64,000 nucleotides of DNA from assembly GCF_913773735.1 (NCBI RefSeq), contig NZ_CAJYEB010000016.1:1-64000 (forward strand). The letters run 5' to 3'. Position 1 is the stretch's first letter, and the number at the start of each line of letters is the position of its first letter. This document shows positions 1 through 64,000 of the stretch, piece by piece. The notes beneath the pieces are model-generated. The model saw only the letters and a list, made by a program, of their open reading frames with translations, was not told where the DNA came from and made no database searches. The stretch is from an uncultured Massilia sp. (GTDB lineage: Bacteria > Pseudomonadota > Gammaproteobacteria > Burkholderiales > Burkholderiaceae_D). A program made the translations under genes and the position numbers.

Positions 1-2
1 AC

Positions 3-185
3 GTGAACGGCTGGCACAGCCGCTTCAAGACCTGGCTGCTGCGCTTTCGCGGCGTGGCCAGCCGCTACCTGATCGACTACTCGGGCTGGCAGCGGGTGCT
101 GGACGACAAACGGCTGACGACGCCGGCACTACTGCTGCGGGCAGCGGTCCAGTTTGGCAAGCAGCTGGACAGGAAACGCAATTAA
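3..185 (+). pseudogene. IS1595/ISXO2-like transposase, C-terminal end (cut by window edge)
   Basis: The last 60 residues of a reading frame that is already open at the left edge. The segment around WHSRFKTWL followed by RFRGVASRYL and a GW pair matches the conserved C-terminal block of ISXO2-like transposases (IS1595 family), which carry a DDE-type catalytic domain. The catalytic residues would lie to the left of the window, so it cannot be told whether the gene is intact. No terminal inverted repeat is obvious in the 16 bases between the stop codon and the rhlE terminator. It is typed as a pseudogene only because just a fragment is visible. Confidence 0.65.
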
Positions 186-201
186 CGCGAACAGCGCCTA
201 C

Positions 202-230
202 AAAAAAAAGCCCCCGCACGGGGCGGGGGC
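202..230 (-). terminator. Rho-independent terminator of rhlE
   Basis: Read on the minus strand, an 8 bp G/C stem (GCCCCCGC pairing with GCGGGGGC, 5 base loop) is followed by eight T residues. It lies 42 bases beyond the rhlE stop codon. Confidence 0.85.
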
Positions 231-271
231 GATGTCGGCGCACCCGTCCGGGTGCGTTCAACGCTGCAAGA

Positions 272-1792
272 TCAACGGTCGCCGAAGCTGCGGCGCGCGC
301 CGTCGGCCGAGCGCGGGTGCGCGCCATAGCCGCTGCGTTCGCGGCGCTGGCCGCCTTCGCCGGCGCCGGCACCGCGGAAGCCGCCTTCGGCACGGAAACC
401 GCCTTCGCGACGCGGGCCGGCGTCGGGACGGAAGCCTTCGCGACGCTGGGCGTCGGCGCCGCGATAGCCGCCGCCTTCGCGCGGTGCGCCTTCCTTGTGG
501 AAGCTGCGCTGGCCCGGCTTGCCGTGGGCGTTACGGCCGTCGCCCGGCTTCCAGCCCGGACGGGTGGCCGAACGCGGCGCCGGGGCGCGCTTCGGCTCGA
601 AGCCCTCGACCACGTCGACCGGGATGGTCTGCTTGGTGAAGCGCTCGATGCGGCGCACGTTGAGGCTCTCGGCGTGGTTCACCAGCGACACGGCGATGCC
701 GTTGCGGCCCGCGCGGCCGGTACGGCCGATGCGGTGCACGTAGTCTTCCGGGAACTTCGGCAGGTCGTAGTTCACCACGTGGGTGATGTTCGGCACGTCG
801 ATGCCGCGCGCGGCGACGTCGGTCGCCACCAGCACCTTGACGCGGCCGCGGCGCAGGCCGTCCAGGGTACGGTTGCGCGCGCCCTGGTGCATGTCGCCGT
901 GCAGCGCGGCGGCCGAGAAGCCGGCGATGTTCAGGCGGTCGGCGATCATGTCGGCGTCGCGCTTGGTGGCCGTGAACACCACGGCCTGGTCCAGCGTCTC
1001 GTCGCGCAGCAGGTGGTCGAGCAGGCGGTTCTTGTGCGACAGGTCGTCGACGAAGTGCACCTTCTGGGTGATGTTCTCGTGGCGCTGGGTGGCGCTGGCG
1101 ATCTGGATCACCATCGGATCCTTGGTGATGCGGCGCGCCATGTTGCCGACGACGCCATCCAGCGTGGCCGAGAACAGCATGGTCTGGCGCGAGGCCGGGG
1201 TGGCGGCGACGATCTTTTCGATGTCCTCGATGAAGCCCATGTCGAGCATGCGGTCGGCTTCGTCCAGCACCAGGATTTCCAGTTGCGAGAAGTCGATCTT
1301 GCCCGATTCCATGTGGTCGATCAGGCGGCCCGGCGTGGCGACCAGGATTTCCGGGTTCTTGGCCAGCAGCTGCATCTGCTTCGGATACGGCATGCCGCCC
1401 AGGATCGAGACGGCGCGGATGCGGCGCATGAAGGCCGTGTACTGCTCGGTGGCGTTGGTCACCTGCAGCGCCAGTTCGCGCGTCGGGGTCAGCACCAGCA
1501 TCTTCGGCTGGGCCGCCTTGAAGCGGACGCGTTCGCCGCGGGCGCGCGCCGCCTGGGCTTCCTGGGCCGGGGTGCGGCCGGCGGCAGCCGGTTCGAGGTT
1601 GGCGAACTTGTTCAGCGCCGGCAGCATGAATGCCGCGGTCTTGCCGGAGCCGGTCTGCGACGACACCAGCAGGTCGCGGCCGGCGATGCCCGCCGGGACC
1701 GCCTGTTCCTGCACCGGGGTCGGTTTTTCGTAGCCAGCCTGCTCGACTGCCTTGACGATGGACGCGTGTAAGCCTAATGCTTCAAAACTCAT
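272..1792 (-). CDS. rhlE: DEAD-box ATP-dependent RNA helicase (RhlE type)
   Basis: A 506-residue DEAD-box helicase that unwinds short RNA duplexes using ATP, acting in ribosome assembly and RNA turnover. The Q motif (GYEKPTPVQ) sits at about residues 20-28 and motif I (SQTGSGKT) at 45-52. PTRELA, DEAD, SAT and HRIGRTGRAG follow in the usual order, so both RecA domains are complete. An extra Ala/Arg-rich stretch (about residues 68-92) lies between motifs I and Ia, as in other betaproteobacterial RhlE proteins. The C-terminal 110 or so residues are Arg/Gly-rich and low complexity, a typical RNA-binding tail. The gene stands alone with its own terminator. RhlE is preferred over DbpA or SrmB from overall resemblance. 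Confidence 0.9.
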   Translation of the reverse strand: MSFEALGLHASIVKAVEQAGYEKPTPVQEQAVPAGIAGRDLLVSSQTGSGKTAAFMLPALNKFANLEPAAAGRTPAQEAQAARARGERVRFKAAQPKMLVLTPTRELALQVTNATEQYTAFMRRIRAVSILGGMPYPKQMQLLAKNPEILVATPGRLIDHMESGKIDFSQLEILVLDEADRMLDMGFIEDIEKIVAATPASRQTMLFSATLDGVVGNMARRITKDPMVIQIASATQRHENITQKVHFVDDLSHKNRLLDHLLRDETLDQAVVFTATKRDADMIADRLNIAGFSAAALHGDMHQGARNRTLDGLRRGRVKVLVATDVAARGIDVPNITHVVNYDLPKFPEDYVHRIGRTGRAGRNGIAVSLVNHAESLNVRRIERFTKQTIPVDVVEGFEPKRAPAPRSATRPGWKPGDGRNAHGKPGQRSFHKEGAPREGGGYRGADAQRREGFRPDAGPRREGGFRAEGGFRGAGAGEGGQRRERSGYGAHPRSADGARRSFGDR

Positions 1793-2161
1793 TGTTTAAT
1801 TTACTCTCGATAGTTCGGTGAGCGCTCCCGCACGGCGACTGGCGCACGACACGGCAACGCGGAATAGCAACGCGAGCCAACAAACGAAATGACTCAAAGA
1901 CAAAGAAATTTCGGCACAAAAGCTTTGCGCCGGGACGGTGCCATGGACTCGGCACGCAGGGCGGGAGGGCTTTATGAATGGGCGCTGATAGACGCCGGGG
2001 CTTGCGAAGCTGCTGATTGTACTGCTATCCGGTGAGCTGCTTCGTCATGGGAACGTACGGACTTTGCGTAACGTCAAACGACTGGGGGAAATCTGTATAT
2101 TGCAGCGCACAACCAGCACTATACCTGAAAATACGAAAGCGTGCACGGGCATGTGCGATTC
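1793..2161. other. Intergenic region upstream of rhlE
   Basis: About 430 bases lie between the rhlE start and the next gene; the hairpin at 2162-2190 falls in the same gap. The stretch nearest rhlE (1850-1925) is noticeably AT-richer than the coding DNA. On the minus strand a TACAAT hexamer lies at 2016-2021, but no convincing -35 box is seen at the right spacing. No open frame here has a plausible ribosome binding site or protein-like composition. Confidence 0.4.
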
Positions 2162-2190
2162 GCGCCCGCGGCCGCCGGGGCCGCGGGCGC
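2162..2190 (-). terminator. Strong GC hairpin downstream of the small secreted protein gene
   Basis: A perfect 12 bp stem (2162-2173 with 2179-2190) with a 5 base loop lies 34 bases past the stop of the 64-residue gene. There is no T-run on either side, so it would be a factor-assisted or weak terminator or an mRNA 3' stabiliser. Confidence 0.5.
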
Positions 2191-2223
2191 ATGGGCGATC
2201 GGGGATGCCGATCGCCGGACCGC

Positions 2224-2418
2224 TTACTCGATCGTGCAGCTGCCCGGCGGGTAGTGGCAGAGCCGGCTGAACGTGGTACAGGCGTTGGCGTCGCCGGCGG
2301 CGCAGTCGAGCCGCATGTATTCGCAGGTGACGCAGTCGGGCGCGGCCCAGGCGCTGACCGCCGCCGACAGGCCGATGCCCAGGCCCAGCGCAAAGACGGC
2401 TTTCTTGAGAGTGATCAT
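2224..2418 (-). CDS. Small secreted cysteine-rich protein
   Basis: A 64-residue protein with a clear Sec signal peptide: a KK pair, a hydrophobic core, then an Ala-rich cleavage region near residues 23-26. The mature part is only about 38 residues and holds six cysteines at 29, 32, 39, 47, 54 and 61, which could form three disulfides. It resembles small periplasmic proteins of unknown function in related Burkholderiales, but no function is recognised. Upstream of the ATG a GAGA-type ribosome binding site is weak but plausible. It lies between rhlE and mltD, all on the minus strand. Confidence 0.65.
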   Translation of the reverse strand: MITLKKAVFALGLGIGLSAAVSAWAAPDCVTCEYMRLDCAAGDANACTTFSRLCHYPPGSCTIE

Positions 2419-2539
2419 TGTGTTCTCGCTTTCAAAAATGTTTCGAAAGAAGGAGTGTTCCTCAGTTGAGGTTTCACAATGTTATCAGGAAGAAATCACC
2501 CGGTGCGGGTAATTGCGGCCGGCGCCAGCCGGCCCCGGC

Positions 2540-3907
2540 TCAGCGGCGCTTGCGGCCGTTGGCGTTGACGGCGGGCTTGCGCGACACGCGGCTCTTGATC
2601 TCGGCCACGGCATGCGCGGCGCGCGCCTTGATGCGCTGCACACCGCTCATCTTGCCCTTGCGCGACTCGCCGCGGTCGGCCTCGAGCAGCATCTGCGCGT
2701 TCTCGACGATGTTCTCGGTGATGTCGTTGTGGGCCGTCGCCTCGGTCCTGGGCACCAGGATCGTGGAGCCGGCCTTCAGGCGCATCTGCGGGGGGATGTT
2801 GTTGGCCTGGCGGATGACTTCCGGCGTGGTGCCGAACTTCGAGGCCAGCGAGGCGATGTTTTCCTTCGCCGAGGTGATCTTGTGCGTGGTCCAGGACGAC
2901 AGCGCCTGGCCCCATTGCGCCAGGTTCAGGTGGAACTTCTCGGCGTTTTCCTTGGGCAGCAGGATCTGCGAGTCGCCGGCGATCACCGGCTTCTTGAACT
3001 GCGGGTTGAGCGCCTTGAACTCGTCGATCGACATCTCGGCCAGCTGGGCCGCCACGGCCAGGTCGATGTCCGAGGTCTTGTCGACGGTGGTGAAGTAGGG
3101 CTGGTTGTCGATCAGCGGCAGCGACACGCCGTACTGGCCCGGATTGGCGATGATGTTCTTGACGGCCTGCAGGCGCGGCACGTAGTTGCGGGTTTCCGCC
3201 GGCATCAGCTCGGACAGGCTCTCGAAGTCGGTCGGCTTGCCGAGCGAGCGGTTGCGCTGGATGGCCTTCTGCACATTGCCTTCGCCCCAGTTGTACGCGG
3301 CCAGCGCCAGCTGCCAGTCGCCGAACATCGTGTACAGGCGCTGCAGGTAGGTGAGGGCGGCGTCGGTCGAGGCCAGCACGCCGCGGCGCTCGTCCTTGAA
3401 CATGTTCTGCTGCAGGTTGAAGGTCTTGCCGGTGTCCGGCACGAACTGCCAGATGCCGGCCGCGTTGGCGGTCGACAGCGCCTGCGGGTTGAACGCCGAT
3501 TCGATCACCGGCAACAGCGCCAGTTCGGTCGGCATGCCGCGCTTTTCCAGTTCCAGCACGACGTGGTAGAGGTACAGCGAGGCGCGGCTGGAGATGCGGG
3601 CGAGATTGTCGGGACGGCTGGCGTACCACTGGACGTGCTTGGCGACCAGCGTGTTGTCGACGTCGGGGATGGCGTAGCCGCTGCGGATGCGGGCCCACAG
3701 GTCCGGATCGCGGTAGTCGTCGGACTTGACGGCGGCCAGGGCCTGCGGCGATCCGGCGCGGGTGGCGCCGCTGCCGACGGTGCTGCTGCCCAGGGTGCTG
3801 CCGCCGAGGGCGGTGGCGCCCGGCGCGCTGTCGGCGGCGTGGCCCGGCAGGGTGGCGATCAGGAGGACGACGGCGAGGGCTTGCGAAATGCGGGTCGTTT
3901 CGTACAT
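2540..3907 (-). CDS. mltD: Membrane-bound lytic murein transglycosylase D
   Basis: A 455-residue exported peptidoglycan lytic transglycosylase (SLT family 1D), which cleaves the MurNAc-GlcNAc bond with formation of an anhydro ring. An N-terminal signal sequence ends near residue 24; no lipobox cysteine is visible, so anchoring as in E. coli MltD is not evident. A Gly/Ser/Thr-rich linker follows (about 29-55). The catalytic glutamate is in LLPVIESAF (Glu136), followed by the AGIWQF and AAYNWGEGNV signatures. One LysM-like peptidoglycan-binding repeat is recognisable at about 347-392. The C-terminus is basic. The start is supported by a GGAAAG just upstream. Confidence 0.9.
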   Translation of the reverse strand: MYETTRISQALAVVLLIATLPGHAADSAPGATALGGSTLGSSTVGSGATRAGSPQALAAVKSDDYRDPDLWARIRSGYAIPDVDNTLVAKHVQWYASRPDNLARISSRASLYLYHVVLELEKRGMPTELALLPVIESAFNPQALSTANAAGIWQFVPDTGKTFNLQQNMFKDERRGVLASTDAALTYLQRLYTMFGDWQLALAAYNWGEGNVQKAIQRNRSLGKPTDFESLSELMPAETRNYVPRLQAVKNIIANPGQYGVSLPLIDNQPYFTTVDKTSDIDLAVAAQLAEMSIDEFKALNPQFKKPVIAGDSQILLPKENAEKFHLNLAQWGQALSSWTTHKITSAKENIASLASKFGTTPEVIRQANNIPPQMRLKAGSTILVPRTEATAHNDITENIVENAQMLLEADRGESRKGKMSGVQRIKARAAHAVAEIKSRVSRKPAVNANGRKRR

Positions 3908-4337
3908 GGCTTTCCAGTGTTGCGTTCAGGAACGTCAGGACTGACGAGTAAGGGAGGCAGTGTACGGACCAGTCCGCGCGTCAGTCAAGAATTATGTCGG
4001 CTCGGTTACAAAAAACCTTGTCTATCCTTTTTGATCATGGCGTGTTCCCCTTGGTCAATACGCAAGGGAGTATGGTCGCGTTATCGCTCGCCTTTGCTCT
4101 ATGAAACCGGATGGATTTTCGGATACACCCAGGGAGTACCTTGGGGCGTCGCGTTGCGGGCGCGTCCCGGGGGCGACGCCATGCGCCCCGCGCTGGCCGC
4201 CGCGGCGGCTAATACCAGATGCGCCAGCCGTGCCTGCCATGCTGGCCGGGCCAGGCGTTTCGTCCATGAGCGCACGCAAATGCGCGTACAATGCCGCGTC
4301 TGCACGACGCATTTTTGTATTTTCTGAAAGCCTTACC
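3908..4337. other. Intergenic region between mltD and the DUF1415 gene
   Basis: About 430 bases between divergent genes. It holds AT-richer DNA near 3985-4090 and a TACAAT hexamer about 50 bases before the DUF1415 start, a likely -10 box without a clear -35. The open frame running through the right part has coding-unlike composition and no start signal. Confidence 0.4.
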
Positions 4338-4907
4338 ATGAGCACTGCCAACCTCCATGCCGACGACGACGCCATCGTCGCCGCCACCCGGCGCTGGCTG
4401 GAACGCGCCGTCATCGGCCTGAATCTTTGTCCGTTCGCCAAGTCGGTCTATATCAAGGAGCAGGTGCGCTTCGTCGTCTCGCCGGCGCGCACGCCGGAAG
4501 ACTTGCTGGAAACCCTGATGAACGAGCTGCAGGCGCTGGCCGACACCGATCCGGACAAGACCGACACCACCCTGCTGATCCACCCGTTCGTCCTGAACGA
4601 CTTCGTCGACTTCAACGAATTCCTCGACGTCGCCGATGCCGCGGTCGAGGACATGCAGCTGGACGGCGAGCTGCAGGTGGCGAGCTTCCACCCGGACTAC
4701 CAGTTCGCCGACACCGATCCGAACGACATCTCGAACTACACGAACCGCGCGCCGTACCCGATCCTGCACCTGCTGCGCGAGGCGAGCATCGACCGCGCCG
4801 TGGAAGCCTTCCCGGACGCCGCCGACATCTTCGAGAAGAACATCGACACCATGGACAAGCTCGGCCACGAAGGCTGGGACAAGCTCGATGTCGGACCGGC
4901 CCGCTGA
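4338..4907 (+). CDS. DUF1415 family protein
   Basis: A 189-residue cytoplasmic protein of the DUF1415 family, widespread in Beta- and Gammaproteobacteria and of unknown function. The family hallmark near the N-terminus is visible: a WLERAVIGLNLCPFAK segment (about residues 15-30). Later come HPDYQFAD and a YTNRAPYP segment. The start at 4338 is chosen because the conserved domain begins 13 residues later; an open frame extends 79 codons upstream but has no family resemblance. It overlaps the start of the DUF1289 gene, suggesting coupled translation. Confidence 0.85.
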   Translation: MSTANLHADDDAIVAATRRWLERAVIGLNLCPFAKSVYIKEQVRFVVSPARTPEDLLETLMNELQALADTDPDKTDTTLLIHPFVLNDFVDFNEFLDVADAAVEDMQLDGELQVASFHPDYQFADTDPNDISNYTNRAPYPILHLLREASIDRAVEAFPDAADIFEKNIDTMDKLGHEGWDKLDVGPAR

Positions 4908-5106
4908 GGCCGCGGGGGAGCGCCCCCTGCCCGAACGCCCGGACACGCCGTGCGTCGCGGTCTGCTCGACCACCTTCGACGAGATCTGCCGCGGCTGCGG
5001 GCGCACCGTGATCGAGGTGGCGACCTGGGTGGCGATGAGCCGCGAGGAAAAGGAAGTCGTGTGGGTGCGCATCCTGGGGCAGGGCTACCCGCGCCGCAAT
5101 ACTTGA
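4888..5106 (+). CDS. DUF1289 family small cysteine protein
   Basis: A 72-residue protein with the DUF1289 pattern: PCVAVC, then a short loop, then CRGCGRT, followed by a helix with WVAMSREEK. The four cysteines look like a metal or Fe-S site, but the family function is unknown. The ATG lies inside the last codons of the DUF1415 gene (20 base overlap in another frame), which argues for translational coupling. Its stop is only 15 bases from the end of the convergent DUF1993 gene. Confidence 0.8.
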   Translation: MSDRPAEAAGERPLPERPDTPCVAVCSTTFDEICRGCGRTVIEVATWVAMSREEKEVVWVRILGQGYPRRNT

Positions 5107-5121
5107 ACCGCCGTCCCGTCC

Positions 5122-5628
5122 TCAGACGCTGCCGATGAAGTCGCGCTTGCCGATGTCCAGCCCGTTGTGGCGCAGGATGTCGTAGGCGGTGGTGGCGTGG
5201 AAATAAAAGTTGGGCAGGGCATAGTGCAGCAGGTAGGCCTTGCCCTTGAAATGGCGCTCGCTGGCGCCGCTGCCGATGGTCACGTCGCGGTCGGCGCCGG
5301 CGTCGACCGCCTCGCGCGCCACGCTGTCGAGGAAGGCCAGGGTCTTTTCCAGGCGCGCGCGCAGGCCGGCGAAGTCCTGCTCGACGTCGTCGTAGCGCGG
5401 CACGTCGACGCCGCCCAGGCGCGCCGCCGCGCCCTTGGCGAAATCGGTCGCCAGCTGGACCTGGCGCAGCAGGGGGAACATGTCCGGGAACAGGCGTGCC
5501 CGCAGCAGCGCGTCCGGTTCCAGCTTTTTCGCATCCACGTGGGCTTCGGCCTTGTCCAGGATGGCAACCAGGCTGCCCAGGATCTGCCGGAACAGGGGGA
5601 TCGAAGCGTCGTACATCGACATCGTCAT
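5122..5628 (-). CDS. DUF1993 family protein
   Basis: A 168-residue cytoplasmic protein of the DUF1993 family, related to DinB-like four-helix bundles. The N-terminus (SMYDASIPLF) and the C-terminal HYALPNFYFHATTAYDILR segment are the family signatures. The start at 5628 is fixed by a strong GGAGGAG ribosome binding site about 6 bases upstream; the open frame continues further but without such a signal. Function is unknown. It is convergent with the DUF1415-DUF1289 pair. Confidence 0.85.
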   Translation of the reverse strand: MTMSMYDASIPLFRQILGSLVAILDKAEAHVDAKKLEPDALLRARLFPDMFPLLRQVQLATDFAKGAAARLGGVDVPRYDDVEQDFAGLRARLEKTLAFLDSVAREAVDAGADRDVTIGSGASERHFKGKAYLLHYALPNFYFHATTAYDILRHNGLDIGKRDFIGSV

Positions 5629-5848
5629 CAGGTACTCCTCCATAAAGATGCCGATGATAGCAAAGCCCGCGCCCCGTCGTGGCGACGCGCGGCGTGGCGG
5701 CGCGGTCACGCAAAGGCGCGATCGCCGCCATCGGTCACCACATTTAAGTGACTTATGGCAACTTTTGTGTGCATAATCGAATACCGAACACCTATTGATA
5801 TGCCTCAACGCGCCGCTCGTCCGTTGCGATCCGCGGCTTTTTCTATTT

Positions 5849-8800
5849 ATGTTCATTAGGCAATTCATCTCCAGGATGGCGCCGCGCGCCCTGCCTTCCC
5901 GCCTCGCCCGCCTGTACGGGCGATCGCTGTATGGCGCCCTGCTGCTGATGCTGTTCGGCGGCATGGCCATGCCCGCGCTGGTGGGCGGCTACCTGCTGAT
6001 CGGCGTGCAGGAACAGCGCGAGTCGGCGCGCGCGCTCGACGACACCCTGCAGCGCAACGCCGACATCCTGGCGCTGGGCATGCAGGAACCGTTGTGGAAC
6101 ATGAATGCCGACGCCGCGCGCTCGCTGGTCGATTCGGTGATGCGCGATCCGTCCGTCCTGCGCGTCCTGGTGCGCGCCCAGGACGGCGAGGAGGTGGTCG
6201 ACCAGCGCGTCCCGGTCCAGGCCGGTGGCCGCGTGCTGCGCGCCGAGCGCAACGTGACGGTGCGCGGCCAGCCGATCGGCCGCGTGCTGGTCGAGATGGA
6301 CGACAGCCGCAGCGAGCACGACCTGCGCGTCAAGCAGTGGCGCTACGCGATGGTGCTGGCGGGCCAGCTGGCGGTGTCGCTGCTGTTGATCGTGGTGCTG
6401 CTCAAGCGCCGGCTGGCGGCGCCGCTGCGCACCCTGATGCGCTTTTCGGACCGCCTGTCGCGCGGCAAGTTCGACGCGCCGCTGGTGCTGACGGCGCAGG
6501 ACGAACTGGGGCGCCTCGGGCGCCAGCTCGAACGCATGCGCATCGCGATCGGCGAACTGTTCGCGGACATCGGCCGGCGCGAGGAGCGCTTCCGCACCAT
6601 CGTGACCCAGGTGCCGGGCGCCGTGTTCCGCGCCCGCGCCGGCGGCACCATCGACTTCGTCAGCGAGGCGATCGAGGAGATCTCCGGCTGGCCGGCGCGC
6701 CGCTTCATGGGCGAGGGCACGGACTGCTGGATGGACCTGGTCTGTCCCGAGGACCGGCGCAACTACTACCGCCTGCTCAAGGAGGCGACCCAGGCCCGGC
6801 GTCCGTACCAGGTCGAATACCGCATCGTCGACGCCTTCGGCATCGAGCGCTGGGTGCTCGAGAGCGGCCAGCCGGGCGGCGACGGCAGCGGCACCTGGGT
6901 CGACGGCATCATCTCCGACATCAGCGAGCGCAAGTACAACGAGATGCGCATCGAGGCGCTGCTGGCCGAGCAGGGCGCGGTGCTGGACAACGTCATGTTC
7001 GGCATCCTGCACGTGCGCAAGCGCTACGTGGTCTCGACCAACCGCCGCTTCGACGAGCTGTTCGGCTACGACGAGGGCGACCTGGCCGGCGATGCGCTGG
7101 TGGTGCTGTTCCCCAGCGTCGACGACTACGCGCGCGGCGAGGAGGAATGCATGCCGGTGCTGACGGCCGGCCGCGACTTCACCGGCGAACTGCAGTTCCG
7201 CCGCCGCGACGGCAGCCTGTTCTGGTGCATGGTGAGCGGGCGCATGCTCGATCCCGAGCAGCCGGACGAGGGCAGCATCTGGGTGTTCGCCGACGTCAGC
7301 GAGCGCCGCGCCGCCGAGGAAAAGCTGCGCCTGTCGGCCACCGTGCTCGAACACATCGCCGACGGCGCGATGGTGATCGACGCCGAGGGCCGCATCGTGG
7401 CCGTCAACCCGGCCTACACGCACATCACCGGCTACACCGAGGCCGAGACGCTGGGCACCTGGTCGGTGCTGGCGCGCATCGGCCGCCCGGAAGACGCGGC
7501 CTACGCGGGCATCTGGCGCGACCTCGAGGAATCCGGCTTCTGGCAGGGCGAACTGCGCAGCCTGCGCAAGGACGGCGAGGCCTACCTCGAATCGCTGACG
7601 GTATCGGCGGTGCGCGACGAGCAGGATGCCGTCACCCACTACGTGTGCGTGTTCAGCGACATCACCAGGGCGCGCGCCTCGCAGGACCAGCTCGACCACC
7701 TGGCGCACCACGACCCGCTCACCGGCCTGCCGAACCGCCTGCTGTTCCACGACCGCCTGCAGCATGCGATGGCGCGCGCGGCGCGCAGCGGCTGCCAGCT
7801 GGCCGTGATGTTCATCGACCTGGACCGCTTCAAGAACGTCAACGACACGCTCGGCCACCACGTCGGCGACGAACTGCTCAAGCAGGTGGCGGCCGCGCTG
7901 TCCGCCTGCCTGCGCGAAGGCGACACGCTGGCGCGCCTGGGCGGCGACGAGTTCATCGTGCTGCTCGAGGACGTCGACGGCGCGCGCGGCGCGCGCATGG
8001 TCGCGGAAAAGCTGATGCGCCTGTTCGAGCGGCCGGTGCTGGTGTCCGACTACGAGCTGTTCGTCACCGGCAGCGTCGGCATCAGCCTGTACCCGCACGA
8101 CGCCGTCGACCTGAACGTCCTGATCCGCAATGCCGACGTCGCCATGTACCAGGCCAAGGCGCGCGGGCGCAACGGCTACCAGCTGTACGCGCCGTCGATG
8201 GAGGGCGAGGGCGCCATGCGCCTGCGCCTGGAAGCCCTGCTGCGGCGCGCGATCGAGAAGGACGAGATCAGCCTGGCCTACCAGCCGCAGGTGGAGATCG
8301 ACAGCGGCCGCCTGATCGGCGTGGAGGCGCTGGTGCGCTGGCACAATCCGGAGCTGGGCCACGTGTCGCCGTCGCGCTTCATCCCGCTCGCCGAGGACAT
8401 CGGCTTCATCGGCCAGCTCGGCAACTGGGTGCTGGAAGAAGCCTGCCGCCAGATGGTGCGCTGGGAAGAGGCCGGCCTGGCGGTGCCGAAGATGGCGGTC
8501 AACCTGTCCGGCCGCCAGTTCGACCGCGGCAGCGTGGCGCCGCAGGTGGCGCGGGTACTGGCCGACACCGGCCTGGCCGCGCGGCGCCTGCAGCTGGAGG
8601 TGACGGAATCGGTCATCATGAACACCGGCGACGCGCTGCAGTACATTAACGACCTGCACGCGGTCGGCGTCGGCCTGGCCATCGACGATTTCGGCACCGG
8701 CTATTCCTCGCTGGCCTACCTGCGCCAACTGCCGGTGCAGACGCTGAAGATCGACCGCAGCTTCATCAAGGACATCGCCGCCGGCGCGCAGGGCGACGCC

Positions 8801-9031
8801 GGCGAGCAGGCCAACCAGGAAGCCATCGCCATCGCCATCATCCAGCTCGGCAAGAGCATGAACCTGTCGGTGATCGCCGAGGGCGTCGAGACGGCCGAGC
8901 AGGCCGCCTTCCTGCTGCGCCAAGGCTGCAACCGCGCCCAGGGCTACTTGTACGGCAAGCCGGTGGCGCCGCAACAGCTGCTGGACGCGTGGAAGGACGA
9001 CGATGCGCAGCGCGAACGCCGCCGTGCCTAG
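5849..9031 (+). CDS. Membrane-bound PAS-GGDEF-EAL c-di-GMP signalling protein
   Basis: A protein of about 1060 residues that makes and/or degrades cyclic di-GMP at the inner membrane. Order: transmembrane helix (about 18-42), periplasmic sensor (about 45-165), second helix (about 167-187), HAMP-like linker, then three PAS/PAC domains starting near 245, 370 and 495. The GGDEF domain has an intact GGDEF near residue 698, preceded by the RxxD inhibition site REGD. The EAL domain starts near 790 and has GVEALVRW (EAL near 825), EVTES, DDFGTGYSSL and EGVET, so both catalytic centres look complete. The start is uncertain: 5849 and 5876 are ATGs and an upstream TTG at 5795 is also open; none has a strong ribosome binding site. 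Its end overlaps the next gene by 29 bases. Confidence 0.9.
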   Translation: MFIRQFISRMAPRALPSRLARLYGRSLYGALLLMLFGGMAMPALVGGYLLIGVQEQRESARALDDTLQRNADILALGMQEPLWNMNADAARSLVDSVMRDPSVLRVLVRAQDGEEVVDQRVPVQAGGRVLRAERNVTVRGQPIGRVLVEMDDSRSEHDLRVKQWRYAMVLAGQLAVSLLLIVVLLKRRLAAPLRTLMRFSDRLSRGKFDAPLVLTAQDELGRLGRQLERMRIAIGELFADIGRREERFRTIVTQVPGAVFRARAGGTIDFVSEAIEEISGWPARRFMGEGTDCWMDLVCPEDRRNYYRLLKEATQARRPYQVEYRIVDAFGIERWVLESGQPGGDGSGTWVDGIISDISERKYNEMRIEALLAEQGAVLDNVMFGILHVRKRYVVSTNRRFDELFGYDEGDLAGDALVVLFPSVDDYARGEEECMPVLTAGRDFTGELQFRRRDGSLFWCMVSGRMLDPEQPDEGSIWVFADVSERRAAEEKLRLSATVLEHIADGAMVIDAEGRIVAVNPAYTHITGYTEAETLGTWSVLARIGRPEDAAYAGIWRDLEESGFWQGELRSLRKDGEAYLESLTVSAVRDEQDAVTHYVCVFSDITRARASQDQLDHLAHHDPLTGLPNRLLFHDRLQHAMARAARSGCQLAVMFIDLDRFKNVNDTLGHHVGDELLKQVAAALSACLREGDTLARLGGDEFIVLLEDVDGARGARMVAEKLMRLFERPVLVSDYELFVTGSVGISLYPHDAVDLNVLIRNADVAMYQAKARGRNGYQLYAPSMEGEGAMRLRLEALLRRAIEKDEISLAYQPQVEIDSGRLIGVEALVRWHNPELGHVSPSRFIPLAEDIGFIGQLGNWVLEEACRQMVRWEEAGLAVPKMAVNLSGRQFDRGSVAPQVARVLADTGLAARRLQLEVTESVIMNTGDALQYINDLHAVGVGLAIDDFGTGYSSLAYLRQLPVQTLKIDRSFIKDIAAGAQGDAGEQANQEAIAIAIIQLGKSMNLSVIAEGVETAEQAAFLLRQGCNRAQGYLYGKPVAPQQLLDAWKDDDAQRERRRA

Positions 9032-11288
9032 GCGCGGGCGGCGCCGCTTCCTGCTCGGCGGCCTGGCGGCGGGCGGCCTGCTGCTGGTCGGCTGGGGCGT
9101 GGCGCCGCCGCGCCAGCGCCTGCGCGGCGCCGCCAGTGCGCCGTTCCCCGCCGGCGCGGTGGCCCTGAACGGCTGGGTCGCGATCGCGCCCGACGGCGGC
9201 GTGTCCGTCGTCGCCGCGCGCAGCGAGATGGGGCAGGGCGTGCACACCGCGCTGGCCATGCTGGTGGCCGAGGAACTCGACGCGCCGCTGGCCGCCGTGC
9301 GCATCGTTGCCGCGCCGGTCGACCCGATCTACGCCAACGTCGCGCTGCTGCCCGAGAACCTGCCGTTCCACCCGGACGACAGCGGCGTCCTGCGGGACGG
9401 CGCGCGCTGGCTGGCCGCGAAGGTGGCGCGCGAACTGGGGATCATGTTCACCGGCGGCTCGACCAGCGTGAAGGATGGGTGGCGGCCGCTGCGCGAGGCC
9501 GGCGCCGTGGCGCGCGCGATGCTGGTGCGGGCCGCCGCCGCGCACTGGCACGCCGACCCGGCGCGGCTGGCGACCGCGGACGGCGCGGTGCGCCACCCGG
9601 ACGGCCGCACGCTGGCCTACGGCGCGCTGGCGGCGGCCGCCGCCGAGGCGGGGCGCGGCATCGGGGCCGGCGACGTGACGCTGAAGGCGCCCGCCGCGTT
9701 CCGCCTGATCGGCCGCCCGCTGCCGCGCCTGGACACGCCGGCCAAGGTCGACGGCGGCGCGCGCTTCGGCATCGATGCGCGCCCGGCCGGGCTGCTGTAC
9801 GCGGCGCTGCGCATGGCGCCGGAACTGGGCGCGGCGGTGGCCGGCTACGAGGCGGACGAGGTGCTGGCGCTGCCCGGCGTGGTGAAGGTGGTCGATTGCG
9901 CGGCCGCGCTGCCGGCGCGGTCCGGCGCCGGCGCCGGCGTCGCCGTGATCGCCCGCACCTGGTGGCAGGCCAGGCAGGCCGCCGCCGCGCTGCCGGTGCG
10001 CTGGCGCGCGGGGCCGCATGCCGGGCTGTCGAGCGCGGCGCTGTTCGCGCAGCTGGGGCATGCGCTCGACGCCGGGGCGGGCCATGTGTACGTCGAGACC
10101 GGCGCCGCGCCCGATGTGGCGGGGGCGCGCACGGTGCGCGCCGAATACCGCGTGCCGCTGCTGGCGCACGCCGCCATGGAACCCGTCAACTGCACGGCGC
10201 AGGTGAGGGACGGCAAGGTGCGCCTGTGGGCGTCGACGCAGGTGCCCAGCGTGGCGGCCGAGGTCGCGGCCCGTGTGGCGGGCGTGGCGCGCGCCGACGT
10301 CGCCGTCGAGACCATGCTGCTGGGCGGCGGCTTCGGGCGGCGGCTGGAAACCGACATGGTGGCGCAGGCGGTGGCGATCGCGCTGCATGCCGATGGCCAG
10401 CCGGTGCAGCTGGTGTGGACGCGCGAGGACGATACCGCGCACGACGTCTACCGCCCGATGGCGCTGGCGCGCTACGCCGCGCTGCTGGACGCGGACGGCG
10501 GCGTGCTGTCCTGGGACGCGACCTCGGCCGGCGCCGCCATCGCCCACCAGTACTTCCCGCGCAACCTGGGCCTGCCCGGCGCGGGGCCGGACAAGACGAC
10601 GGCCGAGGGCGCCTTCGACATGCAGTACGCGATCCCGCGCCGCCGGATCGCCCACGTGACCGTGGACAGCCCGGTGCCGGTCGGCTACTGGCGCTCGGTC
10701 GGGCATTCCTATAACGCGTTCTTCAAGGAGAGCTTCGTCGACGAACTGGCGCACGCGGCCGGCCGCGACCCGGTGGCCCTGCGGCGCGCGCTGCTGGCGC
10801 CGTACCCGCGCCACCTGGCCGTGCTGGACGCGGCGCTGCGCCTGGCCGGCCCGGCGCCGGCGGGCCGCGCGCACGGCGTGGCGCTGCACCAGTCCTTCGG
10901 CACCGTCGTCGCGATGGTGGCCGAGGTGGCGGTGGAGGGCACGGCGATCCGCGTGCACCGCGTGGCCTGCGCCGTCGACTGCGGCCTCGTCGTCAATCCG
11001 AACATCGCGGCCCAGCAGGTCGAGTCGGGCGTCGTGTTCGGCCTGTCGGCGGCGCTGGCGGGCGAGATCACGCTCGCGGACGGCCGCGTGCAGCAGTCGA
11101 ACTTCGGCGACTACCCGGTGCTGCGGATGAACGAGGCGCCGCTGGTCGAGACGATGTTCATGCCGAGCGCGGCGCCGCCCGAGGGCATGGGCGAGCCCGC
11201 GGTGCCGCCGGTGGCGCCGGCGGTGGCGAATGCGGTGTTCCAGTTGACCGGGCAGCGCTTGCGCAGCTTGCCCTTGCGGCTGGCGTAA
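9003..11288 (+). CDS. Molybdopterin-binding oxidoreductase, isoquinoline 1-oxidoreductase beta-type subunit
   Basis: A 761-residue protein of the xanthine dehydrogenase/aldehyde oxidase family, closest in form to IorB-like periplasmic subunits that bind a molybdenum cofactor and oxidise aldehydes or N-heterocycles. An Arg-rich N-terminus (RRGRRRFLLGG, about residues 10-20) followed by a hydrophobic stretch is a twin-arginine signal. SEMGQGVHTAL (about 74) and GGGFGRR (about 440) are typical molybdopterin-domain motifs, and the C-terminal CAVDCGLVVNPN is also conserved. The [2Fe-2S] alpha subunit and the cytochrome that normally accompany IorB are not adjacent. It overlaps the preceding c-di-GMP gene by 29 bases. 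The substrate cannot be told. Confidence 0.8.
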   Translation: MRSANAAVPRRGRRRFLLGGLAAGGLLLVGWGVAPPRQRLRGAASAPFPAGAVALNGWVAIAPDGGVSVVAARSEMGQGVHTALAMLVAEELDAPLAAVRIVAAPVDPIYANVALLPENLPFHPDDSGVLRDGARWLAAKVARELGIMFTGGSTSVKDGWRPLREAGAVARAMLVRAAAAHWHADPARLATADGAVRHPDGRTLAYGALAAAAAEAGRGIGAGDVTLKAPAAFRLIGRPLPRLDTPAKVDGGARFGIDARPAGLLYAALRMAPELGAAVAGYEADEVLALPGVVKVVDCAAALPARSGAGAGVAVIARTWWQARQAAAALPVRWRAGPHAGLSSAALFAQLGHALDAGAGHVYVETGAAPDVAGARTVRAEYRVPLLAHAAMEPVNCTAQVRDGKVRLWASTQVPSVAAEVAARVAGVARADVAVETMLLGGGFGRRLETDMVAQAVAIALHADGQPVQLVWTREDDTAHDVYRPMALARYAALLDADGGVLSWDATSAGAAIAHQYFPRNLGLPGAGPDKTTAEGAFDMQYAIPRRRIAHVTVDSPVPVGYWRSVGHSYNAFFKESFVDELAHAAGRDPVALRRALLAPYPRHLAVLDAALRLAGPAPAGRAHGVALHQSFGTVVAMVAEVAVEGTAIRVHRVACAVDCGLVVNPNIAAQQVESGVVFGLSAALAGEITLADGRVQQSNFGDYPVLRMNEAPLVETMFMPSAAPPEGMGEPAVPPVAPAVANAVFQLTGQRLRSLPLRLA

Positions 11289-11339
11289 GGACGCGGGGGC
11301 CCGCTCGATCGGGGGCCCGCGTGCCCCGCGTCCTTACGC
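11283..11339. terminator. Bidirectional terminator between convergent genes
   Basis: A perfect 16 bp inverted repeat, 11283-11298 with 11324-11339, encloses a 25 base centre that itself contains a GGGCCCG-type inner pairing. The left arm includes the stop codon of the molybdoenzyme gene. It lies 6 bases from the end of the convergent thioredoxin-like gene, so it probably serves both. No long T-run follows. Confidence 0.65.
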
Positions 11340-11345
11340 CGGCCG

Positions 11346-11774
11346 TTACCGGCCCGCGTCCGCCAGCAGCCGCCGCAGGTCGCAACGCTGCTGCCACGCG
11401 CGCCGCTCCGGCGTCGACGCGGCCAGGCGCGCCAGCTCGGCGTCGTCCAGCGCCGCCTGCGCCTGCACCAGGCGGTCCGCCAGGTTCGCGTCCGGCAGCA
11501 TGGTGCCGAAGAACGCCACCGTGTCGCCGCGCTGCAGCAGCAAGGTCGGGAAATTCTCGACGTCGAGGTCGCCGACCACGTCGGCCTCGTCCTCGATGTC
11601 GACCCAGGCGAAGGTCTTGTCGGGGTGGCGCGCGGCCAGCGCGTCGAAGGCGGCGCGGTAGGACGAGCAGGTGCCGCACCAGGCGGCGCACAGGCAGGCG
11701 ACGACCCAGCCGCCGCCGTCGAGGGCGGCGGCGAGCTGGTCGCGGGTATCGGGCTCGAGGATCAGGCTGGACAT
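11346..11774 (-). CDS. Thioredoxin-like protein
   Basis: A 142-residue cytoplasmic thioredoxin-fold protein. The active site is WCGTC (residues 32-36), and the cis-proline loop is seen as NFPTLLL. Two further cysteines (27 and 29) sit just before the active site, unlike classical thioredoxin. The C-terminal 40 residues form a helical extension. The start at 11774 is chosen because the fold begins directly there. The WCGTC rather than WCGPC motif suggests a specialised thiol-disulfide role; partner unknown. It is divergent from tsaB. Confidence 0.8.
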   Translation of the reverse strand: MSSLILEPDTRDQLAAALDGGGWVVACLCAAWCGTCSSYRAAFDALAARHPDKTFAWVDIEDEADVVGDLDVENFPTLLLQRGDTVAFFGTMLPDANLADRLVQAQAALDDAELARLAASTPERRAWQQRCDLRRLLADAGR

Positions 11775-11855
11775 GGGCGGGATTTTACAACGGCCGCGCC
11801 GATCCGGCACCGGCCGGCGCTTTTTGCCGATGCCGCCGGCGGGTTAAAATACGCC

Positions 11856-12611
11856 ATGCCTATCATCCTTGCCATCGAAACCTCGTCCGAGCTGGCGTCC
11901 TGCGCCTTGTTGAACACCACGGCCGGCAGCGCCCCGGATGCCGTCCCGGCCGCGCGCGAAACGTCCGGCGTGCGCACCCATTCGCAATCCGTGCTGCCCA
12001 TGGTGCAGGAATTGCTGCGCGACGCCGGCCTGGCGCTGGCCGACTGCGACGCGATCGCCTTCGGCGCCGGTCCCGGCTCCTTCACCGGCGTGCGCACCGC
12101 CTGCGGCGTGGCCCAGGGCCTGGCCTTCGGCGCGCGCCTGCCGGTGCTGCCGCTGGTCACGCTGGAGGCGATGGCCGAGGCCTGCCGCGCGCGTACCGGC
12201 GCCACCGAGGTGCTGGCCGTGCTCGACGCGCGCATGGGCGAAGTCTACTGGGCGCAGTACCGCTGGACCGGCGCCTGGGAAGCCGTGTGCGCGCCGGCGC
12301 TGGCGGCCCCGGAGGCGGTGGCGCCGCTGGCCGCCGCCGGCCTGGTCGCCTGCGGCAACGGCTTCGCCGCCTATCCCGATGCGTTCGCCGGCAAGGAGTT
12401 CGCCGCCGGCGCCCATGCCGACATCCTGCCGCATGCGCGCGAGCTGGCCGTGCTGGGGGCGCGCGCGCTGGCGGACGGGCGCGCGGTGCCGGCCGACGCG
12501 GCCCAGCCGCTCTACCTGCGCAACAAGGTCGCCTACACCAGCGCCGAGCGCCGGGCCATGAACGCAGCGACGTCCGTGAAGGACGACGCCGCGAAGGCGT
12601 CCCGATCATGA
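11856..12611 (+). CDS. tsaB: tRNA threonylcarbamoyladenosine biosynthesis protein TsaB
   Basis: A 251-residue ASKHA-fold protein. TsaB partners TsaD and TsaE in making the t6A37 modification of tRNAs that read ANN codons. The N-terminal ILAIETSS and the GAGPGSFTGVRTA segment (about residues 70-82) are family signatures, and GEVYWAQY follows. Length is normal. The stop overlaps the rimI start as ATGA (12608-12611), the classic tsaB-rimI arrangement. Confidence 0.92.
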   Translation: MPIILAIETSSELASCALLNTTAGSAPDAVPAARETSGVRTHSQSVLPMVQELLRDAGLALADCDAIAFGAGPGSFTGVRTACGVAQGLAFGARLPVLPLVTLEAMAEACRARTGATEVLAVLDARMGEVYWAQYRWTGAWEAVCAPALAAPEAVAPLAAAGLVACGNGFAAYPDAFAGKEFAAGAHADILPHARELAVLGARALADGRAVPADAAQPLYLRNKVAYTSAERRAMNAATSVKDDAAKASRS

Positions 12612-13078
12612 TGGCGGCCTCCCTGGCGCTGCGCCGCATGGTCGCGGCCGACATCGACGCGGTCCACGCGCTCGAATGCGGCGTGTTCCCGCATCCGTGG
12701 AGCCGCGCCAACTTCGTCGACTCGCTCGCCAGCGGCTACGACGCCTGGGTGCTGCGCGAGGAGGGGGCGTCGGAAGAGGGCGCGCTGGCCGGCTACTTCC
12801 TGCTGATGTACGCGGTCGACGAGGCGCACCTGCTGGACGTCGCCGTCGCCGGGGAGCGGCACGGCACGGGACTCGGGCGCTTCCTGCTCGACCGCATCGC
12901 GGCGCGCGCGCGCGAACAGGGCATGGGCTCGATCCTGCTCGAAGTGCGCCCGTCCAACGAGCGCGCGCTGCACGTCTACCGGCGCTACGGCTATGCCGAG
13001 ATCGGCCGGCGCAAGGGCTACTATCCCGCGCACGAGGGCCGGCGCGAGGATGCGATCGTGATGAGGTACGCGCTATGA
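12608..13078 (+). CDS. rimI: Ribosomal protein S18 alanine N-acetyltransferase
   Basis: A 156-residue GNAT acetyltransferase that modifies the N-terminal alanine of ribosomal protein S18. The acetyl-CoA binding motif appears as a variant R/Q-x-x-G-x-G/A, GERHGTGLGRFLL (about 79-91). FPHPWSRANF near the N-terminus and EVRPSNERALHVYRRYGY toward the C-terminus are RimI signatures. Two adjacent ATGs (12608 and 12611) are possible starts. It overlaps both neighbours by 4 bases, so the tsaB-rimI-UDG run is translationally coupled. Confidence 0.9.
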   Translation: MMAASLALRRMVAADIDAVHALECGVFPHPWSRANFVDSLASGYDAWVLREEGASEEGALAGYFLLMYAVDEAHLLDVAVAGERHGTGLGRFLLDRIAARAREQGMGSILLEVRPSNERALHVYRRYGYAEIGRRKGYYPAHEGRREDAIVMRYAL

Positions 13079-14073
13079 GCGGCTTGAGCACGCGCGACCT
13101 CGTCTTCCTGGACGAGATGGGACTCGGCCCGCTGTGGCGCCTGCGCGCGGCGGAGCACGCCGCGACGGCCGCGGACGGGGGCGACGTGGCGCTGGCGGAG
13201 GCGCCGCAGCTGGTGCCTGAGCAGGTGCCTGAGCAGATACCGGAGCCGACGCCGCAGCGCGCTCCGGCGGCCGGCGTGCCGGCGCCGGTGCCTCGGCCCG
13301 CGGCGCCGGCGGTGCAGGCGGGGCCCGAGCCGGCGTCGCCGCGTCCGCCAGGACCGTCGCCGCTGCAGCGCGTGGCCCAGTCGGCGTCGGCGCTGGCGCC
13401 GGTGGCGCCGCCGGCCGCCGATGCCGAATCCGCGTGGGACGACGCCGCGCTGCCGTCGGACGCCAGTCCGGACGAGATCGCGCGCATGGACTGGGACCAG
13501 CTGGCCGTCGCCATCGCGTCCTGCCGCCGCTGCAGCGCCTGCCGCGACGGTCGCGTGCCCGTGCCCGGCAGCGGCGCGCGCACGGCGCGCTGGGTCGTGG
13601 CCGCCGGCGCCTCGACGGCCGCCGACGACAAGGCGCGCGTGCCGCTGGCGGGCGACCCCGGCAAGCTGCTCGACAACATGCTGCTGGCCGTCGGCATGGG
13701 CCGCGAGCGCGACGTCTACGTCACGAACCTGATCAAGTGCCGGCCGTCGACGCCGAACGGCGGCGAGCGCGCGCCGACGGCCGAGGAGGCGGCCGCCTGC
13801 CGTCCCTACCTCGAACGCGAGGTCGCGCTGGCCGGCGCCGGCACCGTCGTGACGCTGGGGCAGATCGCCGCCAACACGCTGCTGGGCCGGCCGCTGCAGG
13901 AGCCGCTGGCCGGCGCGCGCGGCGCCGTGCATGCGCTGGCCGTCGGCGACAGGCAGGTCGACCTGGTCGCGACGCTGCATCCGGGCGAGCTGCTGCGGCG
14001 CGGCGCCGACAAGGCGCAGGCCTGGGCCGACCTGTGCCGCGCGCGCGGCGCCGGCGCCCGGAGCGGCGACTGA
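13075..14073 (+). CDS. Family 4-like uracil-DNA glycosylase, divergent active-site motif
   Basis: A 332-residue protein of the uracil-DNA glycosylase superfamily (family 4/5-like, Fe-S containing), which removes uracil from DNA. Residues 1-140 are a low-complexity Pro/Ala/Glu-rich linker, with VPEQ/IPEP repeats, preceding the domain. Candidate Fe-S cysteines are Cys150, Cys153, Cys222 (in TNLIKC) and Cys242; Cys156 is extra. The catalytic-site motif normally reading GExPGxxED is here AGASTAADD (about 177-185), so the conserved Glu and Pro are missing, while LAGDPGKLLD after it and the HPGELLRR motif (His302) are kept. It may be inactive, have altered specificity, or have another role. It overlaps rimI by 4 bases. 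Confidence 0.8.
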   Translation: MSGLSTRDLVFLDEMGLGPLWRLRAAEHAATAADGGDVALAEAPQLVPEQVPEQIPEPTPQRAPAAGVPAPVPRPAAPAVQAGPEPASPRPPGPSPLQRVAQSASALAPVAPPAADAESAWDDAALPSDASPDEIARMDWDQLAVAIASCRRCSACRDGRVPVPGSGARTARWVVAAGASTAADDKARVPLAGDPGKLLDNMLLAVGMGRERDVYVTNLIKCRPSTPNGGERAPTAEEAAACRPYLEREVALAGAGTVVTLGQIAANTLLGRPLQEPLAGARGAVHALAVGDRQVDLVATLHPGELLRRGADKAQAWADLCRARGAGARSGD

Positions 14074-14090
14074 CCGGCGCCCGGCTGCCG

Positions 14091-15044
14091 ATGGCCGACT
14101 ACCAGGCTGCCTTCGAGCGCCGCTGGGGCCACCTGCGGCGCGCCCGGGTGCGCGCGCTGGCCTGGCTGCTGGACGCGCCCGACCTGCTCGACGTCCACGA
14201 CCCGCACTGGGAAGGACGCGTCGCCACGCTGGGTCCGGTGACGCCGGACGTGGAACGCTGGCTGGCCGCGCTCGACGCCGATCCGGCGCGCCTCGACGCC
14301 GCCCTCGGCACGAAGCCCGTCACGCGCCTGGGCCTGTATGCGGAAAAGCTGATGGCCTTCTATTTCGCCGAGCAGGGCCGCCTGCTGGCGCACGGCCTGC
14401 AGGTGCGCGACGGCCCCACCGCCACCATCGGCGAGTTCGACTTCCTGCTCGACGACGGCGCCGGCGGCGCGGTGCACATCGAATTCGCCACCAAGTTCTA
14501 CCTGCTGCAGGAGAGCGTCCACGACGGCGATGGACGACGCGCCACCGGCCTCGACACCTTCGTCGGCCCCAACCTGGCCGACAGCCTGGGCCGCAAGATG
14601 CGCAAGGTCGTCGAGCGCCAGCTGCGCCTGGCCGAGCATCCCGCCGCGCAGGCGCTGCTGCCGCGGCCGGTGACGAGCGCGCGGGCGCTGGTGAGGGGCT
14701 GGCTGTTCTATCCGGCCGGGGACGACGTCGAGATGCCCGGCATCGGCGCCGGCCACTGCCGCGGCTTCTGGTGCGCGCGTGCGCAAGTCGCGGACCTGGC
14801 CGCCGACCGCTTCCTGGTCCTGCCGCGCCTGCAATGGCTGGCGCCGTTTCGCGCCGCGTCGGCCACGTGGATGCTGGACAAGGCCGAGCTGATGGCCGAA
14901 CTGGACGACCACTTCGCCGTCTCCGACGCGCCGCTGCTGGTCGCGCTGGTCGACGCGCAGCCGGGCCGCATCGTCGAAATCGCCCGCGGCTTCATCGTCC
15001 CCGACGACTGGCGCACCCGCGCCACCGCTCACACGCCCCCTTGA
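14091..15044 (+). CDS. DUF1853 family protein
   Basis: A 317-residue protein of the DUF1853 family, function unknown. The conserved core is visible as GLYAEKLMAFYF (about residues 80-91), then GEFDFLLDD and HIEFATKFYL, a pattern that resembles a PD-(D/E)XK nuclease-like core (E..D...E.K). Downstream come VGPNLADSLGRK and GHCRGFWC. The start at 14091 lies 17 bases past the UDG stop and gives the expected family N-terminus (FERRWGHLR). Probably the last gene of the tsaB-rimI-UDG run. The nuclease link is my inference from the motif spacing. Confidence 0.8.
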   Translation: MADYQAAFERRWGHLRRARVRALAWLLDAPDLLDVHDPHWEGRVATLGPVTPDVERWLAALDADPARLDAALGTKPVTRLGLYAEKLMAFYFAEQGRLLAHGLQVRDGPTATIGEFDFLLDDGAGGAVHIEFATKFYLLQESVHDGDGRRATGLDTFVGPNLADSLGRKMRKVVERQLRLAEHPAAQALLPRPVTSARALVRGWLFYPAGDDVEMPGIGAGHCRGFWCARAQVADLAADRFLVLPRLQWLAPFRAASATWMLDKAELMAELDDHFAVSDAPLLVALVDAQPGRIVEIARGFIVPDDWRTRATAHTPP

Positions 15045-15051
15045 CCCCCCT

Positions 15052-15211
15052 CAAACCGGGGTCAGAGCCGGGGTCAGAGCCCGAATTGTGGGAATGTCCA
15101 TGGTGAAATATCCTGTCGTTTTCCGCGTTGGAATGACAGGATATTTCAGGGGAATGACGAAGAGGAAATTGCCAAAAACCGGGCTCTGACCCCGGCTCTG
15201 ACCCCGGTTTG
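15052..15211. repeat. Palindromic intergenic element with 32 bp inverted arms
   Basis: A perfect 32 bp inverted repeat (15052-15083 with 15180-15211). Each arm is a near-tandem of a 12-mer of the GGGGTCAGAGCC type. Inside is a second 13 bp perfect inverted repeat (15105-15117 with 15135-15147). The whole fills the space between the convergent DUF1853 and lplT genes and could fold into a cruciform or act as a terminator on both strands. The arm motif resembles REP-type repeats associated with REP-associated tyrosine transposases in Burkholderiales; that link is from memory. Confidence 0.85.
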
Positions 15212-15218
15212 CGGGAGG

Positions 15219-16481
15219 TCAGTGTTTGTGTTCGCCGATGAGGGCGAGGGAGTCGTGTTCGCGCTGGTTGGCCGCGTGGCGGCGGCCGATCAGGTACATG
15301 ATGCCGGCCAGCGACAGGCCGAACAGGACGATGATGATGTTCAGGTCGAGGTTCAGCGTGATCATGATGGCGTACAGCGCCAGCATGGTCAGGATCGACA
15401 GGTTCTCGTTGAAGTTCTGCACGGCGATCGAGTGACCGGCGCTCATCAAGACGTGGCCGCGGTGCTGCAGCAGCGCATTCATCGGCACCACGAAGAAGCC
15501 CGACAGCAGGCCGATGAGCAGGAGCAGCGGCACCGCCACGGCCATCGAGTGCACCATCACCATGCTGGCGACGACCAGGCCCATGATGATGCCCAGTGGA
15601 ATCACGGTCAGCGATTTCCTCAGCGGGATCATCTTGGCCGCCAGCGCCGCGCCGACGGCGACGCCGATCGCGACCACGCCGATCAGGGTCGTCGCCTTGT
15701 CGAGCGGCATATGCAGCGAGCGCTTGGCCCACTCCAGCACGATGAATTGCAGCGTGGCGCCAGCGCCCCAGAACAGCGTGGTCACGGCCAGCGAGATCTG
15801 GCCCAGCTTGTCCTTCCACAGCGTCGACGAGCACTCGGCGAAGTCGGCGATCAGGCGCACGGGATGGCGTTCCTGGTGCTCGTAGCGCGCGCCCGTGTCC
15901 GGGATGCGCAGGTTGAAGCCGGCCGCCAGCGCGTACACGCCGATCAGCACGACCAGCGAGGCCTTGGTCGGCGTGTCGATGCCGGTGTCGATGCCGGGGA
16001 CGTCCAGGGTCATCAGCCAGGCGCCGCCGTGCGGGCTGACCAGCGCGCCGCCCATCACGGTGCCGAGGATGATCGACATCACGGTCAGGCCCTCGATCCA
16101 GCCATTGGCCGCGACGAGCTTTTCGGGGGGCAGGAGTTCGGTGAGGATGCCGTACTTGGCGGGGGAATAGACGGCGGCGCCGAAGCCGACCACCGCGCAG
16201 GCGACCAGCGGATGGGCGCCGAAGAAGATCAGGCTGCAGCCGAACACCTTGATCAGGTTGGCGTTGAACATCACGCGGCCCTTGGGCTTGGAGTCGGCGA
16301 AGGCGCCGACGAAGGCAGCCAGCAGCACGTAGAACAGCACGAACGACAATTTCAGTAGCGGCGTGAGCTCCGCCGGGGCCTTCATCGCCGTCAGCAGACC
16401 GATCGCGACGAATATCAGCGCGTTGTCCGCCAGCGACGAAAAGAACTGCGCCGCCATGATGGTATAAAAACCACGATTCAT
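15219..16481 (-). CDS. lplT: Lysophospholipid transporter LplT
   Basis: A 420-residue major-facilitator protein of the inner membrane that flips lysophospholipids inward for re-acylation. The N-terminus (FYTIMAAQFFSSLADNAL) and the loop with YSPAKYGILTELLPPEKLVAANG (about residues 104-126) are LplT hallmarks. About eleven to twelve hydrophobic segments are visible along the length. The usual partner acyltransferase (Aas) is not in the window. It is divergent from alr with 140 bases between them. Confidence 0.9.
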   Translation of the reverse strand: MNRGFYTIMAAQFFSSLADNALIFVAIGLLTAMKAPAELTPLLKLSFVLFYVLLAAFVGAFADSKPKGRVMFNANLIKVFGCSLIFFGAHPLVACAVVGFGAAVYSPAKYGILTELLPPEKLVAANGWIEGLTVMSIILGTVMGGALVSPHGGAWLMTLDVPGIDTGIDTPTKASLVVLIGVYALAAGFNLRIPDTGARYEHQERHPVRLIADFAECSSTLWKDKLGQISLAVTTLFWGAGATLQFIVLEWAKRSLHMPLDKATTLIGVVAIGVAVGAALAAKMIPLRKSLTVIPLGIIMGLVVASMVMVHSMAVAVPLLLLIGLLSGFFVVPMNALLQHRGHVLMSAGHSIAVQNFNENLSILTMLALYAIMITLNLDLNIIIVLFGLSLAGIMYLIGRRHAANQREHDSLALIGEHKH

Positions 16482-16621
16482 TCGAGACGTTCTAAAAACT
16501 AAGTGTGGGTTGCTTTATACCATGAAAGAAGGCGTAGCCCAAGGAATCGACAATACGCGAAATTGCCGCCGGGAGTAAAATAATCCTTTCGTTCCGGGGG
16601 CGCCGGCCCCATCTCCGTTCC

Positions 16622-17737
16622 ATGCCCCGTCCCCTGCACGCCACCATCCACCTCGATTCCATGCAGCGCAACCTGGACCGCGCGCGCAGTTGCGCGCCCA
16701 CGTCGAAACTGTGGGCGGTGGTCAAGGCGAACGCCTATGGCCACGGGCTCGAGCGCGGCATGCGCGGCTTCGCCCAGGCCGACGGCCTGGCGCTGATCGA
16801 GACGGAAAACGCATTGCGCCTGCGCGAACTCGGCTGGATCAAGCCGATCCTGCTGCTCGAAGGCGTGTTCGACGCGTCCGACATCCCGCTGCTGGCCGAG
16901 CACAATATCGACAGCACCGTGCACTGCCTCGAGCAGATCAAGATGCTCGAGTACACGCAGCTGTACCGCCCGGTCGACGTGCACCTCAAGATGAACACGG
17001 GCATGAACCGCCTCGGCTTCCGTCCCGAGGAATTCCGCGCCGCCTACCAGCGCCTGCGCGCGATTCCCGGCATCCGCAACATCACCCTGATGACGCACTT
17101 CGCCAATGCGGACGAACTGGAGCACCCGCGCCTGGCGATCGGCGAGCAGGTGCGGCGCTTCCGCCTGGGCGCGGACGGCCTGGAGGGCGAGCGCAGCCTG
17201 TCCAACTCGGGCGGGGTGCTGCACCAGGCCGAGCTGCTCAGCGGCGTGGATCCGGAATTGCGCAACGACTGGGCCCGGCCCGGCATCATGCTGTACGGCG
17301 GCACCCCGGGCGGCCGCACGGCGGCGGACTACGGCCTGCTGCCGACGATGACGCTGCGCTCCGAGATCATCGGCATCCAGCACATCGGGGCGGGCGACAG
17401 CGTCGGCTACGGCAGCCGCTTCCAGGCCGACGGGCCGATGACGATCGGCGTGGTCGCCTGCGGTTATGCCGACGGCTATCCGCGCCACGCCGAGCACGGC
17501 ACGCCGGTGCTGGTCGAGGGCCGGCGCACGCGCCTGATCGGCCGGGTCTCGATGGACATGATGACCGTGGACCTGACGCCGGTGGCCAATGCCCGCGTCG
17601 GCAGCAAGGTCACGCTGTGGGGCGACGGCCTGCCGATCGACGAGGTGGCGCAGGCCGCCGGCACGATCGGCTACGAGTTGATGTGCGCGCTCGCGGCGCG
17701 CGTGCGCGTGGACGAAGGGCGCCTGGGCTGCGATTAG
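16622..17737 (+). CDS. alr: Alanine racemase
   Basis: A 371-residue PLP-dependent racemase that converts L- to D-alanine for peptidoglycan. The PLP lysine is in VVKANAYGHG (Lys35), and the catalytic tyrosine of the partner subunit in VGYGSRF (Tyr263). RVSMDMMTVDL, another family signature, is near 312. Length is normal. The sequence cannot separate the biosynthetic (Alr) from the catabolic (DadX) paralogue; there is no dadA nearby, which favours Alr. It is followed by radA 101 bases downstream, an arrangement common in betaproteobacteria. Confidence 0.92.
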   Translation: MPRPLHATIHLDSMQRNLDRARSCAPTSKLWAVVKANAYGHGLERGMRGFAQADGLALIETENALRLRELGWIKPILLLEGVFDASDIPLLAEHNIDSTVHCLEQIKMLEYTQLYRPVDVHLKMNTGMNRLGFRPEEFRAAYQRLRAIPGIRNITLMTHFANADELEHPRLAIGEQVRRFRLGADGLEGERSLSNSGGVLHQAELLSGVDPELRNDWARPGIMLYGGTPGGRTAADYGLLPTMTLRSEIIGIQHIGAGDSVGYGSRFQADGPMTIGVVACGYADGYPRHAEHGTPVLVEGRRTRLIGRVSMDMMTVDLTPVANARVGSKVTLWGDGLPIDEVAQAAGTIGYELMCALAARVRVDEGRLGCD

Positions 17738-17838
17738 GCGCGCCGGACGGCCACCCAGCGCGCCCTCGGCGCGTGCACACCCCATGCCCACCACCGCATG
17801 CGTCGTTGGCGCATGCCTCATACAGATAGATAGGAACC

Positions 17839-19215
17839 ATGGCAAAACCACGTACCAGTTTCGTGTGCAGCGATTGCGGCGCCGTCGCCAGCCGCTGGAC
17901 CGGCCAGTGCGGCGATTGCAAGTCCTGGAACACCATGACCGAGCAGGTCGAGTCGCAGGGCCTGAACCGCATGTCGCAGGCCACGCACCACAAGGCGCTG
18001 GCGCAGACCGCGCCGGTGCTCTCGCTCGCCGACATCGAGGCGATCGACGTGCCGCGCTTCGGCACCGGCATCGAGGAATTCGACCGCGTGCTGGGCGGCG
18101 GCCTGGTGGCGGGCGGCGTCGTGCTGATCGGCGGCGACCCCGGCATCGGCAAGTCGACGCTGCTGCTGCAGGCGCTGGCCAACCTGGCCGCCACCCGCAA
18201 CACCCTGTATGTGTCGGGCGAGGAATCCGGCGCCCAGATCGCGCTGCGCGCCAGGCGCCTGCAGGTCGAGGCGCGCGACCTCAAGCTGCAGGCCGAGATC
18301 CAGCTGGAAAAGATCCTCGGCACGCTGGCCGACGTCAAGCCGGAAGTCGCGGTGATCGACTCGATCCAGACCCTGTACTCGGACGCGCTGACGTCGGCCC
18401 CCGGTTCGGTGAGCCAGGTACGCGAGTGCGCGGCCCAGCTGACCCGCGTCGCCAAGCAGACCGGCGTGACGATCATCCTGGTCGGCCACGTGACGAAGGA
18501 GGGCGCGCTGGCCGGCCCGCGCGTGCTGGAACACATCGTCGACACCGTGCTGTACTTCGAGGGCGACACCCAGAGCAGCTTCCGCCTGGTGCGCGCCATC
18601 AAGAACCGTTTCGGCGCCGTCAACGAGCTGGGCGTGTTCGCGATGACAGAAAAGGGGTTGAAGGGGGTGTCGAACCCGTCCGCCCTGTTCCTGTCGCAGC
18701 ACGACAACCAGGTGCCGGGTTCCTGCGTGATGGTGACGCAGGAGGGCACGCGGCCGCTGCTGGTCGAGGTGCAGGCGCTGGTCGACGCCAGCCACCTGCC
18801 CAACGCGCGCCGGCTGTCGGTGGGCCTGGAACAGAACCGCCTCGCGATGCTGCTGGCCGTGCTGCACCGCCATGCCGGCATCGCCGCGTTCGATCAGGAC
18901 GTGTTCATCAATGCCGTCGGCGGCGTCAAGATCGCCGAGCCGGCGGCCGACCTGGCGGTGTTACTGGCGATCAACTCATCGATGCGCAACAAGCCGCTGC
19001 CGCGCGGCCTGGTCGTGTTCGGCGAGGTGGGCCTGGCCGGCGAGATCCGGCCGGCGCCGCGTGGCCAGGAGCGCCTGCGCGAGGCGGCCAAGCTCGGTTT
19101 TTCGATCGCCATGGTGCCGAAGGCGAACGCGCCCAAGCAAAACATTGAGGGCATGACCATCGTCGCCGTCGAGCGCATCGACGAGGCGTTCAGCAAATTG
19201 CGCGAACTCGACTGA
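17839..19215 (+). CDS. radA: DNA repair protein RadA
   Basis: A 458-residue RecA-like protein that promotes branch migration during recombinational repair. It has an N-terminal C4 zinc finger (CSDCGA and CGDC, about residues 11-31), Walker A GGDPGIGKST (98-107), the RadA-specific KNRFG motif near 255, and a C-terminal Lon-like domain including GEVGLAGEIRP. Length is normal. A GGAA-type ribosome binding site precedes the ATG. Confidence 0.93.
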   Translation: MAKPRTSFVCSDCGAVASRWTGQCGDCKSWNTMTEQVESQGLNRMSQATHHKALAQTAPVLSLADIEAIDVPRFGTGIEEFDRVLGGGLVAGGVVLIGGDPGIGKSTLLLQALANLAATRNTLYVSGEESGAQIALRARRLQVEARDLKLQAEIQLEKILGTLADVKPEVAVIDSIQTLYSDALTSAPGSVSQVRECAAQLTRVAKQTGVTIILVGHVTKEGALAGPRVLEHIVDTVLYFEGDTQSSFRLVRAIKNRFGAVNELGVFAMTEKGLKGVSNPSALFLSQHDNQVPGSCVMVTQEGTRPLLVEVQALVDASHLPNARRLSVGLEQNRLAMLLAVLHRHAGIAAFDQDVFINAVGGVKIAEPAADLAVLLAINSSMRNKPLPRGLVVFGEVGLAGEIRPAPRGQERLREAAKLGFSIAMVPKANAPKQNIEGMTIVAVERIDEAFSKLRELD

Positions 19216-19344
19216 CGGGGCGCCGCGGGCCGCGCCGGCGCGCGCCTGCTGCTGGGCCGCGCTGCTCGGGTTTGCTACTCGCGTTTGCTACTTTCCGTTA
19301 CTTATGAATTGATGCGGGGAAATACGAACATCGCCGTTTGACTC

Positions 19345-19350
19345 TATAAT
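19345..19350 (+). promoter_or_regulatory. -10 box upstream of the PilZ gene
   Basis: A perfect TATAAT lies 36 bases before the GTG start, placing transcription start about 30 bases upstream of translation. No good -35 hexamer is seen at 16-18 bases spacing, so the promoter may be weak or activator dependent. Confidence 0.45.
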
Positions 19351-19386
19351 CTGCACCTCGTTTGTCACAAGCATCACAAGGTAGCC

Positions 19387-19707
19387 GTGGTTACAGATCA
19401 AAGGAAAACCGTTCGCAAGATCCTCAAGGTAAAAGCCGTCGTGGCGATGGACGGCCAGGCGCCGCTGCCGGCGCGCACCAGCGACATCGGCAGCAATGGC
19501 GTCAGCGTCACCGTCGCGCATCCGCTGCAGGCCGGCCAGGCTGGCCAGGTCAGCCTCGACCTGCTGGTCGACGGCAAGCCGACGCCGCTGCATGCGCGCG
19601 CGAAAGTCATGTATTGCATCTTCAGCGGCGACGAGTTCAAGGTCGGGTTCCAGTTCATGAACCTGGACCTGAACGCGATGAGCCAGCTGTCGCGCTTCCT
19701 GCGCTGA
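19387..19707 (+). CDS. PilZ domain c-di-GMP receptor
   Basis: A 106-residue single-domain PilZ protein. The c-di-GMP binding signature is present as an Arg-rich start (QRKTVRK, about residues 5-11) and a D-x-G-S-x-G motif (DIGSNG, about 33-38). The rest is the PilZ beta barrel ending in a short helix. It starts with GTG; an AAGG ribosome binding site lies a few bases upstream. Single-domain PilZ proteins act as adaptors; the target is not shown by context. Own promoter and terminator, so a single-gene unit. Confidence 0.8.
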   Translation: MVTDQRKTVRKILKVKAVVAMDGQAPLPARTSDIGSNGVSVTVAHPLQAGQAGQVSLDLLVDGKPTPLHARAKVMYCIFSGDEFKVGFQFMNLDLNAMSQLSRFLR

Positions 19708-19750
19708 CGGCGCCGGCCGCGCGTGCCGGCCGGCGCGCAGCGGACCGCGA

Positions 19751-19789
19751 AAAAGCGGCGGTGCCCCGCAAGGGCAGCGCCGCTTTTTT
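19751..19789. terminator. Terminator after the PilZ gene, usable on both strands
   Basis: A stem of GCGGCG plus TGCCC pairing with GGGCA plus CGCCGC (one G-G mismatch, 5 base loop) is flanked by A residues on the left and six T residues on the right. It therefore works for the + strand PilZ gene and could also stop - strand transcripts of the small frame at 19814-19963. Confidence 0.85.
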
Positions 19790-19813
19790 CTTCCGGGCCG
19801 CTGGCCCTGTGTG

Positions 19814-19963
19814 CTATTCGTGATAGCGATCTTTCAACTTGCCGTGGCTCCCGCGTGCCTCTCCGATGACGTCGCAGAGAAGCAGGCCGGCAATCCCCCC
19901 GAGCACGCCTGTAATAAAAAGACTGATCAACATGAAATTCAACGCCGTCGAGCGAACCCTCAT
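19814..19963 (-). CDS. Possible small single-span membrane protein
   Basis: A 49-codon frame read on the minus strand. It starts with a basic segment (MRVRSTALNF), continues with a hydrophobic helix rich in glycine (ISLFITGVLGGIAGLLLC, about residues 13-30) and ends with a hydrophilic tail (KLKDRYHE). This positive-inside, hydrophobic, hydrophilic layout is what a small membrane protein looks like, and the frame points into a terminator that works on this strand. There is no convincing ribosome binding site; an internal ATG at residue 11 is an alternative. No family is recognised. Confidence 0.35.
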   Translation of the reverse strand: MRVRSTALNFMLISLFITGVLGGIAGLLLCDVIGEARGSHGKLKDRYHE

Positions 19964-20156
19964 GGAAGTGGAGACGCTTCCAAGGTAGCAGATGGCGACG
20001 TATTTACAAGGGGTTCCTTTTCATGCGCAAGGCATGGCCCGTCCGTAGGGAAACGGCCTCGGGCACAGTGCGAATGTGACATGACGTAAAGGTATCGTGT
20101 GACACGGTCCACGGCCGCGCGCGATGATGAAAACGCGTCATGCGAATATGTCACTG

Positions 20157-20190
20157 GTGTCATAAAGCGGTCATATTCGATCGATACACT
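20157..20190 (+). promoter_or_regulatory. Pho box and -10 region of the pst operon
   Basis: Two 7-mers, GTGTCAT (20157-20163) and CGGTCAT (20168-20174), each one base off the PhoB consensus CTGTCAT, are separated by the required 4 bases (AAAG), an 11 base pitch. A TACACT hexamer (20185-20190) lies at the usual distance for a -10 box. Additional GTCA half-sites at about 20135-20154 are off pitch. This predicts activation by PhoB, encoded in the same operon, when phosphate is low. Confidence 0.8.
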
Positions 20191-20233
20191 GCGCAGCATC
20201 AAACGTGTCACCTACCTAACCAAAGGACTCGAT

Positions 20234-21277
20234 ATGCGCATGAAGCAACTGCTGGCCTCCATCATCATCGGTACCACCGCCACCTTCGCGGGCACCGCGG
20301 CCCTGGCGGCGGACATCACCGGTGCGGGCGCCACCTTCCCGTATCCGATCTACGCCAAGTGGGCAGAGATGTACAAGAAAGCCAGCGGCAACGGCCTGAA
20401 CTACCAGGCCGTCGGTTCGGGCGCCGGCATCAAGCAGATCAAGGCCAAGACCGTCGACTTCGGCGCGTCGGACATGCCGCTGCAGGCCGCCGAGCTGGAA
20501 GAAGCCGGCCTGATGCAGTTCCCGGCCATCATGGGCGGCGTCGTGACCGTCGTCAACCTCGAAGGCGTGACCCCGGGCCAGCTGAAGCTGACCGGCCCGG
20601 TCGTCGCCGACATCTACCTGGGCAAGATCACCAAGTGGAACGACCAGGCGATCGCCGCCCTGAACCCGGGCGTCAAGCTGCCGGCCGAGGACATTACCGT
20701 CGTGCACCGCGCCGACAGCTCGGGCACCTCGTTCCTGTTCACCGACTTCCTGTCCAAGACCAACGCCGACTTCAAGACCAAGATCGGCGCCGGTACCGCC
20801 GTGAAGTGGGCGGTCGGCGTGGGCGGCAAGGGCAATGACGGCGTCGCCGCCAACGTCCAGCGCATCAAGGGTTCGATCGGCTACGTCGAGTGGGCGTACT
20901 CGAAGAAGAACAAGATGACCCACACCCAGCTGAAGAACAAGGACGGCGCCTTCCTGCAGCCGGACGACGACGCGTTCAAGGCCGCCGCCGCCAACGCCGA
21001 CTGGGCCAAGGCCCCGGGCATGGCCGTGGTGCTGACCGACCAGCCGGGCAAGGCCGCCTGGCCGATCACCGGCGCCTCGTACATCCTGATGCACAAGTCG
21101 CAGGCCGACGCCGCCAAGGGCAAGGAAGTGCTGAAGTTCTTCGACTACGCGTTCAAGAACGGCGCCGCCGCCGCGGCCGACCTGGACTACGTGCCGATGC
21201 CGGACTCGGTCAACAAGCTGGTCGAGGCCGCCTGGAAGAGCAACCTGAAGGACGCTTCGGGCAAGGCAGTCTGGTAA
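20234..21277 (+). CDS. pstS: Periplasmic phosphate-binding protein PstS
   Basis: A 347-residue substrate-binding protein of the high-affinity phosphate ABC transporter. A signal peptide of about 25 residues ends in an ALA-A site. The mature start ITGAGATFPYPIY, the phosphate-loop segment with GSGAGIKQ, and RADSSGTSF (about 158-166) are the conserved phosphate-contacting motifs. The start at 20234 has an AAAGGA ribosome binding site and yields the signal peptide directly. First gene of pstSCAB-phoU-phoB-phoR, behind a Pho box. Confidence 0.95.
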   Translation: MRMKQLLASIIIGTTATFAGTAALAADITGAGATFPYPIYAKWAEMYKKASGNGLNYQAVGSGAGIKQIKAKTVDFGASDMPLQAAELEEAGLMQFPAIMGGVVTVVNLEGVTPGQLKLTGPVVADIYLGKITKWNDQAIAALNPGVKLPAEDITVVHRADSSGTSFLFTDFLSKTNADFKTKIGAGTAVKWAVGVGGKGNDGVAANVQRIKGSIGYVEWAYSKKNKMTHTQLKNKDGAFLQPDDDAFKAAAANADWAKAPGMAVVLTDQPGKAAWPITGASYILMHKSQADAAKGKEVLKFFDYAFKNGAAAAADLDYVPMPDSVNKLVEAAWKSNLKDASGKAVW

Positions 21278-21304
21278 TTCCATCCACGATCCGTGGGTAG
21301 CGTT

Positions 21305-21343
21305 GCTCCCACCTCCCGGCCGGCGAGGCAGGGAGGCGGGAGC
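21305..21343 (+). promoter_or_regulatory. Intercistronic hairpin between pstS and pstC
   Basis: GCTCCC and CCTCCC pair with GGGAGG and GGGAGC, giving a 12 bp stem with one A-C mismatch and a 13 base loop, about 28 bases past the pstS stop. There is no T-run. Hairpins here commonly hold back read-through or protect the pstS message, so that more binding protein than permease is made; that role is inference. Confidence 0.6.
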
Positions 21344-21382
21344 GGCGCGTTTCTACTTTCGGGTACTACTTTGAACGAACAT

Positions 21383-22405
21383 ATGAACGGACAATCCGCG
21401 ATCATCGCCGACGATGCCGCCAAGCTTGCCGCCCTGCAGGAAGAGGCCCGGCACGAGGCGCTGCGCAATACCATGCGCCAGCAACGCATCCAGGACTTTT
21501 TCTTCCACAAGATCACCCTGTTGTTCGCCGCCTCGGTGCTGCTCGTGCTGGTCGGCATCATCGTCTCGCTGGCCATCGGGGCCGCGCCCGCGTTCCGCGA
21601 GTTCGGGCTGTCCTTCATCACCACCAACGAGTGGGACCCGATCAACGACAAGTTCGGCGCCCTGATCGCCATCACCGGCACCCTGGTGACCTCGATCATC
21701 GCGCTGGCCATCGCCTTCCCGGTCAGCTTCGGCATCGCGCTGTTCCTGACCGAGATCTGCCCGGCCTGGCTGCGCCGCCCGATGGGCACCGCGGTCGAGC
21801 TGCTGGCCGGCGTGCCGTCGATCATCTACGGCATGTGGGGCCTGTTCGTGTTCGCGCCGTTCTTCGGCGACCACGTCCAGCCGCTGCTCAAGCATACGCT
21901 GGGCGTGCTGCCCTTCGTCGGCCCGCTGTTCCAGGGACCCACGATGGGCCTGGGCGTGCTGACCGCCGGCATCATCCTGGCCATCATGATCATCCCCTTC
22001 ATCGCCTCCGTGATGCGCGACGTGTTCGAGATCGTGCCGGCCGTGCTGAAGGAGTCGGCATACGGCCTCGGCTGCACCCGCTGGGAAGTCGTGCGCAAGA
22101 TCGTGCTGCCGTACACCCGTACCGGCGTGGTCGGCGGCGTCATGCTGGGCCTGGGCCGCGCGCTGGGCGAGACGATGGCCGTCACCTTCGTGATCGGCAA
22201 CGCCAACAAGATCTCGCTGTCGCTGTTCGAGGCGGGCAACTCGATTTCCTCCACGCTGGCCAACGAATTCGCCGAGGCCAGCTCGCCGCTGCACGTGTCG
22301 TCGCTGTTCGCGCTGGGCCTGATCCTGTTCGCGATCACGTTCATCGTGCTGTCGGCCGCCAAACTGATGCTCGTGGGTATGTCCCGCAAGGAAGGGTCAA
22401 AATAA
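21383..22405 (+). CDS. pstC: Phosphate ABC transporter permease PstC
   Basis: A 340-residue inner-membrane permease, with a hydrophilic N-terminal extension (about residues 1-38) before the first helix. Six hydrophobic segments follow. The binding-protein-dependent permease EAA-type loop is seen around [21 protein letters not shown] (about 223-243). The ATG at 21383 is chosen; a TTG 12 bases upstream is also open. Its stop shares a base with the pstA start (TAATG). Confidence 0.92.
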
Positions 22406-23259
22406 TGGACCAAGCACGCAAGAATCCCGTCTACCGTCGCCGCCTGCTGGGCCACCGCGTCGGCATCACCCTGTCGATCGGCGCCATGGCCATCGGCCTC
22501 GGCTTCCTCGCCTGGATCCTGTTCACCCTGCTGGTGCACGGCGTCGGCGCCCTGTCGTCCGGCCTGTTCGCGCTGGACACCCCGGCGCCGGGCAGCGAAG
22601 GCGGCCTGCGCAACGCGATCTTCGGCACCGTGCTGATGGTCGGCCTGTCGACGCTGGTGTCGACCCCGATCGGCATCCTGGCCGGCATCTACCTGGCCGA
22701 ATACGGCCAGAACAACAAGTTCGCCGCCGTGACCCGCTTCGTCACCGACATCATGCTGTCGGCGCCGTCGATCGTGATCGGCCTGTTCGTGTACGCCCTG
22801 TACGTGGCCAACGTGCAGCACTTCTCGGGCTATGCCGGCACCATCGCGCTGTCGCTGATCGCCATCCCGGTCGTGGTGCGCACCACCGACAACATGCTGC
22901 ACCTGGTGCCCAACGGCCTGCTGGAAGCCGCGTTCGCCCTCGGCGCGCCGCGCTGGAAGGTGGCGCTGACGGTGCGCCTGCGCGCCGTGAAGGCCGGCGT
23001 GGTGACGGGCGTGCTGCTGGCCGTGGCCCGCATCGCCGGCGAAACCGCGCCGCTGCTGTTCACCGCGCTGAACAACCAGTTCTTCACCGCCGACCTGAAC
23101 CAGCCGATGGCCAACCTGCCGGTGGTGATCTACCGCTTCGCCATGAGCCCGTACGAGGACTGGCAGTCGATCGCCTGGGGCGGCGCGCTGCTGGTGACCT
23201 TCAGCGTCCTGGCCCTGAACATCCTGTCGCGGACCGCGTTCCGCCAGAAAAATCCCTGA
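22405..23259 (+). CDS. pstA: Phosphate ABC transporter permease PstA
   Basis: A 284-residue inner-membrane permease and partner of PstC. Hydrophobic helices begin near residue 20. The EAA-type loop is in LLEAAFALGAPRWKVALTV (about 172-190). AEYGQNNKFA near the first cytoplasmic loop and the PSIVIGLFVYAL helix are typical of PstA. The ATG overlaps the pstC stop by one base, which fixes the start. Confidence 0.93.
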   Translation: MDQARKNPVYRRRLLGHRVGITLSIGAMAIGLGFLAWILFTLLVHGVGALSSGLFALDTPAPGSEGGLRNAIFGTVLMVGLSTLVSTPIGILAGIYLAEYGQNNKFAAVTRFVTDIMLSAPSIVIGLFVYALYVANVQHFSGYAGTIALSLIAIPVVVRTTDNMLHLVPNGLLEAAFALGAPRWKVALTVRLRAVKAGVVTGVLLAVARIAGETAPLLFTALNNQFFTADLNQPMANLPVVIYRFAMSPYEDWQSIAWGGALLVTFSVLALNILSRTAFRQKNP

Positions 23260-23292
23260 TTCCGTACCTTGCCACGAGAAGATTCCGATCCC

Positions 23293-24120
23293 ATGAGCGC
23301 TACCATCCACACCGCGATCCCGACCGCGAACCAGCATAAAGCGGCGAACGCCAACGGCAAGCCGAAGGCCAAGACCCTGGAGATCCAGGGCCTGAACTTC
23401 TTCTACGGCAAGGCCCACAGCCTGAAGAACGTCAACCTGGACATCCACGACAAGCAGGTGACGGCCTTCATCGGCCCGTCCGGCTGCGGCAAGTCGACGC
23501 TGCTGCGCACGCTGAACCGCATGTACGACCTGTACCCGGGCCAGCGCGCCGAGGGCACCATCCTGTTCAACGGCCGCAACATCCTGGAGCCGGGCGTGGA
23601 CGTCAACATGCTGCGCGCCAAGATCGGCATGGTGTTCCAGAAGCCGACGCCGTTCCCGATGTCGATCTACGACAACATCGCCTTCGGCGTGCGCCTGTAC
23701 GAAAACCTCTCCAAGGGCGAGATGGACGAGCGCGTCGAATGGGCGCTCAAGAAGGCTGCCCTGTGGACCGAGGTCAAGGACAAGCTGAACAAGAGCGGCC
23801 TGTCGCTGTCGGGCGGCCAGCAGCAGCGCCTGTGCATCGCGCGCGGCGTCGCCGTCAAGCCGGACGTCCTGCTGCTGGACGAGCCGACCTCGGCGCTGGA
23901 CCCGATCTCGACCTCGAAGATCGAGGAACTGATCAGCGAACTGAAGGGCGACTACACGATCGCGATCGTGACCCACAACATGCAGCAGGCCGCGCGCTGC
24001 TCGGATTACACGGCCTACATGTACCTGGGCGAGCTGGTCGAGTTCGGCGAGACGGACCAGCTGTTCATGAATCCCGCGAAGAAGGAAACGCAGGATTACA
24101 TTACCGGACGTTTCGGCTGA
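23293..24120 (+). CDS. pstB: Phosphate ABC transporter ATP-binding protein PstB
   Basis: A 275-residue ATPase that powers PstCA. Walker A is GPSGCGKST (61-69), the Q-loop [10 protein letters not shown] is near 115, the signature is LSGGQQQR (about 175-182) and Walker B is [12 protein letters not shown]. The first 25 or so residues are a non-conserved extension before the ABC domain. The ATG at 23293 is preferred over an upstream TTG at 23269. Confidence 0.95.
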
Positions 24121-24157
24121 TCAAGTAATATAACGACATTCGATAGGATACAGAGAC

Positions 24158-24859
24158 ATGGTAGGCGATCACTCTTCCAAGCAGTACGACCAGGAACTCG
24201 AAGCGATCCGTTCCAAGGTGCTGCTGATGGGCGGCATGGTGGAAACCCAGTTCGAGGAGGCGCTGGCGTGCTTCCGCGTCGACAATGCCGAGCAGGCCGA
24301 CAAGGTCATGGCCGACGACCACGCCGTCAACCAGCTCGAGGTGCAGCTCGACGACGCCTGCAGCCACCTGATCGTGCGCCGCCAGCCGGCCGCGAACGAC
24401 CTGCGCACCGTGATGGCCACGATCAAGGTGATCACCGACCTCGAGCGCATCGGCGACGAGGCCACCAAGATCGCCCGCACCGCCAAGAGCCTGCACGAGC
24501 GCGGCATGGTCAGCTTCAACCACTACGACGTCGTGCGCACGATCTCGCGCGCCACGGCCGACATGCTGCACGACGCGCTCGACGCGTTCGCGCGCCTGGA
24601 CGGCAAGTCGGCCGTGCAGATCATCGCCCAGGACGACGTGATCGACTACGAGTTCCGCGCGATCCTGCGCAACACCATCACCTTCATGATGGAAGACCCG
24701 CGCACGATCTCGTCGGCGCTGGACACGCTGTGGGTGGCCAAGGCCATCGAGCGCATCGGCGACCATGCCAAGAACATCGCGGAATACGTGATCTACGTGG
24801 TCGAGGGCAAGGACATCCGCCACACCAAGCTCCCGCTGGCGGAAGGCGGCGAAGGGTAA
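24158..24859 (+). CDS. phoU: Phosphate signalling protein PhoU
   Basis: A 233-residue cytoplasmic protein made of two three-helix bundles. It links the state of the PstSCAB transporter to the PhoR kinase, keeping PhoR off when phosphate is plentiful. The paired metal-binding motifs are visible: DLERIGDEATKIA (about 94-106) and AIERIGDHAKNIAEYV (about 195-210). The stop is 3 bases before phoB. Confidence 0.94.
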   Translation: MVGDHSSKQYDQELEAIRSKVLLMGGMVETQFEEALACFRVDNAEQADKVMADDHAVNQLEVQLDDACSHLIVRRQPAANDLRTVMATIKVITDLERIGDEATKIARTAKSLHERGMVSFNHYDVVRTISRATADMLHDALDAFARLDGKSAVQIIAQDDVIDYEFRAILRNTITFMMEDPRTISSALDTLWVAKAIERIGDHAKNIAEYVIYVVEGKDIRHTKLPLAEGGEG

Positions 24860-24862
24860 TCG

Positions 24863-25555
24863 ATGGCGGCCAACACGAGCGTCCTGATCGTCGAGGATGA
24901 ACCCGCGATCGTCGAACTGGTGAGCTACTCGCTGCGCGAGACCGGCTGGGACATCCGCACGGCGGGCAACGTGGCCATGGCCTGGGATGCGATCGTGCAC
25001 GGCCGGCCCGACCTGCTGCTGCTCGACTGGATGCTGCCCGACCAGAGCGGCCTGCGCCTGCTGTCGCGCCTGCGCGGCGACCGCGATTTCCAGGACATCC
25101 CGGTCATCATGCTGACGGCCAAGAGCATGGAAGAGGACAAGATCGCCGGCCTGAACACGGGCGCCGACGACTACGTCACCAAGCCGTTCTCGCCGCGCGA
25201 GCTGCTGGCGCGCTCGAAGGCGCTGCTGCGCCGCAAGAGCCCGCACCTGGCGGAGGCGCCGCTGAAGGCCGGCGACGTCACGCTGGATCCGGCCAGCTGC
25301 ACGGTGTCGCTGGGCGGGCGCCAGCTCGAGATGGGCAATGCCGAGTACCGCCTGCTGAAGTTCCTGATGGCGCACCGCGAGCGCGTGTTCTCGCGCAGCC
25401 AGCTGCTCGACAAGGTGTGGGGCGATGCCGCCGCCGTCGAGGAGCGCACGGTCGACGTGCACGTGCTGCGCCTGCGCAAGGCGCTCAAGGAAGCCGACAA
25501 CCTGATCCGCACCGTGCGCAGCGTCGGCTACATGCTCAGCGAAAAAGAGAAGTGA
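24863..25555 (+). CDS. phoB: Phosphate regulon response regulator PhoB
   Basis: A 230-residue OmpR-type regulator. The receiver domain has the acidic pocket (ED at 11-12), phospho-acceptor Asp55 in LLLLDWMLPDQ, and the conserved Lys in YVTKPFSPREL (about 105). The C-terminal winged helix shows EYRLLKFLMAH and a VEERTVDVHVLRLRKAL recognition region. It would bind the Pho box at 20157-20174. Confidence 0.94.
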   Translation: MAANTSVLIVEDEPAIVELVSYSLRETGWDIRTAGNVAMAWDAIVHGRPDLLLLDWMLPDQSGLRLLSRLRGDRDFQDIPVIMLTAKSMEEDKIAGLNTGADDYVTKPFSPRELLARSKALLRRKSPHLAEAPLKAGDVTLDPASCTVSLGGRQLEMGNAEYRLLKFLMAHRERVFSRSQLLDKVWGDAAAVEERTVDVHVLRLRKALKEADNLIRTVRSVGYMLSEKEK

Positions 25556-25565
25556 AGGACCGTCC

Positions 25566-26858
25566 TTGAATCCGAAGCTGCTGTTCTGGGTGCCGGCCAG
25601 CCTGCGCCTGGCCATGGTGCTGGCCGGCGCCGGCGTGTTCTGGTGGATGTCCGGGCCCGTCACCGGCCTGGCGTTCGCGCTGGTGTTCACGATCGGCCTG
25701 CTGTTCGTCCAGCTGAACTACCTGCACAAGCTGGGCGAATGGCTGGACGACCCGCAGAGCGGCAAGCTGCCGGACGGCTGGGGCGCGTGGACCGAGGTGT
25801 TCGCGCGCCTGTACCGGTTGCGGCGCGACGACGAGCGCAACCAGCGCGACCTGGCCGACTGGCTGGCGCGCTTCCGCCAGGCCATGCACCTGCTGCCCGA
25901 GGGCGTGGCCATCATGGACGACGTGCTGTTCCTGGAATGGTGCAACCCGGCCGCCGAGCGCCACCTGGGCCTGACGCTGGAGCGCGACAAGGGCCGGCGC
26001 GTGACGAACCTGGTGCGCCATCCCGAATTCATCGACTACATCATCCTGGGCCGCTACGAGCAGCCGCTGACGCTGGCCATCCGCGGCCGCCGGCTGGTAG
26101 TGCAGATCATCCCCTTCGAGAACCGCCGCCAGATCCTCGTGACCCACGACGCCACCGAGACCGAACGCATCGAGGCGATGCGCCGCGACTTCATCGCCAA
26201 CGCCTCGCACGAACTGCGCACGCCGCTGACGGTCATCGTCGGCTTCCTCGAGATCGCCCTGGCCGACCCGGGCCTGGACGAGAAGACGCGCACCGCGCAC
26301 CTGCAACTGATGACGGAGCAGGCCGGCCGCATGCAGCGCCTGATCGAGGACATGCTGACGCTGTCGCGCCTCGAATCCGACGACTATCCGCTCAAGCGCG
26401 AGCACGTCGACGTGCGCGCCCTGGTCGAGCAGATCGCCATGGACGCGCGCGCGCTGTCCAACGGCCGCCACGAGATCGCGGTGCGGGTCGACGGCCCGGA
26501 CGTGATGGGCAGCGCCGACGAGCTGCGCAGCGCCTTCGGCAACCTGGCCAGCAACGCCGTGCGCTACACGCCGGCCGGCGGCCACATCACGCTGTCGTGG
26601 TCGCGCGGCGCAAACGACCTGCGCTTCGAGGTGGCCGACGACGGCATCGGCATCGACGAGCAGCACATCTCGCGCCTGACCGAGCGCTTCTACCGCGTCG
26701 ACAAGAGCCGCTCGCGCGAGACCCAGGGCACGGGACTCGGCCTCGCCATCGTCAAGCACGTGCTGATCCGGCACGGCGGCAAGCTGGCGATCCGCTCGTC
26801 GGCGGGGAAGGGGAGCGTATTTACCGCATCCTTGCCGAATACTTCCCTGCCCGGGTAG
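25566..26858 (+). CDS. phoR: Phosphate regulon sensor histidine kinase PhoR
   Basis: A 430-residue membrane-associated kinase. Two closely spaced hydrophobic helices (about residues 8-55) with almost no periplasmic loop fit PhoR, which senses through PstSCAB-PhoU rather than directly. A PAS domain follows (about 95-205). Phospho-acceptor His215 is in the H-box SHELRTPL, and the N, G1 and G2 boxes of the ATPase domain are present. It starts with TTG, 10 bases after phoB. The TAG stop lies inside a repeat element that begins at the gene's last bases. Confidence 0.92.
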   Translation: MNPKLLFWVPASLRLAMVLAGAGVFWWMSGPVTGLAFALVFTIGLLFVQLNYLHKLGEWLDDPQSGKLPDGWGAWTEVFARLYRLRRDDERNQRDLADWLARFRQAMHLLPEGVAIMDDVLFLEWCNPAAERHLGLTLERDKGRRVTNLVRHPEFIDYIILGRYEQPLTLAIRGRRLVVQIIPFENRRQILVTHDATETERIEAMRRDFIANASHELRTPLTVIVGFLEIALADPGLDEKTRTAHLQLMTEQAGRMQRLIEDMLTLSRLESDDYPLKREHVDVRALVEQIAMDARALSNGRHEIAVRVDGPDVMGSADELRSAFGNLASNAVRYTPAGGHITLSWSRGANDLRFEVADDGIGIDEQHISRLTERFYRVDKSRSRETQGTGLGLAIVKHVLIRHGGKLAIRSSAGKGSVFTASLPNTSLPG

Positions 26859-26991
26859 GGTGGACGGGTTCCCCGTCCACGCGGTGATACGCGCCGTCGG
26901 CGCCGTCGCGGCCGCAACCAATGGGAATGGCGACCCCGCGACGCCGCACGCGCGCGTTGAACGCGTGGACGGCGCAGCCGTCCACCCCACG
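26854..26991. repeat. Doublet-hairpin repeat, copy A (at the phoR stop)
   Basis: The left end GGGTAGGGTGGACGG supplies the phoR stop (TAG, 26856-26858). Two 9 bp hairpins flank a centre: GTGGACGGG pairing with CCCGTCCAC at 26860-26880, and GTGGACGGC pairing with GCCGTCCAC near 26965-26985. After the left hairpin both copies continue with a GCGGTGATACRCGCCG-type segment. The centre differs from the other copy (34138-34261). Confidence 0.85.
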
Positions 26992-27053
26992 ATCGGCTTG
27001 TGGCGGAATAACGGGTTACAATCGGTGCTTTGCCCGTATCCCCGACGCCCCGC

Positions 27054-27980
27054 ATGTCCCTGACCCGCCGCTCGACCCTGTCCTTCCTCGCCGCCTCCGC
27101 CCTGCTCGCCGGCTGCGGCTCCACCCCCACCCAGCCCGCGGCCCCGGTCGCGGCGGCCCCGGTTCCCGCCGTCCAGCCGCGCAAGGTCAGGATCGGCCTG
27201 GCCCTCGGCGGCGGCGCCGCGCGCGGCTTCGCCCACATCGGCGTGATCAAGGCGCTGGAAGCCCAGGGCATCCATCCCGACATCGTGGTCGGCACCAGCG
27301 CCGGTTCCGTCGTCGGCGCACTGTACGCGTCCGGCCACGACGGCTTCGCGCTGCAGAAGATCGCCATGGAGCTGGACGAAGCCACCATCTCCGACTGGGC
27401 CGTACCGTTCTTCGGCAAGTCGACCGGCGTGCTGAAGGGCGATGCGCTGCAGGCCTACGTCAACAAGGTGGTGCGCAACCAGCCGATGGAAAAGCTCAAG
27501 ATCCCGTTCGGCGCCGTGGCGACCGACCTCAAGACCGGCCAGCCGATCCTGTTCCGGCGCGGCAACACCGGCATGGCCGTGCGCGCCTCGTCGAGCGTGC
27601 CGGGCGTGTTCCAGCCCGTCAGCATCGGCGGCCGCACCTACGTCGACGGCGGCCTGGTGGCGCCGGTGCCGGTGCGCTTCGCCAAGGAGATGGGCGCGGA
27701 ATTCATCATCGCCGTCAATATCTCGAGCGCGACCGAGGCCCAGGCCATCGCCAGCAACGTCGACGTGCTGATGCAGACCTTCACCATCATGGGCCAGCGC
27801 CTGAACCAGTTCGAACTGAAGGACGCCGACGTCGTCATCACGCCGTCGCTGGGCGCCATGGGCAGCGCCGACTTCAACGGCCGCAACCTGGCCGTGCTGG
27901 CCGGCGAGCAGGCCGCGGCGGGCGTCATGGCCCAGCTCAAGGCCAAGCTCAAGGCCAAGCAGATGACGCCGGCGCCCTGA
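27054..27980 (+). CDS. Patatin-like phospholipase, lipoprotein (RssA-type)
   Basis: A 308-residue patatin-family lipid hydrolase. A short signal ends in a lipobox with Cys21 (LLAGC), so the protein is probably a lipoprotein, followed by an Ala/Pro-rich linker. The oxyanion motif GGGAARG is at about 49-55, the nucleophile Ser82 is in GTSAG, and the dyad aspartate is Asp198 in YVDGGLV, so the Ser-Asp dyad is complete. ATG at 27054 gives the signal directly. A TACAAT hexamer at 27017-27022 may be its -10 box. Substrate unknown. Confidence 0.88.
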   Translation: MSLTRRSTLSFLAASALLAGCGSTPTQPAAPVAAAPVPAVQPRKVRIGLALGGGAARGFAHIGVIKALEAQGIHPDIVVGTSAGSVVGALYASGHDGFALQKIAMELDEATISDWAVPFFGKSTGVLKGDALQAYVNKVVRNQPMEKLKIPFGAVATDLKTGQPILFRRGNTGMAVRASSSVPGVFQPVSIGGRTYVDGGLVAPVPVRFAKEMGAEFIIAVNISSATEAQAIASNVDVLMQTFTIMGQRLNQFELKDADVVITPSLGAMGSADFNGRNLAVLAGEQAAAGVMAQLKAKLKAKQMTPAP

Positions 27981-28023
27981 CGCCCGTTCCCCACGATCCT
28001 GTCCACCCTCAAGGAGTTACCCG

Positions 28024-28431
28024 ATGCAAACCAAACCCGTCCTGACCCTGGAAGACGTCAAGAAGATCGCCGCCGGCGCCGAAGCCGAGGCGATGGCCAA
28101 CGGCTGGAAGGTCGTGATCGCGATCTGCGACGACGGCGGCCACCCGCTGTGGCTGCAGCGCCTGGACGGCGCCGCGCCGATCTCCGCGCACATCGCCCCG
28201 CAGAAGGCCCGCACGGCCGCGCTGGGCTGCCGCGAATCGCGCGCGTACGAAGACCTGATCAACAACGGCCGCACCTCGTTCCTGAGCGCGCCGCAGCTGG
28301 AAGGCATGCTGGAGGGCGGCATCAACATCGTCGTCGATGGCCGCACCGTCGGCGCGATCGGCGTGTCGGGCGTGAAGTCGGCCGAGGATGCGCAGATCGC
28401 CCGGGCCGGCATCGCCGCGCTGGGCCTGTAA
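28024..28431 (+). CDS. GlcG/HbpS family protein
   Basis: A 135-residue protein of the GlcG/HbpS (DUF336) family, some members of which bind haem or corrinoids while others sit beside glycolate or diol metabolism genes. The family core is seen in VVIAICDDGGHPLWLQRLDGA (about 29-49), then QKARTA and a C-terminal GAIGVSGVKSAEDAQIA. There is no signal peptide, so it is cytoplasmic. A strong AAGGAG ribosome binding site precedes the ATG. Context does not reveal a substrate. Confidence 0.8.
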   Translation: MQTKPVLTLEDVKKIAAGAEAEAMANGWKVVIAICDDGGHPLWLQRLDGAAPISAHIAPQKARTAALGCRESRAYEDLINNGRTSFLSAPQLEGMLEGGINIVVDGRTVGAIGVSGVKSAEDAQIARAGIAALGL

Positions 28432-28508
28432 GGAGGGTTGTCCGGCCCGTCGGCCGGCACGCGCTATTTCTAGAGGGAATGGGGCAGGGTGAAATGACCG
28501 GAGGGCGA

Positions 28509-28537
28509 TTGCCGACCGGCGTAAATGGCGCTATAAT
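28509..28537 (+). promoter_or_regulatory. Sigma70-type promoter of carAB
   Basis: TTGCCG (28509-28514), a 17 base spacer, then a perfect TATAAT (28532-28537). Transcription would start near 28544, leaving an untranslated leader of about 140 bases before carA. Confidence 0.8.
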
Positions 28538-28663
28538 TCAGAGGTTTAGCCATCACTTATCTGCCGTAGCGATTACCCACCCATTCCTTCATCTAACGAC
28601 CTGTAGCACCGGGCGTATCCATCGCTCACATTCGTTCAGGCCGGTCTGACGTGGCGCAGCTAC

Positions 28664-28685
28664 GGCAACTTTATCGGGAGTTGCC
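28664..28685 (+). promoter_or_regulatory. Hairpin over the carA ribosome binding site
   Basis: GGCAACT (28664-28670) pairs with AGTTGCC (28679-28685) around an 8 base loop. The GGGAG ribosome binding site of carA (28676-28680) lies at the loop/stem edge, directly before the TTG start at 28687. The structure could limit translation initiation; whether it is regulated is not shown. Confidence 0.5.
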
Positions 28686-28686
28686 C

Positions 28687-29850
28687 TTGCCGCCATTTTT
28701 TTCTGGCCCAGCCGTTCCAGCCATCCTGGCCCTGGCAGACGGAACCATTTTCAAAGGATATGCGATCGGCGCCGCCGGTCATACCATCGGTGAAGTGGTC
28801 TTCAATACCGCCATCACCGGGTATCAGGAAATCCTTACCGACCCCAGCTACTCGCGTCAGATCGTCACGCTGACGTATCCGCACATCGGCAACCAGGGCG
28901 TGAACCCGGCCGACGTGGAGGCCACGAAGGTGCATGCCGCCGGCCTGATCATCCGCGACCTGCCGCTGCTGGCGTCGAATTTCCGCTCCACCCAATCGCT
29001 GTCGGACTACCTGAAGCAGGAAAACGTGGTCGCCATCGCCGGCATCGACACGCGCAAGCTGACCCGCATCCTGCGCGAGAAGGGCGCCCAGAACGGCGCC
29101 ATCCTGACCGGCACGCAGGGCGTCGAGCCGCTCGAGGCGCAGGCGCTGGAACTGGCGCGCTCGTTCCCGGGCCTGAACGGCATGGACCTGGCCAAGGTCG
29201 TGTCGGTCAAGGAACCGTACGTCTTCACCGAGACCGAATGGAAGCTGGGCGAAGGCTTCGGCAAGCAGGACAACCCGCAATACCACGTGGTCGCCTTCGA
29301 CTACGGCGTCAAGCGCAACATCCTGCGCATGCTGGCCGAGCGCGGCTGCAAGATCACCGTGCTGCCGGCGCAGGCCACCGCGGCCGAGGCGCTGGCACTG
29401 AACCCGGACGGCATCTTCCTGGCCAACGGCCCCGGCGACCCGGCCGCCTGCGACTACGCGGTGCAGGCGACGAAGGACGTCATCGAGACCGGCATCCCGA
29501 CCTTCGGCATCTGCCTCGGCCACCAGATCATGGCGCTGGCCTCGGGCGCGAAGACCGTCAAGATGAAGTTCGGCCACCACGGCGCCAACCACCCGGTGCA
29601 GGACCTGGACAGCAGGAAGGTCCTGATCACCTCGCAGAACCACGGCTTCGCGGTCGACCAGGATACGCTGCCGGACAACTGCCGCGTGACCCACGTCTCG
29701 CTGTTCGACGGTTCGCTGCAGGGCTTCGAGCGCACGGACAAGCCGGCGTTCTGCTTCCAGGGCCACCCGGAAGCGTCGCCGGGCCCGACCGACGTCGCCT
29801 ACCTGTTCGACCGCTTCATCGGCCTGATGAGCAACGCCAAAGCCAAGTGA
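28687..29850 (+). CDS. carA: Carbamoyl-phosphate synthase small subunit
   Basis: A 387-residue glutaminase subunit that supplies ammonia to CarB for carbamoyl phosphate, used in pyrimidine and arginine synthesis. The N-terminal half has [10 protein letters not shown] and [11 protein letters not shown]. The class I amidotransferase domain has nucleophile Cys276 in GICLGHQ and the HPEASPGP motif with the catalytic His. The start is set at TTG 28687: the family sequence begins PPFFSG there and GGGAG lies 6 bases upstream. An in-frame GTG at 28651 and TTG at 28681 are less well placed. carB follows after 12 bases. Confidence 0.92.
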
Positions 29851-29862
29851 GAGAAGACATAC

Positions 29863-33093
<3,231 letters not shown>

Positions 33094-33114
33094 GGTTCGA
33101 AGCAGTACCCTGAA

Positions 33115-33168
33115 CCACAGAGTTCGCGCGACTTCGGTCGTGCGGCTCTGTGGTTTTCACTTTTTTTG
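33115..33168 (+). terminator. Rho-independent terminator of carAB
   Basis: CCACAGAG (33115-33122) pairs with CTCTGTGG (33146-33153), with an inner partly paired CGCGAC/GTCGTG stem closed by a TTCG loop, followed by TTTTCACTTTTTTT. It separates carB from greA. Confidence 0.9.
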
Positions 33169-33207
33169 TCGTGCACGCCGTATTGCACTTGAATAGAGCA
33201 GAGACCT

Positions 33208-33681
33208 ATGAACACTCCTTTGACCCGACATGGCGCCGAACTCCTGAAGGCCGAGCTGCACCAGCTCAAGACCCAGGAACGCCGCAAGGTGATCGATGCC
33301 ATCGCTGAAGCGCGTTCGCACGGCGACCTGTCCGAAAATGCCGAATACGATGCCGCCAAGGAGCGCCAGGCCTTCGTCGAAGGCCGCATCGCCGAGCTGG
33401 AAGCCAAGCTGTCGACCGCCCAGATCATCGATCCGTCGATGGTCGATGCCGAAGGCCGCATCGTGTTCGGCGCCACCGTCGACCTGGAAGACCTGGAAAC
33501 CGGCAACAAGGTGACCTACCAGATCGTCGGCGAGGACGAGGCCGACCTGAAGCAGCTGAAGATCTCGATCACCTCGCCGATCGCCCGCGCCCTGATCGGC
33601 AAGTACGCCGGCGACGTGGTCGACGTCAAGGCGCCGTCGGGCGTGCGCGAATACGAGATCTTCGACGTCCGTTACATCTGA
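33208..33681 (+). CDS. greA: Transcription elongation factor GreA
   Basis: A 157-residue factor that enters the RNA polymerase secondary channel and triggers cleavage of backtracked RNA. The N-terminal coiled coil carries the tip acidic residues in DLSENAEYDAAKE (about 41-53), the GreA signature. The C-terminal FKBP-like domain includes YQIVGEDEAD and SPIARALIGK. Typical length. Following carB is a common order in betaproteobacteria. Confidence 0.95.
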   Translation: MNTPLTRHGAELLKAELHQLKTQERRKVIDAIAEARSHGDLSENAEYDAAKERQAFVEGRIAELEAKLSTAQIIDPSMVDAEGRIVFGATVDLEDLETGNKVTYQIVGEDEADLKQLKISITSPIARALIGKYAGDVVDVKAPSGVREYEIFDVRYI

Positions 33682-33694
33682 CGCGGCGGCGCGC

Positions 33695-34141
33695 GTGAAG
33701 TTCGTCGCCAATGCGCGCCTGCTGCTGGCCGCCCTGTGGGCCGGCAGCGTCTGGGGCGTGAGCTACCTGGCCGCGCCGAGCGCCTTCGCCGTGCTCGACA
33801 GCACGCTGGCCGGCAGCGTGGTCGGCACCATGCTCACGCGCGAAGCCTGGCTGTCGCTGGCGCTGGCCGTCCTCTTGATCGGCCTGGTGCTGAAGTCGGC
33901 CGACCTGGACAGCGGCCGCAAGCGCTGGCTGCTGTGGTGCGTGGCCGGGATGCTGGCCTGCAGCATGATCGTCTACCTGGGCCTGCAGCCGGTGATGGCC
34001 GCGATCCGCGCGGCGGCCGGGCCGAACGGCGTGCGGGCGTCGCCGCAGTGGGGGACGTTCGCCGCGCTGCATGGGGTGTCGCAGCTGTGCTACCTGGTCG
34101 AGAGCGTGCTGGGAGCGATCCTGGTGGTGAAATCCCGGTAG
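33695..34141 (+). CDS. DUF4149 family membrane protein
   Basis: A 148-residue inner-membrane protein with four hydrophobic segments (about residues 8-28, 38-62, 76-98 and 124-144). It belongs to the DUF4149 family, found in many betaproteobacteria between greA and yhbY; function unknown. It begins with GTG 13 bases after the greA stop. Its TAG stop (34139-34141) is formed by the first bases of a repeat element, as for phoR, so the native C-terminus may once have been different. Confidence 0.75.
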   Translation: MKFVANARLLLAALWAGSVWGVSYLAAPSAFAVLDSTLAGSVVGTMLTREAWLSLALAVLLIGLVLKSADLDSGRKRWLLWCVAGMLACSMIVYLGLQPVMAAIRAAAGPNGVRASPQWGTFAALHGVSQLCYLVESVLGAILVVKSR

Positions 34142-34261
34142 GGTGGACGGCTTGCCGTCCACGCGGTGATACACGCCGCCCGATCTGCCGGGCACGCGAG
34201 CGGCGCCGGGGTGATGCATGCGCCACTTGGACGCGTGGACGGGGAACCCGTCCACCCTACG
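34138..34261. repeat. Doublet-hairpin repeat, copy B (at the DUF4149 stop)
   Basis: Begins GGTAGGGTGGACGG and supplies the upstream stop codon, exactly as copy A does at phoR. Left hairpin: GTGGACGGC pairs with GCCGTCCAC around a 2 base loop. Right hairpin: GTGGACGGG pairs with CCCGTCCAC around a 3 base loop. The element closes with CCACCCTACG, the inverse of its left end. Confidence 0.85.
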
Positions 34262-34285
34262 TCGATCGAACGGCCTGCGCATGCG

Positions 34286-34320
34286 AAAAAAACCGGGGCA
34301 TCGGCCCCGGTTAATTTTTT
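34286..34320. terminator. Bidirectional terminator between DUF4149 and yhbY
   Basis: CCGGGGC pairs with GCCCCGG around an ATCG loop, with A residues on the left and a T-rich run on the right, so it can end both the + strand DUF4149 and the - strand yhbY transcripts. Confidence 0.88.
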
Positions 34321-34332
34321 GAACACCGCGGC

Positions 34333-34800
34333 TTATTTCAGCGCGGTCTTCTTGCTGCTGGTCTGGCGCGCCTTGGCGCGCTTGATGTTGCCGCCCTGGG
34401 TCACGCGCTCATTACCTTTGAGCAAGACCTTGGTGACGGTCGGTTTCTTGGTGCCACTCGGGCTGGGCTTGACGATGGTGACTTCGCGCAGGCCCTTGCC
34501 GGTCTTGGCGGTACGTTCCTTTGCCTCGTCCTTCTTGGGGCGGTACAGCACGAGCAGCTTGCCGATGTGCTGCACGGGCGCGGCGTCGAGGTCGGCGCAG
34601 ATCTGCTCGTACATGGCGATGCGCGCTTCGCGGTCGTCGCCGAACACGCGGACCTTGATCAGGCCGTGCGCGTCCAGGCTGGACGAGATTTCTTTCAGGA
34701 CGGCCTCGGTCAGGCCGGCTTCGCCGATCATGACGACGGGATTGAGTCCGTGGGCTTCCGCGCGCAAGGCGGAACGCTCGGCCGGGGTGAGTTTGATCAT
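34333..34800 (-). CDS. yhbY: CRS1-YhbY domain RNA-binding protein
   Basis: A 155-residue protein. Residues 1-97 form the CRM (YhbY) domain, with LTPAERSALRAEAHGLNPVV, GEAGLTEAVLKEI and the LVLYRP strand; YhbY binds pre-50S ribosomal particles. The remaining 58 residues are a basic Lys/Thr/Ser-rich tail, longer than in E. coli YhbY (about 97 residues in all). It is divergent from rlmE with 46 AT-rich bases between them, a classic pairing. Confidence 0.9.
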   Translation of the reverse strand: MIKLTPAERSALRAEAHGLNPVVMIGEAGLTEAVLKEISSSLDAHGLIKVRVFGDDREARIAMYEQICADLDAAPVQHIGKLLVLYRPKKDEAKERTAKTGKGLREVTIVKPSPSGTKKPTVTKVLLKGNERVTQGGNIKRAKARQTSSKKTALK

Positions 34801-34846
34801 AATAATATTTTTTTGCGATACCTATTAAAAGCAGTATTTTACGCGA

Positions 34847-35494
34847 ATGGCCAAGAATAAATTCAACAAAAACTGGGTGCACGACCACATTAACGACCCC
34901 TATGTCAAATTGGCACAGAAAGAGGGTTACCGGGCGCGTGCTGCCTACAAGCTGAAAGAGATCGACGAGGCCGAAAAGCTGATCAAGCCGGGCCAGGTCA
35001 TCGTCGACCTCGGCTGCACCCCGGGCAGCTGGGGCCAGTACACGCGGCGCAAGCTGGCCGGGGGCGACGAGGGCGGCATCAAGGGCACGATGATCGGCCT
35101 GGACATCCTGCCGATGGAGCCGATCGCCGACATGCACTACATCCAGGGCGATTTCCGCGAACAGGAAGTGCTGGACCGGCTGGCCGCCGTGCTGGAAGGC
35201 CGGATGGCCGACCTGGTGTTGTCCGACATGGCGCCGAACCTGTCCGGCATCTCGCATGCGGACGCGGCGCGCATGGAAGACCTGATCGACCTGGCGATTG
35301 AGTTTTCGCAAATGCACCTTAAACCGGGCGGCGCACTGTTGGTTAAATGCTTCAAGGACATGGGTTTCACGCAGATCCTGGAAAAGTTCCGCACCGAGTT
35401 CAAGACGGTCAAGCAGATCAAGCCCAAGGCCAGCCGCGACAAATCCTCGGAAATCTTCCTGCTGGGACGCGGTCTGAAGCATCCGGCGGCCTGA
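34847..35494 (+). CDS. rlmE: 23S rRNA 2'-O-methyltransferase RlmE
   Basis: A 215-residue SAM-dependent methyltransferase (FtsJ/RrmJ family) that methylates U2552 of 23S rRNA. The SAM motif is [13 protein letters not shown] (about residues 52-64); the K-D-K-E tetrad is represented by an early Lys ([10 protein letters not shown]), Asp in SDMAPNLSG, Lys in LLVKCF and a late Glu (SSEIFLL). Full length. The stop lies in a GC hairpin (35483-35507). Confidence 0.93.
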
Positions 35495-35507
35495 AATTTG
35501 CCGCCGG
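35483..35507 (+). terminator. GC hairpin at the rlmE stop
   Basis: CCGGCGGC (35483-35490) pairs perfectly with GCCGCCGG (35500-35507) around a 9 base AT-rich loop that contains the rlmE stop. No T-run, so it may only slow or attenuate read-through into ftsH. Confidence 0.4.
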
Positions 35508-35751
35508 CAGCGATTCCGCCCTTGATATTTGCGCCTGGAACCGCACATGCGCGAAGAACGGTGGGTTTCGTGCCACGATGGACAAGGATCGCGGCGCGCG
35601 GCACGCACGGGCCGGGATAAAAACCGTTATAGTGTCGTATAGGCACTAAAAGATGCCGAGCGGGCGCGCGTGCGTCGTATTGTCCGCCGATTGCGGGTAA
35701 AATCCGCCTTTGAAAATATGGGAAAGATGCGTCCGCATCAGAGGAGTCTTC

Positions 35752-37635
<1,884 letters not shown>

Positions 37636-37670
37636 TCGCCGCGGCACGAGCCCGGACGGGCTCCCCGAAA

Positions 37671-37703
37671 GACACCCAGGATTCGCTTCCGGGTGTCTTT
37701 TTT
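37671..37703 (+). terminator. Rho-independent terminator of ftsH
   Basis: GACACCC (37671-37677) pairs with GGGTGTC (37691-37697) and is followed by a run of T residues. It lies 35 bases past the ftsH stop and 25 bases before folP. Confidence 0.88.
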
Positions 37704-37728
37704 ATTTCCCTCTTCTTGCTTGTTCACT

Positions 37729-38580
37729 ATGCGCCAGTATCTTCAATGCGGCCGCTTCGGCTACGATCTCGCCCGCCGGCCGCTCGTCATGGGCATCCTC
37801 AACGTCACCCCGGATTCCTTCTCGGACGGCGGCCGCTACCAGACGCTCGAGTTCGCCGTGGAGCGAGCCGAGCGGATGATCCGCGACGGCGTCGACATCA
37901 TCGACATCGGGGGCGAATCGACGCGTCCCGGTTCGCCGGCGGTGCCGGTGCACGAGGAACTGGCGCGCGTGATGCCGGCGATCTACGCGCTGCGCGAACT
38001 GGGCGTGCCGCTGTCGATCGACACGTGCAAGCCGGAGGTGATGCGCGAGGCCGTCATCGCGGGCGCCGACATGATCAACGACATCAACGGTTTCCGCGCG
38101 CCCGGCGCGATCGAGGCGGTGGCCGATGCCGACTGCGGCCTGTGCGTGATGCACATGCAGGGCACGCCGCAGGACATGCAGGCCAGCCCGCAGTACGACG
38201 ATGTGGTGGACGAGGTGATCGCCTTCCTGCGCGAGCGCGTCGCGGCGCTCGCGGCGGCGGGCATCGCACGCGAGCGCATCACGATTGACCCGGGATTTGG
38301 ATTCGGCAAGACAGTCGAGCATAATGTCGCTTTGTTTCGCAACATGGAGCGCATGCGACGGGAACTCGGCCTGCCCGTACTGGCCGGCGTGTCGCGCAAG
38401 TCCATGATCGGCGCCCTGACCGGGCGCAGCGTCGAAGGACGCCTGGCTGGCAGCGTGGGCGGTGCCCTCGCTGCGCTGGCGCAGGGAGCGCGGATCGTGC
38501 GGGTCCATGATGTCGCGGAGACGGTGGATGCGCTGAAGGTCTGGGAGGCGCTGGCGCCTGGTGTCGCGACGAATACTTGA
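37729..38580 (+). CDS. folP: Dihydropteroate synthase
   Basis: A 283-residue TIM-barrel enzyme that joins p-aminobenzoate and dihydropterin pyrophosphate in folate synthesis; it is the sulfonamide target. MGILNVTPDSFSDGG (about residues 22-36), DIGGESTRPG (about 62-71) and the DPGFGFGKT loop are the pterin and pABA site signatures; VSRKSMIG is also present. The start at 37729 is preferred because the longer frame would begin inside the ftsH terminator. glmM follows after 12 bases. Confidence 0.94.
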   Translation: MRQYLQCGRFGYDLARRPLVMGILNVTPDSFSDGGRYQTLEFAVERAERMIRDGVDIIDIGGESTRPGSPAVPVHEELARVMPAIYALRELGVPLSIDTCKPEVMREAVIAGADMINDINGFRAPGAIEAVADADCGLCVMHMQGTPQDMQASPQYDDVVDEVIAFLRERVAALAAAGIARERITIDPGFGFGKTVEHNVALFRNMERMRRELGLPVLAGVSRKSMIGALTGRSVEGRLAGSVGGALAALAQGARIVRVHDVAETVDALKVWEALAPGVATNT

Positions 38581-38592
38581 AAGGCAGAACGA

Positions 38593-39933
38593 ATGGCACG
38601 TAAATATTTCGGCACGGACGGCGTCCGCGGCCTGGTGGGCGAAGCCCCGATCACTCCCGATTTCGTCATGCGCCTGGGCTATGCGGCCGGCAAGGTGCTG
38701 GCCAGGGGCAGCACCGGCACGGGTGGACGCCCGGTGGTCCTGATCGGCAAGGACACCCGCATTTCCGGCTACATGCTGGAAGCCGCATTGGAGGCGGGCT
38801 TCTCGGCCGCCGGCGTGGACGTGATGCTGGCCGGCCCGATGCCGACCCCGGCGATCGCCTACCTGACGCGCGCGCTGCGCCTGCAGGCGGGCGTCGTCAT
38901 CTCGGCGTCGCATAACCCGTTCCAGGACAACGGCATCAAGTTCTTCTCCGAGCACGGCACCAAGCTGCCGGACGCCGTCGAGAGCGAGATCGAGGAAGCC
39001 GTGGACCAGCCGATGGGTTGCGTGCCTTCCGACAAGCTGGGCCGCGCGACCCGCCTGCGCGACGCCCAGGGCCGCTACATCGAATTCTGCAAGAGCACCT
39101 TCCCGAACGAACTGGACCTGCGCGGCCTGAAGATCGTCGTCGACTGCGCCCACGGCGCCGCCTACAACATCGCGCCGCCCGTGTTCCACGAACTGGGCGC
39201 CGAAGTCATCGAACTGGGCACCAAGCCGGACGGCTTCAACATCAACGCCGGCGTCGGCGCCACCGCGCCGCAGGCGATGGCGCGCGCCGTGGTCGAGCAC
39301 AAGGCCGACCTCGGCATCGCGCTGGACGGCGACGCCGACCGCCTGATCATGTGCGACGCGAATGGCCGCCTGTACAATGGCGACGAACTGCTGTACGTGA
39401 TGGTGCGCGCGCGCCTGGCGACCGGCCCGGTCGACGGCGCGGTCGGCACCCTGATGACGAACATGGCGCTGGAGGTGGCGCTCAAGGACCTGGGCGTGGG
39501 CTTCGCGCGCGCCAAGGTCGGCGACCGCTACGTGCTGGAAATGATGCAGGAGCGCGGCTGGCTGCTGGGCGGCGAAGGTTCCGGCCACCTGCTGGCGCTG
39601 GACAAGCACACGACCGGCGACGGCATCGTCTCGGCCCTGCAGGTGCTGACGGCGCTCAAGCGCAGCGACCGCAGCCTGGCCGACTGCTGCAGCGAACTGA
39701 AGTTGTTCCCGCAGACCCTGATCAACGTGCGCGTGCAGCCGGGCTTCGACTGGACGAAGAACGCCGCCGTGGTCGGCGAGAAGGAAGCCGTCGAGCGCGA
39801 ACTGGGCGATGACGGCCGCGTACTGATCCGCCCGTCCGGCACAGAGCCGCTGGTGCGCGTGATGGTCGAGGCGCGCCACGCCGAGCTGGCCGAGTCGATG
39901 GCCAGGCGCATCGCCGCCCGCTTCGAGGCCTGA
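38593..39933 (+). CDS. glmM: Phosphoglucosamine mutase
   Basis: A 446-residue enzyme that converts glucosamine-6-phosphate to glucosamine-1-phosphate on the way to UDP-GlcNAc, needed for peptidoglycan, LPS and the polysaccharide locus downstream. The N-terminal FGTDGVRG, catalytic phosphoserine Ser106 in SASHNP, the metal loop DGDADR (about 245-250), GEGSGH and the C-terminal [12 protein letters not shown] phosphate-binding loop are all present. Probably co-transcribed with folP. Confidence 0.95.
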
Positions 39934-39953
39934 ACGGGGCACGCCGGGCTTCA

Positions 39954-39982
39954 TTGACGCTATGTGCCGGGCGGGGTATGAT
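39954..39982 (+). promoter_or_regulatory. Promoter of the tRNA-Pro gene
   Basis: TTGACG (39954-39959), a 17 base spacer, then TATGAT (39977-39982); the predicted start is within a few bases of the mature tRNA 5' end at 39992. Confidence 0.8.
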
Positions 39983-39991
39983 CCCCGCAAT

Positions 39992-40068
39992 CGGAGTGTA
40001 GCGCAGCCCGGTAGCGCACCTGCTTTGGGAGCAGGGGGTCCAAGGTTCGAATCCTTGTACTCCGACCA
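39992..40068 (+). tRNA. tRNA-Pro (anticodon TGG)
   Basis: A 77-base cloverleaf with encoded CCA. The acceptor CGGAGTG pairs with TACTCCG (one G-T), the anticodon stem-loop is CCTGC TTTGGGA GCAGG with TGG, and the T-loop is TTCGAAT. It reads CCA/CCN proline codons. Confidence 0.95.
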
Positions 40069-40079
40069 TCGTTTCGAGG

Positions 40080-40106
40080 ACGGGCTGTCGATGACGGCCC
40101 GTTTTC
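40080..40106 (+). terminator. Terminator after tRNA-Pro
   Basis: ACGGGC (40080-40085) pairs with GCCCGT (40097-40102) and is followed by TTTTC. It sits 12 bases after the tRNA and before tRNA-Arg. Confidence 0.65.
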
Positions 40107-40152
40107 ATGTCGAGAAGCCGTCCTGGCGCCTGCCGGGACCGGATCCTTCGCA

Positions 40153-40229
<77 letters not shown>

Positions 40230-40255
40230 TTCGTCATGGCCATTCAATCCAGAAG

Positions 40256-40984
40256 TTATTTGCTGATGCCGACCCAGACCGATATCCATGGTTTGTTGAC
40301 GGCGGCATCCGTTCCCCGCTCGGCCCGGTTGACGAAATCTTTGCCGAAAAGAAATCCTGCATTAAAGTCCATTGACTTGATACTACTCACGGTCACGCCG
40401 ATCGCCGTGGAAAATGCCGCTTTGGTTTCGGTCTTGCCACTGGCGGCGTCAGAAACTGGAACCAGGCCCAGCCCGGCCGAGAAGATGGGAGTTGCTTCTG
40501 CACCCAGATATTGCAGGCCACGCCAGCGGATGCCAAGGTAGGGGGCAATCGTCGAGGACGCCGATAGCTTCTTATCATTACCCAGATGAAACTTGAATGG
40601 AACGATCAATGCGCCGTAGGCGATGCCCGATGTTTTGTAGTTAATCAGGCTATAGGTTGTATTCGGCAAACTATACTGTGAGCCCTCCCATGCCTTCGGT
40701 GCGCCTGCGGGACATGTGTCGTTACCAAAGGGATCATTAACACTGATGAAGGTAATGTATGTTTCGGTGTCTGTGACCTTGTCGACTGTATAGATCGAGA
40801 ATTTGCCAGCACAACGCAGCACACTGCTGTCGACGCCGAGCGATAACGGCTTTAAACCATACACATTATTTCGAAGCTGGAACTGGTCGCCCTTTGTATT
40901 GCGGATGCTTGCCGGGTAGTCGGCGGCTGCTGCGCAATCTAGGCCAAGAATGGCCAATAGAAGGCATACGGATCGCTGGTACAT
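40256..40984 (-). CDS. Orphan secreted protein of atypical base composition
   Basis: A 242-residue protein, function not recognised. A signal peptide (CLLLAILGLDCAAAA) ends near residue 21. The mature part alternates short beta-like segments, with many Tyr/Ser/Thr/Gly, and ends in PWISVWVGISK; mature cysteines are few (near 58 and 91). The later half (GLQYLGAEATPIFSAGLGLVP onward) has the alternating pattern of outer-membrane beta strands. Its DNA is close to half AT by eye, clearly below the roughly two-thirds GC of all neighbours, with many A/T-ending codons, so it looks acquired. A good AGGAGA ribosome binding site lies before the ATG. It sits directly beside tRNA-Arg, with no integrase visible. 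Confidence 0.75.
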   Translation of the reverse strand: MYQRSVCLLLAILGLDCAAAADYPASIRNTKGDQFQLRNNVYGLKPLSLGVDSSVLRCAGKFSIYTVDKVTDTETYITFISVNDPFGNDTCPAGAPKAWEGSQYSLPNTTYSLINYKTSGIAYGALIVPFKFHLGNDKKLSASSTIAPYLGIRWRGLQYLGAEATPIFSAGLGLVPVSDAASGKTETKAAFSTAIGVTVSSIKSMDFNAGFLFGKDFVNRAERGTDAAVNKPWISVWVGISK

Positions 40985-41168
40985 GGTGTTCTCCTGTGGG
41001 TGCCGAAATCCGTCCGGCCCGGTAGAGAAATTTTATGTACTAGCATTGTTTTTAGTGCAATTCCTCAGGAGTATTGATCTACGTCATGCTGCAGCGTTGT
41101 CCGGCAGGCACAGCCTTGTCGTATGCGGCGAGGTTCCACAAACCTGCGAAACATTCGCGACGCGCTGC

Positions 41169-42728
41169 TTACCCTGCCGCCACGCAATTGCGCCCCCGCT
41201 GCTTGGCCGCATACAAGGCCGTATCCGCACGCCGCACCAGCGCCTCCATGTCATTCCCGCCGACGCCCGGCACCAGCGCGCAGGCGCCGAGGCTGACGGA
41301 GACGATGCCCGACGGCGCTGCCGCGTGGGGCAGGGCGCTCTCCTCGACGCAGGCGCGGATCGCCTCCGCCACCGCCAGCGCGCCATCCTGGTCGGTGGAC
41401 GGCAGCAGGATCACGAATTCCTCGCCCCCATAGCGCGCCGCCACGTCGCCCGGGCGGCGCAGGCCGCGCTGGATCGCCTGGCCGATCATGGCCAGGCAGG
41501 CGTCGCCGGCGGGGTGGCCATAATGGTCGTTGTACTTCTTGAAGTGGTCGACGTCGAGCATCAACAGGGCCAGCGGCGCCTGCTGGCGCTGGGCGCGCAG
41601 GATCTCGCGGCCGAGCGCCTGCTCGTAGTAGCGACGGTTGAACAGGCCGGTCAGGCCGTCGACGTAGGCCAGCGCCGCCAGCGAGGCGTTGCTGCTCTCG
41701 AGCGCGCTCTTGGTCTCGAGCAGTTCCGCCTCCAGGCGGTCGCGCAGGCCGATCTGGCGCACCAGGCGGGTGCCCAGCGTGGCCAGGCCCCCGGTCAGCA
41801 GCAGCAGCGCGATGCTGACCTGGGCGGTGGTCGCGCGCCAGCTCGCCAGCAGCGCCTCCTTCGCGCGCGACACCATCAGCACCATCGGGTACTCGGCCAT
41901 GCGCGCGAAGCCGTACAGCCGCGCCTGCTCGCCCTGGCCCACCGCGAACGTGCCCCTGGGCGCGCCTGCCGGCAGGGCGGCAAAGGCGGCCGTCGCCGCC
42001 ACGTTGCGGCCGATGCCGCTTTCCCGGAACGGGCTGGCCAGCAACTGGGTGCCGTCTTCCAGCGCCAGGACGATCTCGCCGTCCTGGCCGGTGTCGAGCT
42101 GGCGGTAGACCCGGTGGAAGAAGTCGATCTTGATCGTCGCCAGCGCGACCCCGGCGAAGCTGCCGTCGGCCCGTTCGATGCGGCGCGAGACGGGGATCAC
42201 CCAGGCGCCGCTGGTGCGCCCGACGATCGGCGCGCCGACGTGGGGCGCGCGGCCCGGATGGTCGCGGTGGTACTGGAAATAGGCGCGGTCGGCGTTGTTG
42301 CGGCCTTCGTAGGTGCGGTTGCCGGAGTTGACGATCCAGCGCCCGGCCGCGTCGTAGATGAACAGGCCCTGCAGCGCCGGCGTGTCCGCCAGGTGCTTGG
42401 CCATCACGGAGCGCAGGCGCATCGCGGGCAGTTCGCTCATGCCGTCGGTCTCGATGCGGTCGACCATGCCGACCAGGATCGTATCGGCCATCTTGACCGC
42501 GGTATGGGCCTGGTCGGCCAGCGCCTGGGCGGTATTCGCCGTCGAGACCGTGGCGTTCGCCAGCAGCATGCGGCGCGCGCTCAGGCTGCTCCAGACGAGC
42601 ATGGCGACCAGCGCCAGGTTGGCCAGCACGACGAGGGCGATGGTGACGGGGATGAGCGGCCGCTGCCGCCGGCGCAGGGTGGATACCTGGTCGGCAGTGG
42701 GGGCGGCGCACATCTCGTCGTGCACCAC
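41169..42728 (-). CDS. Diguanylate cyclase with Cache-type periplasmic sensor
   Basis: A 519-residue inner-membrane enzyme that makes c-di-GMP. The first transmembrane helix is at about 25-48, followed by a large periplasmic domain (about 50-300) resembling a dCACHE sensor (YFQYHRDHPG, VIPVSRRI). A second helix lies near 308-328, then a short coiled linker and a GGDEF domain with an intact GGEEF motif, preceded at the usual 5 residue spacing by the RPGD inhibition site. The GTG start at 42728 is chosen because GGGAG lies 8 bases upstream; the longer frame starts in non-conserved sequence. It stands at the border of the polysaccharide locus, suggesting c-di-GMP control of that locus. Confidence 0.88.
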   Translation of the reverse strand: MVHDEMCAAPTADQVSTLRRRQRPLIPVTIALVVLANLALVAMLVWSSLSARRMLLANATVSTANTAQALADQAHTAVKMADTILVGMVDRIETDGMSELPAMRLRSVMAKHLADTPALQGLFIYDAAGRWIVNSGNRTYEGRNNADRAYFQYHRDHPGRAPHVGAPIVGRTSGAWVIPVSRRIERADGSFAGVALATIKIDFFHRVYRQLDTGQDGEIVLALEDGTQLLASPFRESGIGRNVAATAAFAALPAGAPRGTFAVGQGEQARLYGFARMAEYPMVLMVSRAKEALLASWRATTAQVSIALLLLTGGLATLGTRLVRQIGLRDRLEAELLETKSALESSNASLAALAYVDGLTGLFNRRYYEQALGREILRAQRQQAPLALLMLDVDHFKKYNDHYGHPAGDACLAMIGQAIQRGLRRPGDVAARYGGEEFVILLPSTDQDGALAVAEAIRACVEESALPHAAAPSGIVSVSLGACALVPGVGGNDMEALVRRADTALYAAKQRGRNCVAAG

Positions 42729-42950
42729 GGCTGCTGCTCCCTTTCGAATCAACCGGTGTCTCCGCGTATGGACGTGCCGGCGGAAGGCGCCGGCGGACGT
42801 GAATGTGAACACCAGCGAGTCTACAAGAAAAGCATTGTCTTTAGGAAACTATATGGGCGTTCCCGCAGCTTCCGGACCGCGAAACTGCGGTAAGTACAAC
42901 AGTCTTCTCGCTGTGAGCGCTAACAGGGACATGGCGGCTCCCGCAGCCGC

Positions 42951-44255
42951 TCATTCGCGTTCCTCGGTGCGCGGGGCGAGCGTGGCATCGTCGTCGAAGG
43001 GCCAGCCGGTCGGCGGGTCGACGCGGCGCTGGAACTCGTGCGGCATCACGATGGGCACCTGCAGGCAGACGCTCTGCGTGGGCAGGACTTCCATCCAGTC
43101 GCGCACGAGTTCCTTGTAGGCGATGCCGACGGGGCGGATCTTGCGGTCCAGGTCGAACAGGCCGAGCGCGTTGACGTTGCCGTTGTCCTCGCGCAGCGCC
43201 GTGTCCCAGTCGACCTGGTCGGTCAGCGAATACCAGGTGAAACCGACCAGCGGCACGCCGTTGTTGCGCACCCGCAGTACATTGGCCCATTCCTTGCGCA
43301 GCCAGTACACGGCCTCGTCGCCGCGCGGTCCTTCGGCGAGATTGGTTTCCGTGTGCATCACGGGCAGGCGGTAGCGGTTGTAGTACTGGTGGGTGATGAC
43401 GGCATAGCCGAAGATCTCGCCGGCGGCACGCGTCAGGCCGTCGGCCGACACGTAGTGCTCGTTGGTCTGGTAATAATCGTTACCCATGATGCAATGGTGT
43501 TTCAGATTATTGTGCAGGAAGAAGTGGTACTCGTCGCGCGTCATGCCGTTGTCCAGCATGTATTCGTACATGTCGGAATCGACGCGGCGGCCGAAGTTCA
43601 GGTCGAGCGACAGGAAGCGCCGTGCGTTGTACATCTCCGCGGGGCCGATGGCGGCCGGGCTCTCGGCGTGGAAGTACTCGGTCGATTCGCTCTGCACGAA
43701 CAGCGCGTCCGGGCGTACCTGCAGGATCGCGTGCATGGCCAGGATATTGGCCTTGACGATGTGCTTGGTCGCCGTGATGAAGCTGCGGTCGGTCGTCATC
43801 TGCTCGTTCCACCAGCCGTACAGGGCCGAGAACAGCGCGCAGATCGACATCTCGTTGATGGGCGTGTACAGCTGCAGCCACGGGAAGCGCCGCGCGAACG
43901 TGCCGGCATAGGCGGCGAACAGTTCGGGGAAGTCGGGGTTCTGGAAATTGCCGATCCAGTCCGGCACGCCGAAGTGGCACAGGTCGACGATCGCCGCGAT
44001 GTTGCGCTGGCGCAGGTCGTTGAAGACGAGGTCGGCGAACTCCCAGTCGTAGCGGTCCGGCCCCAGCCAGGTGCGGTGCAGCGGCGCGCCGTAGCGCAGC
44101 ACCTTCAGCCCCAGTTCCTGCACCAGGTCGAAATCGGTGCGCCAGTGGCGGTAATGGCCGCACTTCTCCATTTCGTCCATGCGCACCCGTCCGTTCTGGA
44201 TGGTGGGGATGCTGTTTTCGATCCCCGTCGCGAAGATGAATCCTGGAGACAACAT
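42951..44255 (-). CDS. Glycoside hydrolase family 1-like protein
   Basis: A 434-residue cytoplasmic TIM-barrel enzyme, related to beta-glucosidases of family GH1. The acid/base glutamate is in YTPINEM (Glu135) and the nucleophile in MHTETN (Glu303); both differ from the textbook TFNEP and ITENG forms, so this is a divergent clade. CHFGVPDW (about 93-100) and a TWYSLTDQVDW segment near the C-terminus are also present. The start at 44255 has a GGGGG-rich ribosome binding site 5 bases upstream and gives the expected first strand (SPGFIFATG). It is divergent from the TolA/TonB-like gene. Substrate unknown; turnover of the locus's own polysaccharide is possible. Confidence 0.82.
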   Translation of the reverse strand: MLSPGFIFATGIENSIPTIQNGRVRMDEMEKCGHYRHWRTDFDLVQELGLKVLRYGAPLHRTWLGPDRYDWEFADLVFNDLRQRNIAAIVDLCHFGVPDWIGNFQNPDFPELFAAYAGTFARRFPWLQLYTPINEMSICALFSALYGWWNEQMTTDRSFITATKHIVKANILAMHAILQVRPDALFVQSESTEYFHAESPAAIGPAEMYNARRFLSLDLNFGRRVDSDMYEYMLDNGMTRDEYHFFLHNNLKHHCIMGNDYYQTNEHYVSADGLTRAAGEIFGYAVITHQYYNRYRLPVMHTETNLAEGPRGDEAVYWLRKEWANVLRVRNNGVPLVGFTWYSLTDQVDWDTALREDNGNVNALGLFDLDRKIRPVGIAYKELVRDWMEVLPTQSVCLQVPIVMPHEFQRRVDPPTGWPFDDDATLAPRTEERE

Positions 44256-44448
44256 TCGGCCCCCCTGCCGCTGATCGCCTGCGGTCATTGTAGCGAGGGA
44301 TGCGCGACAGCGTCCCGAACCGTGCGTGCGCAAGCGTGCGCGCGGGCTTTACTGCCGCAGGTAAGCTATGCTATCACTCAGGCAATATTTGCCGATAGAT
44401 ATTATTCTCAGGTCATTACCCGACGTTTTCCTCACACCCTTGTCCAGC

Positions 44449-46464
44449 ATGTCCACCGTCACCGCGGCCAGGGCCGCCTCATCCATGGATCCATCCCAGC
44501 GCCGCCTGATGGGGGGATTGCTGGTGTCCGCACTGCTGCATGCCTTGCTGCTGTCGCTACAGTTCGGCATTCCGGGACTGCGCGCGGGCGCGGGCGCGCC
44601 GCTGTCGGTGCGGCTGGGGCCGCCCGTGCCGGCGCCGCCGCTGTCGCAGCCGCAGCCGCAGCCGCAGCCGCAGCCGATACAGCCGGCGCCCGTCGCCCTG
44701 GCCGCGCCGTCCGACCCGGCGCCAGGCCCGGTGACGGCGCCGGCCGCTCCTGCATCCGGGCTGCCGGTTCCTCTGCCCGCGCCCGTGCCGACCCCCGCAT
44801 CGGCTCCCGCATCGGCCTCCATGCCGGCGCCCCCGATGCCCGCGGCGCACCGGGGCTTCACGCTGCGCGATCCGGTCCTGCCGGAGCCGCTGCCCATGCC
44901 GCAGGCGCCGGCACCGGCGGCGCCCGTGCCACGACCGGCGCGGCGGCGCCCGCGGCCGCGCCGCGCTCCGCCCGTCGACGCGCTGCACACCCGGGTGATC
45001 GCCCAGGACGCGCACATCGACAACGATTTCAAGGTGCCGCTGCCGGACGTGGCCGTCGACGAGCGACCCGCGCCGCCGCTGGAGGAGCCGTCCGAGCCGG
45101 CCGTGGCGGATGCGGAGATCGCGGAGATCGCGGCCGGGCGCGAGCGCCTGGCGCAGCAGCGCGAACAGGAACGCGCGGCGCGCCGGGAGGCGGAAGAGGC
45201 CGGGTTGCGCGCCCGCGCCGAAGCGGACGCCCGCAGCGCACTGGAACAGCAGGAGCGCAGCCTGGCGCTGGACGATGCCCGCCTCGCCGACGAACTGGCC
45301 CAGCGCCAGCGCCGCGCCGAGGAAGCGCATGCGGCCCGCCTGCGCGAGGACGAGGAGCGCCGCCTGGCGGCGCAGGCCCGCGAGCAGGAGGAAGCGCGTG
45401 AGCGGCAGGCGGCGCAACAGCGCGCCTTGGACGAGCAGGCGCGCCAGCTGGCCGAGCGCCGGCGCCTGGACCAGCTGGAGCAGGCGCGCGCGCAGCAGGC
45501 GGCGCAGCAGGCGGAGCAGCAGGAGCGGGCGGCGCAGCAAGAGGCCGAGGAGCGCGCGCGCCAGCAACTGGCCGAACGGCAGCGCCTGGAGCGGCTGGAG
45601 CGCGAGCGCGCGCAGCAGGTGGCGCAGCAGGAGCTGGCGGCGCAGCGCGCGGCCGAGCAGGAACGGCTGCGCCAGCGTGAGCAGGAACGCGCGCGGGAGG
45701 TCGCCGAACGGCAGGTCGCCGAACAGCGGGCTGCCGAACAGCGGCTGGCCGAGCAGCAGCGCGCCGAGGAAGCGCGGCGCCGGCAGGCGGCCGAACGCCA
45801 GGCGCGCCAGCAGGAGGCGGACGCGCGCCTGGCGCGCGAGCAGGCGGAGGGCGCGCGCCTGGCAGGCGAGGACGCCGCGCGGCGCCGGAGCGAACGGGAC
45901 GGCGCCGGTCCGGGCGGCCCGGGCGCGCCCGCGGTGGCCGCGGTGGGCAACGGCACCGGCGGCGGCGCTGCCGGCGGCGCGCCGCTGCCGCGCGGCGCGC
46001 TGGCCGGCGACCTGGCGACGCGGGCACGCGAACTGGTACGCGGCATCGACATCGCCAGGCCGCTGCCGCAGATCATGCGCCCGGCCGAGGATGCGGCCCG
46101 CGCGGCGCGGCGCGCCCTGGCCGCGGCGGCGCGCCACGACGTGCCGCTGCGCATGTACATCGACAGCGTGCGCCAGAAGATCGAGCGCAACGCCATCCTC
46201 AGCACGGCGCAACTGGCCGCGGGCGACGTGCGCACCGATCCCGTGGTCAGCGTGGCGATCCGCAGCGACGGCAGCATCGAGGACGTGACCATCGTGCGCT
46301 CCAGCGGTCGCGCCGACGTCGACGAGGTCGTGCGCCGCCTGGTGCGCCTGAACGAGCGCTACGCGGCGTTTCCGTCCAACGTCGCCGCCAACTACGACGT
46401 GATCGAGCTGCGCCGCGTGTGGCGCTTCGCCGGCGCGCTGCGCCTGCTCGAGGAGATGCGCTGA
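44449..46464 (+). CDS. TolA/TonB-like periplasm-spanning protein
   Basis: A 671-residue protein with one N-terminal transmembrane helix (about residues 20-38), a Pro/Ala/Gln-rich stretch including five tandem QP pairs (five CAGCCG units at 44647-44676), then a very long Gln/Glu/Arg/Ala-rich helix (about 220-490). A C-terminal TonB-type domain closes it: VVSVAIRSDGSIEDVTIVRSSG. The layout matches TolA: anchor, coiled arm, outer-membrane-facing domain. No ExbB/ExbD or TolQ/TolR is adjacent. The start at 44449 is chosen because the frame upstream is not TolA-like; a later ATG at about residue 13 is also possible. It precedes the export lipoprotein, which suggests a role with the polysaccharide exporter. 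Confidence 0.75.
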   Translation: MSTVTAARAASSMDPSQRRLMGGLLVSALLHALLLSLQFGIPGLRAGAGAPLSVRLGPPVPAPPLSQPQPQPQPQPIQPAPVALAAPSDPAPGPVTAPAAPASGLPVPLPAPVPTPASAPASASMPAPPMPAAHRGFTLRDPVLPEPLPMPQAPAPAAPVPRPARRRPRPRRAPPVDALHTRVIAQDAHIDNDFKVPLPDVAVDERPAPPLEEPSEPAVADAEIAEIAAGRERLAQQREQERAARREAEEAGLRARAEADARSALEQQERSLALDDARLADELAQRQRRAEEAHAARLREDEERRLAAQAREQEEARERQAAQQRALDEQARQLAERRRLDQLEQARAQQAAQQAEQQERAAQQEAEERARQQLAERQRLERLERERAQQVAQQELAAQRAAEQERLRQREQERAREVAERQVAEQRAAEQRLAEQQRAEEARRRQAAERQARQQEADARLAREQAEGARLAGEDAARRRSERDGAGPGGPGAPAVAAVGNGTGGGAAGGAPLPRGALAGDLATRARELVRGIDIARPLPQIMRPAEDAARAARRALAAAARHDVPLRMYIDSVRQKIERNAILSTAQLAAGDVRTDPVVSVAIRSDGSIEDVTIVRSSGRADVDEVVRRLVRLNERYAAFPSNVAANYDVIELRRVWRFAGALRLLEEMR

Positions 46465-46581
46465 GCCTGCGGGAGTACGGCTGACCTGAGCGGCCGTTTG
46501 ATGTGCGCCAAAACCTGGATGGGTAAGCGGCTTACGCTGATTCAGTTCGCCAGAGGTTGGCAGCACATTTCTACAGGCAAA

Positions 46582-47718
46582 ATGGAAGCTTCCTTCACGC
46601 AATTTGCAGCCTGGCCGCGCAGCGTCGTCGTGGCCGCGCTTTTCCTGCTCGCCGCCTTGACCGGCTGCGCGTCGGGCATCCAGTTCCAGTCGCGCGACGC
46701 GGCCGGCGCGGCCGAGCCGGCGCCGCCGACGGAACTCATCACCGAGCAGCTGATCGCGGCGGAAAGGCAGCAGCAGCGCGACCAGTCCGGCCAGGCGCTC
46801 GACCGCCTGCTGGTGCCGGACCCGCCGCCGTACGCGATCGGCGGCGGCGACATCCTGTCCATCGTCGTCTGGGACCATCCCGAGCTCACGGGCGGCCTGG
46901 TCACGTCCGCCGCGCCCGACCCGGTCGTCGCCGCCGTCAACGGTGCCGCCGCCGCGCCGCAGGGCTACGTGGTCGACCACGAGGGGCGCATCCAGTTTCC
47001 GCTGATCGGCCCGCTGGCCGTCGCGGGCCTGACGGAAGAGGGCGCGCGCACGCTGCTCACGACGCGCCTGGCCAGGTTCATCGCGCACCCGAGCGTCACG
47101 CTGCGCGTGCAGGCCTACCGCAGCAAGCGCGTGTACATCGACGGTGAGGTCAAGTCGCCCGGCCTGCAGGCCATCAACGACATCCCGATGACGCTGGTCG
47201 AGGCGCTGAACCGCGCCGGCGGCCTGCTGCCCACGGCCGACCAGAGCCGGCTGGTGCTGGAACGCGGCAAGGAGCGCTGGTTCATCAACCTGCGCGACCT
47301 CGTGCAGCGCAACATCAACCCCGGCCTCGTGATGCTGGCGCCGGGCGACGTCGTGCGCGTGCATTCGCGCGACGAGAGCAAGGTCTTCGTCTCGGGCGAG
47401 GTCGTCACGCCCAAGGCGCTGACGATGCACGACGGCCGCCTCACGCTCAACGAGGCGCTCGGCGAGAGCGGCGGCATCAGCCCGCTGAGCGGCGATGCGC
47501 GCCAGGTCTACGTGGTACGCAAGGGCGCCGACCGCACACGCGTGTTCCGGCTCGATGCGCGCCTGGCCGGTTCGCTGGCCATGGCGGAGGCCTTCGAGCT
47601 GCGCCCGAAGGACATCGTCTACGTGGCGGCGACGCCGCTGGCCAACTGGAACCGCAACCTGAGCCTGCTGTTCCCGGGCGCGCTGACGTCGGCCGTCTCG
47701 GCGACGAACCGACCCTGA
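46582..47718 (+). CDS. Polysaccharide export lipoprotein (Wza/EpsA type)
   Basis: A 378-residue outer-membrane export protein. The signal peptide ends in a lipobox (ALTGC, Cys near 28). The Poly_export domain begins at IGGGDILSIVVWDHPELT (about 86-103) with YVVDHEGRIQFPLIGPL; SLBB-type repeats follow (RVYIDGEVKSPG and KVFVSGEVVTPKAL). It forms the outer-membrane channel for capsule or exopolysaccharide, working with the Wzc-type kinase encoded next. The ATG at 46582 is preferred because it gives a normal lipoprotein signal; the frame runs further upstream with a TTG/ATG pair at 46498-46503. Confidence 0.88.
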   Translation: MEASFTQFAAWPRSVVVAALFLLAALTGCASGIQFQSRDAAGAAEPAPPTELITEQLIAAERQQQRDQSGQALDRLLVPDPPPYAIGGGDILSIVVWDHPELTGGLVTSAAPDPVVAAVNGAAAAPQGYVVDHEGRIQFPLIGPLAVAGLTEEGARTLLTTRLARFIAHPSVTLRVQAYRSKRVYIDGEVKSPGLQAINDIPMTLVEALNRAGGLLPTADQSRLVLERGKERWFINLRDLVQRNINPGLVMLAPGDVVRVHSRDESKVFVSGEVVTPKALTMHDGRLTLNEALGESGGISPLSGDARQVYVVRKGADRTRVFRLDARLAGSLAMAEAFELRPKDIVYVAATPLANWNRNLSLLFPGALTSAVSATNRP

Positions 47719-47770
47719 GCGGTGGCCGCGCGCGCCGCGCGGCCATCCGGGGCCGCATCGCGCGCCTGGC

Positions 47771-47827
47771 CGTGATTCGCCGTCATTGCCATGATTCGCC
47801 GTCATTGCCGTCATTCGCCGTCATGCG
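47771..47827 (+). repeat. Three tandem 19 bp repeats upstream of the Wzc gene
   Basis: Three head-to-tail 19-mers of the type C(G/A)T(G/C)ATTCGCCGTCAT: 47771-47789, 47790-47808 and 47809-47827, the last slightly degenerate. Further CGTCAT motifs follow to about 47910. The array lies in the 233 base gap between the export lipoprotein and kinase genes. Confidence 0.75.
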
Positions 47828-47951
47828 TCGCCTGTACCGTCCCGCACCGTCATCGGCCCTCATGGGCGTCATTGATCCGAACCTGCCTTCACCCGCCGTC
47901 ATTACCGTCACCACCAACCGTCCGCCATCGCACGAACCACGGAGCCCAATC

Positions 47952-50237
47952 ATGAGCAAAGCCGGCGACCCGCATTCCCTGACCCCGGTCGTTTCCCGTC
48001 CGCCGATCATCGGCGTACCGTTCGATCCGCGCGCCGTCGACGCGCCGCACGAGGATCCGGCGTTCGACCTCAAGGGCTACCTGCGCACCCTGTACGAGAA
48101 CCGCTGGCTGATCGGCGGCATCACCGCCTTCATCACGCTGGTGGCGGTGCTGTACGCGCTGGTGGCAAAACCGGTGTTCGAGGCCAACCTGATGATCCAC
48201 GTCGAGGAGGAAAGCCCGAACGCCTCGAAGAACATCCTGAGCGAGGCGTCGTCGCTGTTCGAGACCAAGAAGGCTGCGATCGCCGAGATGGAACTGCTGC
48301 GCTCGCGCATGGTGGTCTCGCGCGCGGTCGACAACCTGCAGCTCTACATCGACGTGCGGCCCAGGTATTTCCCGGTGGCCGGCTTCTGGTTCGCCAACCA
48401 GAACGGCAACGCCCTGTCGCAGCCGGGCCTGTTCGGCTACGGCGGCTACGTCTGGGGCGGCGAGAAGGCCGAGGTGCCGCTGTTCGACGTGCCGGACGCC
48501 TGGCTGGGCCGCGAGTTCACGCTGACGGCGCTGGGCAACCAGCGCTTCCGCTTTTCCGGCGGGGCCCAGCGCATCGTGTTCGACGGCGACGTCGGCCTGC
48601 GCTACCGGGTGCCGACGCCGGACGGCGTCGTCGAGCTGAAGGTCGAGCGCATGCACGCCAATCCCGGCGCGCGCTTCCTGCTGCGCCGCATGTCGCGCCT
48701 GGCCATGATCCAGGCGATCCAGAACGCGCTCGTGATCACCGAGCAGGGCAAGCAGTCCGGCATCATCGAGGTCAAGCTGCAGGGGGCGGACGCGCGCCGC
48801 ACGCACAGCGTGCTGAGCGAGATCGGGCGCGAATACATGCGCCAGAACCTGGCGCGCAAGACCGAGGAAGCGGAGAAATCGCTGGCCTTCCTGAACCAGC
48901 AGCTGCCGGTGCTCAAGCGCCAGCTCGAGCAGGCCGAGGACCGCTACAACCAGTTCCGCAACGCCCACGGCACCGTCGACCTGCAGGAAGAGGCGCGCAT
49001 GAGCCTGGCCCAGGCGGCGGCCGCGCGCACGCGCCGCATCGACCTGATCCAGAAGAAGACGGAGCTGCTGGCGCGCTTCACCGAAGACCACCCGATCGTG
49101 GCGGCGCTCAACCGCCAGCGCAAGGAAGTGGAGGCCGAGATCGAGGAAGTGAACGCGCGCATCCGCTCGCTGCCGGTGCTGGAGCAGGACGAGGCGCGCC
49201 TGACGCGCGACATCAAGGTCAACACCGACCTGTACACGGCGCTGTCGAACACCGCGCAGCAGCTGCGCCTGATCTCGGTCGGGCGGGTCAGCAACGTGCG
49301 CATGGTCGACGCCCCGATTCCGCCGGAAAAGCCGATCCGGCCCAACCGTCCGCTGATCGTGGCGCTGGCCGTGGTGACCGGGCTGTTCCTCGGCACGCTG
49401 ATCGCGTTTGCGCGCAAGGCCATGACCGGGGGCATCGACGACCCGCAGAAGATCGAGCGCCTGCTGCGCGCGCGCGTCGTCTACGCGACGATCCCGCACA
49501 GCAGCAACCAGGACAAGCTGGTGCGCAAGTCGCGCGGCGACGGCGTCCTGCCGCTGCTGGCCCAGATCATCCCCGAGGATGCCGCCGTCGAAAGCCTGCG
49601 CAGCTTCCGCGCCGCGCTGCAGTTCTCGATGCCGCACTTCCGCAACAACATCGTGATGTTCGCCGGGCCGACGCACGGCATCGGCAAGTCCTTCGTGTCC
49701 GCCAACTTCGCCGCCGTGATGGCCGCGAGCGGCAAGCGCGTGCTGCTGATCGACACCGACCTGCGCAACGGCCAGCTGCACCGCTACTTCGGTGTCGGCC
49801 GCGAGCGCGGCCTGTCCGGCGCGATCCTCGGCCAGGCCGCGGTCGAGGACGTGATCCACCATGACGTGGTCGAGAACCTCGACTTCATCCCGACCGGCGA
49901 ACTGCCGCCGAACCGCGCCGAATTCCTGCTGCACCTGAACTTCGGCGGGCTGCTGCAGCAGGTGGCCGCCAGCTACGACCTCGTGCTGCTCGATCCGCCG
50001 CCGCTGCTGGAGGTGGCGGACGCGCTGGTGGCCGGTACGCATGCGGGCGCCGTGTTCATCGTCGCGCGCTCCGGACAGACCAACGAGGCCGAGATCAACG
50101 AGTCGATCAAGCGCCTCAACCACGCCGGCATCTCGCCGCAGGGCGTGCTGTTCAACGACATGGCGCCGCGCCTGGGCGGCTACGGCGCCTATCAACGGCT
50201 GGGCGCGGCGGGACAGATCGGGTTCGCCGCCGGCTGA
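47952..50237 (+). CDS. Wzz/Wzc-type chain-length regulator with tyrosine-kinase domain
   Basis: A 761-residue inner-membrane protein that controls polysaccharide polymerisation and export. The Wzz domain begins near residue 35 with the first helix at about 48-70 (IGGITAFITLVAVLYALVA); a long periplasmic coiled-coil region follows, and the second helix is near 470-490. The cytoplasmic BY-kinase domain has Walker A GPTHGIGKS (572-580), Walker A' LLIDTDLRNGQ and Walker B DLVLLDPPP. The C-terminus has only two close tyrosines (GGYGAYQ), a short cluster. The start at 47952 has GGAG 9 bases upstream; the frame upstream runs through the tandem repeats. Confidence 0.9.
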   Translation: MSKAGDPHSLTPVVSRPPIIGVPFDPRAVDAPHEDPAFDLKGYLRTLYENRWLIGGITAFITLVAVLYALVAKPVFEANLMIHVEEESPNASKNILSEASSLFETKKAAIAEMELLRSRMVVSRAVDNLQLYIDVRPRYFPVAGFWFANQNGNALSQPGLFGYGGYVWGGEKAEVPLFDVPDAWLGREFTLTALGNQRFRFSGGAQRIVFDGDVGLRYRVPTPDGVVELKVERMHANPGARFLLRRMSRLAMIQAIQNALVITEQGKQSGIIEVKLQGADARRTHSVLSEIGREYMRQNLARKTEEAEKSLAFLNQQLPVLKRQLEQAEDRYNQFRNAHGTVDLQEEARMSLAQAAAARTRRIDLIQKKTELLARFTEDHPIVAALNRQRKEVEAEIEEVNARIRSLPVLEQDEARLTRDIKVNTDLYTALSNTAQQLRLISVGRVSNVRMVDAPIPPEKPIRPNRPLIVALAVVTGLFLGTLIAFARKAMTGGIDDPQKIERLLRARVVYATIPHSSNQDKLVRKSRGDGVLPLLAQIIPEDAAVESLRSFRAALQFSMPHFRNNIVMFAGPTHGIGKSFVSANFAAVMAASGKRVLLIDTDLRNGQLHRYFGVGRERGLSGAILGQAAVEDVIHHDVVENLDFIPTGELPPNRAEFLLHLNFGGLLQQVAASYDLVLLDPPPLLEVADALVAGTHAGAVFIVARSGQTNEAEINESIKRLNHAGISPQGVLFNDMAPRLGGYGAYQRLGAAGQIGFAAG

Positions 50238-50321
50238 GCATGAGGGTCATGCTTTGTTTCATGGAAAGTTTTTCATTTATCGTAAAATAAAGGGTTCGGT
50301 ATCGACAGACGATGGAAAATC

Positions 50322-51482
50322 ATGGCCGCTGCACAAGCAAAACTGGAGTGGGTTCAATGTTTGCGGGGAATTGCGGCAGTGATGGTCGTCCTGACCCACG
50401 CCCGCGTCGCCCTGCTCGACACGCCAGCGGGACCGCTCGTCAACGACCTGTTCTTTCCGGGCGCCAGCGGCGTCGACCTGTTCTTCATCATCAGCGGCTT
50501 CATCATGGTCTACACGACCCGCCAGGCCGACGGGTCGTTCGGTACCGCGCTGGAATTCCTGGTCAAGCGCTTCGCGCGGGTATGGCCCGTGTATGCCGTC
50601 GTCACGCTGGCCTGGCTGGTCGTCGCGTACGACGGATTCGGCTATTTCCGCTTTCCGGAGAATCTCCGCACGCTGGGGCTCAGCCTGCTGTTCCAGCCGG
50701 CCGACCTGAAGGCGCCGCCGTTCTTCGGCATGGCCCTGCCGGTCGGCTGGACCCTGAATTTCGAGATGTATTTCTATCTCGTCTTTGCGGCCAGCCTGCT
50801 GTTCGGACGCCTGCGCTGGATCGTGCTCGCCGCCTGGATCCTGGCGACCGTGATCGGCATCCCCTACCTGAAGCGCGGCCTCACCTTCGACGTTACGACC
50901 AATTTCCAGTTCACCTTCGCCTACCTGAACCTGATGACGAGCCCGATCATCCTCGAGTTCCTGGCGGGGGCGGCGATCGGCTGGTGCTACCTGCAACCCT
51001 GGTTCCGGCTGCGCTCGGCCGCGGTGTGCCGGCACCTGGTGTTCGTGGCCGTGGGCATGTTCGTCTGGTACCTGTACAGCGGCTTCGGCCGCTTCCACGG
51101 CCCGCGCGACTGGGGCATGGTCGCCATCGCCATGGTGTGCGCGCTGGCGCTGGCAAGCAAGACCATCGCGCTCGTGCCGCCGGCCATCCTGGTCTGGCTG
51201 GGATCGATCTCGTATTCCCTATACCTGACCCACACGGTCGTCTTCGCCTGGCTCGGGCGCAAGGTCGAAATGGCCGGCGGCAATGCGCACACCTGGGCGC
51301 ACGTGCTGTTGTGCCTCGTCATGGCCGTGCCCGTGGCCGCCATGGCGCACCACTATCTGGAAGACAAGCTGTCGCACGTCGTGCGCCGGGCCATGCTGGC
51401 GCTGGTCCGGCGCGCCGCGCCGCGCGCCGCGGGCATGCCCGGCCCGGTGCAGGCGGACGTGGCGCCCGCGCGCGAGACCTGA
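50322..51482 (+). CDS. Acyltransferase family 3 membrane protein (OafA/ExoZ type)
   Basis: A 386-residue inner-membrane protein with about ten hydrophobic helices, of the family that transfers acetyl or other acyl groups to sugars. The N-terminal LRGIAAVMVVLTHARVAL (about 14-31) holds the conserved Arg and the catalytic His. FFPGASGVDLFFIISGFIM and RFARVWPVYA are further family signatures. It probably acetylates the polysaccharide made by this locus. The C-terminal 30 residues are Ala/Pro-rich. It ends 9 bases from the convergent second acyltransferase. Confidence 0.87.
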   Translation: MAAAQAKLEWVQCLRGIAAVMVVLTHARVALLDTPAGPLVNDLFFPGASGVDLFFIISGFIMVYTTRQADGSFGTALEFLVKRFARVWPVYAVVTLAWLVVAYDGFGYFRFPENLRTLGLSLLFQPADLKAPPFFGMALPVGWTLNFEMYFYLVFAASLLFGRLRWIVLAAWILATVIGIPYLKRGLTFDVTTNFQFTFAYLNLMTSPIILEFLAGAAIGWCYLQPWFRLRSAAVCRHLVFVAVGMFVWYLYSGFGRFHGPRDWGMVAIAMVCALALASKTIALVPPAILVWLGSISYSLYLTHTVVFAWLGRKVEMAGGNAHTWAHVLLCLVMAVPVAAMAHHYLEDKLSHVVRRAMLALVRRAAPRAAGMPGPVQADVAPARET

Positions 51483-51491
51483 CCGTGCGCC

Positions 51492-52808
51492 TCACTCGGG
51501 CGCGACCTCCCGCTTCGGCGCGCCCGTGGCGGTCGTCCTGCCCTCCGCCCTTGGCCTGTCCGTTGCCCGCCCGGTCGTCCGCTCGTTCGCCCGCTCGGTT
51601 GCCCTTTCAGTTGCCTTTTCCGTTATTCCCTGCATGGCGGCATTGCCGGCCCCGACGCGCAGGGCGGCCTTGATCGCGCGCCGGACGCTGCCGGTGCGCG
51701 ATTCGAACAGCCACCAGCACAGCCAGGACGCGCCGGCGATCGCCAGCAGCATGCCGCCATAGATCGCATAGTCGGGCGCCGCATGCGGCGACAGGGTGTC
51801 GCGGCCGAGATGGCGCGCGCCGGCGTACCGCATCAGCGCGATCAGCGGGATGTGCATCACATAGAGCGTAAACGAGCATTCCGACAGGACGTGCGCCATG
51901 CGCGCCAGCCAGTGCATGGGGCGGGTGCGCAGTGCGAGCGGCACCTGCAGCGACGCCAGCAGGGCCAGTAGCGGCACGCTGTAGCAGAGATGCTGGAAGA
52001 AGGAAGCGGGCTTGAGGTCGTCGTTGGTTCCCTTCAGGCGGAAATACACGGCGACGGCCACGGCGGCGCCGAGCAGCGCGGCGCGCAGCACGTTGCCGCA
52101 GTCGATGCGGATGCGCGAGAAGGCGGCGCCGAGCAGCCACAGCAGGAAGTACAGCGTGATCGGGAACGGCAACGTCGCGGCGACCAGCACGAGCGCCGTG
52201 GCGCTGCCAATCCGGACCAGGCGTCCGCGTCCGGCGAACACGAGCAGCAGCAACGGAAACTGGATGTAATACCAGGTTTCGTTGGACAGGCTCCACAGCG
52301 CATAGTTGCCGGCATAGGGTTCGACCAGCACGGTCTGCAGGCCGAACAGGTTGCCGGCGAAGCTGGCGATCGAATACGGGTTCGCGGCCGACAGGTCGGC
52401 GCGGGACGGGTCCACGGCGCCGGTCACGCCGCCGATGGCCAGCATCAGCAACAGCGCGGGCAGCAGCACCGTCCACAGGCGCGTCACCCGGTCGATCGCA
52501 TAGCCGCGCAGGGCGCCCGGCTGGCCCAACTTGTCGAGCAGGCTGCCGCCGACCAGCCAGCCGCTGATCAGGAAGAACACGACGACGGCCTGGTGCGAGA
52601 AGGCGGTGGCGAACGCCAGCAACTGGTAGGCGAGCGGCGGGTCGGCCAGTTCGCGCAGGCCGGGAAAGATTTCGGCGCGCAGGTGCGCCGCCGCCACCTG
52701 CAGCGCGGCCAGGCCCCGCATCAGCGAAATCAGCATGGAGTGGACGGTGTCCTTGGCCGGCTGGCTGTGGCGTTGACAGCGGATCGAGGGAAGCTGGATG
52801 CCGAGCAT
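51492..52808 (-). CDS. Acyltransferase family 3 membrane protein (second copy)
   Basis: A 438-residue membrane acyltransferase unrelated in detail to the + strand one. The motif RGLAALQVAAAHLR (about 31-44) holds the conserved Arg/His, and FFLISGWLVGG follows. About ten helices. The C-terminal 45 residues are a low-complexity hydrophilic tail with repeated ERATER/ERTTGR units. The start at 52808 is fixed by AGGAG 7 bases upstream. It lies at the downstream end of the - strand polysaccharide operon, 82 bases after the PAP2 gene. Confidence 0.85.
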   Translation of the reverse strand: MLGIQLPSIRCQRHSQPAKDTVHSMLISLMRGLAALQVAAAHLRAEIFPGLRELADPPLAYQLLAFATAFSHQAVVVFFLISGWLVGGSLLDKLGQPGALRGYAIDRVTRLWTVLLPALLLMLAIGGVTGAVDPSRADLSAANPYSIASFAGNLFGLQTVLVEPYAGNYALWSLSNETWYYIQFPLLLLVFAGRGRLVRIGSATALVLVAATLPFPITLYFLLWLLGAAFSRIRIDCGNVLRAALLGAAVAVAVYFRLKGTNDDLKPASFFQHLCYSVPLLALLASLQVPLALRTRPMHWLARMAHVLSECSFTLYVMHIPLIALMRYAGARHLGRDTLSPHAAPDYAIYGGMLLAIAGASWLCWWLFESRTGSVRRAIKAALRVGAGNAAMQGITEKATERATERANERTTGRATDRPRAEGRTTATGAPKREVAPE

Positions 52809-52890
52809 GATGTGTCTCCTGGCGAGCGGGTTGATATGGGTTGATCTGTGTCGATGTGGGTTGCTGGGGGATGTCGGTCGACCGGGGCGC

Positions 52891-53493
52891 CTACCCGCAG
52901 TGGTCCCACGGATGCGGCGCGGCGTTGCCGGACAGTGCCAGTGCGACCCGCACCATCCAGTGGCTCAGCGGCGCCGCCGCGACGGCCCAGGCGGCGATGC
53001 CGGCGGCGAGCAGGGCCGCGCCGCCGCCGCGCCACGGGTCGGGCGCCGGCGCGGCCGCGACCAGGCGCACTGCCCAGGCGCAGGTGGCGGCGCCGATCAG
53101 CCAGCCGGCGAGCGCTTCCGCCGGCGTGTGTTCGCCGGCGCGCACGAGTGCCACGGCGACGGCGACGCCCATGCCCAGCGCGGCCAGCGCGCAGGCGCCG
53201 CGCGCCCGCCGCCCCAGCGGGGCGGCCAGCAGCCAGCACAGCGTGGGCACGGCAGCGGTGAAGCCGGTCGCGTGGCCGCTCAGCGCCTTGAAGTGCAGCG
53301 CCGGCAGGCCGGTGGCCCAGCCCATGAAGGCGATCTTGGTGGCCGCCACCAGCGCCAGCGCCAGCCCGAACGCCAGCAGCCAGCCACCGGCCGCGCGCCA
53401 CGCCCGCGCCGCCAGCAACCAGGCGGTCAGTGCGCAGGCCGCGGGGATCGTCAGCGCGAGGTCGCCGAGGTGGTACAGCTTGACCCAGTCCAT
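52891..53493 (-). CDS. PAP2-family membrane phosphatase
   Basis: A 200-residue inner-membrane protein with about six hydrophobic segments. The PAP2 motifs are recognisable: SGHATG (about 72-77) and RAGEHTPAEALAG (about 118-130), supplying the two catalytic histidines and an arginine; the first K-x6-RP motif is weak. Such enzymes remove phosphate from undecaprenyl or other lipid pyrophosphates, which fits a polysaccharide locus by recycling the lipid carrier released after polymerisation. An AGGAG overlaps the end of the upstream transferase gene. Confidence 0.72.
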   Translation of the reverse strand: MDWVKLYHLGDLALTIPAACALTAWLLAARAWRAAGGWLLAFGLALALVAATKIAFMGWATGLPALHFKALSGHATGFTAAVPTLCWLLAAPLGRRARGACALAALGMGVAVAVALVRAGEHTPAEALAGWLIGAATCAWAVRLVAAAPAPDPWRGGGAALLAAGIAAWAVAAAPLSHWMVRVALALSGNAAPHPWDHCG

Positions 53494-53501
53494 CGTCGCT
53501 C

Positions 53502-54092
53502 CTACCTGGCGATGGCCGCCAGCGTGCGCAGGATGATCCGCAGGTCGAGCCAGAACGAACGCTCGCGCACGTAGCGCTGATAGCAGGCCAGCTTGACCGG
53601 CAGGATCGTCTCCACGTAGGCCCGTTCGGGGTCGGCGGCCCGCCCGAGGATCGCGTTCTCGTCCTTGTACAGGATGGCGGCCCAGTCGGTGATGCCGGGC
53701 GCCACCGACAGTACCGTGCGGCGCGCCTCGGGCGGCCAGCACTCGACGTAGCGCGGCACTTCGGGCCGCGGGCCGACCAGGCTCATCGTTCCCTGCACCA
53801 CGTCGACCAGCTGCGGCAGCTCGTCCAGCTTGTACCGGCGCAGGAGGCGGCCGGCGCGGGTGATGCGCGCATCCGGCCCGACCGTCAACTGGGACCCGCC
53901 ATCCGCCTGCTGGCGCATGGTGCGGAACTTGTGGATGCGGAACGGCACGCCGTGGCGGCCCACGCGGACCTGGCGGAACAGCGCCGGGCCGGGCGAGTCG
54001 AGCCGGATCCACAGCGCCAGCGCCAGCAGCAGCGGCGCCAGCAGCAGCAGCCCGACGCCCGCGGCGACGAGGTCGAACAGGCGCTTGCTCAT
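53502..54092 (-). CDS. Small phosphoglycosyl transferase (initiating sugar transferase)
   Basis: A 196-residue monotopic phosphoglycosyl transferase of the PglC/WcaJ superfamily. It has an N-terminal membrane segment ([21 protein letters not shown]), the KFRTM motif (about 55-59) following a basic stretch, LDELPQL (about 91-97) and SLVGPRPE (about 104-111). It transfers a sugar-1-phosphate from a UDP-sugar to undecaprenyl phosphate, the first step of repeat-unit assembly. The small size places it in the PglC-like group. It overlaps the DegT gene by 4 bases. Confidence 0.9.
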
Positions 54093-55285
54093 GCCAGCAG
54101 CGCGCGCAGCGCGTGGATGACGCGGTCCTGGTCGGCGTCCGACATGCGCGTGTACAGCGGCAGCGTGAGCATCGACGCATAGCTGGCCTCGGCGGCCGGG
54201 AAATCGGCCGGCGCAAGGCCGCAGGTGTCGCGCCAGTAGGGCTGGCGGTGCAGCGGGATGAAGTGCACGCTGGTGCCGATGCCGCGCTGCGCCAGTGCGT
54301 CGATCAGCGCGTCGCGCGCGAGCGGCGCCGTGGCGTCCAGGCGCACGACGTACAGGTGCCAGGCGTGGCTGTCGCCATCGCCGGGCAGCGGCGGCAGGCG
54401 CAGCGGCAGGCCGGCGAGGCCCGTGTGGTAGCGCCCGGCGAGCTGCTCGCGGCGCCGCGCGAAGCGCTCGATCTTGCGCAATTGCTGGATGCCGATGGCC
54501 GCGGCGATGTCGGTCAGGTTGTACTTGAAGCCGGCGGCCACGACCTCGTAGTACCAGGCCGGCGTGCGCGAGACGTAGCGGTCGAAGGCGTCGCGGCTGA
54601 TGCCGTGCAGGCGCATCGTGCGCATGCGCGCGGCCAGCGCCGCATCGCGGGTGACGACCATGCCGCCTTCGCCGGTGGTCATGGTCTTGTTGGCATAGAA
54701 GCTGAATACGGTGACGTCGCTGTCCAGCGTGCCGACCAGCCGTCCGCGCCGGCGCGTCGGGAAGGCATGCGCCGCGTCCTCGACGATGCGCAGGCCGTGG
54801 CGCCGCGCCAGCGTCGCCAGCGCGGCCATGTCGCAGGCCAGGCCGGCATAGTGCACCGGCAGGATGGCGCGCGTGCGCGGCGTCAGCGCGGCTTCGACGG
54901 CGGCCGGCGCGATCTGCAGCGTGGCGGGATCGACGTCGACGAATACCGGCCGCGCGCCCAGGTAGCGCACCACCTCGGCGGTGGCGGTGAAGGTCAGTGT
55001 CGGCACCACCACCTCGTCGCCGGGGCCGATCCCCAGGGCTTCGAGCGCCAGGTGCAGGCCGGCCGTCGCCGAGTTGACGGCCAGCGCCTGCGGCGGCGCG
55101 CAGTGCCCGGCGGCGCCGAGCCAGGCGGCGAAGTCGTGTTCGAACTGGCGCGCGACGGGACCGGTCGTGACCCAGCCCGAGCGCAGGCAGGCGACCACGG
55201 CGTCGATCTCGGCCTCGTCGATGTCGGGCAGGGCGAACGGCAGGAAAGGTTCGGCCGCGGGGGCGGCGCTCTGGTGTTCAGCCAT
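54089..55285 (-). CDS. DegT/DnrJ/EryC1 sugar aminotransferase
   Basis: A 398-residue PLP-dependent aminotransferase that converts a keto-sugar nucleotide to an amino sugar. The N-terminal [17 protein letters not shown] and SGWVTTGPV match the PglE/ArnB/PseC group. The PLP lysine is Lys200 in [14 protein letters not shown], preceded by [10 protein letters not shown]. Next to a PglC-like transferase it could make a 4-amino sugar, but the dehydratase and acetyltransferase partners are not adjacent. It overlaps its neighbours by 4 and 8 bases. Confidence 0.88.
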
Positions 55286-56525
55286 GGCGGGGTTCTCCGG
55301 AAAGTGCGTTCAGGAAGCGCCGTCCGAGGACGGGATAGGTATGGTTGGCGAGGGCATGGGCGCGGCCGCGCCGGCCCAGGGCGGCCCGTTGCGCGGGGGA
55401 CAGCGCCATCAGGGCGAGGACCGCGTCGGCGACCGCGCGCGGGTCGTCCGGCGGCACGCTCAGGCCGCAGCCGGCCTCGGCGACGGGGTCGTTGCCCGCG
55501 TCCACCACGTGGAGCACGGGCCGTCCGGCCATCATGTAGTCGATCAATTTATTGGGCGAGATGCCGAAGCGGTACAGCGGCTGGCGCCGCCACCCGAGGT
55601 AGGCGGCGTCGAAGCGCCCCAGCAATGCCGGCACGCAGGCCTTGGGCACCGGGTCGAGGAAGTGGACGTTGGCCAGCCCCAGCGCGGCGGCGCGGCGCCG
55701 CAGGGCCGGCTTGTCGGGCCCGTCGCCCACCAGCACGATCGCGACGGGCCGGCCTTGCAGCCGCGCGGCGGCGTCCAGCAAGGTGCCGAGCGCGTTGGCG
55801 ACGCCATGGGTGCCCGCATAGCCGAGCACGAAGTTGCCGTTGCGGCCGAGCGCCTCGAATGCGCCGGCCAGCGCCGGTGGCAGCGGCGCGCGCGGGCCCT
55901 CCCATTCGCCCGGATCGACGCCGTTCGGCACCAGGTGCAGCTTGTGCGGCGCCATGCCGTGCGCCTCGAGGTGCGCGCCTGCCCGGGGCAGGATCGAGAC
56001 GACGGCGTCGGCGCGCGTGCAGGCGAAGTCTTCTGCCGCCTGCAGCAGCATGATGAACGGATGCCAGCGCGAGTGCCCGCCCAGTTCCATCGGCGACAGC
56101 GGCCACAGGTCGTGCAGTTCGAACAGCAACCGTGCCCCGGCCAGGCGCGCGATGCGGTGCGCGGGCCAGATGTCCAGCGGGTAGGTGCTGGAGGCGATCA
56201 CGGCGTCCGGGCGCAGCGCGGCGGCCAGGCGCGCCGCCTCGCGGCGCAGGCGCAGCACGAAGGCCAGCATGTTGCGCACCCGCGCCGCGCCATTGCCGCG
56301 GTAGGGCGGCGTCGCCAGCCAGGCATAGTCGATGCCGTCGATGGTCTCCAGCAGCCGGGGCCGGCCATCCAGGGACGGCGCCTGGCTGCGCAGGTGCGAT
56401 TCGGACGAGGCGACGATCGTGACCCGGTGGCCCTGGCGCACCCATTCGCGCGCCAGGTAGTAGGGCCGGTACTCCATGCCGTGGCGCACCGAGCCGGCAT
56501 AGTGGTTGATCAAGAGGATGTTCAT
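55278..56525 (-). CDS. Glycosyltransferase, GT4 family
   Basis: A 415-residue cytoplasmic GT-B glycosyltransferase. The N-terminal domain starts at [10 protein letters not shown] with a Gly-rich loop and [11 protein letters not shown]. The GT4 nucleotide-binding half is visible in [33 protein letters not shown] and the E/D-containing [18 protein letters not shown]. Sugar and acceptor cannot be told. The start at 56525 is shared as ATGA with the stop of the upstream deacetylase-like gene. Confidence 0.88.
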
Positions 56526-57307
56526 GTGTGCCACGCCAGTTCCTCGGCCAGGCGCACCACGTTGCAGCGGGTGCTCTCGAGCCAGTTGGTTTCCCATTGC
56601 ACGGGATGGGTCAGGAAGCAGATGCGCGCATGCCGCCCCAGCGCCTCGAACGGCGACAGGGGCGTGTAGTAGACGGGGTAGGGGCGGTCGCTGATGTACA
56701 GGTCGAAGTGGCGCAGCAGCTCGTTGTCGTAGGATTCGCATTCGATGCCGCAGCGGCGGCGCAGCTCGGGGTCGCGCAGCAGCTCGTGGTTGATCACCTG
56801 CAGGCGCCGGTTGGCGAAGTCGCCGTGGCTGGCGACGGTCGTCATGGGCAGCCCGAGCTGTTCGCGGATGCGCGTGAAGTTGCGCACGAACAGCTCGCGG
56901 ATTTCGGGGAAGCGCGCGCGCACGTCGTCGCCGCGGCGCAGGCGGTGGCGCTTGGCGAAGGTCGCCACCTCCTCGTAGTGGTAGCTGGCCTCGCTGCCGG
57001 CCGCTTCGATGTCGCGCATGAAGCCGTAGTCCAGCGTGCTCAGGCGGAAGTAATAGCTGGCGCCGACCCCGTGCTTGCGCTCGAGCGCGAACATCTTGCG
57101 CGCCGTGCGCACGTCGCTGTCGATGTCGTGCCGGTGCACCAGCACCTTGCCCGCCTGTCCGTCCGTATCGCGCACCGCCCGGTAGAAGTCGCGTACCGAC
57201 AGCTGGCGGTAGCCGGCCTGGCGGGCCGCCGCCAGCAGGGCTTCGTACTCGCGCAGCCGCGACGGCATCAGGTAGTCCGAGTACAGGCGGTTGAGCAGTG
57301 TCTTCAT
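56522..57307 (-). CDS. Polysaccharide deacetylase-like protein
   Basis: A 261-residue protein. VLVHRHDIDSDVRTARKMF (about residues 55-73) resembles the NodB-type metal motif (D followed by D/H), YYFRLSTLDYG follows, and a later HGDF and HPVQWETNW match histidine-containing motifs of exopolysaccharide-locus deacetylase-like proteins. There is no signal peptide, so it would act in the cytoplasm, perhaps on lipid-linked or nucleotide sugars. It overlaps both neighbours by 4 bases. Identity as a true deacetylase is probable, not certain. Confidence 0.65.
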   Translation of the reverse strand: MKTLLNRLYSDYLMPSRLREYEALLAAARQAGYRQLSVRDFYRAVRDTDGQAGKVLVHRHDIDSDVRTARKMFALERKHGVGASYYFRLSTLDYGFMRDIEAAGSEASYHYEEVATFAKRHRLRRGDDVRARFPEIRELFVRNFTRIREQLGLPMTTVASHGDFANRRLQVINHELLRDPELRRRCGIECESYDNELLRHFDLYISDRPYPVYYTPLSPFEALGRHARICFLTHPVQWETNWLESTRCNVVRLAEELAWHT

Positions 57308-58008
57308 TGCAGGCTGTACTTCACGTGGTAGGGTTCGAACCCGAGGATGCGCTTGAAGTGCTGCAGCCCGGGCTGGGCGCCGAAGAAGGTGTCGTACATC
57401 AGGTAGCGCACCTCGCCGCGCTCCAGCAGGCGCACGACGATGTCCACGACCAGCAAGTGCATGATGCCGTCGTTGTTGCGCAGGCCGATCAGCTGGGAGA
57501 AGGCGCTGAAGTCGCCATAGCGCGCGATGTTGGCGTAGGCGACCAGCCGACCCCCGCCGTCCAGCACGCCGTAGTACTCGTAGTGCGGCTGCGTCTCGAA
57601 GCGCGTGGCCTTGCGGCGGTAGTGGTCGTCCATCGGCCGGCCCTGGCGCGTGTCGAGCGCGGTATTGATCGCGTGGATCGCGTCCACGTGCTCGTTGCGC
57701 TCGATCGGCCGGCACACGTAGCCGCGCGCGCGCGCGCGCCGGGCGTGCCAGGCGCCGCGGTTCTTGCCGGCGATGGCCGCGAGGTAGGCCGCCGGTCCGT
57801 CGAAGCGCCCGAGGTCGAGGAGGGCGGCGCCCACGGTCTTGTTGCCGATGATGCGGTAGCGCGGATGCGGCCTGGTGAACTGGCGGTAGACGGCCGGGAT
57901 GTCGTCCGGCGCCAGCCGCGCGTCGAAGCGCAGGCTGGCGCGCGGCAAGCGCACCACCTGGCGCAGTGTGTCGGCGTGACGGGCAATGTCGTTCAGGAAG
58001 CTGCGCAT
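57304..58008 (-). CDS. GNAT/FemAB-like protein of the polysaccharide locus
   Basis: A 234-residue cytoplasmic protein. The C-terminal half has the alternating strands of an acetyltransferase fold: YEYYGVLDGGGRLVAYANIARYGDF, then MHLLVVDIVVRLLERG and a terminal FKRILGFEPYHVKYSL typical of GNAT ends. The N-terminal half (IIGNKTVGAALLDLG) is less clear. A run of seven CG dinucleotides near 57723-57736 encodes Arg/Ala repeats. The start at 58008 is chosen because the DNA beyond it is low complexity. Function inferred only as acyl or aminoacyl transfer. Confidence 0.6.
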   Translation of the reverse strand: MRSFLNDIARHADTLRQVVRLPRASLRFDARLAPDDIPAVYRQFTRPHPRYRIIGNKTVGAALLDLGRFDGPAAYLAAIAGKNRGAWHARRARARGYVCRPIERNEHVDAIHAINTALDTRQGRPMDDHYRRKATRFETQPHYEYYGVLDGGGRLVAYANIARYGDFSAFSQLIGLRNNDGIMHLLVVDIVVRLLERGEVRYLMYDTFFGAQPGLQHFKRILGFEPYHVKYSLQ

Positions 58009-58195
58009 GATGACCTCGTGGCGATGGAACGTGTGGCGGTACGTTGGCCGCGGCAGGCGCCGGCGGCGTGCTTGGCGGCGCTGTCGGCGTTCTTGGCGGC
58101 GTTGTCGGCGTTCTTGCCGGCCGTGCCGCCGGCGGCATTGCCGGATCGGCGGCCGGATCGTGGGCCGGGACGGTGCCGTGCATGCCGGCCCGGCC
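58009..58195. other. Low-complexity junction DNA
   Basis: Between the GNAT-like and GT4 genes, made of short imperfect repeats of the GGCGGC-G/T type (for example CTTGGCGGCG and TGTCGGCGTT units at about 58070-58115). It continues into the 3' end of the GT4 gene to about 58430. No protein-like frame, promoter or terminator is seen. Confidence 0.6.
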
Positions 58196-59533
58196 TCATG
58201 CCGCGCGCTCCGGCGGCCCGGTGCCCGCGCCGCTGCCGGCGCCGCCTCCCGTGCGGCAGCCCGCGCAGCTTCCGGTGGTGCCTCCGGTGGTGCTTCCTGG
58301 GCCGCTGCCGGTGCCGCTTCCCGCACCGCCGACCGTGCCGTTGCCCGTGGTCGGGGCCGCGCCCCTGCCGTTGCCGCCGCCGTTGTCCCTGCCGTTGCCC
58401 GCGCCGCGCGCGGCCGGGGCGGCGCCCGGGGCCAGCAGCGCGTCGTAGAACGCGGCCAGCTTGTCCGCTTCGCCGCGCCAGTTGTAGCGGGCCTGCACGG
58501 CGCGGCGGCCGTTCTCTCCCATGCGCCGGGCGACGTCCGGGTGGCGGCACAGGTGGTCGATCGCGGCGGCGATCGCGGCCGGGTCGCCGGGGTCGACGCA
58601 GACGCCGCAGTCGTTGCCCTCGACGATGTCGCGCCACAGCGGGAAGCGCGAGGCGATCACGGGCAGGCCGGCCGCCATGTACTCGAACATCTTGACCGGC
58701 AGCGCATCGAGGTAGTTGGCCACCGGGTGCAGCGTGACCAGGCCGGCCAGCGCGCGCCGCATGGCCTGGCGCACGCCGGCGCGGTCGAGGTGGCCCCGTG
58801 CGACGACCCGCGCCCAGCCCGGCTCGCGCAGCATTTCCCGTTCCAGCGCCGGTTCGGCGAAGCGGCCGGCCAGGACCAGGCGTGCCGGGCCCTGCAGCAG
58901 CGCGCAGGCGCGCACCAGTTCGCGGATGCCGCGGATCGCCGAGATGCTGCCGACGTAGCACACCTCGTCCGCCTTGCCGTTCCAGTCCGGCGCGCCGTCG
59001 AATTCCTGCAGCAGCGGATAGTTGTTGACGTCGACGGTGTTCGGATGGATGCGCGCCAGGCGCGCGCCGATGAAGGGCGTGGCCGCGACCAGGCCGTCGA
59101 AGCGGCGGCAGGCATGCCGTTCGTAGACGGCCCATGCGCGCGACAGCAGGCGCCGCGACAGGCTGCCCAGGTAGGGCTTGGCGAGCAGCTGGGCCGGCAC
59201 GTCCTCGTGCGAATCGAACACGACGCGGCGGCCCAGGCGCTTCAGGCGCAGGCCGGCCGGGATCAGCTCGGGGTCGTGCAGGTGGTAGACGTCGGCGTCG
59301 AGCCGCCGCGCGGCGCGCAGCACGGCGCGCGTCGTGCGCAGCACGCGGTTCAGCCGGCCCGGCAGGAAACCGGCGTCGACGATCCGCACGCCGTCCGCGC
59401 GCTCGTCGCCCAGCCCGTCGGCGACGACCAGCGTCACCTCATGCCCGCGCTCCGTCAGGCTGTGGCACTGCTTGACGAAGATCCTCGTGTCGTAGCGCGG
59501 ATGGGCCGAAGTCAGGTGCACGATATTTGCCAT
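58196..59533 (-). CDS. Glycosyltransferase, GT4 family, with Gly-rich C-terminal tail
   Basis: A 445-residue glycosyltransferase. The N-terminus (IVHLTSAHPRYDTRIFVKQCHSL) and VYHLHDPELIPAG are typical of this GT4 subgroup; the second domain has EVCYVGSISAIRG and VKMFEYMAAGLPVIASRF, the nucleotide-sugar site. The fold ends near residue 365; the last 75-80 residues are Gly/Thr/Asn/Ser low complexity, encoded by repetitive DNA shared with the following gap. The start at 59533 has GAGAGGAA just upstream, which lies inside the Wzy-like gene: the two overlap by 95 bases in different frames. Confidence 0.85.
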   Translation of the reverse strand: MANIVHLTSAHPRYDTRIFVKQCHSLTERGHEVTLVVADGLGDERADGVRIVDAGFLPGRLNRVLRTTRAVLRAARRLDADVYHLHDPELIPAGLRLKRLGRRVVFDSHEDVPAQLLAKPYLGSLSRRLLSRAWAVYERHACRRFDGLVAATPFIGARLARIHPNTVDVNNYPLLQEFDGAPDWNGKADEVCYVGSISAIRGIRELVRACALLQGPARLVLAGRFAEPALEREMLREPGWARVVARGHLDRAGVRQAMRRALAGLVTLHPVANYLDALPVKMFEYMAAGLPVIASRFPLWRDIVEGNDCGVCVDPGDPAAIAAAIDHLCRHPDVARRMGENGRRAVQARYNWRGEADKLAAFYDALLAPGAAPAARGAGNGRDNGGGNGRGAAPTTGNGTVGGAGSGTGSGPGSTTGGTTGSCAGCRTGGGAGSGAGTGPPERAA

Positions 59534-60767
59534 ATTTCCTCTCGAACCGGTATTGCGCATAAGCGCCCAGCGTGGCGCCGACGAGCATGTCAGTGAAATA
59601 GTGGGACGAAACCAGCAGCAGGATCGTGACGCAGGCCAGTGCGAAGCCGAGGATGAACTCGGGCCGGCGCCGTCCGGCCAGGTATTCCTTGACGAACATC
59701 GGGATCGCGGGCAGCGCCGTCAGCGCCAGCAGATAGACGAAGCCGAACAGGCCCAGGTCGACCCAGGCCGACAGCACGTTGTGCGAGTAGTAGCCGGGCG
59801 CATAGCTGGCATAGGCGCCCATCAGCGGATGGGCGGCGATGGTCTGGCGCGCGTGCACGGTCAGGTGGTGGCGCTTGTTGGCCGAGGTCGAGTGCGACAG
59901 GTCGAGCAGCTCGAGGATGCGGTTGTCCGGCAGCGCCGCGACGAGCTCGTCCAAATGGGCGTGCAGCAGGGCGGCGCCGATGACGGCGCAGCCGATGAAG
60001 ACCATCTTGTGGCGCGTGAAGTACAGCTCGATGACCGGGATCGCGAACAGCAGGCCGGCGAACTCGCTGCGCGCCGTGTTGACGAACAGCGTCGCCGCGC
60101 CTGCGCCGTACAGCACGAGGCGCAGCAGCAGCGAGCGCGTATGGGCGACGACGGGCAGGAACGTCATCAGGTAGGAACGCGAGAAACCCTGGTAGGTGGC
60201 CAGCGCATCGGTGTCCTTGGCCATGCCCAGCTTGCCCAGGTAGAACACGCCGTTCACGGAAAAGCTGAACACGATCGCGCTCATGCCCGCCAGGCTGGCC
60301 AGCGCCATGATGCGGAACTGCCGCCCGGTGAAGTCGATCAGCGAGAACAGCACGAAGGTGTTCACCATGAACAGGATGCCCAGCACGTGGTTGGCGACGA
60401 TGGTGCGGTTGGCGCCGGCCGCGGCATTGACGACGATGACGACGAGGAAGTACGCGTTGAACAAGCCGTAGTGCAGGTCGATCGCGGACAGCCGGCGCGG
60501 GTCGCGACGCATGCGCGCGTGGTAGGCCAGCGCCAGCGGCAGCATGTACAGCAGCGCAATGGGCGAGAAATAGCCGCCCAGGAAGGCGCCGGTCGTGCCC
60601 GTGCCAAGCAGCGTGTGGTAATAGAAGAACCCCGGGAACAGCATGAAGAATGCCGAGTTCAGTAGCAACTGCTCGCGCGCCGCGCCTCCGGCGCCGCCTG
60701 TGCCGCCTGTGCCGCCCGCGCCGTCGATGCGCGCACCGTGGCTGCCGTTGTCGTGGATGGTCTTCAT
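59439..60767 (-). CDS. O-antigen/exopolysaccharide polymerase-like membrane protein (Wzy type)
   Basis: A 442-residue inner-membrane protein with about eleven hydrophobic helices and a large periplasmic loop (about 270-320, with LSHSTSANKRHHL and HPLMGAYASYAPGYYSHNVL), the layout of O-antigen ligase/polymerase family proteins. It would join lipid-linked repeat units. The first 33 residues are hydrophilic with GGTGGTGG low complexity. The C-terminal 31 residues overlap the following GT4 gene. Wzy proteins vary greatly, so the call rests on topology, the loop motif and its place next to the flippase. Confidence 0.8.
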   Translation of the reverse strand: MKTIHDNGSHGARIDGAGGTGGTGGAGGAAREQLLLNSAFFMLFPGFFYYHTLLGTGTTGAFLGGYFSPIALLYMLPLALAYHARMRRDPRRLSAIDLHYGLFNAYFLVVIVVNAAAGANRTIVANHVLGILFMVNTFVLFSLIDFTGRQFRIMALASLAGMSAIVFSFSVNGVFYLGKLGMAKDTDALATYQGFSRSYLMTFLPVVAHTRSLLLRLVLYGAGAATLFVNTARSEFAGLLFAIPVIELYFTRHKMVFIGCAVIGAALLHAHLDELVAALPDNRILELLDLSHSTSANKRHHLTVHARQTIAAHPLMGAYASYAPGYYSHNVLSAWVDLGLFGFVYLLALTALPAIPMFVKEYLAGRRRPEFILGFALACVTILLLVSSHYFTDMLVGATLGAYAQYRFERKYGKYRAPDFGPSALRHEDLRQAVPQPDGARA

Positions 60768-60792
60768 GCCCGGTCGCCGCTCCGTTCGTCCT

Positions 60793-62037
60793 TCACGCCG
60801 CCGCCAGGCGGTTCTGGGAAATCTGGTAGGACATGTGCAGGTAGACCAGGTACAGCAGCGAATAGCCGATCGTGTACCAGAGCACGTTGTCGCGCAGCGA
60901 TCCGGGCGCCAGGAAGGCGCACAGCGTCATCAGGAACAGCGTGACCTGCCAGACCAGGTCGACCTTCTGCTTGCCCGCCACGAAGAACACGTAGCTGAGC
61001 GGGCTGGCGATGAAGTTCAGGAAGCACAGCGGCGCCAGGATCTGCGCCAGTTCCCCGGCCGGACGCCATGACGCGCCGAACACCCAGGCGAACAGGTCGG
61101 GCGAGAACAGCAGCAGCACCAGCGCCGGGCCCAGTCCCAGCATCAGCAGCGCCTTGAACGTGTAGCGGTAGGCGCGCGTGCAATGGCCGAGGGTCTGGAA
61201 CTCGTGCACCGATTCGCGCTTGAACACTTCGAGCACCGAGGCGGCCAGCAGCGATACCGGCGCGGCCAGCACGCGCTGCGTCAGGGCATACAGGCCGGCG
61301 GCCAGCACGCCGTGGCGCAGGCCGATCAGGAACAGCGGCATCTGGCTGACGAAGGCATTGAGCAGGTTCGAAGGCAGCGAATAGCGCCAGAACTTCTGGT
61401 GCCGCAGCAGATAGGCGCGCGCCGCGCCGTCCAGGCGCAGTCCGATGCGCGGGCGCGGCGGATGCAGCAGCACGGTGGCGGCGAGCAGGCCGGCCGCCAG
61501 GCCGACCAGCTGGCCGGCCAGCAGGCCGGCTTCGCCCACCCCCAGCCACAGCAGCAGCAGCTGGGTGGCGGCGATCGTGGCGGCGCCGATGATCTTGGCG
61601 CGCGCGGCCTTGCCGAATTGCTTGTGCGACGTCGCGTAGGCGAGCGTGGTCTGGGTATAGGCCGTGAGCCAGGTGGCGGCGCCGACGACCGCGAGCGCGC
61701 CCCAGGACTGGTCGTGCAATGCGGGCAGGCCGAACGCGTGGGCGGCCAGCGCGCACAGCGAGACCAGCACGGCGGTGACGGTCGCGGTGTGGAACACGAC
61801 GCTGAAGCAGGTGCGTTGCTGCTCGGCCTCGTGGTCGAGGATCATCGCCGTTTCCAGCCGCAGCGTGGCGGCGATGGCGGAGACGGCGACGACGCCGAGC
61901 CAGACCGCGAACGCGCCCAGCTCGCTGGGCGTGCACATGCGCGTGATCAGCGGCGCCGCCAGCAGTGGCATGGCCTGGGCGCCGAGCGCGCCGCCCAGCA
62001 CCGTGCCGACGTGCTTCCAGTAGCCGGAATGACTCAT
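60793..62037 (-). CDS. Polysaccharide flippase (Wzx type)
   Basis: A 414-residue inner-membrane protein of the MATE/PST flippase superfamily with about twelve helices. The N-terminus (VGTVLGGALGAQAMPLLAAPLITR and CTPSELGAFAVWLG) is typical of oligosaccharide flippases of this kind. It moves the undecaprenyl-linked repeat unit across the membrane for Wzy. The ATG overlaps the stop of the wbpE-like gene by 4 bases. It ends 25 bases before the polymerase gene. Confidence 0.88.
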   Translation of the reverse strand: MSHSGYWKHVGTVLGGALGAQAMPLLAAPLITRMCTPSELGAFAVWLGVVAVSAIAATLRLETAMILDHEAEQQRTCFSVVFHTATVTAVLVSLCALAAHAFGLPALHDQSWGALAVVGAATWLTAYTQTTLAYATSHKQFGKAARAKIIGAATIAATQLLLLWLGVGEAGLLAGQLVGLAAGLLAATVLLHPPRPRIGLRLDGAARAYLLRHQKFWRYSLPSNLLNAFVSQMPLFLIGLRHGVLAAGLYALTQRVLAAPVSLLAASVLEVFKRESVHEFQTLGHCTRAYRYTFKALLMLGLGPALVLLLFSPDLFAWVFGASWRPAGELAQILAPLCFLNFIASPLSYVFFVAGKQKVDLVWQVTLFLMTLCAFLAPGSLRDNVLWYTIGYSLLYLVYLHMSYQISQNRLAAA

Positions 62038-63179
62038 GCCGCGGTCGCCCGGGCCGGCGCATGGCCGGATCGCTGCGCGGACGCGCCGGCCTCGCCGACG
62101 GCGCCGACCAGGGCCGCGCACACCGTGCCGATGTCCTCGTCCGTCAGGTAGGGGCTCAGCGGCAGGCTGAGGACCTGCCCGGCCAGCGCGCGCGCCACCG
62201 GGCAGCTGTCGCCGGCGCCGAGGTGGACGTACGCCGGCTGCATGTGGATCGGCACCGGATAGTGCACGGCCGTGGGGATGCCGGCCGCCTGCAGCGCCCG
62301 CTGGACCGCATCGCGTTCGTCGACCAGCACGGTGTACTGGGCGAACACGCCGTCGCGGTCGCCGGGCCGTGCAAGCAGGCGCACCCGGCCGGCGAGCAGC
62401 GCGTCGTAGGTGGCGGCGGCGCGCCGGCGCTGGGCCAGTTCCCAGTCGAACAGGTCGAGCTTGGCCAGCACGACGGCGCACTGCAGCGTGTCCATGCGGC
62501 CGCCGACGCCGATGCGGGTGTGCACGTAGCGCCGGCTCTGGCCATGCACGCGGATCTCGCGCGCGGCGCGCGCGAGGTCGTCGTCGCTGGTGAACAGGGC
62601 GCCGCCGTCGCCGTAGCAGCCGAGCGGCTTGCTGGGGAAGAAGCTGGTGCAGCCGATCGTGGAGAGGTTGCCGCTGCGCCGGCCGCGATAGCCGGCGCCG
62701 AAGCTCTGCGCGCCGTCCTCGACGATGGCCAGGCCGTGGCGCGCCGCGATCGCGCCGATCTCGTCCATGTCTGCCGGCAAGCCGTACAGCGACACCGGCA
62801 GGATGGCGCGCGTGCGCGGCGTGATGCGCGCCTCGACCAGGGCGGGATCGAGGTTGCAGGTGGCCGGATCGACGTCGACGAAGACCGGCGTGGCGCCCAG
62901 CAGCGCGATGGCCTCGGTCGGGGCGATGAAGGTGAAGGGCGTGGTGATCACCTCGTCGCCGGGCCCGATGCCCAGCGCCATCAGCGCGATCAGCAGCGCC
63001 TCGGTGCCCGACGCCACGGTGACGCAGTGGCGCGCGCCGGTGTACGCGGCCAGGCGCGCCTCGAGCTCGGCCACTTCCGGGCCCATGATGTATTGGCCGT
63101 GCTCGAGCACGGCGTGGATGCGGGCGTCGATGGTGGCGCGCGCCGCCTGGTACTGGGACTTGAGGTCGATGAATTCCAT
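62034..63179 (-). CDS. wbpE: UDP-2-acetamido-2-deoxy-ribo-hexuluronate aminotransferase (WbpE type)
   Basis: A 381-residue DegT-family PLP aminotransferase. The N-terminus (MEFIDLKSQYQAARATID and GQYIMGPEV) is the WbpE signature. The PLP lysine is Lys184 in FFPSKPLGCYGDGG, preceded by VEDGAQSFGA. WbpE aminates the 3-keto product of WbpB, giving a 3-amino uronic acid that WbpD acetylates. Both partners are encoded directly upstream, which supports the assignment. The C-terminal 15 or so residues are Ala-rich and not conserved. Confidence 0.9.
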   Translation of the reverse strand: MEFIDLKSQYQAARATIDARIHAVLEHGQYIMGPEVAELEARLAAYTGARHCVTVASGTEALLIALMALGIGPGDEVITTPFTFIAPTEAIALLGATPVFVDVDPATCNLDPALVEARITPRTRAILPVSLYGLPADMDEIGAIAARHGLAIVEDGAQSFGAGYRGRRSGNLSTIGCTSFFPSKPLGCYGDGGALFTSDDDLARAAREIRVHGQSRRYVHTRIGVGGRMDTLQCAVVLAKLDLFDWELAQRRRAAATYDALLAGRVRLLARPGDRDGVFAQYTVLVDERDAVQRALQAAGIPTAVHYPVPIHMQPAYVHLGAGDSCPVARALAGQVLSLPLSPYLTDEDIGTVCAALVGAVGEAGASAQRSGHAPARATAA

Positions 63180-63200
63180 GACGATGGGGAGGGTCGTGGC

Positions 63201-63872
63201 TCAGGGTTGGTCGGGGGCGGGGTCGGGCAGCAGCGTGCAGGTGCCGCCCGCCAGCACGTAGCGCTCGCCGGTGTGCGGGCAGCGCGCTTCGGCGTCGCCG
63301 CTGCGCGGCAGCGGCAGGCGTTCGCCGAAGCGGCTGATCCAGCCGAGCTGGCGCGCGGGTACCCCGGCCACCAGCGCGAAGTCGGGCACGTCGGCCTTGA
63401 CGACGGCCCCGGCGCCGACGAAGGCCCAGCGGCCGACGGTGACGCCGCAGACGATGGTCGCGTTGGCGCCGATGCTGGCGCCGCGCCGCACCAGCGTGCG
63501 CCGGTACGCATCCTTGCGCACGATGCCGGCGCGCGGGTTGTAGACGTTGGTGAACACCATGCTCGGTCCGCAGAACACCTCGTCCTCGAGCGTCACGGCA
63601 TCGTAGACGGAGACGTTGTTCTGGATCTTGACGCCGTCGCCGATGACGACGTCGTTGCCGACGAAGACGTTCTGGCCGAGCGAGCAGCGGGCGCCGATGC
63701 GGGCGCCGCCGCAGACGTGGGCGAAGTGCCAGACCCGGGTGCCGGCCCCGAGCGTCGCGCCGGCGTCGACGATGGCGCTGGGGTGGACGATGGCGCCGGC
63801 ATGGGCGCCATCCGGGCGGGCCGCGCCGTCGGTGCGGGCGCCGGCGGCCGTGGCGTGCTGGTTGGCGTCCAT
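63201..63872 (-). CDS. wbpD: UDP-3-amino-uronate N-acetyltransferase (WbpD type)
   Basis: A 223-residue left-handed beta-helix acetyltransferase. Hexapeptide repeats run from [21 protein letters not shown] (about 28-48) through [36 protein letters not shown] and [17 protein letters not shown] are WbpD signatures. It acetylates UDP-2-acetamido-3-amino-2,3-dideoxyglucuronate. The first 25 residues are Ala/Gly-rich. The ATG at 63872 is used; a TTG at 63878, overlapping the wbpB stop, is the alternative. Confidence 0.88.
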
Positions 63873-63874
63873 GC

Positions 63875-64000
63875 TCAATACTCCAGCGGCAGGGCCACGC
63901 GCCGGCCGTCGCGCGCGGAGCGGTAGGCCGCGATCAGCACCTCGAGCGATTTCAGGCCCTCGCGCCCGTCCGTCTCCGGCTCGGCCTCGCCGCGCAGCAC
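63875..64000 (-). CDS. wbpB: Gfo/Idh/MocA oxidoreductase, C-terminal end (WbpB type, cut by window edge)
   Basis: Only the last 41 residues are visible. They contain [18 protein letters not shown] and end in VALPLEY, the usual C-terminus of WbpB-like UDP-N-acetylglucosaminuronate 3-dehydrogenases of the Gfo/Idh/MocA family. The stop (63875-63877) lies 2 bases before the wbpD ATG. The name rests partly on its position before wbpD and wbpE. The catalytic domain lies to the right of the window. Confidence 0.7.

Follow-up and report, generated by a model that had tools for sequence, protein, structure and literature searches.

A stretch of 64,000 nucleotides from an uncultured Massilia sp. (contig NZ_CAJYEB010000016.1, positions 1 to 64,000; hereafter 'the window') contains, on the minus strand at 58196-59560, an open reading frame of 454 residues that encodes a GT4-type glycosyltransferase. 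This assignment was based on two Pfam domains in the 454-residue frame, both of which exceeded their curated cut-offs: Glyco_transf_4 (PF13439; residues 32-173, E-value 2.9e-16, 60.4 bits against a cut-off of 28.5) and Glycos_transf_1 (PF00534; residues 191-353, E-value 6.4e-19, 68.6 bits against a cut-off of 26.4). The best NCBIfam matches were EPS_EpsE (3.9e-16; 59.3 bits against a cut-off of 400) and stp3, which comprises XrtA-system glycosyltransferases (3.1e-14; 52.7 bits against a cut-off of 442); for these two and for stp2, all three GT4 families of exopolysaccharide clusters, the scores lay far under the curated cut-offs, so that the enzyme is a member of none of them. All Pfam matches to the glycosyltransferase finished by residue 368, and in an alignment of 36 sequences (35 relatives and the window's own) L368 was the last invariant and Y372 the last nearly invariant residue, while relatives found by tblastn with residues 1-375 aligned up to residues 372-375. 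These limits agree with an earlier sequence-only reading of this DNA, in which the GT4 fold had been placed as ending near residue 365. Residue 375 was taken as the end of the conserved part, which is intact and occupies 58436-59560 (minus strand).

Past residue 375 the frame runs on for 79 residues (58199-58435, minus strand), close to the 80 or so that had been estimated from the sequence, forming a Gly/Ala/Thr-rich C-terminal tail that was not seen in the relatives examined. The tail consists of 29 Gly, 14 Ala, 10 Thr, 6 Pro, 5 Arg, 5 Ser, 4 Asn and few other residues, and with Gly at 29 of its 79 positions, and Gly, Ala and Thr together at 53, it qualifies as a low-complexity protein region; GGC alone makes up 22 of the 79 codons. 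Translation terminates at a TGA (58196-58198, minus strand), which is followed by a gap of 187 nt (58009-58195) before the start codon of the next gene. No clear compositional break was seen at the stop codon, tail and gap being part of one T-poor, low-complexity tract (58041-58430, minus strand, 390 nt) with a GC content of 0.81 and 3% T on the coding strand, and the earlier observation that the composition of the tail goes on into the intergenic gap was thus borne out. When composition was followed in 60-nt steps, T made up 0-5% of each step within the tract, save for one step at 8% just past the stop, and mostly 10-20% of the steps in the flanking genes, apart from two near the end of the conserved part (5% and 7%). 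Neither a promoter nor a terminator was found in 57900-58600, and a search of 57700-58800 against Rfam (E<=1) returned a single match, at 13.4 bits against a cut-off of 80.

Over the 427 nt from 58009 to 58435, the TGA used by the glycosyltransferase is the sole stop triplet in the three frames of the minus strand. Frame 1 stays open between 58656 and 57306, a span that takes in the tract and the downstream gene, and frame 2 is open down to a TGA at 57995, overlapping the downstream start. As the tract is poor in T on the coding strand, stop codons are scarce in every frame, and since frames 1 and 2 are open as well, the openness of the tail frame is no evidence of selection.

The gene downstream of the gap (57304-58008, minus strand, 234 residues; 'the partner') likely starts at the ATG at 58008, to judge from relatives whose first Met, where shown, falls within a few residues of this position, most relatives being cut at their aligned starts. 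It belongs to no Pfam or NCBIfam family above cut-off: no NCBIfam match was obtained, the one Pfam match (E-value 0.08) scored 12.6 bits against a cut-off of 27, and a profile search against solved structures (PDB, E<=1) returned no match. An alignment of 27 sequences of the partner contained 47 invariant columns, and the C-terminal FK..LGF.P motif of the partner may resemble GNAT acyltransferases. The next gene of the cluster (56525-57307, minus strand, 261 residues) had no match in Pfam (E<=1) or NCBIfam (E<=0.01).

Tail length and junction length were compared with those of relatives drawn from two collections. In a genus set of 62 genomes (own genome included, with no second genome of the same species among them), 44, again counting the own genome, had a match to the glycosyltransferase at E<=1e-100, the closest other being 84% identical. 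The named relatives of the second collection were mostly Massilia, with Telluria, Billgrantia, Halomonas, Cupriavidus and others. Entries L051-L130 partly repeat the genomes of L002-L050, and removal of duplicates left 104 distinct loci, own locus included; one distant match (G100) stands outside the locus counts. At 102 of the 103 other distinct orthologous loci, 0-25 residues (median 6) followed residue 375, compared with 79 in the window. The single exception, L043, has 253 residues past residue 375 owing to an in-frame fusion to the partner. The 12 nearest relatives have their stop, taken as the ancestral one, 8-21 residues past residue 375, and tails of 1-15 residues were read in L044, L069, L070, L072, L078, L119 and L121. 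Among the relatives measured, L008 alone (21 residues) had a tail of at least 15 residues with at least 25% Gly. The sequence-only reading had named one observation that would contradict it, a tail conserved at the same length among distant orthologues; this was sought and was absent, the orthologues having either 0-25 residues (102 of 103) or the fusion. On these alignments the tail is specific to this lineage among the relatives examined.

The interval from residue 375 to the partner start is 427 nt in the window; the 12 nearest relatives (L002-L013) have intervals of 29-124 nt. The partner was found downstream on the same strand, within the fetched flanks, at 58 of the 103 other distinct loci, at a distance of at most 297 nt in 55 of them: 15 loci had an interval of zero or less, 36 one of 1-277 nt, 4 one of 296-297 nt and 3 one of 716-732 nt. 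In L106, which repeats the L045 genome and is therefore outside the 58, the partner lies 1614 nt after the glycosyltransferase stop. A long junction interval is consequently not unique to the window, whereas the Gly-rich tail is unique among the relatives examined.

The frequent proximity of the partner bears on the idea that the tail has been selected to work as a linker or anchor, perhaps holding the glycosyltransferase to the downstream enzyme or to a membrane synthesis complex, an idea that we consider unlikely. In addition to the 55 loci with a nearby same-strand partner, it is favoured by L043 (G040:C1:330584-334699), in which a second copy of the glycosyltransferase is fused in frame with the partner as a single open frame of 635 residues, the two being separate in the window and at the other loci measured. 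Third-position GC in the tail (0.90) is also near that of the conserved part (0.93), but frame 2, which is not the translated one, gives an equally high value over the tail (0.91). Moreover, no other orthologue examined carries such a tail, the Gly-rich linker is absent from the L043 fusion itself, and the same composition continues past the stop, where selection at the protein level is not needed to account for it.

Repeat scans of the tract, in which the sequence-only reading had described imperfect GGCGGC-type repeats, recovered two main arrays. A 36-bp imperfect array of 2.8 copies (72% matches, score 111) lies inside the tail (58223-58323, minus strand), and a 21-bp imperfect tandem array of 3.1 copies (88% matches, score 97) lies inside the untranslated gap (58056-58121, minus strand). 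When both strands were scored, codon shuffling reached the score of the tail array in 10 of 1000 cases and synonymous shuffling in 46 of 300; on one strand (score 84), codon shuffling did so in 11 of 300 cases, synonymous shuffling in 150 of 300 and dinucleotide shuffling in 4 of 300. The score of the gap array was reached by none of 300 codon and none of 300 dinucleotide shuffles of the gap, and for tail and gap taken together (score 97) the corresponding numbers were 0 of 300 and 1 of 300. The tail thus shows modest tandem repetition, most of which already lies in its amino-acid sequence, and the array that stands out most clearly against shuffles is the 21-bp array in the untranslated gap. 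The description as imperfect GGCGGC-type repeats was an overstatement: GGCGGC occurs 3 times, no more than three GGN codons stand in a row, and the tail signal is modest.

Translated in frame 2, the 21-bp array gives a Lys/Asn/Ala/Asp repeat with a third-position GC of 0.89, in a frame that stays open to the TGA at 57995. Together with the short overlaps of the glycosyltransferase and partner genes in the near relatives L004 and L009, this could mean that the gap is the remnant of a longer translated tail, cut off by a frameshift or a new stop. Such a history is unlikely in our estimate; frames 1 and 2 are open throughout as a result of T-poverty, and frame-like patterns therefore come cheaply in this DNA.

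The repeat periods found in the tract (12, 21, 24 and 36 bp) are all multiples of three, so that slippage would alter its length and not its frame. This argues against a frame switch, and no repeat unit of the kind expected of a phase-variable tract, that is, one that changes the frame, was present among these periods. The near-stop-free tract might otherwise be viewed as an evolutionary or phase-variable joint between the two partner enzymes, in which frame 0 would give separate proteins and the Gly-rich tail, frame 1 a fusion to the partner, and frame 2 a longer tail overlapping the partner start. The natural fusion in L043 shows that the fused state exists; even so, we regard a joint of this kind as extremely improbable.

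The tract is repetitive and GC-rich (0.81) and the genome is a draft of 52 contigs, features that would be compatible with an artefact of assembly or sequencing, in which the tract would be misassembled or carry indel errors and both the length and the frame of the tail would be wrong. The arrays, however, are imperfect and no longer than 182 nt, a size within or near ordinary short-read length; both neighbouring genes are intact and align with their relatives, and no long match to the tract exists elsewhere in the genome. An artefact is accordingly judged very unlikely.

The source of the additional DNA was sought in the own genome and in the genus set. A search of the own genome with 58009-58440 gave 59 matches at E<=10, self included, and those other than self were short low-complexity matches, the best of 61 nt at 82% identity. 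With 57990-58460 as query against the 62 genus genomes (E<=1e-8), self and one further match (104 nt, 75%) were returned, the latter in a locus that, by reading alone, we take for an infB gene with Ala/Lys-rich repeats. An origin of the tract by copying or from a mobile element was rejected, since neither the own genome nor, at E<=1e-8, any of the 61 others of the genus has a long second copy. The notion that Gly/Asn simple sequence is special to the own genome was likewise discarded: the pattern, with one mismatch allowed, was present in 40 of 62 genus genomes, with 10 (overlapping) occurrences in the own genome and 0-23 in others, and a reversed control pattern also occurred 10 times in the own genome. 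Seven of the low-complexity own-genome matches to the tract were read in context and assigned by eye only. Another Gly-rich simple sequence within a gene of the own genome is the Asn-Gly repeat NGNGNGNGNG at L135 (G000:C42, around 171109-171151), inside a protein that, judged by eye, seems to be of the polyphosphate kinase 2 type.

Other gene ends of the cluster were compared with those of relatives. In the adjacent gene (59442-60767), a second Gly-rich simple-sequence stretch (60680-60723, minus strand) marks an N-terminal insertion that exceeds the length seen in G013 and G048 by about 19 residues and, by eye, is also longer than in the near named relatives L052-L055, L057 and L058; some more distant relatives have other long N-termini. 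The gene at 63204-63998 (minus strand) has an Ala/Gly-rich N-terminal insertion of 9 residues relative to G013 and 20 relative to G045, weaker than that in 59442-60767. Relative to near relatives, gene ends in this cluster have thus gained low-complexity residues more than once. Insertions occur in relatives too, among the matches listed, a set that includes wrong-frame ORFs.

A census of Gly-rich C-termini (at least 16 Gly in 60 residues) was made with a crude gene caller that accepts some wrong-frame ORFs. Within 400 kb of the own genome it counted 1 among 288 gene calls, probably in a wrong frame; the other counts were 0 of 44 calls in the window, where the glycosyltransferase itself evidently went uncalled, 0 of 271 in G040 and 4 of 297 in G045, one of these probably in a wrong frame. 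Gly-rich tails are thus uncommon but not unique in the genus. The 288 own-genome calls contained no convincing Gly-rich tail, so that over the sampled portion the process is infrequent.

Taken together, these results are probably best explained by an ordinary expansion of low-complexity DNA where two genes meet. A GC-rich low-complexity tract would have grown in this lineage between the gene for the glycosyltransferase and that for the conserved partner downstream, with slippage and the short duplication of units of 12-36 bp as the probable process, and the ancestral stop would have been displaced or lost as a result. The ribosome would then read on to the TGA at 58198-58196, adding the 79 Gly/Ala/Thr-rich residues, as the T-poor DNA offers no earlier in-frame stop and translation continues to 58198. 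The resulting tail is probably disordered and is probably dispensable and near-neutral.

An expansion of this kind is supported by the length of the tail (79 residues against 0-25), the continuity of composition over the stop, the presence of a single stop triplet, the gap array beyond shuffles and, in the neighbouring gene, the second Gly-rich insertion of 19 residues against G013 and G048. Against it stand the longer intervals in relatives that lack such a tail (three of 716-732 nt, and the 1614 nt of L106), the census, with no convincing tail among the 288 own-genome calls, and the synonymous shuffles that reach the tail score (46 of 300), on account of which slippage cannot be seen directly in the DNA that encodes the tail. 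The proposal of a repeat expansion at a gene junction, put forward in the sequence-only reading, therefore holds for a lineage-specific low-complexity expansion (427 nt against 29-124 nt) and less well for tandem repetition, the signal of which is modest in the tail. The wider interest of the case is modest. It offers an example of T-poor, GC-rich low-complexity junction DNA that lengthens a conserved enzyme simply through the near-absence of stop codons, and for annotators it carries the caution that function should not be read into such tails.

A search of the literature, covering titles and the beginnings of abstracts with partial coverage, found no report of a GT4 enzyme with a Gly-rich tail. 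In bacterial proteins, according to one paper (PMC6821194), low-complexity regions have GGC as the commonest Gly codon and are most enriched in Pro, Gly and Ala. The tail in the window resembles those regions in being Gly/Ala-rich and of low diversity with GGC as its main Gly codon, and differs from them in lying at a gene junction, running past the stop and being unconserved among orthologues, whereas the title of that paper stresses conservation. In tetrapods, according to a second study (PMC11285758), low-complexity regions favour gene ends and high GC, and replication slippage was proposed as a cause. The window tail is likewise terminal and of high GC; that study deals with tetrapods, words that begin with 'prokaryot' and 'bacteria' occurring 0 times in its main text, while the case described here is bacterial.
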